Positions 1 to 64,000 of a stretch of DNA of 64,000 nucleotides are shown here, piece after piece. The notes under the pieces were generated by a model that did no database searches, had not been told where the DNA came from, and saw only the letters and a program-made list of their open reading frames with translations. A program made the translations under genes and the position numbers. Source of the stretch: Polytrichum commune (lineage: Eukaryota > Streptophyta > Polytrichopsida > Polytrichales > Polytrichaceae); the NCBI GenBank assembly GCA_950295325.1, contig OX485804.1:19036001-19100000 (forward strand), written 5' to 3'. Each line of letters starts with the position of its first letter. The stretch's first letter is position 1.

Positions 1-1755
1 TGTCGCAGCCTTCACATCCATTGCGCTGCTCCAAGAAGGCTGTCATTCGCAGTGATGACTTTGAGCAAAACCCTGTGGAGGAGAAATACAGGTATTTTTT
101 GATATCATCCTGGGTAGGCTTCATCCAGTGCCAAGTTGCTCATGCTGTCCCCAACATTCAACACTGCCAAAGCATACTCTTTTATTATGTTAAGACCTGT
201 TAATATTCATATTTCATTGGGCGAAGAGTTAATGCCGTCCAGATACAGAGATCATGCTGTAGTGTATTTGAAGTTTTGGAAAGGTGAGTTTTGAATAGCT
301 ATGGCTGTGGATGTTAATTGCAGCAATGAAGCCCAATGTTGTTTTTCTGGCAGGGTCTTTGCTGTGCGACTAGTATTAACTGGTCCGGCTCCTTGTGAAT
401 TGGTGGATGCTAAAATTTGTTTGACATTTCGAAACTTTGTCAAGCTTCCCTCAGGCTCTATGTTCTGTGCAACACAGGACCTTGAACTTGTTCGACCAGA
501 GGTAACATAAGCTGACACATCATTTTTCTAACTCAGTTGTCTACTTTACTGGTAGTTCAATTATTTTATAGAGCTTTGAAGCTTTAAATGTGTTAGTCCA
601 GGGCTGGAGTGATGGAGTTTTGATTATTTTTTGGTCTGAAGATTGTCTTCTTGACATATCACTTTCCCCAAAAACTTGTGTAGGTCTCTTACCTGCGGTA
701 TGGATTGATGGTGCGACACATCATTGACAAGAAAAGCCCTCTTTTGGGTCATACTATGGAAAGTCTCAGAGAAGGAGACGCTTCCTTCTCTCTTACCGTC
801 ATGGGATTAGAACGCACATCCATGCAACCAATTTTTCATCTGGAGGTGATTGGATCTCCTCTCTCGCATGTGTCACGTGTATTTGAGCCTTTTTAAGTGC
901 TAGTAGATTTCCTCTTCTGAGTCTTTTTAATTCTCAATTTCCATCAAAGTAATACTTCTATCAACTACTACCATTTTGAACCCAAAGATCAACCAAATTA
1001 AGGTGGAGAACATGAATTTTGAGAAAAACCCCCTGAGATCATGCTTAGTCTGTCTTCAATGTTGTCTCAGAGACTGATACCTCAATACTTTCTTGTAAGT
1101 GAGATATGTAATTCTCATCTTGTTTAAGAGGAAGGGAAAAAATATGCTCTAGTACATCAGCAACACATTGAGAATTTCTGGTAGGTGTTTAGCAATCTTC
1201 CAAATTGAGTTGTGAGAATGCCAGTCAGGATTGACTTGGACATTGGATTGCACACGCAGGATTATTTTGTTTGTGATGGGGATGTTGTATGGGATGGGGA
1301 CTACATGGATTTCATTCATATAAATAGAGACGGACAAAGGGTTTTGGACCATTCGAAGGTTGATCTTCTGAAGAGTTTCAAGGTGCAGTTTTTGACCTTC
1401 AGCTTGTGATTGTTTTTTTGTGTTCATCTCAATCCAAGGCTCACGTTACTTGTGGTGTAAATGTGTTGCCTGACCTTGAATCTATTTTATTTACCTTCAG
1501 ATCCACACAATTAGCTTGTGATGTATTGGAATCATACAGGTTGCAGGAATGGTCTCCCAGGCAATCAGTAGAATGGAGGCTGATGTTGCCAAACGCAAGG
1601 ATAATGAAGCCAAGGAGAGACAAAAACAAGCTGATGAGAAATCTGGAGACAAAGCTGAAGGATTGAAGAACTCAAAAGGGTGGTATGGAGCCCTTCGAGC
1701 TCGACCATTGTGGAGGTCCAAATCAACATCTTTCACTAGAGAGCCAGACTGGTGA
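1..1755 (+). CDS. Kir-type inward-rectifier K+ channel, C-terminal cytoplasmic part (5'-partial gene)
   Basis: Five exons join in phase: 1-91 (open at the window edge), 354-501, 684-845, 1260-1382 and 1540-1755 (stop TGA), giving 245 visible residues. All introns are GT-AG. The product matches the immunoglobulin-like cytoplasmic domain of the Kir/KirBac family: a CSKKAVI stretch like the bacterial FS..AV start, CELVDAKI (like the IVEA strand), RYGLMVRHIIDKKSPL (animal Kir: TIVHEIDEDSPL), then DYFVCDGDVVWDGDYMDF (like SYLANEILWG.RY/F) and a VLDHSKV strand (like VDYSRFH). The tail after exon 4 is charged and probably helical, rich in K, E and D. The two membrane helices and the selectivity filter must lie upstream, outside the window. 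Known for the family: tetrameric K+ channel gated through this domain. That this copy conducts K+ is inferred; without the pore, a pore-less or diverged relative cannot be excluded. Confidence 0.72.
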
Positions 1756-3803
1756 ACCAGAGAACAAATTGGTTCTTTCTCATCTCTGCAGTGAACTCCA
1801 TGGCTTAGTCATCAATTGCTTGCATCAATCTGCAGACTGAAGATACTGGATCTTTTTATTGCCAGTTTTCCAACATTCCATCAGTGACCTATCAGGCAAA
1901 GTAGCCGAGCTATTCATTGTGCACATGCAGCCCCCTACTAGGAAAGGTGGAGTGATATATTCACTAATAAATCTTCTACTGTGTTCTTGCCTTCAAGACC
2001 AGAGTTTGCATTAAGTCCACCATCCAGTTTGTTTACAAACTTCGTCGAACACAAGGAGTACATTTCAGGGGAAACTTTTATGCCTTCACAGGACACCTTC
2101 ACCCCCTTATAACTTAAAAAATTAAATATTGGAACTTGCTATTAGAACATCTGGTCAACAGCAAAGTTGTTGTCTATTGAATCTGAGCAAGACAATTAAG
2201 GCGACTAGAGGACTAAAATCAGAAAAAATCATTATCAGTGACATGAAAATGTATCCCGAGTTGGCAATTGGCCCCAAATAAAACTTGCCATGTATTGACA
2301 TGGCCTTGACTATGCGCAGCTTTTCAGTCATGAATTTCAATACAAGGTGCTCCTTGCGTGAGGCTCTGTATAAGGAATTTATTGGTGATTTGTCGGATTA
2401 TTTTTGTGTCCTAGTGCATGAAGTGGAATGGTGATGGGTGACATAATCCGTTAAGTTGTAGCCAGTGAATATCAGTTTATGATATCATAGAAGATATCCA
2501 TAACATTTGCATTTCCAATCCTCATAACATTTCATTATTGCACAAGTAAACTCTGGGAAGGGAAATCCATTAGAATGAAGAAACGGGTAGCTCCAACTTG
2601 CAAACATCATTAATTCCTCCAAACAATGCAGAATGTGATTGTACTGTGAGGAGTACAACAATGCAGATTCACCAGGCATGTCAATCACTAGCCTGCATGG
2701 CTATTTTCCAGCCAGTCAACGATTCTAAACAGTCTTCAACATAGCTAGGCACTCCAAAATATTTGGTTGCAGATGAATCCTTAGCCATCTGGCCCAAGCG
2801 ATCCTCGAGTGAACTACATTCTTGACATTGCAAAATTAGATAACTGTAATCAGACACTGCATGCACAGTCTCTTGATTCAAACATTAAGCTAATGGCTAT
2901 GGGGAAACAAATAAGTAATCTGCACGTCGAACTGCTGCATATACAATTATAGCCAGGACATAAAAAGATGACTCTCTCAAACCACAAACAACCAGAAAGC
3001 TCCATCCTCCAGCATCGGTTCACTAGGCAGCTCTCATCTTTGAAATGAGTTCCAACTCTCTAGCTGGAATTTACTTAGTCCCTTCTCATTCAGATGGAAT
3101 GCAAAGTTCTGCACAGGTAGGCACCCATAGCTGCACTTATTATGTACACAATCACTCAAGGCCTGGCAATACAAATAGGTTGAGCTTGAACTCAAGGCCA
3201 ACATTGCATGTTTAGTGGTCCAATGTAAAAGAATTTGAACCCTTACATGTAGCCAAAAATGGTGGAGCTTTGGTTCCTCCTTTGAAATAAAAATTGAATT
3301 TGAAGTTCAAGATCGAGCTAGATCCTTTGTAGACATTGTAGATGGTAGGAATGAGAGTTCTACACATTCAAATCTTGGGATTGAACTTTAAATCAATCCC
3401 CCAAAAGTGATGACAAGCATTAAGACAATGTTCCACCATTTTAGGCACATCATGGAAGGGCGCTTTTTCTTTTACCTTATCCCACCAAACTTGGAAGCGG
3501 AAGCTCAAGTTATGCGTGTATGTGGCAACGGCATGCGAAACAATAATATTGGGTCAAGGGTCCAGAAATATGCAATCAACCAATTAATCCTATAAGAGCA
3601 AATTGATATAGCTTGTGATTGCATTTCCACATATTAGCAAGCAATCTAACGCCAAGGCATGTAATACTCTCTAAAGAAGATGCTACAAATTCAAAGATTC
3701 GCAACATCACATATGAACATTGTGCTTATAAACCCGAAACAGTGAACAAGTTACACACCTTGTGTGAAGATAGAGTGACATTTGGCCATTATATGCAATG
3801 TCC
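1756..3803. other. Intergenic; 3' flank of the Kir-like gene, no convincing gene
   Basis: About 2 kb without a recognised gene. Two short open frames on the minus strand, 2681-2881 and 2485-2688, overlap by a few bases in different frames and would read through as one unit if a single-base shift were allowed at about 2685. The joined product matches no family I know. No TIR or tandem repeat is obvious here. Convergent 3' ends of the Kir-like and proline-rich genes probably account for part of it. Confidence 0.5.
2485..2881 (-). other. Unassigned pair of overlapping short ORFs (possible gene fragment)
   Basis: Reading leftwards, a 66-codon frame (2881-2681) with QCQECSSLEDRLGQMA and VPSYVEDCLESLTGW ends in TGA next to a 67-codon frame (2688-2485) containing GESALLYSSQYNHILHCLEELM. 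The amino-acid mix looks protein-like (aromatic and cysteine residues, no low complexity), but no splice site joins the two neatly and no family is recognised. It may be a frameshifted remnant, a terminal exon of an unknown gene, or chance. Confidence 0.2.
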
Positions 3804-4646
3804 TCAATAAGGTGGCGGTGGTGACCCTCGGTGATGCTGCGGCTTGGGAGGTGGTGGAGCAACGTACGATCTAGTAGTTGGGGGAGGACACTTGTGGAAA
3901 GGCCATCCTAGTGGAGGCATGATGTGCCCCCCACCATGTGGTGGTGGAGTCTTGAGGGTTAGTGGCGAAGGAGGATGAGGCTTCAAGGTGCCATGTGATG
4001 GTGGTGGAGTCTTGGGGCTAGTTGGTGAAGGAGGAGGAGCCTTGAAGGTTCCATATGGTGGCGAAGCTATCTTGGGGGTTGGTGGAGGAGGAGACTTAAG
4101 GGTGACACGTGGTGGTGGAGCTATCTTCGGGGTTAGTGGAGGAGGAGACTTAGCGGTGGCATGGGGTGGTGGAGCTAGCTTGGGGGTTGGTGAAGGGGGA
4201 GAACTAGGAGGCTTGACAAGGGGGGTTAGTGGAGGACTAGGAGGAGACTTAGCGGTGGCATGGGGTGGTGGAGCTATGTTGGGGGTTGGTGAAGGGGGAG
4301 GACTAGGAGGCTTGACAAGGGGGGTTAGCGGAGGACTAGGAGGAGACTGAGCGGTGGCATGGGGTGGTGGAGCTATCTTGGGAATTAGTGGAGGAGGAGA
4401 CTTAGTGGTGGCGTGGGGTGGTGGAGAGATGGCAACGTCGGGGGATGGTGGACACAGCTCGGGACACAGCTCGGGCAGTGGAATAATGGTGATGAGCAGC
4501 TTGCGAGGAGGAGCTGGAGCCCAAGTATAAGCAGCAACTGGTGTAACTAGAGCACACACATCTGCCGCAACAAGAAAGAGCACCAGGAAGAAGACGGCAG
4601 CCATGGAGGCTGAATCGTTCGCCATTCCGCGAAGAGGAGTACCCAT
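3804..4646 (-). CDS. Secreted proline-rich / extensin-like cell-wall protein
   Basis: Single-exon gene, about 280 residues from the ATG at 4646 (273 from the alternative at 4625). The N terminus has a clear signal peptide: a hydrophobic stretch AAVFFLVLFLVAADVCALV followed by an alanine-rich cleavage area. The rest is a low-complexity proline-rich domain made of a repeated module of the form H-A-T-x-K-S-P-P-P, followed by TPK-I-A-P-P-P. Two adjacent 33-residue copies are nearly identical, so the DNA at 4170-4350 is a recent tandem duplication. Most blocks are SPPP; only two are SPPPP and there is almost no tyrosine, so this is a hybrid proline-rich/extensin-like protein rather than a classical crosslinking extensin. 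Secretion to the wall and hydroxylation and glycosylation of Pro/Ser are expected from the family. The longer in-frame start at 4775 is rejected because it lies at or before the likely transcription start. Confidence 0.8.
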   Translation of the reverse strand: MGTPLRGMANDSASMAAVFFLVLFLVAADVCALVTPVAAYTWAPAPPRKLLITIIPLPELCPELCPPSPDVAISPPPHATTKSPPPLIPKIAPPPHATAQSPPSPPLTPLVKPPSPPPSPTPNIAPPPHATAKSPPSPPLTPLVKPPSSPPSPTPKLAPPPHATAKSPPPLTPKIAPPPRVTLKSPPPPTPKIASPPYGTFKAPPPSPTSPKTPPPSHGTLKPHPPSPLTLKTPPPHGGGHIMPPLGWPFHKCPPPTTRSYVAPPPPKPQHHRGSPPPPY

Positions 4647-4779
4647 TTCTAGCAATCTGCAGCAGATCGATGTGTGTGATTGATGATTCAAGCTGCTGAT
4701 CAGAGCACACCGCGCGTTGATCCAAGCCCGCAGAGACGCTGCTGCAGCAATGAAGATGGTCGATGACTTCCCCACCTTC

Positions 4780-4810
4780 TCTCTCTTTCTCTCTCCAATA
4801 TATATAGATA
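4780..4810 (-). promoter_or_regulatory. TATA box and CT-rich initiator/leader of the proline-rich gene
   Basis: On the minus strand the sequence CTATATATATTGG (about 4797-4809) forms a canonical TATA element, followed by alternating GAGA/CT-rich tracts down to about 4780. Transcription would start some 30 bases downstream, near 4770, leaving a leader of about 125 nt before the ATG at 4646. Confidence 0.6.
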
Positions 4811-5849
4811 GAGAGAGACACTTGTGCGATTATGCAGCATGCGGTGACGGTGAGCGGCTTAATCGATCTCACCAGGCAGCAGCTGCAGCACTCTACCTGT
4901 TCAGGAATGCTGCTGACGTCTGGCGATCCGGATGGTCAGGCGCTCAGGCTCAGTGTTGTTACAGTGATAGAGAAGGTAGCATTGAGGTGAACAATCTTCA
5001 AGGTTGCTGGGATATAGTACTAGAGTTTGTGTAATTTAGAACGCCTCCATCCGGTTGAGGTTCGTAAATATGTAAGGTATGCGTGCCTAAATTGAACACT
5101 AGCGGTAGGCAAACGCCTATATTTGAATGGTATAGGAGAAGGCTTGTAGTTAATTAGGAATAAACACCATAAAGACAGGTGCCACAATGACATTGCAGTA
5201 TGTGCTCAAAACAAGGACGCTTTGACCTCTTATACCTTTCACATATCAACTCCAATTTTGACACATGAAACATTAATATTCGTGATTCATGATTGCTAAT
5301 TGGATGAAGCAATTCAAGATTATCCCTTCCAATGACCAAAAGACAGGTTAGATGTGATTACTGCTTGTTTTTATCCATCGATCAGTTCTGCTCTACTCCC
5401 CACTGAGGATATACACGTGTGCCACTATTTCTTGTGAATTCCACTGATAAGTACACTATATCATATGCACCTGACTTCTGCTACAAGTTCCCGTGATGCA
5501 CCTCTCTTCGCAGAATAAAATCGTAGAATAAAATTTGAGTCCGTGAAACCCAGCGAAGTGATCGAGTTCATTCATAGTGGCATTGCGCCCGTGATGACAT
5601 GCGTACTTCAAGCATGCAGATTCCACATTGATGCATTGCTTTGACAATTGCGCTGTCCTTCTGATTGAAGCTCTCCACTTCTCATGCGTCTGTCCCTGAG
5701 AAGCACATGTATGCCACCATCACTTGTCAAGATCATTGGCAGCTATGGCTTGCCAGAGGTACATAAAAACTACATCATAATTAACATTGTTATATCAGTC
5801 TAGAGTCTGCGAGTAGCGTGGCTCCACTTCCAGGAGTACTGTATTACCA

Positions 5850-5998
5850 TCGAGGGCTCTCTATTTCATCTTTCCATGTGCCAAAATGAAGTTTCCACGT
5901 GGGATACAAGTGGGATTATAGCGAAGTGGAGCATGACACATGGCAAATTTTGAGGGGAATTAATCATTTTTGTGTGTTGATAGGGAGCCCTCTACAAT
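5850..5998. mobile_element. Short TIR element (family M), copy 1
   Basis: Ends are inverted: the left end reads GAGGGCTCTCTATTTCA and the right end reads GGGAGCCCTCTACA. Internal motifs (gccaaaatgaagtttccacgtgg, broken here as gccaaaatg...cacgtgg; then agcatgacacatggca) recur at 25306-25446 in the opposite orientation and at 43757-43922. About 150 bp with no coding capacity, so a MITE-like element. Confidence 0.6.
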
Positions 5999-7989
5999 AC
6001 AAGGGCACCCTATGACACAATGCTGTGCATGTATTGTGTCATTAATTTGTACACCTTGTGAGCAAGAATCTTGATGTTCAAATGATGCATCCTCTCTTGG
6101 ACACTTGCATAAGGAGTTGAAAGGACTTGATATGTGGCCTAGCAATTTCGTTCTTATGTTTTTAAAAATAATAACGATGTTTTATTTTTGTTTAATCACA
6201 ATCATGAGGGTGATTTTGATTATCATAAATACCTTGATGATTTTTGATTGCTCTTAGTATATAGAGACCAAGAAGCGTATCCTAATTTGATACATAATCT
6301 GAATCTGTTGTAAGAAGAGATAGAGGATTTGTATGAGAAAACTTCGATGATGAAGCTGAAACTTGTGCTTCTAGAGATAAAGATCTATGAACAACCATTT
6401 GATCTCCATCAAAATCTATACTAAAACCTCCACAAAATAGAGGGCGCAAGTGAGTTTGGCATATTTTTTCTAAATATTAAAATAGGTTGAAATGCCACTT
6501 AGAATGCGGACCTATTGTGGGCAATTTCAACTTCACATGCAACCTTACATTGAACTTGTCAGACCTTTCACATATAACCAAGATTGGATATCTAGGTTCA
6601 CAAGTCTTGGATGTGGATGAGGGACTTTGATTGGGATAAATCAACCACAAATTTGAGAGGAGAGGGATGGTTTTTTTAAGGACATCTTTCCTCACCGGAT
6701 GAATGACACCTGTGTGTGTCATGAAACTCTTGCCGTTTTTGTGATCATTGTTTGTACTGTTTTGCAAAATATCAAAATGAGAAGTTATAGCAGGTAATGT
6801 TCTCTGAGGTACCAAAGCTTTTAAGGAGGTTGAAGATTTCCTCATGTACAAATCTACTACCTTTGGTGCATGTTAAAATTTCATAGTCTACCAAACTCTT
6901 TCTCACCTCCATAATGTGCACTGCTTTTTGGATGCAAGTCTTCTAAAAAAATGTCATGTAACAGCATGTCACTTTACCAAAAAAATATTACATAAACATA
7001 TATCAAGTTGCGTTGCAACCCCCAAAATGATCTTCTAACTGAATTACTTGTTTACTATATATAGGGCCTTGGAGGATCCAATAAAAGGAATATGGATTGT
7101 TTAAAATGCAATACATATATCTCATCATTCTAATATTGCTCAACGATGTGGATCCTCAAAATATAACAGTGGGATGCTGGAAGCTCAGTTAAAATTTGAG
7201 TCACCCTGCACAACATTTTGCAAATAGCGGAATCCTTCATCAAATGATTGGGGTTTTGTCCATGTCGGGAATTTGATGTGTTGGTTGTTCCCATGCTTGC
7301 TGACCTTTGGCATTCTATAAATTCCTATAAATGGATCAGATCGAGGTAAAGCCCTTCTCTTCTCTCTTAAATTGGAAGTACTACACCCTGAGCTTCTTAT
7401 CTTGACTGTCTAATTTTTGCACAAATTGCAGTAGTGTCACTTCATTCTACTCCACACGTGACACAAATTAGTAGTGCTAGCAAGTTCCTTTCACCGTTTA
7501 AACAAATGCAGTTTTCTACTAGGATTGAAATTTACAAAGTTTTTTGCTTGAATGCAAAAAAGAGTAAGATTCAACTTCTCAAAAAGGTTCACTTATGCGG
7601 GTACATGCACACCGGGAGTCCACCACATAACTCTTGTCGTCCAAAAATCAAGAAGTTCGTATTCTTCTTCATCATCTTCGTAAAGCCCACGTTGAATGCC
7701 CTAGTTGCCCAAATGCATCCCTCCTACATCCAAAGCTTCCATAGCTTCACTTAACCCAAAATGAAGACCATCCGGTTGGCCACCCACCGGAGAACCTTAC
7801 TAATTTTCATCATCTCCAAAGTTGTAGATTCATAATTGTGTCATTCTCCCCAACATCCTCTTCATAATCTTCCCAATTTGCTCCATGTTGAGGTCTTGCA
7901 CCAAGGTCCTATGCAAAGTGTTTCTCAACTTCTTGGATTGCCCAATCGTACATAAACTTTGCGTATGTGTGCAATTTTGAGAGGTTATA

Positions 7990-8200
7990 CATGTCCCATG
8001 TATGAAATCATCAATTTCAACATTACAATGTTGCAACTTGTGTTATTCCATGATGTCACATGCTACACTAATTCTTGTATTACCATGCATCCATGTTAAC
8101 ACAACAAAACTCTGTAACATCACATGCACTTTGATTGCCACAGGTATGATACTACATAGTTTAGAGTGTATTGTCGTTGAACTTACTTTTAGTTCATCCA
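7990..8200 (+). repeat. Dispersed repeat (family H), copy 1
   Basis: The segment running from a GAAATCATCAATTTCAACAT motif through CATCCATGTTAACAC to ATGCACTTTGATTGCCAC recurs in reverse orientation at about 34230-34400 and 41290-41480, with scattered substitutions. No coding potential is seen. Its full ends are not resolved, so it may be part of a larger element. Confidence 0.55.
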
Positions 8201-8289
8201 CTTATAGTTTGGTATATTCTGCATCCTAACATATTTATAATGAAATATTGTCATGGATGATTGAATTCTGATTTTTATTTTTATTTTTA

Positions 8290-8478
8290 TTTTTGAAAAT
8301 CCATTTTGTAAGTGACAGTAATGACAACATTGTAGATTTATAATGTTGAATTTTTTTAACAAAGAATGACAAATAATGTTAGGTGTAGATTTAGTGTTGC
8401 TGACACTACATGGGCGGTTACAATGCATACTGAGCAAGACAATTAGAATTGGTGACACTGAATACAATGTTCAGTGTA
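8290..8478 (-). mobile_element. Short TIR element (family F), truncated copy
   Basis: Read on the minus strand this begins GAGCTACACTGAACATTGTA and continues through CACCAATTCTAATTGTCTTG and ATTACTGTCACTTAC, matching the element at 28096-28458 in order. The far end is missing, so it is a truncated copy. Confidence 0.55.
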
Positions 8479-9173
8479 GCTCTCAGTTTCAGCTAGCTAG
8501 CGATTTCTATATGGATGGTTGATGAATCGGTAGTAAGCTTTGGCAAGGGAGGCATTATCCAGGAATATGCCTTATATGACGTTGTTATACTGAAATTCTT
8601 CTTGACCCTTCAGGTGTGGCAATATCCAACATTACTCACCTTCTTGCCAACCAGTAGGCTGTTCAGTTAGCCACCCTAAATCAGATATTCAGTTTACTTA
8701 TTTGTGTTCACACTCGTAAACAGAATATTGCCAATCAAATGCACCCATCATTCTAGCCAAGAAAGATAGATGCTCTGCAAAAGGAAACTAACTCTATGGA
8801 TACAGAAAATGAGAGCATAATCATGGACACAAGCATATCACCAATGTGGAATTCTGATATCTTGCAAGTCTCCAAGTCATTATCACATACATACCAGCCA
8901 AAGCTGATGGACCTAACCTTGATTACCTTAAAAAACCCAGTCATCACTAACTAAATCTGCAGAATCTCACTCTAACTAATCTTTGTTGATCTGCTTGCAC
9001 AGCGATTTGTGAACAGTTGTCTTTGAGGAAAAGGCATTCCTGCTTTTAGATCATTTCTCATGTTTCTCAGAGAAGGGAGATCATAAATATACACATGAGC
9101 CCTAGTACCACAGTTTCTTTTCCAAACTTTGAACTATGATCAAGGCCAATGAATAATTCAACATCAGAAGTAT

Positions 9174-12100
9174 TTACACATCAAAAACTGGCATACGCTC
9201 CACAATGATGTTGCGACAAACAGGACAGTGCTTGCACTTCTCAGAGCAAACGCTGCAAACATAAATGAACACCTTAGAAAATGTGATTGAAAAGTGCTGA
9301 GAAAACAACAGACTTTCACAAAATAATCACAATCAAAGTTGGAAGTCACCCAGGTATCACTTGATCTAGATTGACAGATTGAATCAGCAAATATGACAGC
9401 AAAACGAATATCAAGTGTCAAAGTGTCAAACCTGCATAAAATACGATGGCGACAGGGAATGAGAACCACAGCAATATCTCTTTCAAAGCAAACACGACAC
9501 AGAACTTTATCCTGCAATTCCAGAATGCGAAAATTATTGACAGTTTCAATCAGACAGCTCAATATCACATGGAATGTGGCTCAGAGAATAAACTTCAAAT
9601 GCAAATTCAAAAATGCTCAAGTCTTGTGTGCTTACATTCTGCAGGCGATCATATTCTTGCGCTTGTTGCTTGGTAATCTCTGTTTGTTCTCCAAGAGCTG
9701 CTTGCAGTCTCCAGACCTACAGCTCCAAACAGTCACTAACGAATTAGCAGCTGACAGGTTTAGGTGTCTATATTCTTCAGTTGTTTTGCAAGAACCATGT
9801 TATTCTGTGTCTAGCAGAGACTTCTGAATTGATAATAAAAAAATTATCAGCTATGTAGGATATGTTGAAGATCATATGTTGACCCTTAAAAGACCCATGC
9901 AATCCATTTGCACCCTCTCAATAGTGGATACCCAGAGACTTCACGCTAAACTCTCACTCATATTGAATCCCATATTTAGTGAATTTCAATATGGGTGTAG
10001 TTTAGACTCACCCTTCGCATCTCTTGTCTTGTATGCAATTTAAATTAAGATGTTTACTCATAATTTATGCTACATCTTTTATTTGTGGACTCCCCAGGCA
10101 TTACAGCAGTAAAGACACATGCCTATATCAAATATTGGCAAGTTTGACACGTCGGTAACATAAAATATGGGAAGCCTTTAGGGAGGGTTGCAAGTACCTC
10201 ATCTGCAAGATCCTTCCTTGCCATCTTCTTTACCACCTCAGGAGGGAATCCACTAAAAGTATTGTAACTGTTACCCAAATACTCAACGTTAAAATCTTGT
10301 AGGACTTGACACCAAACAGCTCACCCATAACTTCCACCAAAGATGCCAGGACAAGCACAGCCACATGAGGCATATTTCGAAAAATAGACCAACAATCAGT
10401 CGGTATTATCGCTATCTGAAAAGGGAATAATTTGACTAGTAAAAATGCATGCCCAAAACTGAAATTTAGGATCGTTACCTGGTGGCTTCGGCTTGGAAAA
10501 GGCGGGCATGCTCTTCCCTGCTTGTCTCATCTATTGACCACCATCCAAGAAGCCTGCAGGATACATGACTTTCACACATCAAAATCAGGATATAATAGGG
10601 TTATGTGCAAAGTTACTCAAAGACATTCATGTCTTTGAAGTACTTTCATATTAAGAGCTTGTTCAGGCGTCTTGTGTTGGAGCCTAATTTTGAGACATAG
10701 GTGAAACTCCCTGGACCTCCTTTTTCAATTGAGAGAACTTTAGGAACTAATTTCAAGTCTGACTTATGGAACTTTTCACCCTAAATCCAGGCTCGGCCTA
10801 TGCATGGCTAATTTGGCCCACCAATTTTAATATGAAAATTGCCCAGCCCCACTCTTTTAGCATGTTATTTTAAGACTTAACAAAGGTGACTTTATGCATA
10901 ACCTCTGAAACTCACCTTTTAGCCAACTCACCCGGAGTTTGACCTGGAGACTCTAGTGACTTCAAGATCACTTATTTACAGATCACTTTAGTGACTTCAA
11001 GATTATGATGCTACATTGTTTATGAAATTGAGTGTCACTAACCTGATAGTGTCTCTAAGCCATAAGGCGAGCAACAGCCTACAGCTGGTGACACTAAATT
11101 CCATAAACATTGTCGCCTACAGGAATTTAGTGTCACTCGCCCTATTATGCGGTCTATGTCTAGGTCACACTAATGATCAATAAGTTGACCATTAGTGTAA
11201 CCACATGACATTAGTATGCTCGATAATAATATGAGGCCTATTCCTAGGTTATCCTAATGGTTAACAAGTTGTCCATTAGTGTGAACACATGACTCTTGAC
11301 ATTCATATGCACAATAATATCTTCCGCATACATACCAAACATAGATATATCATCTCAAGTAATACAATGCGACTCAATAACTGTCATACTGTAAAACATT
11401 ATCCACTTCAAGAGGTTACTTATAGTCTCATATTGACAATTAAAGGATGCGATATTTCTAGACTTCTAGGCAATTTAATGTAACCTTCGCAAATAGCTTA
11501 CATGACACTAGAAACCATAAACAGTTTAGTCCAAATGGTGACACATAGAGAGTATCTTTACTGAAACATATCCACCAAGGGCCCTATGCCAAGAAAGTCA
11601 GCGCACCGTGAACCATGATGAAGAAACCCACAGCAATCATCCCCCTTTGCAAAGTAGGCCAGTCGTCGTGTAGAATTGGGTTCCGAAAGAGGAAGCATAA
11701 GCCAGAGTTGTTCCAACAGCCTCAGCAATGCATAGCAAACAGCAACAGCCTGAACTAATAATAGTGGCGAAAATAATACAATCACAGGAATGCTACGTGC
11801 CCTCTCTGGTGTACCCTGTAGAAAAAATTCAAGTCAGAAAAAAAAAAAACTAAGAAAACTAGTCATGGGGCAATGCACAGGATGAGCAAGCAGAGGCAAT
11901 ACCAACTTTGACTTGCTGTCAGTTGGTACATACCAATATTGGACTGGTATATAGGTATATGACATAACATTACTCAGCTGATGAGCTGTGTTCAGATACC
12001 CTAACTTCAGCTTCAGTCTAAAGCAGTGGGATTCTGACATCTGGAGTCATTATTCTTGAATCTAATGCTGGGCCCATGAACACAGCTCATCAGCTAAGTT

Positions 12101-15100
12101 ATGTTACGTGAATGGTACCGACACACATATATCAATAATGATTTCAAAGAACTTCGATACCCAACCAATATCAATATAGTAACACCATACCAGACAACCA
12201 TTGATACTTGGTGAGCATCATCACAAGATGAGAGAATCTTTGCATACCAGAGTAATTATTTGAGTCAATATCATCCTACCACCATATTAGTACTAGGGTG
12301 ACTTTACCCAGGTATGAAGGCTCTTGGATTGTATATAGACCCAAATGACATCCAGAACACAAGCTCTTGTACCTTACTATTATCAAAGGATATATAAAAT
12401 CTTCATTATGTATACCCAAGTGGTATCAACAAAAGGTGATACAAAGTGAAATACAAGTAAGTATTAATTAATCTCCAATACAATCCAACACACACAAGTG
12501 GCTCTATTACCTCTAATTTCATGCAAAGAAGGATCTGAAAGAGAAGTATAGGCAACTTGAGAAGATGACCGCCTATGTCTTGGCGCCCACAGATACCATC
12601 TCCACTTTCATTGTCATCAGATCTCGATGTACTCCCATCATCTACACCTTCAGGCGTTGCTCTGAACAGTGTGTGAGGATTATATATAGGTAAACCTCCT
12701 GGACCTAGCTGGGGTGGATCTTGGTGAATAATAGAATTTGACCACTTAGTGCAGACCAGAAATGAAAAGCACTCTGCAATTCTGCACACAAACAGACAGA
12801 TAGGGCTATTCATAAGATACAGAACAGATTTACAATGCCAGATGACAATATGCAGACCTTGGAAGAGTTGGAAAGGATGACCAATGATTGAACTTAGCCC
12901 TTGAAGGACAAAGGGGCTGAACATACAACATATATACACAATTTCTACAAGCCTCGTCAAGTCTTGAAATTATTATTTTTTATACTTAAGAGTTTTGAGA
13001 CTTTATCTGGTATCATATCTTATATCAAGAAAAATATATATACTTATGATAATGTGTGAGATTGATGATCATAATACCAAGTATGTAATTGGGTCCCCAA
13101 GCTACCCAGGCTGTGTATTGGAACCCATATCTTCAATAACAAGAAGGTATTCAGCCGATTTAAAAAGTGCACTTGAGGAATGATCCATTGTTAGGTAGGA
13201 TCACTTTTGACACAATTAGCTCAAAATAAATTGATGTAGCTACTGCACGTTTTGTACATAGAGGGGGTTAATTGCTCTTTATGCACACAGAATCTACAGG
13301 AAGATGAGAGGACCTGCATCCACTCCAATTAGTTGACATAATAGCTAAAAACAGCAACCTTTAGCACAACATAGAGAGTAGTAATGTTCCTAAATGAATG
13401 CAGTTTTGTTTCACACATCACAAAGAATATCTTTTACAAGACACCAATGACGTACCCAAAGTTGATGAATAAATCCCACCAACCCAAGCCCTCCACATCT
13501 CCTGCACCACAACCAGAGATATTAGCATGCATGTTCAGCAGTTTAAGACAACACCACTAAGGCTTTTTCTTCTATCAAATAACACCATCGCAGTACAAAT
13601 AACAAAAGACCACTCCTCACTTTTTTTAACCTTTAGGCACAAAATCACAATAGTCATTGTTATACAATATTCTCTAACAAGAACTGCTGGTATTTGCATC
13701 GTTAAAACACCATAGGTTAGCATTGATGATATGTAACGAAGTATCACCACTGAGTTTGAGGAGAGTGAATATGGTTGCAGCCATAAAAAAGACCATGGAC
13801 ACTGCAACCCAGAAATGCTGCATACACGCACACCAGATGAGTACACAATAGAAAAGGACAATGTTATGTCAGAGTGGATAGGCCAAATTCAAACCAAACA
13901 AATCCCCACGTCAACAACCTCAAATTTATTGCAACAGCCTTCTACACTTTCCAGAATCCCCACAACCCTTTATTGCAAATGGTTTTCTGGTGACTTTCAA
14001 CAGTCACTCAGTGAAAGTTGAATAACTTCAATCACTAAAATGCATCCTGGGGCACATAGTTAAAACTTCAGTTACTAAAACATATACTTTGGAACATAGT
14101 TATAAGACCCTCCCATACTTCAAATGTGACACAATTGATGACCAAATATGACTTTATGATAACAAATACCACAGAAAGCCTAACAAACCAGTGGCTGCTC
14201 ATTGACATTTTTTAGGCCAACAAATGTCCTCGTTTTAATGGTCACATATTGGCCACTCTTTCAACGTTAACAGGGCAGTTGACAGAACTGTAATCAGTGG
14301 GTTATGTGTTGGACTTGTTCACAAGCACAACACAGTAAACTTTTCAGTAGGAAAATAAGGCTATGGAAGTAGAGTTAAATGGGATTCAGATACTTCAACC
14401 AGAGTCAGTACAAATTACAAAAGACCTGGGACAAAGAGAAACAAATCTAAAGAACAAGTGCACAGAGCATAGATCAAAATATAAACAAGGCCAGCTCAAC
14501 TAAGGATCAAGGTGAGTAACAAGCAACACACACATCCAGTACAGTATATATCTGAACTGTTTATAAGTACAAAATATAAACAGTGTGGCCTACACTATTC
14601 ATCGTCGACCCATAGCAATGAACATTAGTCTAACTGTTGTGGCCACACTTTCTTTCTAATAACATCTTAGCTTATTAATGTTTATAATCGTGGGCAACAT
14701 GATTTATCATGAACGTAAATTAATATGGGTCAGTAAATTATGACAATTGGCATAGACAACATGACAGATGGCACTAAGACAAGAGGCTTCAGTTTTTTGT
14801 AACAAGACAACACATCAATGTTAAAAAGTTTGATTGGTAATGTTGCCCATGATAAATATGTAACACATTGATTCTAATGCCACACTAAATCAGATATTTA
14901 CAGTAACAGGAACTTACAGGAAGGGTTTCCCAAATGGCTTCATCTGTCATGCTCTCCTCATCACTTGGCATAAGGGCCCTGCACATCCTGCTCGGCCAAG
15001 TCATTAAGCACCTCTAGTCATTCATCCAAAAAGCACAATATGACCCTTGAAATCGCTCATCTTCGCTTTGATGACATCCAGCTGAGGCAAATAATGTATA

Positions 15101-18100
15101 TGAAGTGGGAAGAGGGAAAATGAGAAAAGCACACAGATGTCTTGCACATTGAAAGATCAAGTCTCAGGAATGAAATGACCTCATTATGAATGCTTGCTGG
15201 ATTACAAAGTAGCATTAAGTAAGAACAAAGTGCATATTTGGGTTACCAAAAAATTCATGAAAAGCCAGCCCTAACTATGAAGAAGTCGCAACTTAGCAGC
15301 TGGTATTCTTTAATGCTGGTCAAATTTGCAAAAGCAATACCATACAGTCACATCCAATTCAGCCACAAGCATCGATAAATGCCAGTTCCAACATCAATAA
15401 CTCCCTAAAAGTACACGGCAATATGACTGTGGATGTACTCTACAAACGTCTTATGCAAACCATGCTAAAATTACCTTGTAACCCTAAAAAATCTCAGAAA
15501 CAGTTTAAATCTGGACTGAAAATTTTACCTAAAATTATCAATTAGAATTGTAGCTTGAAACGCCAGTAATGGAAGGAAAACAACCTTCAAGCTCACAGCT
15601 GGTTTCCCATAGGCTGCAAGTCCATCAACCAACAAAGATAAAACATTAAATGAAGGAGCGCTGGTCCTTATGAAAAACACACTGGACTAACAAACCTCAC
15701 ATTTCCAAATCTTCTGGATGAACTGGGCCATGTGTTTTGACATGCAGGCATGAGTCTGTCATCAAACTCACACTAGAAAAGAGAAAAAATGAACAACCAG
15801 AAACTTTTCCAGAACAAGAGTTGATGATGACCTCCTTCTTGAGAATCAAGATAACAGCAGAGTAGAACCTCGAAAGCAATGAGCAACGGAATTGCCACCA
15901 CCGTATGACAGGGGGACCACTGTACAAAAAGCACAACAAAAATTCATTACAAATTCGTCAAGCTCCATACAATCTACAAATATGGATCATAACCTAACCA
16001 AATTTTGATGATGCCTGATCATGCTCAGAAACATGTTGGTTACAAGATAAATGTGCATGGAAGTCAGTACTATACTGAAAGAGTTCAGAGGAATTTATTC
16101 TGCAGGCTGCAACTGACACAACACAATAGAGGACTCCTCTAACTCAACATGACTTTTGGTCAGGAGTTGGTAGTTTTGCATACAACACCTTCCATGGTCG
16201 GTAAGTGTTTGGTGTATGCTTGGAGGTAGTGTGAGGTTTGAATGAAGAACATTCTATATCAGTTCATTGAGGGTCAAACTCATTATGGCATGCCAAGAGG
16301 TGCTTAAATAAAACACCGTCCACAGTGAACCCAAATGCATTGTTCTTACATTCAAATTCAAACGCATGCACCACAAGTGGGAAGAAATTATCGATATTAT
16401 ATGCAAAACAACCAATGGAAAATAGGGGAGCAACTCCTGACATTGAGTTATAGGATAACTCTAATATATCTAGAATATCCAATCACAAATTGCCACATAC
16501 CTGCCGATCATGTGGAGGAGCAGGCGCCGGTAGAGAGAAACGCCCGCGAGAAACAATCCCATGGAATGCCCATAGTGGAATAAACACCCACCTATCAAGA
16601 TCAAACAAACCCAAGTCAAAACTCCGCTGCCACAATGGTTAAGTCTGTATCATGCCTTGATTGAATACCATTGTAATGAGTCATATCACTGCTACTTCTG
16701 TTACCTTCCTATTTGTCATAGAGGGTTCCAATGGGAGATAGGGTTTTTCTAAACGTGGGCAATATAAACAGAGAAACAAACAATCTCCTATTGCTCATCA
16801 GTTCGTTGAGCCATGTGAACCACATGGAGAAAGCACCACTTGAGAGTGAACTTGTACTAAAATGTGGATAGTTGCCCATAGCAAGGTGGAAAAATGACTC
16901 TCAAGTAGGTTACTCATCGTAACACTTGGATGCTTTGAAATGGAAGGAGGTTGGGTTCTCACATACAAGAGAGCATCAACCTTCTTTAAGAGAACAATCT
17001 TTTACTTTGACATTGGTGCAATCACAAGTTTGCACTTGAACCATGTGGCCAGGAAATACTTCACTTCTGTCACTTAAGGGTGAACTTTTGTCACTTGAAG
17101 GTGAACTCGAACCAACATATGGATAGTTGCCCATAGGGAGTAGAGAAAATGACTACCAAGTAGGTCAGTCATCGCGACACTTAGATGCTTGAGAGATGGA
17201 AGGGGATTGGGTGCTCACATGTAAGAGAGCATCAACCTTATTCAAGAGGACAATCTTCTCCTTTGACACTAGTGCAATCCCAAGTTTGCACTTGAGCAAT
17301 ATGGTCGTGGAATACTTCACTTTTATTGCATGTGAACTTGAACCAGTGAATAGATGCCCCTCGCGAGTAGGGAAAATGATAGCCGCAACACTTAGATGCT
17401 TGAGAAATGATACTCGGTTATATGCACACATATAAGAGAGCATCAACCTTCTTCAGAAAGACTTCTCCTTTTCACTAGTGGTCTCTCGAGCGAATAACAC
17501 ACTTCTGTCATGAATCCCTTGATTTTGCTAATTCTTTTTGGCATGGAAGAGGGATGCTAGTACTAATAAAGCAAGTTCCACGAAACCCAACAAACAAGTT
17601 TCGTCATATAAGCACATGGAGTACACAAGAAAATCTACGTCGGCTCCAGTCAGTTTGGAAGTGGGCAAGCTAATCGGGACAGGTTCCCGTAGCTAAGGAA
17701 AATTTTATTTTGGCGCTAAAAATATCGAAGAGATGTGTACTGCAAACTGACAACTGTAACCTCTAAATTAAAGAGGCGATTATCTCTAAACCTCCAATTA
17801 GTGCCCTAACTCTCCAAATTAGCACATAAAAATCCAACCTCGAAAGAACCAAAACTTTGCACAAGAATCTTGGAAGTAGGAATCTCATCGTACTATTAAA
17901 CCTCCAAGAACATCTTAACAACAAATGCGACAAGAACGAAGAACATCGACAAATAAACAACTCTCCACTCTACTTCTTTTACGAAAAGAAAGTGCCGCAA
18001 ATTCCCAAGAACACAACAACCGCCAAGGAAAAGCCCGAATGCGTGGGAAATGCATAACTTAACACTCGACCCTTAACTTCCTGTATGTATAAACCCAAGC

Positions 18101-18243
18101 GACATTCCGGGTTAGCTTATTACTTACCACCAAGAGATGTGCAAATACGATGTAACCTTGGCAATTATGAGGCACGAGAAACACAAGAGCGAGAGATGAG
18201 CAGCCAGCGCCTGTAGCATCCCGCCAACTCTCGCCCGCGTCAT
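9174..18243 (-). CDS. Transmembrane Fragile-X-F-associated family protein with C-terminal C3HC4 RING (putative E3 ligase), 14 exons
   Basis: Exons in transcript order: 18243-18128, 16591-16501, 15919-15832, 15613-15529, 14987-14918, 13817-13748, 13501-13456, 12781-12511, 11815-11607, 10553-10479, 10252-10198, 9716-9636, 9511-9432, 9252-9174. All introns are GT-AG and every phase agrees; total 1416 nt, 471 residues. The N-terminal two thirds hold several hydrophobic segments (about residues 8-30, 85-97, 112-125, 151-172, 284-305) with family landmarks such as QALAAH, FIPLWAFHG, GWWDLFINFGIAECF and LLGWWSIDE. A coiled-coil-like stretch RLQAALGEQTEITKQQ precedes the RING: C424-x2-C427-x11-C439-x-H441-x3-C445-x2-C448-x6-C455-x2-C458, with the protein ending ERMPVFDV. 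Length and order match the plant members annotated as transmembrane Fragile-X-F-associated proteins (Tmemb_185A type). E2-dependent ubiquitin ligase activity on an internal membrane is inferred from the RING. The start was chosen by alignment of the first 16 residues; an in-frame ATG at 18309 is possible. Confidence 0.93.
11960..12112. repeat. Imperfect inverted repeat in intron 8 of the RING gene
   Basis: Arms: gacataacatTACTCAGCTG and the following atgagctgtgttcag on the left; catgaacacagctcatcagc and taagttatgttac on the right. They pair over roughly 35 bp around a loop of about 85 bp. Foldback MITE remnant or chance hairpin. Confidence 0.5.
14570..14895. mobile_element. MITE-like element (family K), copy in intron 5
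   Basis: The segment around GGCACTAAGACAAGAGGCTT and its downstream part (aacacattgattctaatgcc) recurs at about 47050-47240. The left part carries inverted counterparts of the right (ggcctacacta against tagtgtggc-like ends). No coding capacity. Confidence 0.45.
16128..16457. mobile_element. TIR element (family I), copy in intron 2 of the RING gene
   Basis: The left end CTCTAACTCAACATGACTTT and the right end (about CAACTCCTGACATTGAGTTA then taggataac) are imperfect inverted repeats. The same element, about 85% alike by eye, lies at 57369-57723 in GRXS17 intron 2. It ends about 44 bp from the exon 2 donor at 16501. Confidence 0.65.
16855..17520 (+). repeat. Degenerate tandem repeat (family G), three units, in intron 1 of the RING gene
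   Basis: A unit of about 225-255 bp starting at a GGATAGTTGCCCATAG motif (16866 and 17121, third diverged at about 17348) repeats the order: tract with TCATCG.AACACTT, GATGCTT, GAGAGCATCAACCTT, a TTTGCACTTGA motif and an AATACTTCACTT motif. Related single units occur at about 41500-41690, and inverted at about 55930-56060 and 56280-56420 inside GRXS17 intron 1. Confidence 0.6.
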
Positions 18244-18779
18244 AGTAATGAAACTCCCGGTGATGACAGAGGAAAAAAAGCTTCGCTTATGAAGTTCTTG
18301 CAGTTCCAATAAATTCTAAAGGACGATCGCGCATGTGTCATACATACTTACACAGCCATCAGACCAAACTCCTCATTCACCCCGACCCCTTCCCCCGTTT
18401 CGATCGCCAACTTGCCGCCCCAATAATCATCATCAATAATCATATCATGCTGCCCCCTTAACCCCGGCTTGCATCATCTTCTTGAGCCGGATTCAAAATC
18501 CAAAATCCAAAACCTAGCACGGAATTACACATTTTACTCCCAATTCCGCACATTTGGCACCTCCGACTCACACCAAAAACACCACACCGACTCCCCCACC
18601 CACCGCAACACCAAAATCATACCTCCACATGCGGAACCCACCTTCTTAAGCCAACCTCCACAGAGATTATCTTTTCTTTTGAAAATAATTTGAGCTACTA
18701 TAGTACCAACTTAACCCGAAAGGAAGTTAAGACCAACTCAGCTGCCAATTCACTCCATCTTCTGAGCCTACAATGGTGC

Positions 18780-19265
18780 CACCGACTCTTCTTGTGTCCA
18801 TTGCCTCCGATTTATCATACGATGCCCGGATTAAAGTTCTTGGATCTTGCGCCATCATGATGATAACTAACCCTATGATACGCGAGCACACGCTGACAAG
18901 GCCTGGGGCGATCTCGCGAGTAAGTTCGGTAGCGTAGAAAGACGAGCAGCACGAAAGCCCAGCCAAGTGCCTGGAGTGTCGGCTGAACGAAGGAAAAGGG
19001 CAGGGAGAGAGATGACGGGAGATGACGCGACGGGGCGGGTCTGGGATGAGCGGGCCGGGTCGTGCGGCCGGGGGGAGGTGAAGGGCGATAACGGGTGGTG
19101 ATGGGGAGAGACGGGACGGGACGGGACGGGGCCGGGCAGCTTTGCCCCTGGGGGAAGAGGCAAGGGACAAGATGAAGGGCGGTGACGGGACGGGCTGGGT
19201 GGGGTCCCGGGTCGTGGATCGGCGGGGCCCCTTCCCGGGTCACCCGCCGTTTCGTCGGTGAACCT
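18780..19265. promoter_or_regulatory. CpG-rich block upstream of the RING gene; probable promoter/leader
   Basis: In contrast to the AT-rich surroundings, this stretch is strongly GC-rich with many CG dinucleotides, and contains a short GGGAC tandem (about 19112-19132). It lies 0.5-1 kb upstream of the RING gene's ATG on the minus strand. Open minus-strand frames through it are proline-, arginine- and serine-rich by composition only and are not called as genes. An untranslated leader or unmethylated promoter is the simplest reading. Confidence 0.45.
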
Positions 19266-19825
19266 ATGAGGTGGATAATCTAAATTGGCGTGTATTGATT
19301 GTCATTTATAGGAGGGATAAGTGTTGGGAACCTGAAGTTGAATCTCCAGATATTTCCACCATATTTTTAAATGCATGCTTTGGAAGCGGTTTTAAGTGTA
19401 TCTCAATGAATGAGCAGGGTCAGTGTGTATGTTTGACAAAGTTTTTGGCAGTTTTTGACATTTGACATGCAAAAACTTGCACAAAAATAAAATGCATGTC
19501 AGTTGACACGCATGGTTTAGATTTTGACATGTAGTGTGACTTGGTGAAGGAAAAACCCACTCGTCAATTGACACTTTAGAAATTGAAATGACATGTATTA
19601 TTTGACATGTGATGACATTGAAGTGACGTTTAAGAAGAAAATATAGATGTCGATTGACATTCATTTTTGTTTTTGAAAACATCACATGACACTTTGGATT
19701 TGATGTTGAACGTCAAATGAAATTTGTCAAACATACACATTGAGCAGGGTGGGGTATTGCTTCTTCTTTTTTTCCAGCTCGGGGAATGTCGATATTGTAT
19801 TTCTCAGGAGTTCAGTTTCAATTAA

Positions 19826-20326
19826 GGGCCACTTCACACACAAGACTGAGAGCCCATGACCAGTACACTTCAAGCACTCTCATTGGTGGAAAAGGCAGGG
19901 CCCGTCCAATTTCGCTTCACACTACGCTTGAGGGACCAACGGAGCATGGGAATGCAAGACGGATGTAAAGTCTACGTGGATTCTTACATGGCATCGAATG
20001 AATCATGTTTCATGGTCACTTGGACTATTTTCAAAAACCACCTCTTGGAGGTAGATCTAACACAAAACCGGGAGACCATGGCACTCCGAACGCTCACAAC
20101 CGTTGGTTTATTCTATTTTATCATGTGTGAGGACCCACATGAATAGAAATTCATTGAAATAGCATTTGGTTGAGGGCCTGGTCACATATGACTTCACACT
20201 ACACTCGAGGGTCCGTGACCACACTACATGATGTTGGAGGTGAGTTGGGACGGCCTTTGGACACTTTCTTTTGGGCTCTCACAATTTCATGGTCACGGCT
20301 CTTGGCTCGTGTGTGTGACGTGGCCC
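19826..20326 (+). mobile_element. PIF/Harbinger-like MITE (family 1), copy A
   Basis: Termini are GGGCCACTTCACACACAAG and, inverted, GGGCCACGTCACACACACGA. A TAA flanks both sides (19823-19825 and 20327-20329), a 3-bp target duplication as in PIF/Harbinger elements. The body of 501 bp is non-coding and is shared with copies B, C and D. Confidence 0.8.
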
Positions 20327-20407
20327 TAAGCCAAACTTCGGAGGTGGGCAAACCTAACTTTTTTGGTAAGGTGAGGGTCACTTTACACACAGACCAAGGC
20401 ATTGTCC

Positions 20408-20600
20408 GGGGAGATTTTTGGGCATAATCGGTCAAGATCCTAGTGTTTCCAAGTCCATGTGTTACATGTTGACATCCTTTGGTTTTCTTTTATTAATTTG
20501 AGGTATATTCTCTAAATTCCTTTAAAATTGGATTGGTCATTTTCTTAAAGTCTTGAGTTCAACCGGTTCCATCTGTAACTACACTAAATATTCTATTTAA
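20408..20600 (+). repeat. Dispersed repeat (family J), copy 1
   Basis: The run from CCGGGGAGATTTTTGGGCAT through TTACATGTTGACATC to GAGGTATATTCTCTA and an AACCGGTT-like motif recurs at 24518-24720 (same strand) and, inverted, at about 42105-42300. It lies immediately next to repeat E here and next to its partner at 24.3-24.5 kb. Confidence 0.55.
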
Positions 20601-20832
20601 TGGCACTTGCTATCTTGAATTTACACAATGCTATAACTACCTACTGTCAATCTCATTTCGTCTATCTTATGTATATCTCAATTTTTTGCTAACAAAAGTC
20701 AAGTTGGTTGTTTGGACATTATAGAACATCAACATCTTTACTTGGTACAAATTACACTAATAATAAAAATATATGCCATTGTGTAAATCCAAATGGTAGT
20801 GACACTAAATATCATGTTAAGTGTAGTGGTTG
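20600..20832 (+). repeat. Dispersed repeat (family E), copy 1
   Basis: The segment with CACAATGCTATA, TTTGGACATTATAGAACATC and CTTTACTTGGTA is shared with 24300-24515 and, more distantly, 45365-45600. The ends carry TAGTG/CACTA motifs in inverted orientation, so these are likely MITE remnants. Confidence 0.45.
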
Positions 20833-21058
20833 GTTCTCCCCATTCATTGGACCAAGGGTATGACCATGAAAATCTAAGGGTCCTTGAAAACCATCCAAAG
20901 GTTGTATTGTGGGGAATCAAAATCCAATCTTCCAAGTGATGGACCCTCAAGCTTAGTTCAGAATGAAAGTGGGCCATGTTGAGGGAACCATAACATGTTT
21001 TATGGACAATCCAAACTAGTAGGTAGTTCATGAACCCACCATATTCATATACTATTTA

Positions 21059-21119
21059 TAGGAGCGAATGGCAGTTCAATTGATTACCATAGCCCCTAGT
21101 TCCGTGTTCGACCCACCTC
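21059..21119 (+). repeat. Possible tRNA-derived SINE head
   Basis: A box-A-like TGGCAGTTCAATTGATTA is followed about 30 bp later by a box-B-like GTGTTCGACCC. Spacing fits an RNA polymerase III internal promoter. No 3' tail or target duplication was found, so this is tentative. Confidence 0.25.
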
Positions 21120-21926
21120 TTTAGATGGGCCTAACACAATATCCAATACACATTATAACATTACCCACTTGGTGCCATGTAGGACGCATGGGGAGATCAC
21201 TCCATTGTAAAGTTGAACAACCACATGTGAACACTTTACATGTAAAAAATCCTACTTTTAACATAAAGCATCACCAAAATGGGTCAAATTTTGGTAGGAC
21301 GCCATGTAGATTTCTTCCATTCAAATGCCTTTGGTCCCTCGGGTCCTTCATGTTTTAGTGTAAACTAAACATGCACCGTCTTTGGCTTCTCAACCAATCA
21401 CACAATTTGTATATCACATGTCAAGGGCCCTCAAGCTCTAGTGTAAAGTGGCCTAAAGTTAAGCTAAGTTAACCTAAACCAAACACTTCTTAATTAGCCC
21501 ACTTCTCCTAAAATAAGAAACATGCAATTACTATAAGTTGATGGGCAACTCCAGGTTGAGGCGGTACCATAGTCCGCCAAGAGCCTAAGGCTAGTGTAAA
21601 TGCAGCCTACAAATTTTGTGACTTAGCCTATAAAATTTTGAAAGTGTAGGACAAAGAGCCTATGGACAATTTAAAAACATAGGATATCAACCTATGTGAT
21701 AAAAAACATGTAGGAAATTTTGCCTACAAAGTTTTTAAAAGAGAGGATTTTAGCCATTCATCCTTCTTCAAATTGGGAAATTAGTTGACCTAAGTACATA
21801 TCTTTAGGCTAATACTCGGGGCTCTTGGGTGGCACATAGACGGATATCAATAATAGCCCTAACTCCCTTCCCGCCAATCTTTACAAATACCATTCATCAC
21901 AACTCCTCTCTCATTAGCTCCTCTGA

Positions 21927-21986
21927 GCTCTCTCTCTCTCTCTCTCTCTCTATGAAGCATCTCTCTCTCTCTCGCTCGCTCGCTCG
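21927..21986 (+). repeat. CT microsatellite followed by short CTCG repeats
   Basis: Two CT tracts separated by a short unique piece, then (ctcg)3. A simple repeat; no gene is recognised downstream. Confidence 0.9.
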
Positions 21987-22251
21987 AATCGAATGACAAC
22001 AACACACTTGGATAGTGTGATGCGGGTGGCGATTGAAGGACCAACCAAAAATTTTGAGTTTATTTTGGAGGAAGCTATATCTTTGTGGAAGGATTCAAGA
22101 AAGTTTCGATTCTTGTTTACTAATCCTGAGAAATATCTTGCAGGAAGAGTAGAGGTTGAATCAGAAGATGGTGAGGACTTTCACCCTTAAACTCATTTGA
22201 ATTTTAGCAAACCTTTCATTATGATCAACTCTTTAAAAAAGAGTTGGTTAA

Positions 22252-22310
22252 TCCTTGGCCTTCAAATGTGGTGAAGGGCTTAGCCAGGTTCAATTCCTGC
22301 CAAGGATACC
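22252..22310 (+). other. tRNA-like remnant (acceptor and T arm) or SINE piece
   Basis: TCCTTGGC at the left pairs with GCCAAGGA at the right. Just before the right arm is a perfect T-arm shape: CAGG, a 7-base loop TTCAATT, CCTG. The interior is too short and irregular for a normal D and anticodon arm, so a functional tRNA is unlikely; a tRNA-derived remnant is proposed. Confidence 0.3.
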
Positions 22311-23462
22311 ACTTAGTACTCAAATTTTGAATTTAAAGCCTACAACATTAAAAGATATGAAGGATTTTAACCTACTAAAAATGAGTTTTGAAGGCAATTG
22401 GCGGGTAACTTAAAAACTCAAAAGGTTTTCAACTTACAAAAATTTGATATTGTAGGATGCAACCTATGCCATGAGGGAAATAGGCTATGCCCTTTTAAAG
22501 AGGTAGGCAATTAACCTCAATAACCTCAATAACTTTTCGGACACTGGGCGGTACCTATTTTCCTCAACATTTCGAAGTATATAAATCAATTAACTTTTTC
22601 AATGTCAAAGTGAAAACATTCTCTTGCTTCTTAGAGGATCATATAGCCCCCCCCCCTTAATTATGTTGATGTTTTTAGCCACAAATGAACTTATACACTA
22701 TGAGATGTTGATAGATTTTTGTCTTGCCCAAATTAGTGGGAGGTCGAAACATTTTCAAATTCCGACACTCATATGTTGGGTTATTTCAATCTCAACAACA
22801 CTTAGACTCGTTCAAACTTTGAAGGACCTTATGGACCCAATCACCTTAAGAATCTAGAGCCGGTTTGTGTATGTTTTTTACAATATCGTGTGTTTGGGGG
22901 GCCGTGCCGGAACAATTTGCACATCCTTTCAAGAAAATGGTATCAAATTACGACACATAAGCATGTTATGTGTTGTGAACATTGTAAGTTACATACGTGT
23001 GCCATGTCACCTAGCCATTGATCACATCGTGGCGCTTTGTAATTGGTCACAATTTTGGAGCGCCGTCTCCATGAGGAATTAATGTGTCCCTTTCGAACCT
23101 AACCTATATGTCAAGTGACATGATATTATTAAACCGTGAAGCATGTTGGACTCGTTCAACACCGGAGTACCATGACAAGGTCAATGCATCGTACGTCAAA
23201 TGCATTGTTTATGTTGTGCCACATCATAATACATCATAATGGACTGATCATAATGGTGTCATGAGCATGTCGGCCCCCAACGTCTAGGAGATCCAAGTGA
23301 CCATGACAACCAAACACGACAAATATTCAATAACAATAAATAAATAAGTATAAATAAGCATATATATATATAATCTACCGAATGTTAGACTAGATGGGAT
23401 GTATCTATCATGATATGTTTCATATATTCCGAATTCCAACTTGTTGACACACACATACCTCG

Positions 23463-23991
23463 TGCCCTCTCCCCACACGACTTTAGCTAAGCCTAAAAGT
23501 GGGTTCTACAAACACGGCCTTTCCCACCATCAACATTATCTAGTGCTGAGTCTAGTTGGCAAATGATGTGGTATGTTCTTAAAAGTGGAGGTTCTTAAGC
23601 CTCAAGCAACGAACCTCCCGTCGGTACCTAGACATGAGGCAAGAATATAGGATTTTTAAAAGTGTCGAATCCCGCCCTTGTGGTTGGTTGCTTTATAGTC
23701 TTAGCTATGAGGGCACAAGGGGCTTCATTAACATAAACCGATGATGAGATAGATGAGTAGTAAGGCATTTGGGGATGGGACAAAAACTACCCAACATTTC
23801 ATTGGTTGGTAGATAAAACAAAGAACGTGTGTGAAAGCTAGCTACTTAACTAAAACCTACTGAAAAATCTCCGGAGCAAGTTCTTGTAGGTGCATCTGGA
23901 TAGCCAAATGCCTTCCCTATAACCGAGGGAGCTTTACCCAGTTTTTAAGAAAGACTTTGGTTATTTGGTAAAGTCGTGTGGGGAGGGGGCA
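23463..23991 (+). mobile_element. TIR element (family 2, CCCCTCCCCAC termini), copy 1
   Basis: The left end TGCCCTCTCCCCACACGACT and the right end (read inverted) TGCCCCCTCCCCACACGACT are near-perfect 20-bp terminal inverted repeats. The 529-bp body is non-coding and is found again at 42333-42856 and 48874-49768. Target duplication is not clear, so the superfamily is unassigned. Confidence 0.78.
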
Positions 23992-24299
23992 TTGGTATTG
24001 TAATAGCCTCCCCACACGTGCTGGTGGTGAGGCCAGTCGGCGACTCCCACCAACAGGGTTCAACTTTTAAAGAGCTTTCCAATAGTGGCAGCGATTGGTC
24101 GCATCGGTCATGCCGCTCGCTCGTTCGCTGTCGCGATCGGTGATTTCACACGCTGGATAATCTCGCACTATTAGACAATTTCGAGCGAGATAATTCCTCA
24201 CTTCTAGATAGTTTCAAACAAGATAAATCACTATGTTTTCACCTTTGCAATGAGTGAGTCTATATAGAGGTCACACATTCATATCTCTCTATAAGTAGA

Positions 24300-24720
24300 C
24301 TGAATATTTAGGCAAAGCTTACTATGTGGAATTACGCAATGCTATATCTATTTACAGTACATCTCATATTTTACCAACAAATGTTAAATCGATAGTTTGG
24401 ACATTGTAAAATATTGACAACTTTACTTGGTAGAAATTTATTCCATTAGTAAAAGGATGTAGCACCATATAAATCCAAATAGTAAGTCACACCAAATATC
24501 ATATTTGAATAATTGTTCATGGAGGTTTTTTGGCATGATTGGTTATAATTCTATTCTTTCCGAGTCTGATTGGTTACATGTTGCGTGAACTTTTTGTTTT
24601 TGTTTATTAAATTGAGGTATATTCTCTATATTCCTCTGAAACGCTTGATAAGTTTTGTGAGGTCTTCTTCAACCGGGTTGTTTCTCAAACTCACTACAGT
24701 AGTTCATCTTTGTAACTTTA
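24300..24720 (+). repeat. Repeats E and J, second copies
   Basis: The E-like part (ACGCAATGCTATA, GTTTGGACATTGTAAAATA, CTTTACTTGGTAGAAA) spans about 24300-24515 and the J-like part (TTTTTTGGCATGATTGGTTA, GAGGTATATTCTCTA) spans 24518-24720. The order is E then J here but J then E at 20.4-20.8 kb. Confidence 0.5.
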
Positions 24721-24807
24721 GGTACCAAATTGTCGTGAAGTCTCAAACTTCAACTGGGTTATTTCTCAAAATCAACTAGTTCATTTGGAAGTAACCGCTG
24801 GTTCTCG

Positions 24808-24876
24808 CTCACACATAATGATAGCAGTGAACGGAGTTCACCCGTTCACTGCTGCCCACGACCAGTATGTGTGAGC
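24808..24876. repeat. Short palindromic (foldback) sequence
   Basis: CTCACACATAATGATAGCAG with the following TGAACGGAGT pairs with ACCCGTTCACTGCTG and CCAGTATGTGTGAG, a hairpin of about 30-bp arms. Confidence 0.6.
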
Positions 24877-25305
24877 GGCCTATAAGTTAACCCCCTGAAG
24901 GCTCAAGCCCTTTTCCCCTAAATTTAGGGTCCCACATCACCTATGCTGCTATTGTGAACGATATGGGTCTAAAGAAAGAAAAGAAAAAAACAACAATTCC
25001 AACCATACGAATTTAAAAGTAATAAGTTATATATGCATATCTTAAGACGAATGGCCAATTCAAGGCAGGCTCGGGTACGTAGGTTAAGGCAACTACTGCA
25101 CAAAGCCTCCTAGTGGTCACCTTGCCCACCTTTGTTTTTTCGGCACCCATCTAAGGGCCAATTGCACCACCTAGTTAAGAGAATAAGTTAACTTACAAGT
25201 TAGTGAGGATTAGCTAACCAAAATCCTAGTTAACTAATATCATGGTTGTACTATCTAATTAAGAGAATCAGTTAACAACGTGAGTTAGTGAAATCAACTG
25301 TTGTA

Positions 25306-25446
25306 GAGGGTTTTCTATTTCAACATATAATATTCAGTTTTCCCTCAAATTTGCCATGTGTCATGCTCACATTCACCACAACTGTATCCCACGTAGAAAC
25401 TACATTCTAGCATATGTAAAGATGGAACGGGGAGTCCTCTATAGTA
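25306..25446. mobile_element. Short TIR element (family M), copy 2
   Basis: Left GTAGAGGGTTTTCTATTTCA, right GGGGAGTCCTCTATAGTA; internally TTTGCCATGTGTCATGCT and TCCCACGTAGAAACTA, the complement of the order in copy 1. About 140 bp, non-coding. Confidence 0.55.
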
Positions 25447-26779
25447 ACATATATGCGAGCTGAATGATTGTACAACCGCACATCCCGGTTACCACTAACC
25501 AAAGGTTGACCAATTTAAGAGAGGAGTTAAGGTTGACTAATGAAATTTTTGCTCAACTTGCCCAAGTTTTGAACATGACACTAATTATGATACATTATAG
25601 ACATGTGGCCCACACCATATGTGTTTTATTATGATGAGAATGTATTAAAGCATTAAAATTATATTAAAATTATATTAAATCTCTTAATTGGGCAGTGGCG
25701 ACACAATATATAGTAGAGGTGCCTATTCCCGAACATGACCCCATTGGCAATCTATAGGGTATCTCAATTTCGATGAGGTTGGGATTCAATATTGATCAGG
25801 CTGAGACTCAATTTCAATACGCTTGGGAATCAATTTTGATTATGCCGGAACAAATAGTGCCATGATACATGTCCCCGGTTTGGATTGCTAAAATGAGAAG
25901 AAACGAGCGGTTTAAACGAGCAATTATGATAGACTCTAGACATTGGTAATATGTTCGGGCCAACCTTTGGCTTCAAGAATTCACATTGATTTCAATTCAA
26001 GGAACAAAATTACGGAATAATTTGCAGTCCTCTTGATTTCTATCTTCCTACATGGGAAATATTTGCACTGCCTTATACTTCTCCAGAGATGACGCAAAAT
26101 CTCTTGGGTGATCGGGTATGGGTGCCTGTACTCTAACTAATTTGAATGGTTACCTACTCTAACCGGAACCTTAATCAAGATGTGTGGTTGGACCCTACTT
26201 TTAGCCAATTGGACCTTCCCACGAGTTAGACTCCACTTACTCCATTCTTGGGTAGAATAAGATTATTGGCCTAAATGGGGATTCGTAAACACTCAAAAAA
26301 CCATTGTCATCACCACCAAAATCCAAATGGAATAAGGGCCTCACATATGAATTGGCCTTATCACTACCGACATGTAAGTTTACAATGGTGACCCATTTTG
26401 GGGGCCCTAAGCACTTAGGGATTAAGCTAGATGGGTATAGAATAATAACCAATACATCCTATTCACAACCAAAATCTACTTTGGATCTCGCACTTTAGAT
26501 TATGTTGGACTTGCAAATTCACTTGGAAATAAAGTAATTCTTATGGATTACAAAGTAGAGACCTAGGGTTCCATAAGAAGGTCACAACCCCCCCCCCCCC
26601 CCAAACACGCGCTTGCGCTTGTGGCAGTCTAAAGCGAGTATTAAGTCATTTACACAAAAATATTCTCAAGTGCGCACACACACAAGAGATCTTGTGATGC
26701 ATGAAAACGTCTCTAGAGTTAGCATTAGCGCACAACATTGCTCTTGTAGTTGTTCCCTTTCACATTTGAGCATGTCTAA

Positions 26780-27288
26780 GGGCTGCTTTACACCTAGAGG
26801 CCATGCCAATTTGTTGTGTAAGAGGTTTGAAATCTTCACTTGTGATTGGCCAAAAGTTTGAAATCAACTCCAACCTTTTTACACCTAGAGGCCATTTCGA
26901 TATGGCGGTATGAAATTTTTAATCAAAAAATGCATGTTTTGACATGGCCTGAGCTTGTTGAATTAGGTGCACCCAAAATGGAGGGCCAATGTCAGATTTC
27001 AATAAAAACAACCTTTTAAAATGAAATATGATTTTTTCCAGCAAATCAGGTTCGTTGGATTTTGTGGAAATATGAGCTGCTCTATGCTAGATTATGCTAG
27101 ATCCGTTGGATTATGCTAGATTTATTGAATCAGCTTGGCTTCTTGGCCCTAAGGCCTTCACATATGGGAAATTTGGCCCCCATTATTGTAATGTGTACTT
27201 GAGGCCAGCCTCCAACCCAAAAGGGGCTAAATTTTCATGCAATCGGCCTCAAGGGGAATTGGCCCGGGCTCTAGGTGTAAAGTGACCC
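26780..27288 (+). mobile_element. PIF/Harbinger-like MITE (family 3)
   Basis: Left end GGGCTGCTTTACACCTAGAG; right end inverted GGGTCACTTTACACCTAGAG. TAA flanks both sides (26777-26779 and 27289-27291). The body is 509 bp, with no transposase; the internal ORF at 27094-27285 has no recognised similarity. The ACACCTAGAGGCC motif also recurs internally at about 26882. Confidence 0.78.
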
Positions 27289-27390
27289 TAAGGTCTATTA
27301 ATTAGTTCCAGTTGGTTGTCTTTGGCTCTTGGGAATCCACACGAGTTCATAAATGGTTGGGATATTCAAGGGTAGAAAGGGGTTGACTTA

Positions 27391-27890
27391 GGGCCACTTC
27401 ACACACAAGCCAAGAGCTGTGACCATGAAATTGTGAGAGCCCAAAAGAAAGTGTCCAAAGGTTGTCCCAACGCACCTCCAAAACCATGTAGTGTGGTCAC
27501 GGATCCTCAAGTGCAATGTGAAGTCATATGTGACCGGGCCCTCAACCAAATGCTATTTCTACGAGTTTCTATTCACGTGGGTCCTCACACATGATAAAAT
27601 AGAATAAATCAACAGTTGTGAGCATTTGGAGTGCCATGGTCTCCCGGTTTTGTGTTAGGTCTACCTACAAGAGATGGTTTTTGAAAACAGTCCAAGTGAT
27701 CATGAAACATGATCCATTCAATGCCATGTAGAAATCCATGTAGACTCTCCATCCATCTTGCATTCACATGCTCCAGTGGTCCCGCAAGCGTAGTGTGAAG
27801 CGAACTTGGATCAGCTCCGCCTTTTCCACCAATGGGAGTGCTTGAAGTGTAATGGTCACGGGCTCTCAGTCTCATGTGTGAAGTGGGCCC
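27391..27890 (-). mobile_element. PIF/Harbinger-like MITE (family 1), copy B
   Basis: Inverted orientation relative to copy A, 500 bp, termini GGGCCACTTCACACACAAG and GGGCCCACTTCACACATGAG. Flanks are TTA on the left and TCA on the right, a 3-bp duplication with one change. Alignable with copy A end to end. Confidence 0.78.
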
Positions 27891-28095
27891 TCAATTATTA
27901 ATGAGTCATTGCCACCACCAACTAGCGTATGAAGGGTGTCAGCATGTGGCTTGGGGATGTGCTTGAGTTCCAAGATTAGTGTTAAATACCATGAGCATCT
28001 CCAAATAATTATCCTATACTATTTCCCTTTCTTTTGGCCTGTACAAAGCTATGAGGGGGTTTAGTAATATTACGGGGATTTTAGGTATTCATAGC

Positions 28096-28458
28096 AAACA
28101 CTACACTAAACATGATATTTAGAGTCACCAATTCTAATTGTCTTGCCAATACTAATTGTGAACCGGGGTATAGTGTCACCAACACTAAATGTTAACCTCA
28201 CATTATTTGCCATTCCTTGTAAATATTTGGGGGGATCATAGATTTACAGTGTTGCAATTACTGTCACTTACTTAGATATTTTTCATCCAAATTTCAATGA
28301 CAATATTTCATCACAAGTTTGTTGACAAGAGAAGGTAGGGGTTTTGGCCAATGGATGAACTCATCCACCTTCCATGACAATGTTTGGTCATGTATTCATT
28401 AGAAGTGGCATCCGAAGAGTTACCACAGTGACATTAAATACCACATTTAGTGTAGTTT
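28096..28458 (+). mobile_element. TIR element (family F), full copy
   Basis: Left ACTACACTAAACATGATATT and right (read inverted) AACTACACTAAATGTGGTAT are terminal inverted repeats. Related to 8290-8478 and 46107-46395. Non-coding, 363 bp. Confidence 0.65.
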
Positions 28459-30300
28459 GAGTTTGTGTCCCACCCTCCAAGCCATGCAACATGTATTTAT
28501 TTCAACCACGTCCTTTTGCATCCATTGCGACCATTTACATGCGAAAACCTACGTATATGCCCCCCCCCCCCCCCACACACACACATATATACTATTCTTA
28601 TGAAAATCTAAGACATATCGGCATTACAACCATGTCATGTGGATGGAAACGCCATAGTTTTGCATCCACACGACTGGGAAAAACATCTCTACATTCAATA
28701 GAGATCTATGTTGATTTATGTTCATAAGCTTTTTGATTCTTTAGTGTAAAATTTCTCCCCATTTTCCTTGCGCCCATGTATCTTGAATTTACTCTAAAAG
28801 TAAATTCCAACCACCTCCTTTCACATCCGTAGAAAACATCCATTTAAGGTCCCTACAGATTTCTCACAACACTCTAGATGAATATATGTAGGGAATTATT
28901 ACTACTCACTTTTGAGAATAAGCAAATGATTGTCAACATAACCTAATGACAATCGTCACATGATAAGTTGTTACATTTGGATTCAAACTAAAACATGTAT
29001 ATGATTTGGCACGACATTGAAATTTGATGTGCCGATTGATGAAAGTCAAGTATCCCACTTTCTTTGTCGATCACCCAATACCATAGGTTGATAGCATGTT
29101 GGGCGAAAATGATTTAGAATAATAAAGCTTTGTTTTTTTTGGGGAAAATATCAGGTTAATTAGTCTTGGTGAAAGGAAAAACAATCATCAAAATGTCTAA
29201 ATATTTATATGCTATAACAATTTAATCCAAGTCAATAACTCATATGCATTGATAATTAACACAACTTGCTATGCGCATACACTGTGACATTCACGCAAAG
29301 TTAACATGGCATCCATGTGTTAGGTAGTGGACCTCTCAAATTCAAAAATGTAAAATGTATGGGATGGAACATATGATTGGTTTGCTTCTACCTATTAGCC
29401 ATGCTTGCAAATTCTCAAACAAGTTCTTCGAAACATGAGCATAAAACGACATAAAACATTGTTTACAACCTTGATTAGCACACTAAGATAGCTTAACCTA
29501 AACCCTAGAGGTTAACATCACAACTTAGCTGCCATAAATGAATGAAAAATAAGTTTCAATACATGTAATTGCATGTAGGATATGTTATGTACCTAAATGA
29601 ATAAACGAATATATATTCATATATGCCTACTTTTTCATAAACATTTTTGTAGTCTACCTAAGCTCTTTCTTTGAAATCAATTCATTATTGGGCATTTTGT
29701 GGCTAACACGCTATCAACCTACGGTAATACACAATGTACTTCATGTAGGTGGGGTTGATGAAGGAAAGTGTGAGTCCCACTCAGGTGTACTACATTCAAG
29801 ATTTTGGAAAATTTACAAGTTGTCTCAAGGACTACCAAATTGATTCTTGATGATTTTCCAAACAACATAGAATTATCTCTACATTGACCCTAGAGATTAC
29901 CCTCCAAATGTTGGCATATGTCAATCCAATATAGGTTGGGACTCACTTGAATCTTATGTGGAACCCATAAAGTATGCATGTGTTTATCAATTACCTTCTT
30001 GATTACACACATATATTTGATTGGTGCCATGTTAGGTGAGGATCAAGATAATAAACACCATGATTACACAAGTTTCAAGGATATTAACCTACATCATAAA
30101 ATTGTATGAACTAATGTACAATCAATAATGAACATAATTGGGAGGACACGTGTATTCAATCAAGAAACAATAAAAAAAACATGCAATCAAATAACTATAC
30201 CAAAATTAAGAAATGAATGGTTTTCATATTGGTTTATGTGAATGCTCTAACTTTTGTATTACTATGTTGTGGTTGGTTCATAGAATTTGGTGGATTATTG
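28459..30300. other. Intergenic; nothing recognised
   Basis: AT-rich sequence with a C-homopolymer (28560-28574). No gene or structured repeat is seen in about 1.8 kb. Confidence 0.5.
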
Positions 30301-30885
30301 CTAAGATGAATACTTTATTAGGGTGGTTGTGTTGGGATGAGAGGTGGTGGATGTGATTATTAATGAGGTAAATATTATTAAGTCCATCGGTAAATATGAA
30401 GGTATTTTGTGGTTGTTCGTCTGTGGCAGTGAGGGCAATGAGTAGGGCTAATAACTTTGCATGTAGTATGTTTGGGAGTCCATGGAGTCATGTTGCAATG
30501 CAGAGGTCATTGTTTGGGCTATACACCCCAAAACCGGTAGTGTTTCCTATGTCGTGGTTGTTTGGCGGTATGAAGGAGTTCTATGTGTATATGCATTGTT
30601 GGGGGTTGTATTTGCCAGGGGCATTTGTGTGGTAAAATATATTGGGGAGTGGAGTTATATTGTTATGGGGGTTTAGTGGGGTAATTTTCAGGGTTGTTTG
30701 CCATATTTTTGTAAATTTGACTATGTATTCTATGGGTGTGTGGTGTATGGGGTTAGGTCTTACGTGGGTGTTGTAAAGTTCCAAGATGTTAGATGTTAGT
30801 TTTTGGACTAGTTGTTGGTTTGGGGAGGATCTTTGGTTGTGTGTGCATAGGATTGATGTGTATTGGTTTTCATGTTGGTGTGGGG
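30240..30885. other. Strand-asymmetric G/T-rich segment
   Basis: The plus strand is unusually rich in G and T (many gtg, tgg and ttg words), so the minus strand reads as a 102-codon C/A-rich frame (30581-30889) full of N, P, T, H and Q. No family is recognised. It may be the left half of the same old element as 31640-32250, which is split by the TIR insertion at 30886-31632. Confidence 0.3.
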
Positions 30886-31632
30886 GCATTCACGGTTGAG
30901 GTACTACTTTTGGGTGTCTAACGGAAAAAGGACTTTTTTAGATAACTTCACATGCTTGGTATGCTTAGATTTGTATTGTGAAGCATATTTTGGATCATAC
31001 CTACATTTCATACTCCATATTGAGTACACCTACAAAGTTAATTTAGAAGGAATAGGGTCATCTAAGATATCCTTTTGATTCCTTAAAGGACATTTAGGAG
31101 TGTTGTCTTAATTGTTCACCTTAGGATCAAGGAATGAAAAGGACAAGAAGAATCAATCGAAACAATCCCAAATTTTTTCCTCACTATCATCCTTCAAGTG
31201 TGTACCAATAGAACCAAATATGTATTGAATGCCAATTGCCCAACTTTACATGTGGCACCAAACATGGCCAAAAATACATATAATCACGGCCACGCGTAAA
31301 AGGAACGTCTAGTATTAGAATTGGACAAAAAAAATTATATGAACGGACACATGACACTTATACCAAGGTACCAAGATGCAAAACAGGAAAAAATTGACCT
31401 ATGATGTACACTTGAATAGTAAAAAATGCCATTGATGTGGCTGAAGGGTTTTGGGTTTTGGGTTTTGGGTTTAATAAGAAATAATATATTTCTTGATAAA
31501 GCCTATGAACTATCTACTTATTTATCTAAAATTTATTGATCAAATAATAGAAAATGATGATAAACGCCGAGAGTCCTTAAGTCCTTAAGTCCTTTGTCCC
31601 AAAAGTAGTACCCCAACCGTGAATGCTCCCGT
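30886..31632. mobile_element. TIR element inserted into older repeat sequence
   Basis: The left end GGGCATTCACGGTTGAGGTA (continuing ctacttttggg) is matched in reverse at the right end, which read inverted is GGAGCATTCACGGTTGGGGT (continuing actacttttggg). Terminal inverted repeats are about 32 bp with a few mismatches. The interior of about 690 bp has no transposase. The flanks ggtgtgg and cgtgtagg are only loosely alike, so the target duplication is unresolved. Confidence 0.65.
31441..31472 (+). repeat. Telomere-like (TTTTGGG)n short tandem
   Basis: Four TTTTGGG-type heptads in a row. Resembles a degenerate TTTAGGG telomere motif but with T for A throughout. Confidence 0.6.
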
Positions 31633-31639
31633 GTAGGTA

Positions 31640-32250
31640 TTTAGGCCATTTGGGCATGAGGTTGTATTCTATGGTGTTTGGAAGGACGGTGAGGATTGTG
31701 TGTATGTATGACGTGCTTACCATTTCTAATACATTTTTGGGTTTGCCTCCGCGTCGTCGACCTGTCGCTCCTTGCGTTTGTGTCCTTCCGCTTGCTTTCG
31801 GAGTGGTTGAAGGTCCGCTGGAGCTCCAGGTCCGTAGAGTTGGGCCATCTCGTTATCCAGGGCTCCTTGTTGCGGCGGGGAGTAGCTTCTGGTGTGTGTA
31901 CGCTACGGGCTTCTCCATTGTGCGCATTGTTGGTTCATTTGCAACTAGGGCGCCAAGCTTACGGATCTGAGCCGAGCTGCCTGGGAGTCCTGCTTGTGTT
32001 GTTGTGGCAATCTGGCGTGTCGCGTGTTGGAGCATGCTCGCTTGTGTCGTTGCTTTTAGGGTGTCTGGTGGGTGTCGATCTGTAGGAGCACAATGCTTGT
32101 CGATTTGGGTCTGCAACTTCTCGTTTTGGTCTGCCACAGCTTGCATGGAGTGCACTGTCGGTCTACGTCCTGGCTCGCTATCGAACTATTTCTTAAGGCT
32201 GCGGTGTTGTGCGGTGCGACTCTGGATCTGATTATCTGACTTCGGATGTG
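31640..32250 (-). pseudogene. GC-rich segment with a gag-like reading frame; possible LTR retroelement remnant
   Basis: GC content is much higher than the surroundings. The minus strand has a 100-codon frame (32155-31853) with SMQAVADQNEKLQTQID, which resembles the coiled N-terminal part of plant retrotransposon gag proteins, and continues in another frame (GALDNEMAQLYGPGAP) past a stop. No protease, reverse transcriptase or LTR is seen. The assignment rests on composition and weak resemblance; a decayed host gene is the alternative. Confidence 0.25.
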
Positions 32251-32545
32251 GTTCACTCTGGGTTCAGATCTATGTGTCCATCTAATGTTTTCTTTGTCGA
32301 TGCTTCTCTGATTTGCAACAGGTGTATGTTTCCTCGCTTGATCTGTGTGAGCTTGTGACTATACTACCTCCGATCGGATCTGACTACCTGACTTTGGATG
32401 TGGTTCACCCTGGGTTCAGATCTACTTGTGCATCTAATGTTTTCTTCGTCGATGCTTCTCTGACTTGCAACAGGTGTATGCTTCCTCGCTTGATCTGTGT
32501 GAGCTTGTGACTATACTACCTCCGATCTGATCTGCTTCCGTGGTC
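32232..32545 (+). repeat. Two-copy tandem repeat, 152-bp unit
   Basis: GGATGTGGTTCACTCTGGGT at 32244 recurs at 32396 with one change, and the whole unit including GTCGATGCTTCTCTGA and GCTTGATCTGTGTGAGCTTG is duplicated at over 90% identity. It is followed by GCCCTCATCAAAAAAAGG, an A tract that could be a retroposon tail. Confidence 0.8.
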
Positions 32546-32564
32546 GCCCTCATCAAAAAAAGGT

Positions 32565-33850
32565 CCCTAGAATCTTGACTTTGATAATGAATCCGATAAT
32601 CATACAAGCTCCGACAATTATGAGGAAAGTGGCGACAGCCTTGATTTGGATGTGCTAACCATCTTCATGTGTTAATCACACGTTTCATGCCTTAAATAAA
32701 GTGGGCTAGTTAGAAAAAGTAACCATTTAAGATCCATTCACCTAGTGCAACACTTAAATTTTACATATGTTTTTTAGTTTTTTGGGGGGTCTTAAACAAT
32801 CATGAATCCAAGTTGCAGCGATCCTTTTTGACTTTATGTACATGGAGTGCACACAAAGCCTTTGTGAGGTTGGGCCTACTTTACTTCTAGTCCTATCACC
32901 CTCAAGGGTTGATCACACTAGCCACTTCTAGCCCCATCTGTCAGCATCTCCCACTATAATAGTGTGAAAAATGTTGGGCCAACATCTATTTCTCAACATA
33001 ATCTCCATCAATTTCACGTCACCGGACATAAAGTTTGGTGTGATTGGGGCATGCAGGGTATCTCTCAATACTACATATGTGTTACTTGACAATATTACAT
33101 ATATGTAACATATACATCCTTGGACAATATCCACTAGCTAGGGTGACCGACTACTAGATATTGTCAATAGTTACTGGCCATTGATGTAGTGTCTATTCCA
33201 TGCAAATGGTGAAGTAGTTTGACATCCAGTGTCATTGTCCTCTATGACGTGACCACGGAAGTTCTACATTGAACATGCACTTTGTTCAATCTAGCCTCCT
33301 CTGGAGATTGGAGTTCTTCTTTAGACTTGACTTGTTTGTGATGGTGCAATCATGGTGCAATATTCAATAATAATAATAAGGTAAATATAAACAATAGTTT
33401 AATACTATTAAACATGTGATATGTTAATAAATTTTCTATTTAAATATATCAAGAAGCAAATTGCATTTCTTCATGACTCTATTTGTGTCAGGTTTCCTTT
33501 GAGTCGTTGGGGCTAATTTTAAAACAATGAATACCTAACTTACCACAACATTAATGTCGTGTTGGCTGCGGCTTGCACACACAACATTATTAAGCAACTA
33601 GATGATGGTCTCTATCAAAGAACGAGGTTGTCATAAAAAAAAACTATGATAACATATAGTTGCATGTCAAAAACTCTACAATACACAACGTGAGTGTTCC
33701 CCATAAATGGGGAATCCCATGGTTAAAGAAGAATTATGCTTGCTTGATATCTCATCTTACATAACACAACCAAGGAGCTTAGTAATGTTTGGCATATCGT
33801 CGGTGAATTTATCTCACAATTTTACGATCACAAACTCATGTATATAGTAA
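32565..33850. other. Intergenic; nothing recognised
   Basis: About 1.3 kb of AT-rich sequence without supported features. Confidence 0.5.
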
Positions 33851-34099
33851 GGATGGGTTTGAATTAGAGTCTGGCTTCAAGAAACTTGGGGTCCAAAGCA
33901 CACCCCTTAGTGGACCTTACTTTTAAACTAAAGATTGTCATAAAAATGATGTCACATGAGTGACACTTCATTCTCTTTTCTTCATATCTTGGACCCAAAC
34001 CCTAGTGTCAATTCCTTGGGCCCAAAACAATGCTCTCGATCAATAGGATTGTTCAATTCTGGAGGTTTTTTGGCCTTGAACGATAGTGTAAACCCACCC
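33851..34099. mobile_element. PIF/Harbinger-like MITE (family 4), copy 1
   Basis: Left end GGATGGGTTTGAATTAGAG; right end inverted GGGTGGGTTTACACTATCG. TAA flanks both sides (33848-33850 and 34100-34102). 249 bp, non-coding. A related copy is at 58352-58609 in GRXS17 intron 3. Confidence 0.7.
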
Positions 34100-34229
34100 T
34101 AAATCAAGCAGGATGCCATTAACTTGTTTAGTGGATCATTTGGAGGTATCTAGTCATCTCAATTCAATCACAAATTATGAATTCCTACAATAAAAAGAGA
34201 GAGTTACGTGTCAATTGTTCAATAGTGTA

Positions 34230-34400
34230 ATACCTCGAACACACACTCAAAACTCCATCTTATCATGTTTTTGGCAATCAAAGTGCATGTGATATCAAGG
34301 AGTTTTGTAGTGTTAACATGGATGCGTGATAAAAAATAATCGGTGTAGCATGTGACATTGTGGATTAACACAAAGTCAACATTGCAATAATGACAATAAT
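34230..34400 (-). repeat. Dispersed repeat (family H), copy 2
   Basis: Read on the minus strand: motifs GTTAACACTACAAAACTCCT and CACATGCACTTTGATTGCC match the copy at 7990-8200. Confidence 0.5.
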
Positions 34401-34539
34401 CATAAATTTGACAATGTGATACATGTGAGTATGTGGTTTGAATTCTTTGGTGGTTTATTTTAATGTCGAAACCCATGATATATGAGAGCGGAACGTGATA
34501 ACAAGGAGTGAGATTGAGAATGAGAACATCTGTTCCATA

Positions 34540-35120
34540 GGGTTTTGAGATATAAGAGAAGGATGTTCATATTACGGAGTTTAAAGAGAACTTTGAAGAT
34601 GTCCTAAGAGAAGCCTCTTATAACTTAATCAATGAAGAATTGACAATGGTAGTTATTTAATAAAGGGACAAGGATGTCGTCATACAATTTTGGGATATAA
34701 GAGAAGGAGGTTGATATCACGAAGTTTAAAGAGAACTTTGAAGATGTCCAAAGAGAAGCCTCTTATAACTTAATCAATGAAGAATTAACAATGGTAGTTA
34801 TTTAATAGAGGGACAAGGATGTCGCCATACATTTTTGGGATATAAGAGAAGGAGGTTGATATCACGGAGTTTAAAGAGAACTTTGAAGATGTCCAAAGAG
34901 AAGCCTCTTATAACTCAATCAACAAACAATTAACAATGGTATTTATTTAATAAAGAGACAAGGATGTCGTCATACCTTTTTGGGATATAAGAGAAGGAGG
35001 TTGATATCACGGAGTTTAAAGTGAACTTTGAAGATGTCCAAAGAGAAGCCTCTTATAACTTAATCAATGAACAATTAACAATGGCAGTTATTTAATAGAG
35101 GGACAAGGATCTCGTCATAC
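34540..35120 (+). repeat. 145-bp tandem repeat array, four units
   Basis: The motif TTTTGGGATATAAGAGAAGG recurs at 34543, 34688, 34833 and 34978 with exactly 145 bp spacing. Units also share GAACTTTGAAGATGTCC, AGAAGCCTCTTATAACT and GGGACAAGGATGTCG. Units differ by a few substitutions each. No unit is open as a long frame. A satellite-like minisatellite. Confidence 0.92.
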
Positions 35121-35124
35121 CTTG

Positions 35125-37040
35125 AACAATTTCAAAACCCAAGTGTAGCAATACATATACCTCGGCTAGTGGGCATGCCCTTTGGCCCATGAGCCAAGAT
35201 GCTAAATGTTCTATGCTTGTCACCTACACTATTATGTGATCCAAAAAATGATGTTATATGTGTATATGTGTTAGTTAGTGCTTCACTGTTGTAGTATCTT
35301 GCTAGTTTAGGTAGTAATTTGCCTGGTAAAGTCAATTTATTTATATGCTAGTTCAACCTTTTTCACATGATCTAACTAACATCTATGTGACATGTGGCAC
35401 CATCACTCAAGAAAACCCATGCTTTGTGCTGAAACTAATGAGTTCTAGGGAATAAAAATAGTTGACCATCAACTCATAAATACTGAAAACAATCAAGTTT
35501 TGGCATTGAACTCTTTCTCGGGTAATTAATTATCTTATATTTTCATGCATTTTTTGTTCATTCTTATAGAATTGTTTGTGGTAACCTTGCGTTGTCGTAT
35601 ATTATTATTCATATTAGTTTTAATACTTTATGTATAATTAAATAACACGTAGCATGACTAGTTGAATATGACTTGAGACTTACTACAACCAATGTCTTAT
35701 CCAACGATCTCATCCAAAATTAGTTGGAATGGAGCCAAAAATAGACAAAACATTTGAGAATCTATTTTTCATGTCTTATTTTGTTTGGGGCCAAGCACAG
35801 TGTGGTTCATTGTAGAATGTTATGTAAGGTAAACATGGTAAATTTTGTTACTTCTCATGCAATCCAACAACTATATTTAAGTGGTGTGTGGTTAGGTATG
35901 AATATAAGAACGGAAACCATTACAACATGTTTTAAAACTTGATCGAACTACGTGCTCATATCTTCTTAACCCTTACATGTTCAATAGACAATCAACTTAA
36001 TTGGAGAAACTTGTATAATCGATGAAAGGAAAAAGAAGAAGAAATAGCACTTTTATGATCAAGCTTTGAAGGTGATAAACAATTTCATTAACTACATATA
36101 GGAAGACATGTGCAAATCAAGAGATTGTCATTTCAAGTTTCAAGATTTGAGTTGAGATGCAAAAGCTATGGCTCAATATACCCGAATTTTGGGATAAAGC
36201 CCAAAACAAAAGGGGCGGTAATGCTCCCATGGAGCATTGATACACAACTAAGCAATGTTATGAATTTGGATTTGCTAATCATCTTGCACTTATCACATAT
36301 TTCACAGCTTTTGAGAAGTGGGTGTAGAGCGAAGAGTGTCTATTTAAGGTCCACTTGCCATAAACTGGGGGGGGGGGGTGTACAAAAGGGTTGCTAATTG
36401 GACTTTGCCGTACTATGTACAAGCTACATAAAGTGTAACTTGTAGTGTACATGTATGGAGGACCTTTAAAAAATAAATGTGAAGTTTGTTGTGTCTTATG
36501 TACAGGTAGGGGATTCTAAAATTTTCAAAAAGGAACCAACAACAAGTGGACACGTGATACTACTAATCGTTTGATGATAGACTTAGAAACAATAAATGCA
36601 TTAGCTTTTATAACATAACTACAAACTTAAATGCTTATGAGTTGCATCCAAGGGATGAAAATTTCTTCAACGACTTTATTGATGAATGCTATGATATTGC
36701 ATTATACATATGATAGAGGTTATACATAGGATTTGTACAGTTATGTTAATGACTATATATGAATATAAATGTGCATGTATACATACTGTCACTTGTATTT
36801 TTATTATTAAATTTATACATGTATTGCCTAATTTTACAAAAAACAAACTTGTATGTAAGAAATTTTAAAAGTATGTTGTGAATGCATATGATATCTTGGT
36901 TTTAATGAAAGGTGCACCCCTTGGGCCATAAACCACTCAAATGTACTAGGTTCCCAATCAAGAAACACCCCCACATAACTAAGCCAAACTTACCTTAATG
37001 TAGCCTAAAACTAGCTTAGTCACCCTTGATAAGGGGGTTA
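35125..37040. other. Intergenic; nothing recognised
   Basis: AT-rich sequence with a G homopolymer at about 36367-36377. No gene is seen. Confidence 0.5.
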
Positions 37041-37398
37041 AGGTTAAACTAAGGAAAGCGCCACGTAGGCATGCGCTTGAGGACATGCGCACACGCAGGC
37101 TCCCTCACAGACAGGCTTCGATCCATCGTCGCACTTGAGATTCGCAACTCCGATGCTTTCTGGAGTTCCAAGCTTTTGATCGCTTGTGGTTGTCGAGGTT
37201 TCGTGGAACCTGGCGTTGCGTTGAGTCACGACCTAACTCTTGACACACTTACTTGTGCTGCAAAGGCACGCAGAACAAGATTATTCTTGTTGTGTTGTGT
37301 TTTGTTGTGTTGTGTTGTTTGTTGTTGTCCACTTAGGGTTTGTGGCAACTTCTTAGGCAGAGAGACAGAGTGGGGAAGGGAATCGATTTGAAGACGCG
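37041..37398 (+). promoter_or_regulatory. Upstream and 5' leader region of the V-ATPase D gene
   Basis: Less AT-rich than the DNA before it. It contains GCCACGTAGG, which has an ACGT core of the G-box type (37060-37069), and a T/G-rich TTGTG microsatellite at 37286-37328 just before the coding region. No clear TATA box is seen. The role of these elements is inferred from position. Confidence 0.4.
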
Positions 37399-38163
37399 AT
37401 GTCGGGGCAAACGCAGCGTCTGAATGTGGCTCCCACGATTACGATGATGGGAGTGGTGAAGGCGAGGCTGGTAGGGGCGACGAAGGGACATCAGCTGCTG
37501 AAGAAGAAGAGCGATGCGCTGACGATGCAGTTCCGACAAATCCTGAAGCGGATTGTGGAGACGAAGGAGGCGATGGGGGATACGATGAAAGCATCCGCGT
37601 TTTCGTTGACGGAAGCTAAGTATGCGGCAGGGGATAACATCAAGTATATTGTGTTTGAGAATGTGGATAAAGCCACGATTAAGGTTAGGGCTAGGCAGGA
37701 GAATGTGGCAGGGGTGAAGCTGCCGAAATTTGAGCATTTCACGGAAGCAGGGGAATCGAAGAACGATTTGACAGGGTTGGCACGGGGAGGCCAACAGATC
37801 CAGCTGTCGAGATCCGCTTTTGTGAAAGCGATTGAGGTTTTGGTGGAACTGGCGTCGTTGCAGACATCGTTCTTGACATTGGACGAAGCTATCAAAACCA
37901 CCAACCGTAGGGTTAATGCGCTTGAGAATGTAGTGAAGCCGAAATTGGAGAACACCATCACGTATATCAGGGGGGAGCTCGACGAGTTGGAGAGGGAGGA
38001 GTTTTTCAGGTTGAAGAAAGTGCAGGGGTTCAAGAAGAAGGAGGTGGACAAGCAGCTTGCAAAGAACAAGCTCTATTTGGAACAACAAGCAGCCAATGGT
38101 GGAACAATGCATTCCGTCAAATCTACTCAGGATGCAGAGAATGATGAAGATATTCTTTTTTGA
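37399..38163 (+). CDS. VHA-D: V-type proton ATPase subunit D
   Basis: Intact intronless frame of 254 residues starting MSGQTQRLNVAPTITMMG and ending DAENDEDILF. Subunit D is part of the central rotor stalk of the V1 sector, coupling ATP hydrolysis by the A3B3 head to proton pumping into vacuole, Golgi and endosome lumens. The sequence is diagnostic throughout: KARLVGATKGHQLLKKKSDA near the N terminus, LTEAKYAAGDNIKY in the middle, SLQTSFLTLDEAIKTTNRRV and NALENVVKPKLENTI in the C-terminal helix, then LDELEREEFFRLKKVQGFKK. Long N- and C-terminal helices form the expected coiled coil; length is close to other plant members (about 260). Codon use is more GC-rich than the flanks. An antisense 281-codon frame overlaps it and is a shadow. 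Confidence 0.98.
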   Translation: MSGQTQRLNVAPTITMMGVVKARLVGATKGHQLLKKKSDALTMQFRQILKRIVETKEAMGDTMKASAFSLTEAKYAAGDNIKYIVFENVDKATIKVRARQENVAGVKLPKFEHFTEAGESKNDLTGLARGGQQIQLSRSAFVKAIEVLVELASLQTSFLTLDEAIKTTNRRVNALENVVKPKLENTITYIRGELDELEREEFFRLKKVQGFKKKEVDKQLAKNKLYLEQQAANGGTMHSVKSTQDAENDEDILF

Positions 38164-39594
38164 ATTTCTTTGTTGCATGGATGGATAATCAGTATACCTC
38201 CTGTTATGATGTTATGATGTCAAAGCGGCCTTGGGTGAAATGTGGTGACCAAGATTGCGGCAATCTACACATGGGAGATTACATCTTCTCCTTTTATGGA
38301 TGGTTTCATATTGTCAATATGAACCATGGTTTAGGTTATCCCTAAATCTTGGTAAGCCACTCTCCCCCGATGTACCTGAGGGAACAAATTCCCCCCCTCA
38401 GCAGTATTATACGTTAAGTTGGTAAGTAGTTTTAATGCCCCTGAATAGTTGGATGGTGGATGACTATTGTGATGAAGCATTCAAGCTGTCCACTTCAGAT
38501 ATGTCACCACTCTGGGACACTGCACAAGTTACGAAGGTGACTTATAACGAAGGTGATCGTTTTGAGAGGTAGCTGGTGCGACAGGACGTCAGAATACGCA
38601 AAAAGACGAGGAGTTTGGTAGCAGTGGCTTTAATTTTGCTTGAAGTGTATAATTGAAGCACTCTTAGCAAGTTAGCAGGTTATGTGTTCTCAATAAGCAA
38701 GTGACAAGTGTTCGTTTGCGACACCTTCTATCAGTAATTTTTGTTTTTGCAGTCTTCTTTGGACAACATCGCAGGGGTGTATTGTTTACAGCTACAGTCA
38801 TATAATATGTACAAATGATAGGTGATTGTAAGCGATGCACAGATTTTTATTTATTTTCTGTTTCCTTCTGGAGTGTCCATTCAATTTGTTTCATGGATGA
38901 GTCTTAGAAGGCTGGAGCTGGGCACTTATCGGGAGGTTTGAGATTTTTCATCAAACTTGTTGTAGTCCAGCCATCACCGGGATTTAATTGCAAATGACCG
39001 AGCAAGTTCTAAAACTTGCCTGATCTGTTTCTTATTTTCTATATTTAATCTGTCTGGTGACACAGGATCCTTGTTGATTGTGCGGAGATGCTTTGTACAC
39101 TGTATAGGAGTTGTGATGTGGAGAGGTTTTTGTTGGCACGGAATTCTTCTGTTCAATGAGAGCCCGTATGGAGAGAGCGTGAATGGGCATAGGCTGAGCC
39201 CATTTGTAAACCGACACAGGTTGATGGAGCTAGGCCGAGTGCTACTGCTTCCTATAAGAGGTGGTCTCTGAACTTGTGTTGCCTTTAATTTGTGTTGTCA
39301 TGCTGGCCAATTTTACCATCTTGCCTCCTTGCAATTCACCATAGAGGCAAGGTGGACACACAAGATTCTGAGAGGAACACAAACAAGTGCCTGAACATTC
39401 GAGAGATGTGTGTAAGAGATAGTCTTACCCTTGTGCATCATTCAACACCAGTTTCTCCTCTTAACTATATGTTATCAGCCAAGCTTATTGGGTACAGATA
39501 CCTTGGTTTTCTGTGATTGTAAAATGTGTTTTTGAGAATCAGCAAGGTATTCTCTCTTCTTGCAGATCAGTACAGGTGTCTAACTTATTTTTAC
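38164..39594 (+). other. 3' flank of the V-ATPase D gene; no further gene
   Basis: Probably includes the 3' untranslated region. Short frames here show no recognised similarity. Confidence 0.45.
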
Positions 39595-39597
39595 TTA

Positions 39598-40007
39598 GGG
39601 TCACTTCATGCAGTGTGGTCACGGGCCCTAGTGTGAAGTCATGTATCTGGACCCTCCACCAAATGCTTCTATTTCAATGAACTTCTTTTCATGTGGGTTC
39701 CACACACTTGATAAAATAATATAATAAATCAACAGTTGCGAGATTTCAGAGAGCCATAGTCTCCCGAGTTTGTGTAATACCTACTTCCAAGAGGCTGTTT
39801 TTGAAAATAGTCCAAGTGACCATGCAACATGATGTATTTGATGCCATGTAGGAATCCATGTAAACTTTACATGCATCTTGCATTTATGTATTCTGTTGGT
39901 CCCTTGAGCGTAGTGTAGAGCAAACTTGGACATGCTACACCTTTTCCACCAATGAGTGCTTGAAGTGAAATGGTCACGGGCCCTCAGACTCAAGTGTGAA
40001 GTGGCCC
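39598..40007 (-). mobile_element. PIF/Harbinger-like MITE (family 1), copy C
   Basis: Same orientation as copy B but with about 90 bp missing after the left terminus GGGTCACTTC. The right terminus, inverted, is GGGCCACTTCACACTTGAG. A perfect TTA duplication flanks it (39595-39597 and 40008-40010). 410 bp. Confidence 0.8.
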
Positions 40008-40555
40008 TTAGGCTTCCGCATATATGAAGAAATGTCTATATCTGCAACTACTATGCCTGATGTGTTTAGCTTATTACCTCCCAATTATGTCTGTTGTTTG
40101 ATAGCCTTGTGAAAGTGTCTTCTTGATGGTAAAGTATTGCAGTTTCCTTGTGCAATTTTCTTTTGTGGCAGTGTAGCACATTTCCGATTGATAAGAAATA
40201 GAGGTGTATTTAGTGCAATTAGACCACCCTCTTGGAACCAAAATTTTCTTGGGTCCATAGTGTGTGAATGGTACATTAGGTAGAGGGACTGTCTTGTAAA
40301 CAATGCATGTTATACATCTCTACTTTGAACACCTGATTCCTGGTAGCTGCACTTCATAGTTGAAATGGATTTGTAGTATAGTGTGATATACTTGGACCTT
40401 GTGTTGATATATTACATACAATTTGGTGTATTATGTAAGGAAATTCTGAGTACTGCAGCCTAGAGCATTCATAGAAGCTTTTGATGTGAAGTCCATTGGG
40501 ATGCACAACTGACAAGGCTATGAAGAGCATATGTTGTCAATGTGTGCTTTAATCT

Positions 40556-40801
40556 TTGCTAGGTGCAGTTGAACAACTAGTGTCATGCCAACATGGGATT
40601 GTGAAGGGTGCCAAACAATGCGGTTGCAACATGTGGCAAAACTATGGATTTCACGTCCATGTCTACCATGTCTTGTGCAATGATGTGATACCGGACCCAA
40701 AAACATCATGCCGGTGGGGGGTAAGTCCAATAGTTTACCCAGGGGTAAATGGATGCGGTCAACCCCTATTCAACGGTCTAGTCGATTGCAAAAGAGAATA
40801 A
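40556..40801 (+). CDS. Cysteine-rich candidate exon or small orphan ORF (unassigned)
   Basis: An 81-codon open frame with seven cysteines spread along it (motifs VSCQHG, KQCGCNMW, YHVLCND, SCRWG, NGCGQP, LVDCKRE). A splice acceptor-like TTTGCTAG precedes it at 40553-40560, and a strong donor-like GGTAAGT occurs at 40721-40727 inside the frame, so it could be an internal exon 40561-40721 or a terminal exon ending at 40801. No in-frame ATG suits a start, and no signal peptide or family is recognised. It may be a remnant of a secreted-protein gene or a chance frame. Confidence 0.25.
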   Translation: MLGAVEQLVSCQHGIVKGAKQCGCNMWQNYGFHVHVYHVLCNDVIPDPKTSCRWGVSPIVYPGVNGCGQPLFNGLVDCKRE

Positions 40802-40804
40802 TTC

Positions 40805-42330
40805 AAAAATTCTAATTGCTTTTGAATCGTAAGATCTTGTTGGCTACAAGATGTAATGGTCCATACTTCTTTTGGGCTTAGCAATTAAGTGCTCCAAATT
40901 GATTGTTGTAGTTGACCAAGAGAAGTCGACTTCTAGAAGAAAAAAAATTACAAATGAGAAAATCCCCAAAATTATGGATGGTTAAATCTTGCATCCTACA
41001 AGATCTAACAATCCAAATGGTTTTCTAGATTTATATACAAGTTTGGGACATGTGCAATTGAGCCCCATTGCATTGGGAGATGGTTTACTAGAATTAGAGG
41101 ATAAAACAATCTTGTATTTGTCGGTAGTCCTTCTAAATATGGGAACCACAAGGAGGAAGAGTCCCTTGGAGGTGAAATTAACTAGCGTGGGGATAATTGT
41201 CCACAACAAGTATGACAAGTCACCGCAACATTTTATATCCTTGACAAATAGGAGGAGCAATTTTTGGAAGAGGACTCTCCTTTGCACTTTTGCAAACTTA
41301 TGTAATGATGTGGATCTACACTCTAAACATTGTAATATCATGCACGTGGCAACCAAGTGTATGTGATATTAAGGAATTTTGCAATGTAACGTGGATGTGT
41401 GATAGAAGGAAATTAGTGTGTCAAGTGACATTATGAAACCAAATGCAACATTGCAATGTTGAAATGGATGATTTCATGCATGAGACATGGATATGAGCTC
41501 AAGGTGAAATCGACTCCCAAGTAGTTGGTTATTTAGTGACACCTTAGATTGCTTGAGAAATGGAAGGTGATTGTGCGCACATATATAAACAGAGTGACCT
41601 TCGAGAGAATTCCTTTTAAATTACACAAATGCAATCACAAGTTTGCACTTGAGCCATATGGCTAGAGAGTCTAGCTTTATTTTTTTTACATGATGGCAAA
41701 AATTAAGATGCACCAATATATGCGCTTAACTTCCATACCATAAATCTCATATATCAAACCCTTGGAACCTTTGCGTGGACGAGTTGTAGAAGCAACATCG
41801 CAATGTTAGGGAAGAAGAGTTTTGGTTTGTTCTAAATTTGTTTGGCATGGAAGAGGGATACTACAATAGTGCTAATGCATCAAGATTTGATAAGGAACCC
41901 ACCAAACAATCCCATTTACAACATGGCTATGCATCTTAGGGTGGAAAACATGGTGTTCTTCAAATTGTTTGTGAGTGCATATTTGTTGTAAGTACATCCC
42001 ATAGTTTCTAAAATGCAACCTTATAACAATCAATCTATAGGGGTACAAGGCCACCTTACATGACTGTCAAGTTGTAATTTGATGTTTGGGGAGAACCGGC
42101 GGTGAGTTACAGATGAACTGGTTGAGTTTGAGAAATAATTGGTTGAAGTTGGAGACTTCATGAGAATTACTGATCATTTTAGAGGTATATATAGGATATA
42201 CGTCAAATGAATAAAGTAAAACCCGATGATGTCAACATGTAACCAGTTGGATTTAGAATCACTAGGATCTTGACCGACTATGCCCAAAACATTCCCCGGC
42301 ACTGCTGTAGACAGAGCGGACTCAGAGTCT
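40805..42330. other. Intergenic, with dispersed repeats H, G and J
   Basis: Repeat H copy 3 spans about 41290-41480 (-), a G-like unit 41500-41690, and repeat J copy 3 (inverted) 42105-42300. Overlapping long frames on both strands at 40982-41366 have no recognised similarity and are not called. Confidence 0.5.
41290..41480 (-). repeat. Dispersed repeat (family H), copy 3
   Basis: Minus-strand motifs CATGAAATCATCCATTTCA, ACATTGCAATGTTGCATTTG and CACATACACTTGGTTGCCAC align with 7990-8200. Confidence 0.5.
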
Positions 42331-42332
42331 AA

Positions 42333-42856
42333 TGCCCCCTCCCCACCCGACTTTAGCTAAGCCTAAAAGTTGGTTATGAAAATACGGCCTTCACACCATC
42401 AACATTATATAATGCCGAGCCTAGTTGGCAATTGATATGGCATGGTTTAAAAGTGGAGGTTTTAAGCCTCAAGCACTGACCCTCCCATCGGTACCTAGAC
42501 ATGAGGCAAGCATGTAGGACCTTTAAAAGTGTTGCCTCCCGCCCTTGTGATTGGTTGCTTTCAGTCTCAGCTATGAGGGCACAATGAGCTTCATCAACAA
42601 AAGCTAGTGATAAGATAGATGAGTACGTAGTAAGGCATTTGGGGATGGGACAAAAACTATCCAACATTCATTGCTTGGTAGATAAAACAATGAACATGTG
42701 TGAAAGCCAGTTAACTAAAACCTACTCAAAATCCTCCAAAAAAAGTTTTTGTAGGTGCATTATGATAGCCGGATATCTCTACTATAACCGAACGAGCTTT
42801 ACCCAGTTTTTAAGAAAGACTTTAGTTATTTGGTAAAGTTAGGTGGGGAGGGGGCA
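42333..42856 (+). mobile_element. TIR element (family 2), copy 2
   Basis: Terminal inverted repeats TGCCCCCTCCCCACCCGACT and, at the right end, TGCCCCCTCCCCACCTAACT. 524 bp; the interior matches copy 1 (GACATGAGGCAAG, AAGGCATTTGGGGATGGGAC). A TAA is present on both sides. Confidence 0.8.
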
Positions 42857-42859
42857 TAA

Positions 42860-44900
42860 GGAACCTAGGAAGAGCACATGGCACGTCATTTAAGTCCGAT
42901 GCCACCAGCAAATTGAGGAATTTAAAAAAAAAAAAAAAACCACACTGACAAGAGTGTGAAGCCACAAAGGACATGTTGATCAAGTACTTAATGGGAGGGA
43001 GCTCGTTTCCATGATAAAATAAAATAAAAGGGACGTGTGTGGTTTTAGACATTCCCGTGAAATTTACCCGTTCATCACCACGGAATGCTCATGCATGGCA
43101 AGGATGGTGTGCAAGGTGGTTTACTTATTGTTGCCCCCCCCCCCCCCTCATGACCACATGGACGGGTGATGGTGAACATACATCGCATGTCAATATAAAA
43201 ACAATGATGTTCTTTTTTCTTTACTTTCTTATTGTGTGTTGGGGCCCCTGGTGTGTTGGGTTATATTGTGTTATATTGGAGGGTGTATCGGTTGTTGGTT
43301 TTGTTCTAGTTTGTATTTATGTAAGCTAGGTATTTTGACAACTGTTTGTTGGATTTTGTCCACGAGTGTTTTGATGATGAGTTTGGGGATATTTTATGCT
43401 TGTGATTAGTACTATTAGGGTTTTGACAACTTGTTTCATGAAACTGACCTTATTGGATTTGTGTCACCTATGCGAATGTTTTAGAACCCATTCTTGTTCA
43501 AATGTTATATCTAGTTGATCAGACCTTGTAGTTAATATCAAAGACTTCCAATTAATACAGTGAAATGAATTTGAGATTTACTAGCAATGAATCCTCAAGG
43601 GGTCAGTATATATTGGGTGTCTTAATGTGGGTGCTACAAATCTTAAGCCCATGACCCAATGCAAATGCATAGTGGGAGACTCGATGATGAAATAATCCTA
43701 AAGTCAAATGCTTTTCAAGTATCATACGTTTCTCAAGCTTTGCTTTCCTCCAAAGTTCGTAATATTGTATACGGTGCTCTATTTCACCTCTATTAGTGCC
43801 AAAATGTAGTATCCATGTGGAATTCAAGTGGGTCTCAACCATTAGAGGAATGACATCTGGCATGATTCCAGGGAGAGGGGGGGGGGGTAATTGGTTTCTA
43901 TTGGAATAAAAAGTTCTCTATGAGACTACTCAAGGGCGAGTTAATGTTAGGTCCAAGTCCAAGCATTTGGAGTCCGAAGCATTGACAATTGGACCTAAGT
44001 TGCAAACTAAGTGGCCACTATAATATCATTATTAATGTCATTGGTGGACCCTAATATATAGATGTTATGAGTCCAAAACCAAGCTTCTTGTTCATGATAC
44101 TAGGAAATTAACCAAGACTCACTAGATCTTTGAATCAACAATTTTCATTAATTTAGTTCTAAATGGAGAAAGCAATGACTCTATCTTATAGAGCTTTCCA
44201 ACGCCTATTCAACGAGTCGCATGTGCATTGCCCACCAGTCATCATATTCCACCAAGTTGTTTGCATGTATTGAGCTTCCAAAGTGTAGTTATTTTTGACG
44301 TTCGTGTCACACTCAAATTATGTTTAAATGAAGCACATGTGCACATGATTTTAATAGTATCTTTGTAAACTTATGGATTCCTTTTTTTTTCGTTGCCTAT
44401 GAATTTTATAATTAAAAAATGAAATGATCATATCTCAAAGTATAACATTAAAAAAGTTATTGAAGATTCACACATCTTCCATGGAATCTAGATATATTGA
44501 AAATGTATTGATGGCTCCACCCATACATAACATACTAAATTTATAGGCTTAGCTCTTTTTTAAAAGGGATGACAACTTATAAGTAGTATTTAGCATCATG
44601 ATGGGTCACTATAAGAGGGCATTGTGTGGCACTAATTTCACCATCGTAGGCCAAGCAAGATGTGTGGCCATGATTCTCAACCAATGAGAGTTGTACATGT
44701 CACCGCCCCATGTGGGCCCAAGGAATGCCACTAATCGGTGTTAAATAGTATAGATTATCAAAAATTGTCAATGAAGCAAGCTCAAATGGCCTAGTTTCCG
44801 ATTCAATGTAGCAGAATGAACATAAATCATGTTACTATTCAATTTGTATGGCATTTTGAACATCAAAGGAGCATTGTGCTGACTTTATTCTTGGCCCCAT
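42860..44900. other. Intergenic; one MITE, no gene
   Basis: Contains a poly-A tract (about 42919-42938), a C homopolymer (about 43135-43147) and family M copy 3 (43757-43922). No coding region is supported. Confidence 0.5.
43757..43922. mobile_element. Short TIR element (family M), copy 3
   Basis: Left GGTGCTCTATTTCACCTCTA; then GTGCCAAAATGTAGTATCCA and ATGACATCTGGCATGATTCC in the same order as copy 1; right AAAGTTCTCTATGAGAC. A G homopolymer has expanded inside it. Confidence 0.5.
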
Positions 44901-44903
44901 GGT

Positions 44904-45162
44904 GCAAGAGCATTAGGAGAAAACTTATCCATTTCGGTCATATGTTGCAACTTGTCCACTGTAACTCATGGATAGAAAATGCATAAAGAAATCATTTCAG
45001 CTGTCAACCCAAGGTTTTTGGTTGCCAGTCGTCCCAAATCCAAATCAAACGCCTTGGGTTGACAACCAGATTGATTAATTTATGCATTTTCTCTCCACGA
45101 GTTGCAGTGAACAAGTTGCAATGGATGATTGGAATGGACAAGTTTTCTCCTAGTGGAGCCTA
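44904..45162. mobile_element. Foldback element with about 110-bp arms
   Basis: The left arm (44904-45020: AGGAGAAAACTTATCCATTT ... GTTGCAACTTGTCCACTGTA ... GAAAATGCATAAAGAAATCA ... TGTCAACCCAAGG) pairs with the right arm (45048-45162), which read inverted has AGGAGAAAACTTGTCCATTC, ATTGCAACTTGTTCACTGCA, GAAAATGCATAAATTAATCA and TGTCAACCCAAGG. Arms are about 85% complementary around a short loop. Non-coding. Confidence 0.8.
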
Positions 45163-46106
45163 CTGATGAGTAATGTTATGTAGATTGGGGCCGGATTTTG
45201 CAAAAATGTCAACATGGTTTTTTATTTTTAAAATTCAAGCATGAGTCAGTATTGCATAACTTGTCGCGAGCTCAAACCTTTAGTTTTCGGCGAATGGGTT
45301 TGCTCAATTTTGGAGTTCCGTTGGATCCAAACACTTTCATAAACCGCCCCCAAAGTACAGTTTGAAGCTAGTGCTACATCGATTGTCCCAATTAGTGCGT
45401 GTTACTATTAAGAGTTGTGCAGTGCAATAATGTCTTGCTCGGGAGTTCAATTTATGCGAAGTTCAATAGTTTGTCTAGACATTAGAGAACATAAACAACT
45501 TTGCTTGGTAAAATATTACATTTTCATCAAATAGTCATAGCATTGCATAACTTCAACTAACAACATGCACTAATTGGGATAATTAGTGTAATGTAGAGGG
45601 TGCTAAAATCAACAACCCACCCACCCAAAAGCAACATCTACAAACGTCTTCCAATCACCAACACTCTACTACCTTGAACCATTCCCCACGGAAAAGGGGT
45701 GCCTGGGCCCATGCAGTGACGGGTTCAAGTGCCATTAGTGGCGCCATTGCATACTAGTCTACACTATCTCCATATAGGATAGGTAACGGGCTCCACTCTA
45801 TCTTGGGTCGGTTCAAGGTGGGTTTAGGGTGGCTTGTCAATGCCTATTCTAGCCATCTTATTTACAAGGTAGAACAGTTCAAGCCCACAAAACCAAGGAG
45901 GTTGGTTATGGGTACCAATGGGGTCGGAACCTGGGATGCAAGGGGACGGTTCTACAACCAAAATCAGGTGGGATCATGGAGGTGCCCATGTTGGGCTTTG
46001 ATTCTAGTTCCCAACTATGTCATGTTGGTTCTAGGAAATGAAGGTGGGGTCCCTCATCATATGCAAGTTTTGTCATACATGGGGCCTAGGGATCAATTTA
46101 AGGAAG

Positions 46107-46395
46107 CTACACTAAATAAGATATTTAGTGTTTGATTATATCTAGTGTTGTTACCACCCTACCCTACTCAATACTTATTTTCAATTCCTTGACAATTAGT
46201 GTTAGACATAAATGTGCCACACTAAATTTTTCTTCTTCTTCATATCCTTACTAACACGGCATTCAAACATGTAACTTCCACCTATTACCATAGTTGATAT
46301 TTAGTGTTTAAGTTTACATTTAATGTTACTTACTTCCATAGGGTTATTGATATTGAGTGTATCAAACACTAAATACACTATTTAGTGCAGTGGTT
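46107..46395. mobile_element. TIR element (family F), diverged copy
   Basis: Left GCTACACTAAATAAGATATT and right (inverted) CACTGCACTAAATAGTGTAT are inverted repeats; AGTGTT/AACACTAAAT motifs recur inside. About 290 bp. Confidence 0.5.
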
Positions 46396-46436
46396 TGGAC
46401 TTTGAATATTCATCAAATTTTCATTTGAAACTAATT

Positions 46437-46478
46437 TCTCTTTCTCTTTCTCTTTCTCTTTCTTTCGTTCTTTCTTTT
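46437..46478 (+). repeat. CTTT-rich microsatellite
   Basis: Repeated tttctc units passing into tttcttt repeats. Confidence 0.9.
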
Positions 46479-46874
46479 TACCTATGTTGAGCCCAAAAGC
46501 TAGGGTGTATGTGCAACACCTTAAAGTGTTGGTTCAAGCACCCTCTACCTTTAGGGTTGCAAGAGATGTGGGCATGAGACATAGCATTCCGAATCTCATG
46601 GTCCCCATGGATGCCATTTCGGAAGCTGACAAAGGTGTGATATTATTTGGGAGGCTAAATTTAACCCTAAATCAAGCTCACGGCAATGAAGTGCACGACA
46701 GCTCCAAGTTCCATGCCAACCTCGAGCTTTGTTGGTTCCTGTCTGGAAAGGAAGCAGTGAAGGGACCCACCCCAAAATGGCTCAGATCAAGCGAGAGGAT
46801 AGGCATTGTCACTTGTGTTGGATGGCTTCACTATGTTATTATGCGACATCCATCCACGGCAATGACCATCGATT

Positions 46875-47045
46875 TATAGTCCATCCACATACCCTGGTGT
46901 AGGTGTAGGCCACCAGTGAACGGCTCCTATTAGCAGTGGCCACTTTTAGGGTTCGTGAAGCAAGTGAGAGCCATTAGGTGTAACCAGTGCTGGTAGGAAC
47001 CGTATGTTCACTGGTGGGCCGCATCAGTAAGTGTGGGTGGGCTAT
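46875..47045. mobile_element. Palindromic TIR element (family L), copy 1
   Basis: Left TATAGTCCATCCACATACCC and right (inverted) ATAGCCCACCCACACTTACT; internally CACCAGTGAACGG pairs with a TTCACTGGTGGGCC arm, so most of the 171 bp can fold back on itself. Confidence 0.7.
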
Positions 47046-47049
47046 CAGG

Positions 47050-47240
47050 GACAATTTTCACTAATAGTTTATTGTTGTGGAGCATCATGAATTTAGGATG
47101 AGTGACATAAACAATTATAGCAAGCGGCACCAAGACAAGAGGCTTCAATGATTTGTGTGTAGAGAACAAATTAAGATTACGAGTTTAACTGCTAATGTGG
47201 TCCACACTAATTGTGCAGTGTGTTGATTCTAAGATCACAC
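47050..47240. mobile_element. MITE-like element (family K), second copy, between two L elements
   Basis: Shares GGCACCAAGACAAGAGGCTT and GTGTGTTGATTCTAAGATCA-type sequence with 14740-14890. It is flanked directly by the two L copies. Confidence 0.45.
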
Positions 47241-47242
47241 TA

Positions 47243-47404
47243 GTAGCCCACCCACACTTGTTAGTGCGGGTCACCAGTGAACGGTGAGTACCATCATTGG
47301 TTACATCTAGTGACTCTCACTTGCTAAACTAACTCTAAAAAGTGATCCATGCTAGTAAGAACCGTTCACTAGTGACCTATACCAATGAGTGTGGGTGGAC
47401 TATA
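47243..47404. mobile_element. Palindromic TIR element (family L), copy 2
   Basis: Left TAGCCCACCCACACTTGTTA, right (inverted) TATAGTCCACCCACACTCAT, with GTCACCAGTGAACGG pairing with CCGTTCACTAGTGAC. 162 bp, in inverted orientation to copy 1. Confidence 0.7.
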
Positions 47405-48565
47405 AGTCAAGCATTTAGTGTACCCATCGACTTTACCCTCATTACTTGTCCTTCTCCCTTCCCCCCATGTCAAATTAATAAAATAAAATAAAATAATCAA
47501 TATGTTTCTCAAGGCCCAAAAGCACCTATTGCTATCAAGTGGATGCAATGACCATAAGAGGGACACCAACCTTATGAAGGTGATCTACTTGTACATCAAT
47601 ATCATGAACTTAATAGCCTTGGTTCACAAAGTTTTTGCTTTCAAATCTTGTAACCCTCATGTTATGTGTTGTTGTGCGTAATAGGCAATTTTCTCTCTCT
47701 AGGGATTAAGCGAGTATCTATGACAGCCAATAAAGAAGGGAGATCATATTTTTCCAAGCACAGTAGAATATGAGCCTTTCATAACATTATGCACCTCCTT
47801 GATTGCGTTCCATGGGATCATGTATTGGGCGTTCATAACTCTCCATTGATATAGGGATTCTTTGTTTATGAGCACTCTGAAGGTTGTGTATTGTAGAATT
47901 TTTGACAAACGATTGTAATTAGATATTTTAACAATCACAACCTCTTTCTTTGGAAAAAAATTATCATGTAGCTACTAAGTAACATCATAAGTTATGTATC
48001 TATATTGCAAGGACAACTCGGACTACACCATTTATGGCATTTAGTGTCACATACACTATTAGTGAAGGGCCTAGACTAGATGCCTAGAAGTCTCAAAGTG
48101 TCATGCCCACGAACTGTCAATATGATACTATTTGTCAACACCAGTACTTTCCTGAAAGTGAAAAAACCTTCCATCGTGACATTTAGCTTAGCACATTGGA
48201 TACTTGAGATGGTGGTTTTTTGCATTTTAATATGCAAGGGAAAGATACTCTTGACTCTTGAGCATGCTTATGAGAAGTGTCACATATTATTATTCTACCA
48301 GAGGAAGATATTCTTGAGCATATTGATGGCGAGTGTCATTTGTATACACTTTAGTGAACTTGTAGACCATTGTGTAACATAGGCATACACCTCATGACGC
48401 TACTGAACATACTCATGCTAAGATATTAGTGAGCGCACTCGAATGCCAAGTGTCATGAGGTGACACTGAGGGTGAAGTTGTTGGTCATTAGTGTAACTTA
48501 GCATATGCCTCAAAATAAGGGTAAGTGACACTAATTAGCCCCGGGCTAAATCACATATATGCTTG
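47405..48565. other. Intergenic; nothing recognised
   Basis: Short frames only; scattered gtgacact/agtgtcac motifs suggest decayed MITE ends but no boundaries can be set. Confidence 0.45.
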
Positions 48566-48863
48566 GTTGGGCCTCGCCCCTCCCACGCCTCCTTCGTTGG
48601 CCGGTCTTCATGTCCGCACCTGCATGGGAACTCCTCCTCGTTGGGAACCGATGTAACAACGCCCAACCAAAATTACAAATATTCAAGTTGACATCATTTT
48701 CATTGTTCCCAAGTTAATTGATGGAGTTCCTTCACGTGCCAAAGGAGCTTAATGGCCTAAGTGACCGGGTATTGTCACATTGGTTCCCAACGAGGAGGAG
48801 TTCCCATGCAGATGTGGGCTGGAAAAGTGGGCAGTGAACGAGGCGTGGGGGACGGGGCCCAAC
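48566..48863. mobile_element. Foldback element with about 95-bp arms, GC-rich
   Basis: The left arm (GTTGGGCCTCGCCCCTCCCA ... GAACTCCTCCTCGTTGGGAA ... CCGATGTAAC) and right arm (read inverted: GTTGGGCCCCGTCCCCCACG ... GAACTCCTCCTCGTTGGGAA ... CCAATGTGAC) pair over nearly their whole length, around a loop of about 105 bp. The perfect 20-bp core suggests recent origin. It ends about 10 bp before family 2 copy 3. Confidence 0.85.
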
Positions 48864-48873
48864 CGAACACAAA

Positions 48874-49768
48874 TGCCCCCTCCCCACTTGACTTTAGCTA
48901 AGCCTAAAAGTTGGTTCTAAAGACACGGCCTTCACACCATCGACATTATCTAGTGCCGAGCCTAGTTGGCAAATGATGTGGCATGGTTTAAAACTGGAGG
49001 TTTTAAGCTTCAAGCACCAACCCTCCCATCGTTACCTAGACATGAGGCAAGAATGTAGGACCTATAAAAGTGTCGCATCCCGCCCTTGTGATTGGTTGCT
49101 TTTAGTCTTAGCTATGAGGGCACAAGGGGCTTCATTAACAAAAACCGATGGTAAGATAGGTGAGTAGTAAGGCATTTGGGGATGGGACAAAAACTATCCA
49201 ACATTCATTGCTTGGTAGATAGAACAATGACCATGTGTGAAATCCACTTAACTAAAACCTACTCGACAATCCCCGGAGCAAGTTCTTGTAAGTGCATTTG
49301 AGGCACCACGGGCCTTGGCTTGGTGGTTAGGGCTCATGGCCCCCAATGAGGAGGTTGTGGGTTCTATTCCCCATGCCGGCGTGGTGCTCACCACCTTAGT
49401 CCACCCAACTATGGTGGGGGGTCCTTGGACCTTGTTGTATGGGTACCTCAAAGCCCTTTGGGGGGATACCATGTTTGGTATCTTCAAGGCACTAGTGGCT
49501 AGCTAGGAACTAGTATGGTGTGTCACTATAGTGTCCATCCTCGAAAGGGGAGAGTAGTATTGTCCCAATGTCCCCTTGTCCGGTGGGCATCGGGTCATTG
49601 GCATTACGAACGGACACTTTATTCACAACGGCCCCTTAAAAGGGACCGGAGTTTCTATCTATCTGCATTGGGACAGCCGGACGCCTCCGTTATAACCAAG
49701 GGAGCTTTAATTTACCCGGTTTTTAGGAAAGACTTTGGTTATTTGGTAAAGTCAGGTGGAGAGGGGCA
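48874..49768 (+). mobile_element. TIR element (family 2), copy 3, split by a SINE
   Basis: Left TGCCCCCTCCCCACTTGACT; right (inverted) TGCCCCTCTCCACCTGACTT. The interior aligns with copies 1 and 2 until 49300, then resumes at 49664 after a 363-bp insertion. Without it the element would be about 530 bp, as in the other copies. Confidence 0.8.
49301..49663 (+). mobile_element. tRNA-derived SINE inserted in family 2 copy 3
   Basis: Internal polymerase III promoter: box A GGCTTGGTGGTTAGG (49317-49331) and box B GGTTCTATTCC (49360-49370), about 30 bp apart. The insertion is bounded by a short target duplication, TGCATTTG on the left (49293-49300) and TGCATTGG on the right (49664-49671). The two unoccupied copies of the host element have an uninterrupted TGCATCTGGATAGCC-type sequence at this position. 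The 3' end is a ttctatctatc run rather than poly-A. Confidence 0.78.
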
Positions 49769-51990
49769 CAAATATCATAAACAATGTAGTACTCAGGCAC
49801 TTGTTCAGTCTTGCTGGCTTGTATTTCATTATCTCAAACAAAATCGGTTGGTGGCTTTTGGGGGGGATGTGGGCGTGACTCTATAACCATGTGCTTCTCC
49901 TTTGTGCTAAGTTTAGTACTCTCACAACACAACTTCGTGACATGCAATTCACACCCTTCTTCTTCTTAACCCTACAAACCACCAAACTTATACACATAAG
50001 CACCTCGGTATCACATGCTTGCCGTAGAACTTACGTGGGAGTGGGAAGGGCCATGAGTCGTTGGTTTTCGAAGCATGAAGCAATTTCTTTTTTCCTCTCT
50101 CTAAAAAGGGAAAAGGTGAAAATTCGATTCTTCAATTTTGATGTGAAGGAGAATGTGTTTATCCCTCTACATGTGATGTTTATTCAACAATTCAGTCGAA
50201 TTGCCATCTGAGCTCATGAGATATGCACCTTTGGTCCAAAAGGTGTGCATTTCATGTAGCCCATATGGTACCACGTGAGTGTATAAAAGGGTATTGCATG
50301 AGAGGTTGACTTACAAACTATGCATAAGGAATGAGTATTATTTCATTTGGGTTCGTAGAAATGAACATGGCAATATACATTATGGGGAAGAGGTAGATGT
50401 ACCCCCACCCCCACCCCCAAAGGGACTTCTCACAAAAGGAGTTTATTTCGCTTTTTGAGATATACCTTATATCCTCCAATAAGTCATATGTTTTCGTCAT
50501 GGAAGCAATATTTGTCATCCCATGTGCTTTAATTGAATTAATTTGTTAACAAGAAGTGATTTAAGAGCATGTATACAATGCATGCCTGATTTTTCTTCAC
50601 TTGTTTATATTTTGTATACATAATTGAGATACTCTATGTTAGGAGTTCCAAATTGTTGCTTACATTCATGAGATTTGTATGTAGTCTATGACTTGTGTGT
50701 ATAGCGTTTAGTTTGGTAAAGAAAATTTGTTTATATGTTGTTTTAATAAGGGGTCCAACAAACACATGGCTCCCACTCCCAAAGAAAGGTCCTCTCCCGA
50801 TGCTTAAATTCTCAAACATCGTGCTTGGGTGTGAGTATTTTCCTTTGCTTGATATGAATCATAGCATGGTTCACCCTTTTAACCTTAAAAGAAAATAAAC
50901 CAACCATTTGTAACTGGAGAATGTAATGACTATACATATAAGCAGAATTGTGAAATGACATCACATGTCTTATGTTGTGGATGCTAAAATAATATGTAAA
51001 GATCGTGGAAAGTTTCGCATTGATTAGTAATTTGTAACCATGTAGCAAAATAACACGATTCTTATAGTCTTTATTTTCCATTATTATGTCTTTTAAGGCA
51101 CAAATTATGAATCAATACATAATGGTCTTTATAAGTGTTGACAACACTTTCTCTCCATATAAGGTTTGACGACATTACAAACTCCAAAAAGCCGAAATGA
51201 TCCTCCAAGCAACATCCGTGCTTTATTAAGGGAATCGCCTAAGCTCATGTAGCAAGTACGTTGAACTAGTTAAACGGCCTTGTCTCCTATAATAATAGGT
51301 AATGAATGAAACTAAGCACATAGTAGGGACATACCATAATTTGCAATAGATGCACTAGCCCCCCCCCCCATTGGTGTTAATGATGAAAGGGCTTACGGTA
51401 CTCAATGAAAGGACGTTGCCTTTAGTGCCTATGCAAGCATGCCGTGAGTGCACGCTAAGCACACTCCGGCACATTCCGGCACCCTCCGGCACTCTCCGGC
51501 ACCCTCCGGCACACACGCCCATGACCATCATGGCCACATGACACATCCCATCCTTCATAATTAGGGTGTTTGCCTTCAAGTATCTTGGTAAGTATGTAAC
51601 ATAAGTAGGTAAGAACATGTTTTTGTCCCATTTTTGCTCTCTTAGCCCTATCAAAAATAAAAAATTGAGCTACACCGTCTCAAAACCCCGATATGTGGCA
51701 TATCATGTACTTGCTACATTATGATAACATACTTTTGTGTAAAGGATTTTCTTAAAATAATTGTATTAAATCTATGTAACAATTTGCATTGTAATGATGT
51801 AATTTGGCACATAATAGAAGAAGAAGAAGACTTTTTTTAGAGATTCATGGCATTGATTGAAAATTTACAAGTTTTTTTTGGTTTTTTAATTAATTTTCTG
51901 TATTATAAATTGCATATATAAAATGATGATGATTGTGTTGTGTTTGTATCCTTGGCTTGCATCTTATGTTGTGTAATTATTTATGAATAC
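49769..51990. other. Intergenic; nothing recognised apart from simple repeats
   Basis: CCCCCA repeats at 50400-50419 and a CTCCGGCAC minisatellite at 51460-51512. No gene is supported. Confidence 0.5.
51460..51512 (+). repeat. Minisatellite, CTCCGGCAC(C/A) unit, about six copies
   Basis: Units of about 9-10 bp reading cactccggcacattccggca and so on, with single-base variation. Confidence 0.85.
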
Positions 51991-51994
51991 ACGA

Positions 51995-53714
51995 AGCATT
52001 GCTGTTCTCCCTCTTTAGTATGACACGTTTGGGAAACACACAAAAAATTGTATTATCGAGGTGTCATCTTCTCGTTAATATGAAAAATGGCGTAAAATTG
52101 TCGTACTATAGAGGGAATACAAAAACATAACCAATATGAGCTTAAACATATATGCAACGAGTTTAAGCAACATAGATTGTATGAAATAATAACTTATATG
52201 TCCAAACAAATATAAGTATTCTCAAGAACTCTTGAAATAGAAGTTCAAAGATCTCGGGTGTTGCCTACCCAAGTTAGCAATTGTCATCCTATCTAAATTC
52301 CCTACTAGCTTTTGAAAACTAATAATCTCATTAACACCAAAATGTAAAGAGGTGTCCAATATGAAATTAACAACAATGATGCATGATGTTTAGCATCACT
52401 AACCTATACTGTACGTGGAGCATCATCATCCACATATAATGTATGTAGATCAACATTAAGATCAAAGCCTTGTGCATAACTTATTCCCAAAGCAACATCC
52501 ACCAACTCATTAGTACTCAATCCTAGCTCAATAATCTCTTCCCCTTCCATATGAATGTAAGTCTCGATTGAGATCTCTTCATCACCCAATTGCAACTTTG
52601 AAATCAGAGCACCAAGTTCATTTGATTCTTCTTGCATTCTATTCTTCTCCCTTTCATCAACTAGGGCAAAATCAACATTCCATGTTGTAGGTAATATACG
52701 CGCCATCCTCCAACAATTCCTGACTATATGTGCATCCAACTCACTTCATACTTCATAAGTCCACATAATAGCATGTCTGATGTTGGGCACCACCTTCCTT
52801 AAGTCCTTCAATGTAGCATCATCATATTGTCATGATAAAACCCACTACAAAAGTTTCTTCTTGTACTGAATTTTGAAAGATGCTATTATACCTTGATATA
52901 AAGGTTGAACTACGCTTGTAATATTGGGAGGAAGGAATACCAAATTCATGTCACTCAATTCCAAGGTTGAAAAACCACAAGACTTACCAACTTTGGTAGA
53001 GCTAACAACATGTGAAGATGCATTGTCCAAAATCATGATCACCTTTCAATTTTGGCCTTTGAAGTGATTGTAGAGCTGCATAATCCAAGCTTCAAATATA
53101 TCCCCATTCATCCAAGCTGTTCTATTTGAGTGCTACCAAAACATACTCACGAGGTTGTCACCTTCCAAAACATCATGGTACCATTACTTAGACGTATAAA
53201 TCACAAGCAACTTCAACTTATCAATCCTAGTTGGATTAACAACATGAGCAAGTGTTACACGCTTCTTTTGTAACTTCCGACCCTTCACCTTCCCTTTTGC
53301 TAATGTTTTATTAGGATGTGCTCTAAAATACAATCCACTCACATCCATGTTGTAAACATCTTCAGGCTCACAATCTAACAAAAGAATAGGAAGGAGGCCA
53401 CTCTAACCTCAATCAAGTCCATTTTACACTAGTAACCCTAATTATCATTAAGTTCTCAATGATAAGTGAAGTTCCCAAGTAATTCCCAAGTGAAAATGGA
53501 TGTATTTCAGATGTACATAACATAGATGAAAGAAATTTGAGCATTAAGTACTTGTTTAATATGACAAAACAAAGATTCTAAATGTCATATTATCGAGTGT
53601 CATAGTCGTATAAAAGAGGGAGTTTTGAACCAAAAAGTTTGGTCGCACAAAAACGTGTCGTAATATCAAGGGTGTCATATAAACGAGTGTCGTATTAATG
53701 AGGTTAGACTATAG
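51995..53714 (-). mobile_element. Decayed Tigger/pogo-type DNA transposon
   Basis: The transposase remnant at 52404-53381 is framed by related inverted ends: the left end contains CCCTCTTTAGTATGACACGTTT, broken as CCTCTTTAGTATGACACG plus TTT, and the right end read inverted contains CCTCATTAATACGACACTCG plus TTT. Sub-terminal AAAGAGGGAG motifs also occur in both halves. About 1.7 kb, of the Tc1/mariner superfamily. A TA duplication cannot be fixed because the outermost bases are diverged. Confidence 0.65.
52404..53381 (-). pseudogene. Tigger-type (DDE_1) transposase pseudogene
   Basis: Several frames in order match the catalytic domain of Tigger/jerky transposases: PEDVYNMDVSGLYFRAHPNK and KGRKLQKKRVTLA (53381-53184), then HSNRTAWMNGDIFEAWI with an in-frame TGA shortly after (about 53046), then VIMILDNASSH and FLPPNITSVVQPLYQGII (53042-52845), then CWRMARILP within 52739-52404. 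The first catalytic Asp (NMD) and second (ILDN) are still readable, but the usual ET after NMD is changed to VS. Stops and frame changes at about 53183, 53046, 52844 and 52740 show it is dead. The DNA-binding N terminus is missing. Confidence 0.82.
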
Positions 53715-53715
53715 T

Positions 53716-54590
53716 GTCAAAGGGAATGTAACCAACTGGTCTAAGAACAAGAAAACGGTAGAACCGTGAGGCTCTGTCCTTTACTATGAAAGACTACAAT
53801 TATAGTTGTCCACTTTGCTCATGCCAATCCATGGCTATTTACTATACCAAACCTTTCTTGGATTTTGTGCACCTTCTTCTCAAATGCAGGTCAAGGATTT
53901 TGATATCACCCGAAGTTTTTAGAATAAATAATAAAGAATTACCAAAATAACTATACTTAACTAGATTTCTTTCAATGCATTTTAGGAAACAATTATAGTT
54001 CTATATATATATACACACACACACACATATACATATATAATTATAGTTAACATCCACATTAAATAAAGTGGACCAAAAATAACAAGAACAAGTAACGTTC
54101 AAGTTTGAACGCAAAGTGGTTAGGAAATTTGCTCTTGAAACGAAGAAGTTGATGCATAGCCTTTGTCCTACAGACAGAGCCAACAAATTATGGTTGCATA
54201 GGACATTACGGAAGAGAGTGGGTAGGTATGTAGGTGGACAGTTGGTAGGTAGATAGACAGGTAGGTAGGTGTAGCGACCTTCCTATCGACCTTCCATGCC
54301 TACCGACCTCACTAGCCCCCTGTCGTTTCTGCGAGAATCCAAAGATGCGAGGAGGTGCATAAGGGGAACGAAGGTCGCCCTAACCGTTACCGAAACACAC
54401 ATAAGTTTACACTTTACTTACTTATGGCTATTCCGAATTGCTAACTTAGCTACGCGATCCGATCGGACTCTCCACTCAGCCTGTGCCTTGCCGGACCTCA
54501 ATAAACAGGTGTGTTTGTGTGTGTGTTTTTATGTGGTCGGGAAGGAGGAAAGCGTAACTGGTGGGTTTTGGAGGTGAATTTGGGGTTTAT
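53716..54590. other. Intergenic; simple repeats only
   Basis: TA/CA microsatellite at 54003-54037 and GTAG repeats at 54220-54275. No coding region is supported. Confidence 0.5.
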
Positions 54591-55450
54591 GGATGTCAGT
54601 TTTGATGATGGAAGCAGGAAGGAAGTTGTGTGCCAAGCTCTGGTTTTGAGATCTTTGGAACTTTTGGTTTTTGAAGTTTGATGAGATGGCGGTGGTGAGG
54701 TGTGGAGAGGTTTATGTTGGAGTTTGTGGGTGTGGGGAGCTGCTGTTGCTCACGAGGGGCTGATGCCAATTTGGATGATGGAAGGAAGTTATGTGCCATG
54801 TGGTTCGGAGGTGTTGGGTAGGGAGGTTTGATGAGGGTTTCGCTATAAGGGATGAGAGGGTTATGTTGGAGTTTGTGATTCTGGGGAGCTGCTGCTGCAC
54901 AAGGGGCTTTTGGATATCAATTTGGATGATGGAAGGAGGATGTGTGCTATCCTGTTGTGAGGTGTTGGGGAAGGGGGATTGATGAGGGTTTCGTAATGAG
55001 GGAATGGGAAGGGATGAGAGGGTTGCGTTGGAGGAATTTGTGATTGTGGGGAGCTACTGCTGCTGATGCTGCCAAGGGGCTTTTGGATGTCAATTTGGAT
55101 GATGGAATGAAGGCGTATGCCATGTGATTTTGATATATTGTGTGGGGAGATTTGGTGAGGGTTTTATTATGGAGGGATGGAATGGGATGGGTTGAGAGGG
55201 TAATGGTGGAGTTGTTTGTGATTGTGGGGAGCTGATGGTGCTGATTCCACACAAGAGGTTTTTAGATGCTAATTTGGATGATGGAAGGAAGTTGTGTGCC
55301 ATCTAGTTTTTAGAGGTTGGCAAGGGAGTTTCGGTGAGGGTTTTGTTATGTAGGAATGGAATGGAATGAATGAGATGAGGGGGTTGTGATGGAGTTGTGT
55401 GTGAATGTGGGGAGATTGAGCGCATGCTGATGCTGCACAAGGGGCTTTTG
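54590..55450 (+). repeat. Tandem array of about five 150-180 bp units upstream of GRXS17
   Basis: The motif AATTTGGATGATGGAAG, followed by tgtgtgccat, recurs at about 54769, 54918, 55091 and 55270, with a diverged first copy at 54597. Each unit also carries GGTTTGATGAGGGTTTCG-like and GTGGGGAGCTGCTGCTGC-like parts and a GGGGCTTTTGGATAT-like part. A last partial unit (CACAAGGGGCTTTTGCAGGG, about 55435-55455) runs into the leader about 45 bp before the GRXS17 start codon. Confidence 0.85.
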
Positions 55451-55498
55451 CAGGGGTTGTCGTGGTTGAGGGTGCAAGGGAGAGGAGGAGAGGTAGAA

Positions 55499-58400
55499 AT
55501 GACGGGAGCGGTGAAGGAATTGAAGTCGAAGCAGGAGTTGGAGGAGGCAGTGAAGAAGAGTGTGGCGGTATTGCACTTCTGGGCAACATGGTGCGAGCCT
55601 TCCAAGGCCATGGAGCCTGTATTTGCACAGCTTTCCGTCGACGCTCCTCAGGCCAAATTCTTCCGAGTATGCACCCTCATTTCCTTCTCTTTCCTTTTGG
55701 TTTGTTTTCTTTGCCTTGTTTTGCTTCTTCATTTGGGAACACATTAGGCGCCCTAGCTTGCTGCTTGTTTTTGTGAAACAGTGTTGCAGTGGCGATGAGG
55801 TGCAAACATAGAAGCTTGGATACAATGTCACAGCGCAAACTTTCTGTTTTTGGTTCATTAGCACTAGTACCCCTCTCAAATGCCAACAAGATTTAGCACG
55901 AGGAAATAAAACAAGGGATCCACGTCATGACATAAGTGAAGTATTATTTCCCGACCCATGGCTGAAGTGCAAAATTGCGTTGATGACTGCACGATTGCAC
56001 ACAAACCGCCTTCCGTTTCTCAGACATCTAAGTGTTGCGGTGACTGACCTACTTGTGGCCGCCATCCATTCTCAAGGCTCTCTATTCTTTTCTTTTCTTT
56101 TCCTTGCCTTGCTTTTCCATCTGCCGTCTTTTCCTATTAAACCTTGTTACCCAACATTTGGGAGCACTCGATATAGAAATCTAACAAAGTGTTCATAGGG
56201 CAAAGGGCATAGGAGATTTGAGTCATTAGCTCACTAGTACCCCTCTTCCATGTCAAAAAGATCTTTCTATAGAAAGAAAACAAGGGCATGACAGAATTGA
56301 AGTATTCCCCGGCCACATGGCCTTAAGTGCAAACTTGAAGAGGGTTGCTCTCTTGTATGTGTCCACATAACTGTCTTTCGTTTTTCCAACATCTTAGTGT
56401 TGTGGTTTGCATCCGCCATCAATTTTCATCAAGTACAAGGGTAGTAGTCCCTACCTATCTCACATTGGGACCTTTATTGCCATGTAAATCAGTATCTGCT
56501 AGAAGCACGAAACAGGGTATTCTCTCAGTTAAACTAAACTTTTGGCTTTTGTTTTTCCTACTTGAGGGTTTTGTCTTATCTTTCCTGGTTTCCTTGTGCT
56601 GAAACTGAGGTCGTACTACACATGCCATACAACGTCTTGCTCGAATCAGTCTAGTTTTTGGTTGCTTCTCATTGATTGCTTTGTATTGAATACTCTAATA
56701 CCTCTAGATTATCTATCACTTTTGATTTTTATTCTATTGTGTACTGGTTACCATAAAGTTATCTGGAAGTGTTGTTTGAGCATCAATACTTACAAGGAAA
56801 TTTCATTTTTAAGCATATCAAATCAGAGGGTTATTTCCAGCGTCAATTTTCCGTTGTGGTTTTTGTATTAGACACTTTAACTGATATTATAGTAATGCAG
56901 CCTTGACACTTATCCTTGGGGATGGTTGTTATTATTCTGTGAGTAGGTTGAGGCGGAGGAGCAGCCTGAGATCTCAGAGGCTTATGACGTGGCTGCAGTG
57001 CCTTTCTTTCTGATCCTCAAGGTCTGTTTCTGTAATTGCAGCCTATCAGAAATCAACTCGTCCTTCAAGTGCACTTTTCAGATGTGATCGCCCTTGGATG
57101 CAAATACATACTTAGTATTTTGATCTTCAATATGTACTGAAAAAAGTTTCAAACCCAAGGGTGTATTTTTCTGATTTTAAGACTTGGTGAGGCTTGTAGA
57201 AATTGTGTAGATGGGTCGTACATTTAGCCCCTTGGTCCTTTGAGGGTAAGTCCCCAGCTTTGGCTATAACATTGGGTCCAGTTCTTAGCTCTGTGTCAGT
57301 AACCCCGTGGATGAAAATTCTGAAGGTGTTGGTTCTGAACATGTTATGCTTTACATGATACATTATAGTTATCCTCTAATTCAACATGAATTTTGGTTGG
57401 GAGTTGGTTATTTTGCATTCAACACCTTCCATGTTTGGTAGGTTCTTGGTGCATGCTTGGAGGTGGTGTGAAGGTTTAAACAGAGATGATTCTATATCGG
57501 TTCATTGAGGGTCAAACTCGTTTTGGCATGCCAAGTGGTACTAAAATGAGTTTGGCCCTCACTGAACTGATATAGGTTGTTCTTTGTTCAAAATTCAAAC
57601 ACTACCTCTGAGCATGCACCACAAGTGAAAAGAAACTATTAATTATGTATCCAAAACATCCAATGGAAAATCATAGGGACCAACTCCTGACATTCAAAAA
57701 GTCCCATTCAGTTAAAAGGATAATTCTATTGGTTGGGATTTTTCTGACATGGTGAGTTTATCAGGATAGTGTGGTGGTGGACAAGCTGCAAGGTGCAAAT
57801 GCCCCGGAGTTGGCAAACAAGGTGGCTAAGTGGGCAGGGCCTAACACCACCATGCATGAAGCGGCGCCTGCAAGTGCGGGACTTGCTTCCGGGGCCAATG
57901 TGATTGAAGCAGTAAAGAATGATTTAACTGCACATGCCACTCATCAACACACACTACCTGGAAAGACTGCAGCTCACAATAGTCTTGCGGAAGTTGAGAA
58001 AGGGGAGCTCCACAAACTGGTGAATTCCAAGCCTGTCCTGTTGTTCATGAAGGGAACTGCTCGAGAGCCTCGGTGCGGGTTCAGTCGGAAGGTTGTGGAG
58101 GCCTTGAATGCAGTTGGTGTGCAATTCGATACTTTTGATATTCTGAGCGATGAGACCGTGAGGCAGGGCTTGAAAACTTATTCGAATTGGCCCACATTCC
58201 CTCAGCTTTATGTTCAGGGTGAACTTCTTGGTGGGTGTGATATCGTCCTTGAGATGAAGGAGAATGGTGAGCTGAAGGAGGTCTGTGTTCTATTAGCCTT
58301 TCCCACCTATTCCTCTTTTGTGCTTTGCTTGTCTACGGGTGTATTACGTTAGGATTGAAGACCAAAGATAAATCCAAAATCAAGCGATCCTATTGGTGGA

Positions 58401-60410
58401 GAGCAAAAAATTGGACTTGAGGAGGTTACACTAAGGACAAAGATATGGAAAAAATGAAATGGTCCTAACGTGGCATTGTTTTCCTGCCAAAAACTCAAAA
58501 AAGTAACATTCTTAGCTTGGGTCCAATCTTGAGTCGGAAAGCAAGGTCCAGTGAGGGGTGTTTTGGACCCCAGGTTTTCTTGCACCCGGACTGTAATGTA
58601 AACCCACCCTCAGGGGCACTTTACACCAGAGCTTAAGGGCCCATGACCAAATCTAAAACCTGACATTGGTGGAAAATGCGGAGACCGGCCTACTTCATTT
58701 TACACTAAAGCTTGCAGGCCTCAGGACCAAGGGAAGTCTGAATGGGTGGATTCCTACATTGCATTTAATGGTTGATATCTCATGGTCTATTGGATATTGT
58801 GTCAAACTCACCTCAAAGAGGGTGGGTTCAACACAAACCTGGAGATCATGACACTTCAAATTCTCACAATCCTTGATTGTTTAGGGTCCACATGAATAGG
58901 TTGGTAATGAAATAGCATTCGGTTGAGTTTCTGGTTGCATATGTCCTTACACTACACTTGAAGGCCTGTGATCAGACAATTTCCATTATCCATGGTACGG
59001 CCTTCAGATGAGTTTCAAGAGCGCTCACAATCTCATCATGGGTTTTGGCCATAGTGTAAAAGTGGCCATATGTGTGAGATGAGCATGTGGCATTGGCCCA
59101 AAAACTGTGAGAGCCAATTATGGAGAGAATGATTTTGCAGTGACCATAGGAGTTGCTTTAATTTTGATAACTTTTAATCTTTGTTTATCCAGATACCTTG
59201 CATTTGAGCATGAAGGTTTTGTTGGCAATCTGTTTATTTCATGCATGTTCCTGAAAAGTTCTAAAACCTGCCAGATATTTGAAGAAAAGGGAGTCCTGAC
59301 TGTGGCACCTCCAATGGCCCAAACTTTTGCTGTTCCAGAACAACCTGCAACCCAACCTTTAACAACAGAAAATACAACTACCATGAATGACGGATCTGCT
59401 CTGAAGGCCAGAATACATGACCTTGTTAACGAACAGCCTATTATGTTGTTCATGAAAGGCAATCCTACAAATCCACAGTGTGGGTTTAGCCGAAAGGTTG
59501 TGCAGGCACTTGCTGAAGAGCACTTAGAATACGGTAGCTTCAATATTTTGAGTGATGAGGATGTGAGGCAAGGTTTGAAGGAATACTCCAACTGGCCCAC
59601 TTACCCCCAACTCTACGTCAACGGCGAGTTCATTGGTGGTTGTGACATTATTCTGGAGATGCATCACAACGGCGAGTTGAAGGAGGTGGGTCACATTCTA
59701 AGAGGCCTGAACATGCCCTCTTGAATGTCCTCTTGTGAACATTCTTGAATGCCCTCTCAGCCCTTGAATGTCTAAGAGGCGACATGCCATGCAAAGGGGT
59801 TCAAGATTGCTTCTTGATTTTTTAGCTAAAAGTGTCAAAAGCGACCCTACCTAAAAATAGCCCCTCCACACACACACACACAGATATATCTTATGCATAA
59901 TTCCAATTACAGCATACATATATGTAGAATGAAATATAGAGAGATTTGAGCTTGTGCTTCAAAGGTTAACAGCATTGGATGCAATTTGTGTAGCAGTCTG
60001 GTTCCTTTGTTCTTTGCAAGATTAATTTATCAATCTGCAGTTAAATGCCACTTAACTCCATTTGCATGTACCAGGTTCTGGGCGAGAAGGGGCTGCTACC
60101 AAACGAGAGTTTGGATAGTCGACTGAAGAAGCTTATATCATCGTCAAACACAATGTTGTTCATGAAAGGCACACCTGACGAGCCTCGATGTGGGTTCAGC
60201 ACCAAAGTTGTTAATGCATTGAGAGAGGAGGGTATTGACTTTGGTAGCTTTAACATTTTGGAAGATGAAGAGGTTCGGCAAGGGCTCAAAACCTATTCAA
60301 ATTGGCCGACTTTTCCTCAACTCTACTATAAGGGCGAGCTACTTGGGGGTTGTGACATTGTGATGGAAATGAAGGCCAATGGAGAGTTGAGGTCAAGTTT
60401 GAGTGAATAG
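55499..60410 (+). CDS. GRXS17: Monothiol glutaredoxin GRXS17 (thioredoxin-like domain plus three glutaredoxin domains)
   Basis: Exons 55499-55666, 56947-57021, 57765-58280, 59275-59685 and 60075-60410; all junctions are phase 0 and GT-AG, giving 501 residues. Residues 1-81 form a thioredoxin-like domain with WCEPS (C32), where the second active-site cysteine is replaced by Ser, as in the family. Three glutaredoxin domains each carry CGFS (C185, C322, C429), MLFMKG/LLFMKG before it, a YSNWPT(F/Y)PQLY strand and a GG(C)DI motif that binds glutathione. Exon edges fall between domains, one exon per glutaredoxin module. Cytosolic/nuclear GRXS17 proteins bind 2Fe-2S clusters with glutathione and serve iron-sulfur delivery and redox control; that is known for the family, not shown here. 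Start chosen because MTGAVKEL aligns with plant starts; an in-frame ATG-less extension upstream lies in the tandem repeats. Confidence 0.96.
55930..56420 (-). repeat. Two inverted units of repeat family G in GRXS17 intron 1
   Basis: AGTGAAGTATTATTTCCCGA and GAATTGAAGTATTCCCCGGC start two units about 350 bp apart, each followed by CAAA(A/C)TTG and an ACATCT(A/T)AGTGTTG motif. Read inverted, they match the tandem units at 16855-17520. Confidence 0.5.
57369..57723. mobile_element. TIR element (family I), copy in GRXS17 intron 2
   Basis: Left TTATCCTCTAATTCAACATG and right (inverted) TTATCCTTTTAACTGAATGG, with a shared GGAGTTGGT further in. 355 bp, matching 16128-16457. It ends 41 bp before exon 3, placing element sequence next to the branch-point region. 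Confidence 0.65.
58352..58609. mobile_element. PIF/Harbinger-like MITE (family 4), copy 2, in GRXS17 intron 3
   Basis: The right end ATGTAAACCCACCC matches the right end of copy 1 (GTGTAAACCCACCC). The left end GGATTGAAGACC is shorter in similarity. Flanks are TTA and TCA. The outer bases abut family 1 copy D directly. Confidence 0.55.
58613..59067 (+). mobile_element. PIF/Harbinger-like MITE (family 1), copy D, in GRXS17 intron 3
   Basis: Diverged copy of A: GGGCACTTTACACCAGAGCT at the left, then GGGCCCATGACCA, CATTGGTGGAAAATGCGGA, ACCTGGAGATCATG and TTTAGGGTCCACATGAATAG in the same order, with GTGTAAAAGTGGCC at the right. About 455 bp. It ends about 210 bp before exon 4. Confidence 0.65.
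59866..59882 (+). repeat. CA microsatellite in GRXS17 intron 4
   Basis: Eight CA dinucleotides in a row, followed by short TA-rich sequence. Confidence 0.9.
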
Positions 60411-63400
60411 ATAGATAGCTCAAAGTTGGCGTCTTATCACACTGAAAATGTTTCTAATTATGGCCGCTTGGATGAGTGCCCACGATCCACATTAAAGAAA
60501 GAATAAGCGAGGCATGGCTATTGGAGGCATTTGAGAGATGGATCGTTTTGGGGGCTGGCAAAATGTAAGTGACCAGGGTTATATTCATGCATTGAATAAA
60601 AAAAGACCACCTAGGTTGATGAGGTGACTACCTACTTAAAAATCTATGGATGAGTTTGCGCTGTTACAAAGTCCTCGAAAAGCTTGTTAGAGAGGCATGC
60701 TTCCAGTCTCTTTAGATGTATGGATGACTACTCTTGGATTTCTATACAAGGAAATGTTCATCAATCTATTATTGAGGATGGTTGAGTAAGACCCATTGAA
60801 ATGAGAAAGGGAGGGTGCAGTTCCCATCAGGTGACCGTGAATGTTTTGAACTTGCATTTGCAATGTAATGGGCATGATGTTACCGTTGTCTTTTAGCAAG
60901 CTTTCTTGACTTGCTAGAGTAGTTTCATGCAGATTGCTACTATTGGTGGATCGTTATTAACTGAAAATGGGAAGTTGCAAGTTTGCAAGTTGTCTCTCGG
61001 GAGAGAGGTGACAACATTGCATTTCACTGGCAAAAGGATCATCTAAATACTATATCATGGAACTATATTCAACAATACCAGTCTACCTTTTAAATTGCAC
61101 CTCACAATACCCCTCTGGCATCGACTGAAATTGTAGAAATTGCATAGTTAGGCAAGTGGGTGTTAAATGATCACTTTAAGCTTTGTACCCACTTCTTGTA
61201 GGTTGTGAAATATACAATTAGTGTGAGATGATTACCAATTCAACTGACATCCCGCAGCGCCTCTTAATATTTGGGAGCTCATTTAAATATCTTATTCATT
61301 GTCAAAGTGGAGATTCTTGATGAGAGTAGATGGTAATACAGTTCCCCCAATTATGTTGACTATTGAACCTAAAACAATTATCATGTTTTGAGCATGTAGT
61401 CCAATCTCTTTGAAACAGATGTCTTTAACCACACCACTCAAACATAGCTGTTTGAATCAAGGAAATAACCACAAAAGGCTCTAACCCCTTTGCATCCGAA
61501 GGCATTTGAAAATTAATGTGAAATTCATCACCCATACTATCTTGAAATCCACACAATTGAAAGAAAAGGTCTACTTTGTATGCTTCTTCAATGATACCCT
61601 GAAATTACGGTTTCAAAATTTGCAGTATGCTTGTTATCTGATGTCAAGTGAGTGACACACCTGCTTAATTATCTTGCATTCACTTTCGAGTTGTGAAAAG
61701 GCATACTAGAGGGTGATTCGTTGGAACAACATTTCCTTAACATACAAGTGAAGGAAGATTGCGAGCACATTGTCCATGACCATATTGTAGAGGACGCACT
61801 ATATCATCTTACTACATTGTTTATGGTAAATGATGAGGACGGATGTATAGTGTGAATTATCATGGGCGACCTTGTAGTGTGTGGTGCATAGCATCGCTCA
61901 AGGAAATTCATGTGTAACCCTAGTGTCTACCTCCTTCCCTTAGGCTGGAAGTCTTTCAAAGTATCATACTAGCTTGGACCCATGTTGTTCCCGTCTCATT
62001 GCACATGTGCATGTGAATTAATATCATGGCAATCTTATGTTCCACCCGCCCCGTTGCACGTACGGATATGATTTGATACCCCAAGTCAACCCAACTGAAT
62101 ACACCCATGCAACCATATGCCCCCCCATGCCCATATGGTCATTGATCATCCCCATGCGTGCCCCATAAATCATGCCCATGCCCCTGCCCTGCCTATGTCA
62201 TCATGTCCCGTGGGTTTCCCCCACCATACCCACCTTTTGCACTATAGTTCCCCCCCCCCCCCAAATTTCATATTTGTTTCTTATGTCTTTGTTTCCTCTT
62301 CTTTTTCTAGCAAAAGTTCCATGATCATTGATTCATGGGGCACACCTTACATGACAACTTACCTTGGTTACCTGCCTTGGATCCCGAGCTTCACCTAGCA
62401 ACGCCTGGCATCAACGGTGGAGTGGGTCCCAACAAGTGAGCCGCTGGCATAGTACATGTTGGGTTTTAAATATTGAACCCATTGATACCATGCACCTTAG
62501 TTACCAGACTTTGGGTCTACCCCACCTATCAGGCTCCCTGTGTATAATGAATGGTACTCAAATTAAGTATGGTTCATTTGCAAAGGTAGCCCAACATAAG
62601 TGGGGTATGATTCTCATGAAATTCCCAAGATTTCAAGGACTAGGGTGCAATACCCTAGTGTTGAGTAATTTTAGGTTGATACCAACATATCCTAAATATT
62701 TTCACATCTGAAATATTTTCATATTCCTAAATATTTCACACTCCTAAATATTTCACATTTGTTTCCGAAGTCTTTGTTTCGTCCCCCCTTTATAAAGGGT
62801 GTAGAGGGACTAGGCTTCGTAATATTATGACAATCGAGTGGTTCAATGTGAACTTATGATTTGACCTACCATATCATGGTAGACTTAAAAACGGTGATTG
62901 CGTGGGCTATAATGACATTCATGGTAAGAACCAACATGGGAGGAGGTTCCCTGCAAATTGCTATTTCTTGACTACATTTGGTATGATATTTCTTTTCATT
63001 GAGTTTTGTGTGATATACATACATCTTTCTATTTCTTAGCTATAACTTCGTACGTATATCCTTCTTTTTGTCCACCCAAATCTTTATATAAGGATCTAGG
63101 AATTTGGAAGAACACATGCACAAGATGTAGGCTTTCAATTGAGGGTGCATTCCCAAGGGGTTGGTATGTGTGTGGTGTGGGTGTGAATGTTATTTGAAGT
63201 AAATATTTACTTGACAAATTTGGAGCTGTTGTTTAGGGTTCTCACAAGAAAGGACTCGCAAATTAGATCGTTTGTAGTCATATTGTCAGTTCCACATAAC
63301 ATTGTTCTGGATATAAATAATGTTATGTTATTCTTTTTTAAATACTCATATAGCATTCCCCCTCCACACCCTCCAATTATGTTTCTTATTAAAACCTAGA

Positions 63401-64000
63401 ATAATGGGCAAATTTTGAGCATGTAGTCCAATTTGTTTCAGAAACAAATATTATTTGAGGTTTGACTGAGATAAATAATCTAACTAGGCCCATTTACCCT
63501 TTTTTAAGTCTTTTTTTCTTCTAAATAGAAATCACAAGTTGAGGCCTTAGAAACATGTTATACAAAAATTTCCATGTGCCAATCATTATGGCAAAAGAAA
63601 TTACACTTTGCCACCACTGGCGAAGATTTGGACAAATCCTATCGATACTTTGTTGACGGAGCACTTTCACGTGAGTAGGGGATCAAACATATGGGAAAGT
63701 AGATATGTCTTGTTATCAAACATGCAAATAACAATATGACTACAGTCAACTCCCCCTCCTCAAACACCCCCCCCCCCCCCCCTTCTAGGCACAACTATGT
63801 TGGCCCATCAATTTGTTGATCTTGGGATTAAAATCTATGCACACTTCCATGTGGATGGGGGGGGGGGGGGGGGTCAATTTGTTTTTCACTTAGGTGTTTT
63901 CGTTGACTTGATTGGCACATGGGAATGTGCTCTTAGAAGTGGTTGTTGTAGAGGTTTTCTTTGCTCAAACCAATGAACATGAAGAACTAACAACTACACT
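60411..64000. other. GRXS17 3' flank and intergenic DNA; no gene
   Basis: About 3.6 kb with no supported coding region. It holds C and G homopolymers (62250, 63768-63783, 63859-63874), a small CCTAAATATTTCACA tandem at 62690-62760, and a diverged direct repeat pair: about 61335-61440 and 63370-63460 share CAATTATGTT and TTTTGAGCATGTAGTCCAAT. Confidence 0.5.

Follow-up and report, generated by a model that had tools for sequence, protein, structure and literature searches.

The exons at the start of the analyzed region raise the question of whether a plant genome encodes a Kir-type potassium channel. The region, C2:19036001-19100000 in a 408-Mb assembly of Polytrichum commune, spans 64 kb and is referred to here as the window. 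Its first exons belong to a gene that we call alpha1, the window gene:

Window 1..91, + strand: 3' portion of the exon after TM2 (VFARMSQPSHP...), placed by GT-AG borders and frame.
Window 354..501, + strand: exon with the first strands of the Kir-type cytoplasmic domain, placed by borders, frame and KirBac alignment.
Window 684..845, + strand: cytoplasmic domain exon with HIIDKKSPL, placed by borders, Pfam and KirBac alignment.
Window 1260..1382, + strand: cytoplasmic domain exon with DVVWDGDYMDF and VLDHSK, placed by borders, Pfam and KirBac alignment.
Window 1540..1755, + strand: last exon, with the charged tail and the TGA stop, placed by borders and frame.

As had been proposed in a preliminary description of this DNA, the visible exons splice in phase; all five have canonical GT donors and AG acceptors, and one frame runs throughout and ends in TGA. 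The exon at 1-91 starts 11 bases upstream of the window, and its part within the window aligns with the KirBac region after TM2. The exon at 354-501 is also conserved in a second copy of the gene on contig C5. Sequence fetched across the window start (L003; a window position equals the L003 position minus 8000) contains the remainder of the gene model:

L003 4942-5544 and probably 5844-5974, upstream of the window: N-terminal exons, likely part of the window gene.
L003 6358-6657, upstream of the window: core exon.
L003 7160-7356, upstream of the window: exon with the slide helix and TM1.
L003 7597-7718, upstream of the window: exon with the filter region and TM2.
L003 7989-8091: exon running into the window.

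The joined core protein has 456 residues, and its pore helix spans the exons at 7160-7356 and 7597-7718. A candidate exon (GTPQWLLYV..., L003 about 7826-7917) that would follow TM2 and precede the VFAR exon was omitted from the model because skipping it yields a KirBac-like SGAVFAR junction. Parts of both N-terminal exons are matched at the C5 paralog with 39-45% identity, with the second match overrunning the exon borders. Joining N-terminal exon 2 to exon 3 as modelled breaks the frame, and an alternative acceptor that restores it was used as a search query only. Both exons likely belong to the window gene, their exact junctions being provisional. The predicted protein begins with a hydrophilic N-terminal part, followed by a slide helix, TM1, a pore loop, TM2 and a KirBac-like cytoplasmic β domain. 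The pore module that the preliminary description proposed to look for upstream of base 1 is found there, with two membrane helices and a pore loop that are colinear with KirBac.

We searched the assembly with the core protein and located three further multi-exon loci, at C5:43.75 Mb, C7:26.19 Mb and C1:47.75 Mb, with core identities to the window protein of 83, 46 and 44%, respectively. Spliced alignment produced open models for these paralogous loci. As modelled, the moss family divides into the subfamilies alpha (the window gene and the C5 copy) and beta (the C7 and C1 copies) and numbers at least four genes; there may be more, because a genome search with the Pfam model IRK_C works exon by exon and missed all four. 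The structure of the window gene is not a product of chance, since the C5 copy shares its core exon structure at the identity given above and synonymous changes far outnumber amino-acid changes. All four genes have two introns at matching positions and in the same phase, one of phase 1 after SGA in TM2 and one of phase 2 before VFAV/VLMA, indicating that the family descends from an intron-bearing ancestor; the remaining introns differ between alpha and beta. The charged C-terminal tail had been considered lineage-specific. It is absent from both beta paralogs, which as modelled end shortly after the domain, but it is common to the window gene and the C5 copy. Repeated stretches of amphipathic appearance, e.g. 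SESVTSTVSEVTESVQSTAAQVTESVQSTANKV, precede the slide helix in the N-terminal exon of the beta genes (L019, L020). At C2:2243717-2243905 (L021:718-906), query residues 9-70 from the first exon of the window gene have an isolated match with 55% identity. In searches with the core and N-terminal queries no other exon of the window gene was matched at this place, which is probably a captured or decayed fragment.

We compared the window protein with 177,635 PDB sequences by phmmer, using the single protein as query, and found that residues 123-378 match KirBac3.1 at E 1.1e-12. The Kir-type cytoplasmic domain that had been read from the window exons is confirmed by this comparison, in which the alignment to KirBac3.1 extends along the domain. 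A profile of the four family members matches KirBac3.1 at E 4.2e-15. Pfam reported IRK_C alone for the window protein, at 17 bits (17.0, E 0.0049) against a curated cut-off of 22.5. The IRK_C profile thus finds the domain in the window protein below its cut-off, as it does in the C5 alpha copy (19.7 bits), and above it in the beta pair (29.8 and 27.3 bits). The Pfam IRK transmembrane model has no match at E 1 or better in any of the four proteins, a null result to be read with the HMMER filters in mind, which discard most matches above about E 0.1. Neither NCBIfam (nothing reported for the window protein) nor the TPK-type ion-channel model Ion_trans_2 (no match at E 1 in the Pfam search) offered a different assignment.

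Profile-to-profile alignment of the family with three KirBac proteins (hhalign) gave a probability of 99.1 and P 7.7e-19 over 256 columns. The cytoplasmic part alone reached P 2e-13, and the membrane part alone P 3.3e-4 with a modest probability of 38. Against 14 KirBac proteins, the membrane part alone aligned colinearly at P 6.3e-7 with a probability of 92. Eight control comparisons gave local P values of 0.093 to 0.61. Seven of them were run against the three KirBac proteins (the reversed full profile, the reversed membrane part at 0.22, and five column shuffles of the membrane part at 0.093-0.61) and the eighth against the 14 (reversed membrane part, P 0.25). TM1 and TM2 appear as hydropathy peaks directly before the Kir-type domain in all four members. 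By these alignments, the window protein is a distant relative of the bacterial KirBac channels. It shares with KirBac3.1 (PDB 4lp8) and with the proteins of Caballeronia and its relatives a colinear slide helix, TM1, pore loop and TM2, the latter ending in VFAR-S-P, and a cytoplasmic domain with H-ID--SPL and an acidic-hydrophobic-W motif. The family differs from KirBac in its low identity of about 25%, in lacking the TxGYG filter and, by alignment, the pore-helix E/Q, and in having a longer TM1-pore loop, an extra N-terminal part and, in alpha, the charged tail. The animal Kir channels among the PDB matches (Kir5.1, Kir4.1, Kir2 and Kir6.2) resemble the family in a weak match of the cytoplasmic domain and in some cases also of the pore and TM2, but score 28.3 bits or less, compared with 59 bits for KirBac3.1.

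At E 1e-6 or better, the family profile matches 9 of 299 genomes sampled from the phylum to which a Caballeronia genome belongs, with a best value of 7.8e-22. A pattern scan of genome contigs, which was a single scan with poor patterns and no census, matched 54 stretches, four of which encode relatives with 25-27% identity (Caballeronia, Burkholderia and Pararobbsia). Among 72,556 plasmid records, two contain a match to the window protein, both of them from Caballeronia; one Synechocystis plasmid record searched with the family profile scored 33 bits, compared with 56 and 60. One scan of viral contigs with two short patterns found no relative.

We next turn to the pore, where the family departs from these relatives. 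The pore string reads LSLSTTFGGSP in the alpha pair (FLYALSLSTTFGGSPV) and LSLSTGLQPEL in the beta pair (FMFSLSLSTGLQPELAP). All 15 bacterial ORFs examined, several of them near-identical, have a [TS]xGYG filter and a pore helix with S-[VI]-[EQ]-T-[LMF]. This pore-helix E/Q is a defining feature of the Kir/KirBac family. In the moss proteins, S-[VI]-[EQ]-T is replaced by ALSLST or SLSLST, a placement that depends on the alignment. The T-x-G-(Y/F)-G filter that the preliminary description proposed to look for between the helices is missing from the window protein and from its three paralogs, and no in-frame TxG(Y/F)G occurs in the four gene regions scanned. We considered that a filter had been missed through a wrong intron, and scanned the four gene regions in every frame of both strands for [TS]xG[YFL]G. 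The sole match in the family genes is TKGFG in alpha1 (window about 1334), which lies within a cytoplasmic exon, in another frame and next to a stop. The absent filter is not a splicing artefact, since the beta pore helix, filter region and TM2 are located within one exon. Around the altered strings, the family conserves the scaffold LSLST ... SP..L..AN.N.L.AQ..F.FLS.AVFAR.SQPS.P..CS. The predicted alpha and beta proteins have each lost, on a shared scaffold but in a different manner, the filter motif and, by alignment, the pore-helix E/Q. The label of an inward-rectifier K+ channel given in the preliminary description is therefore not supported, as the potassium filter is absent from all four proteins. 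Judged by its predicted pore, the family is not to be classed as a K+-selective Kir channel.

We estimated selection on the genes by the Nei-Gojobori method. The alpha pair (428 codons) has a dN of 0.168 and a dS of 1.127, corresponding to a ratio of 0.15 (bootstrap 0.105-0.206). In the beta pair (398 codons), dN is 0.274 and dS 2.217, near saturation, so the ratio of 0.12 comes with a bootstrap interval of 0 to 0.19 that is of little use. Regional ratios, given without error bars for regions that were named after the models had been seen, are in alpha 0.25 for the part before the slide helix, 0.06 for TM1, 0.61 for the TM1-pore loop, 0.05 for the pore plus TM2 (52 codons), 0.09 for the cytoplasmic domain and 0.19 for the tail. 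The corresponding beta values are 0.24 before the slide helix, 0.12 in TM1, 0.04 in the pore plus TM2 (51 codons) and 0.11 in the cytoplasmic domain. In dN itself, alpha TM1 (0.056) and the alpha pore plus TM2 (0.058) are about equal. The altered pore is among the best-guarded regions in both pairs and is the best-guarded one in beta, and its low dN/dS speaks against decay.

The moss genome also contains a canonical Kir gene:

C2:27064708-27066240 (L004:3706-5241), - strand: one exon of 511 codons with the filter TIGYGG, matching Pfam IRK and IRK_C.

This intronless gene lies 8 Mb from the window gene and exceeds both cut-offs, with 56.4 bits for IRK and 84.7 bits for IRK_C. Its position, C2:27.065 Mb, is the only place in the genome at which both Pfam models are above cut-off, in searches that ran exon by exon and so do not count split genes; a second copy of it did not turn up in the assembly. 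Its best PDB match is Kir6.2 at E 9.8e-37, with KirBac3.1 at E 4.5e-29. A tree of 21 rows places the four family genes in one clade (100/100), whose stem is 2.39 changes per column long, and joins the canonical moss Kir to Kir6.2 (100/98), a placement that carries a long-branch warning. A single clade of the family and the moss Kir, a group named after the first tree had been seen, is rejected (p-AU 0.009), and a clade uniting all eukaryotic rows (the family, the moss Kir and Kir6.2) has a support of 51/32, which neither establishes nor rejects it. The canonical gene thus has the Kir fold in common with the window family but differs in its TIGYGG filter, its lack of introns and its separate branch. 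The preliminary description had set its find against flowering plants. This contrast is not direct, because the host is most likely a moss; yet a canonical Kir-type gene is present elsewhere in the genome, and it may be the more direct answer on whether plants have Kir channels.

It is very likely that the four predicted proteins combine homology to the Kir fold with an altered filter. Four subunits would, by homology, assemble around an axis as in Kir channels; from the relationship to KirBac, TM2 is expected to line the path and the cytoplasmic part to form a gating ring, and movements of the cytoplasmic domain would open TM2 as they do in Kir channels. The rebuilt filter, TTFGG or TGLQP in place of TxGYG, would then give a cation pore of low or different selectivity that is not restricted to K+. 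A changed cation selectivity appears most likely because the filter is rebuilt and the pore-helix E/Q is lost. We incline slightly to the view that the family proteins conduct ions, and give about an even chance to a Kir-fold membrane protein whose pore would most likely conduct cations with little or different selectivity. Our proposal that mosses keep a Kir-fold family with the K+ filter rebuilt in two ways, forming pores of new selectivity (non-selective cation, Na+ or other), is tentative. It is also possible, if somewhat doubtful, that these are non-conducting Kir-fold proteins with a permanently closed pore, acting as partner subunits that steer the canonical Kir or another channel, or as membrane sensors. 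The loss of the filter and, by alignment, of the pore-helix E/Q in all four proteins is consistent with such a role, as is the presence in the same genome of a canonical Kir with TIGYGG as a possible partner, and in alpha the constraint on TM1 matches that on the pore region (0.06 versus 0.05). However, in both pairs the lowest dN/dS is found in the pore plus TM2, which is more than a scaffold seems to need, and a partner subunit is harder to reconcile with the distance between the family and the canonical Kir, whose union in one clade is rejected at the p-AU given above. We deem a pore of changed selectivity likelier than a non-conducting partner because the filter has been replaced and the region is under strong constraint.

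The view taken in the preliminary description, a K+-selective Kir channel whose filter is spelled in an unusual way, would fit the Kir-type domain, the colinear pore module and the T..FG-like string (TTFGG) kept in alpha. It is nevertheless unlikely, as TTFGG lacks the first filter glycine and beta is without any GYG or GFG. That the genes are decaying or pseudogenes is very improbable: the divergent filter and the Pfam score below cut-off would agree with decay, but the joined core exons are open in four genes and the overall dN/dS of 0.15 and 0.12 points to constraint. Least credible of all is an unrelated β-sandwich protein beside a chance hydrophobic stretch, which the weak single-sequence Pfam score could suggest; here the membrane part by itself gives a colinear alignment to 14 KirBac proteins (P 6.3e-7, reversed 0.25) and also matches the three KirBac proteins (P 3.3e-4, reversed 0.22, shuffles 0.093-0.61).

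The literature on plant K+ channels places these genes as follows. One survey states that genes for TM-P-TM type K+ channels are apparently absent from Physcomitrella patens and Selaginella moellendorffii (PMC3410407). The plant protein KCO3 is called a 'Kir-like' member of the TPK family (PMC8619664) and derives from TPK2 via duplication and partial deletion (PMC3410407). It resembles the window protein in the name and, by description, in its layout of one pore and two helices (PMC8619664, PMC3410407), but for the window protein the Pfam search reported IRK_C and no TPK-type ion-channel model. A table in a 2024 review covering land plants and charophytes has SKOR/GORK, BK, TPK/KCO and two anion channel types, and no Kir column (PMC11617655). 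Among the literature matches listed, from a search that mostly left subscription papers and preprints outside, there was no account of Kir-type genes in a moss and no description of a two-helix channel with a rebuilt filter in plants. Automatic database annotations may well list such moss Kir genes. With one canonical and four diverged Kir-type genes, P. commune contrasts with the survey statement on P. patens. If the diverged family conducts, it would represent a natural experiment on a Kir pore with a replaced filter and a novel route for ions in an early lineage of land plants.

Several other loci were seen in the window and the assembly. Adjoining the Kir-like gene, a frame at window 3804-4829 (-) encodes proline-rich repeats (PPPHATAKSPPP) after a hydrophobic stretch and is extensin-like in appearance, with no Pfam match at E 0.001. 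An open frame at window 12406-12969 (-) matches Tmemb_185A over part of its length (38.1 bits) and is probably one exon of a membrane-protein gene. The intronless open frame at window 37357-38163 (+) matches ATP-synt_D with 225.9 bits and probably encodes V-ATPase subunit D. Two successive glutaredoxin domains at window 57756-58352 and 59083-59724 (+) are perhaps exons of one monothiol glutaredoxin gene of the GRXS17 type. Contig C8 has open psaA/psaB-type frames and rbcL and was taken as the plastid genome. Its psaB is most similar to three sequences in photosystem I entries of Physcomitrium patens (8htu; 6l35 and 7xqp; 7ksq and 7kux), for which reason a flowering plant was rejected as host. 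Fragments of plastid rbcL and psaA/psaB are also found in large contigs, at C3:14137891, C4:47707642, C5:337267 and C2:70106055, where they probably represent plastid DNA copied into the nucleus.
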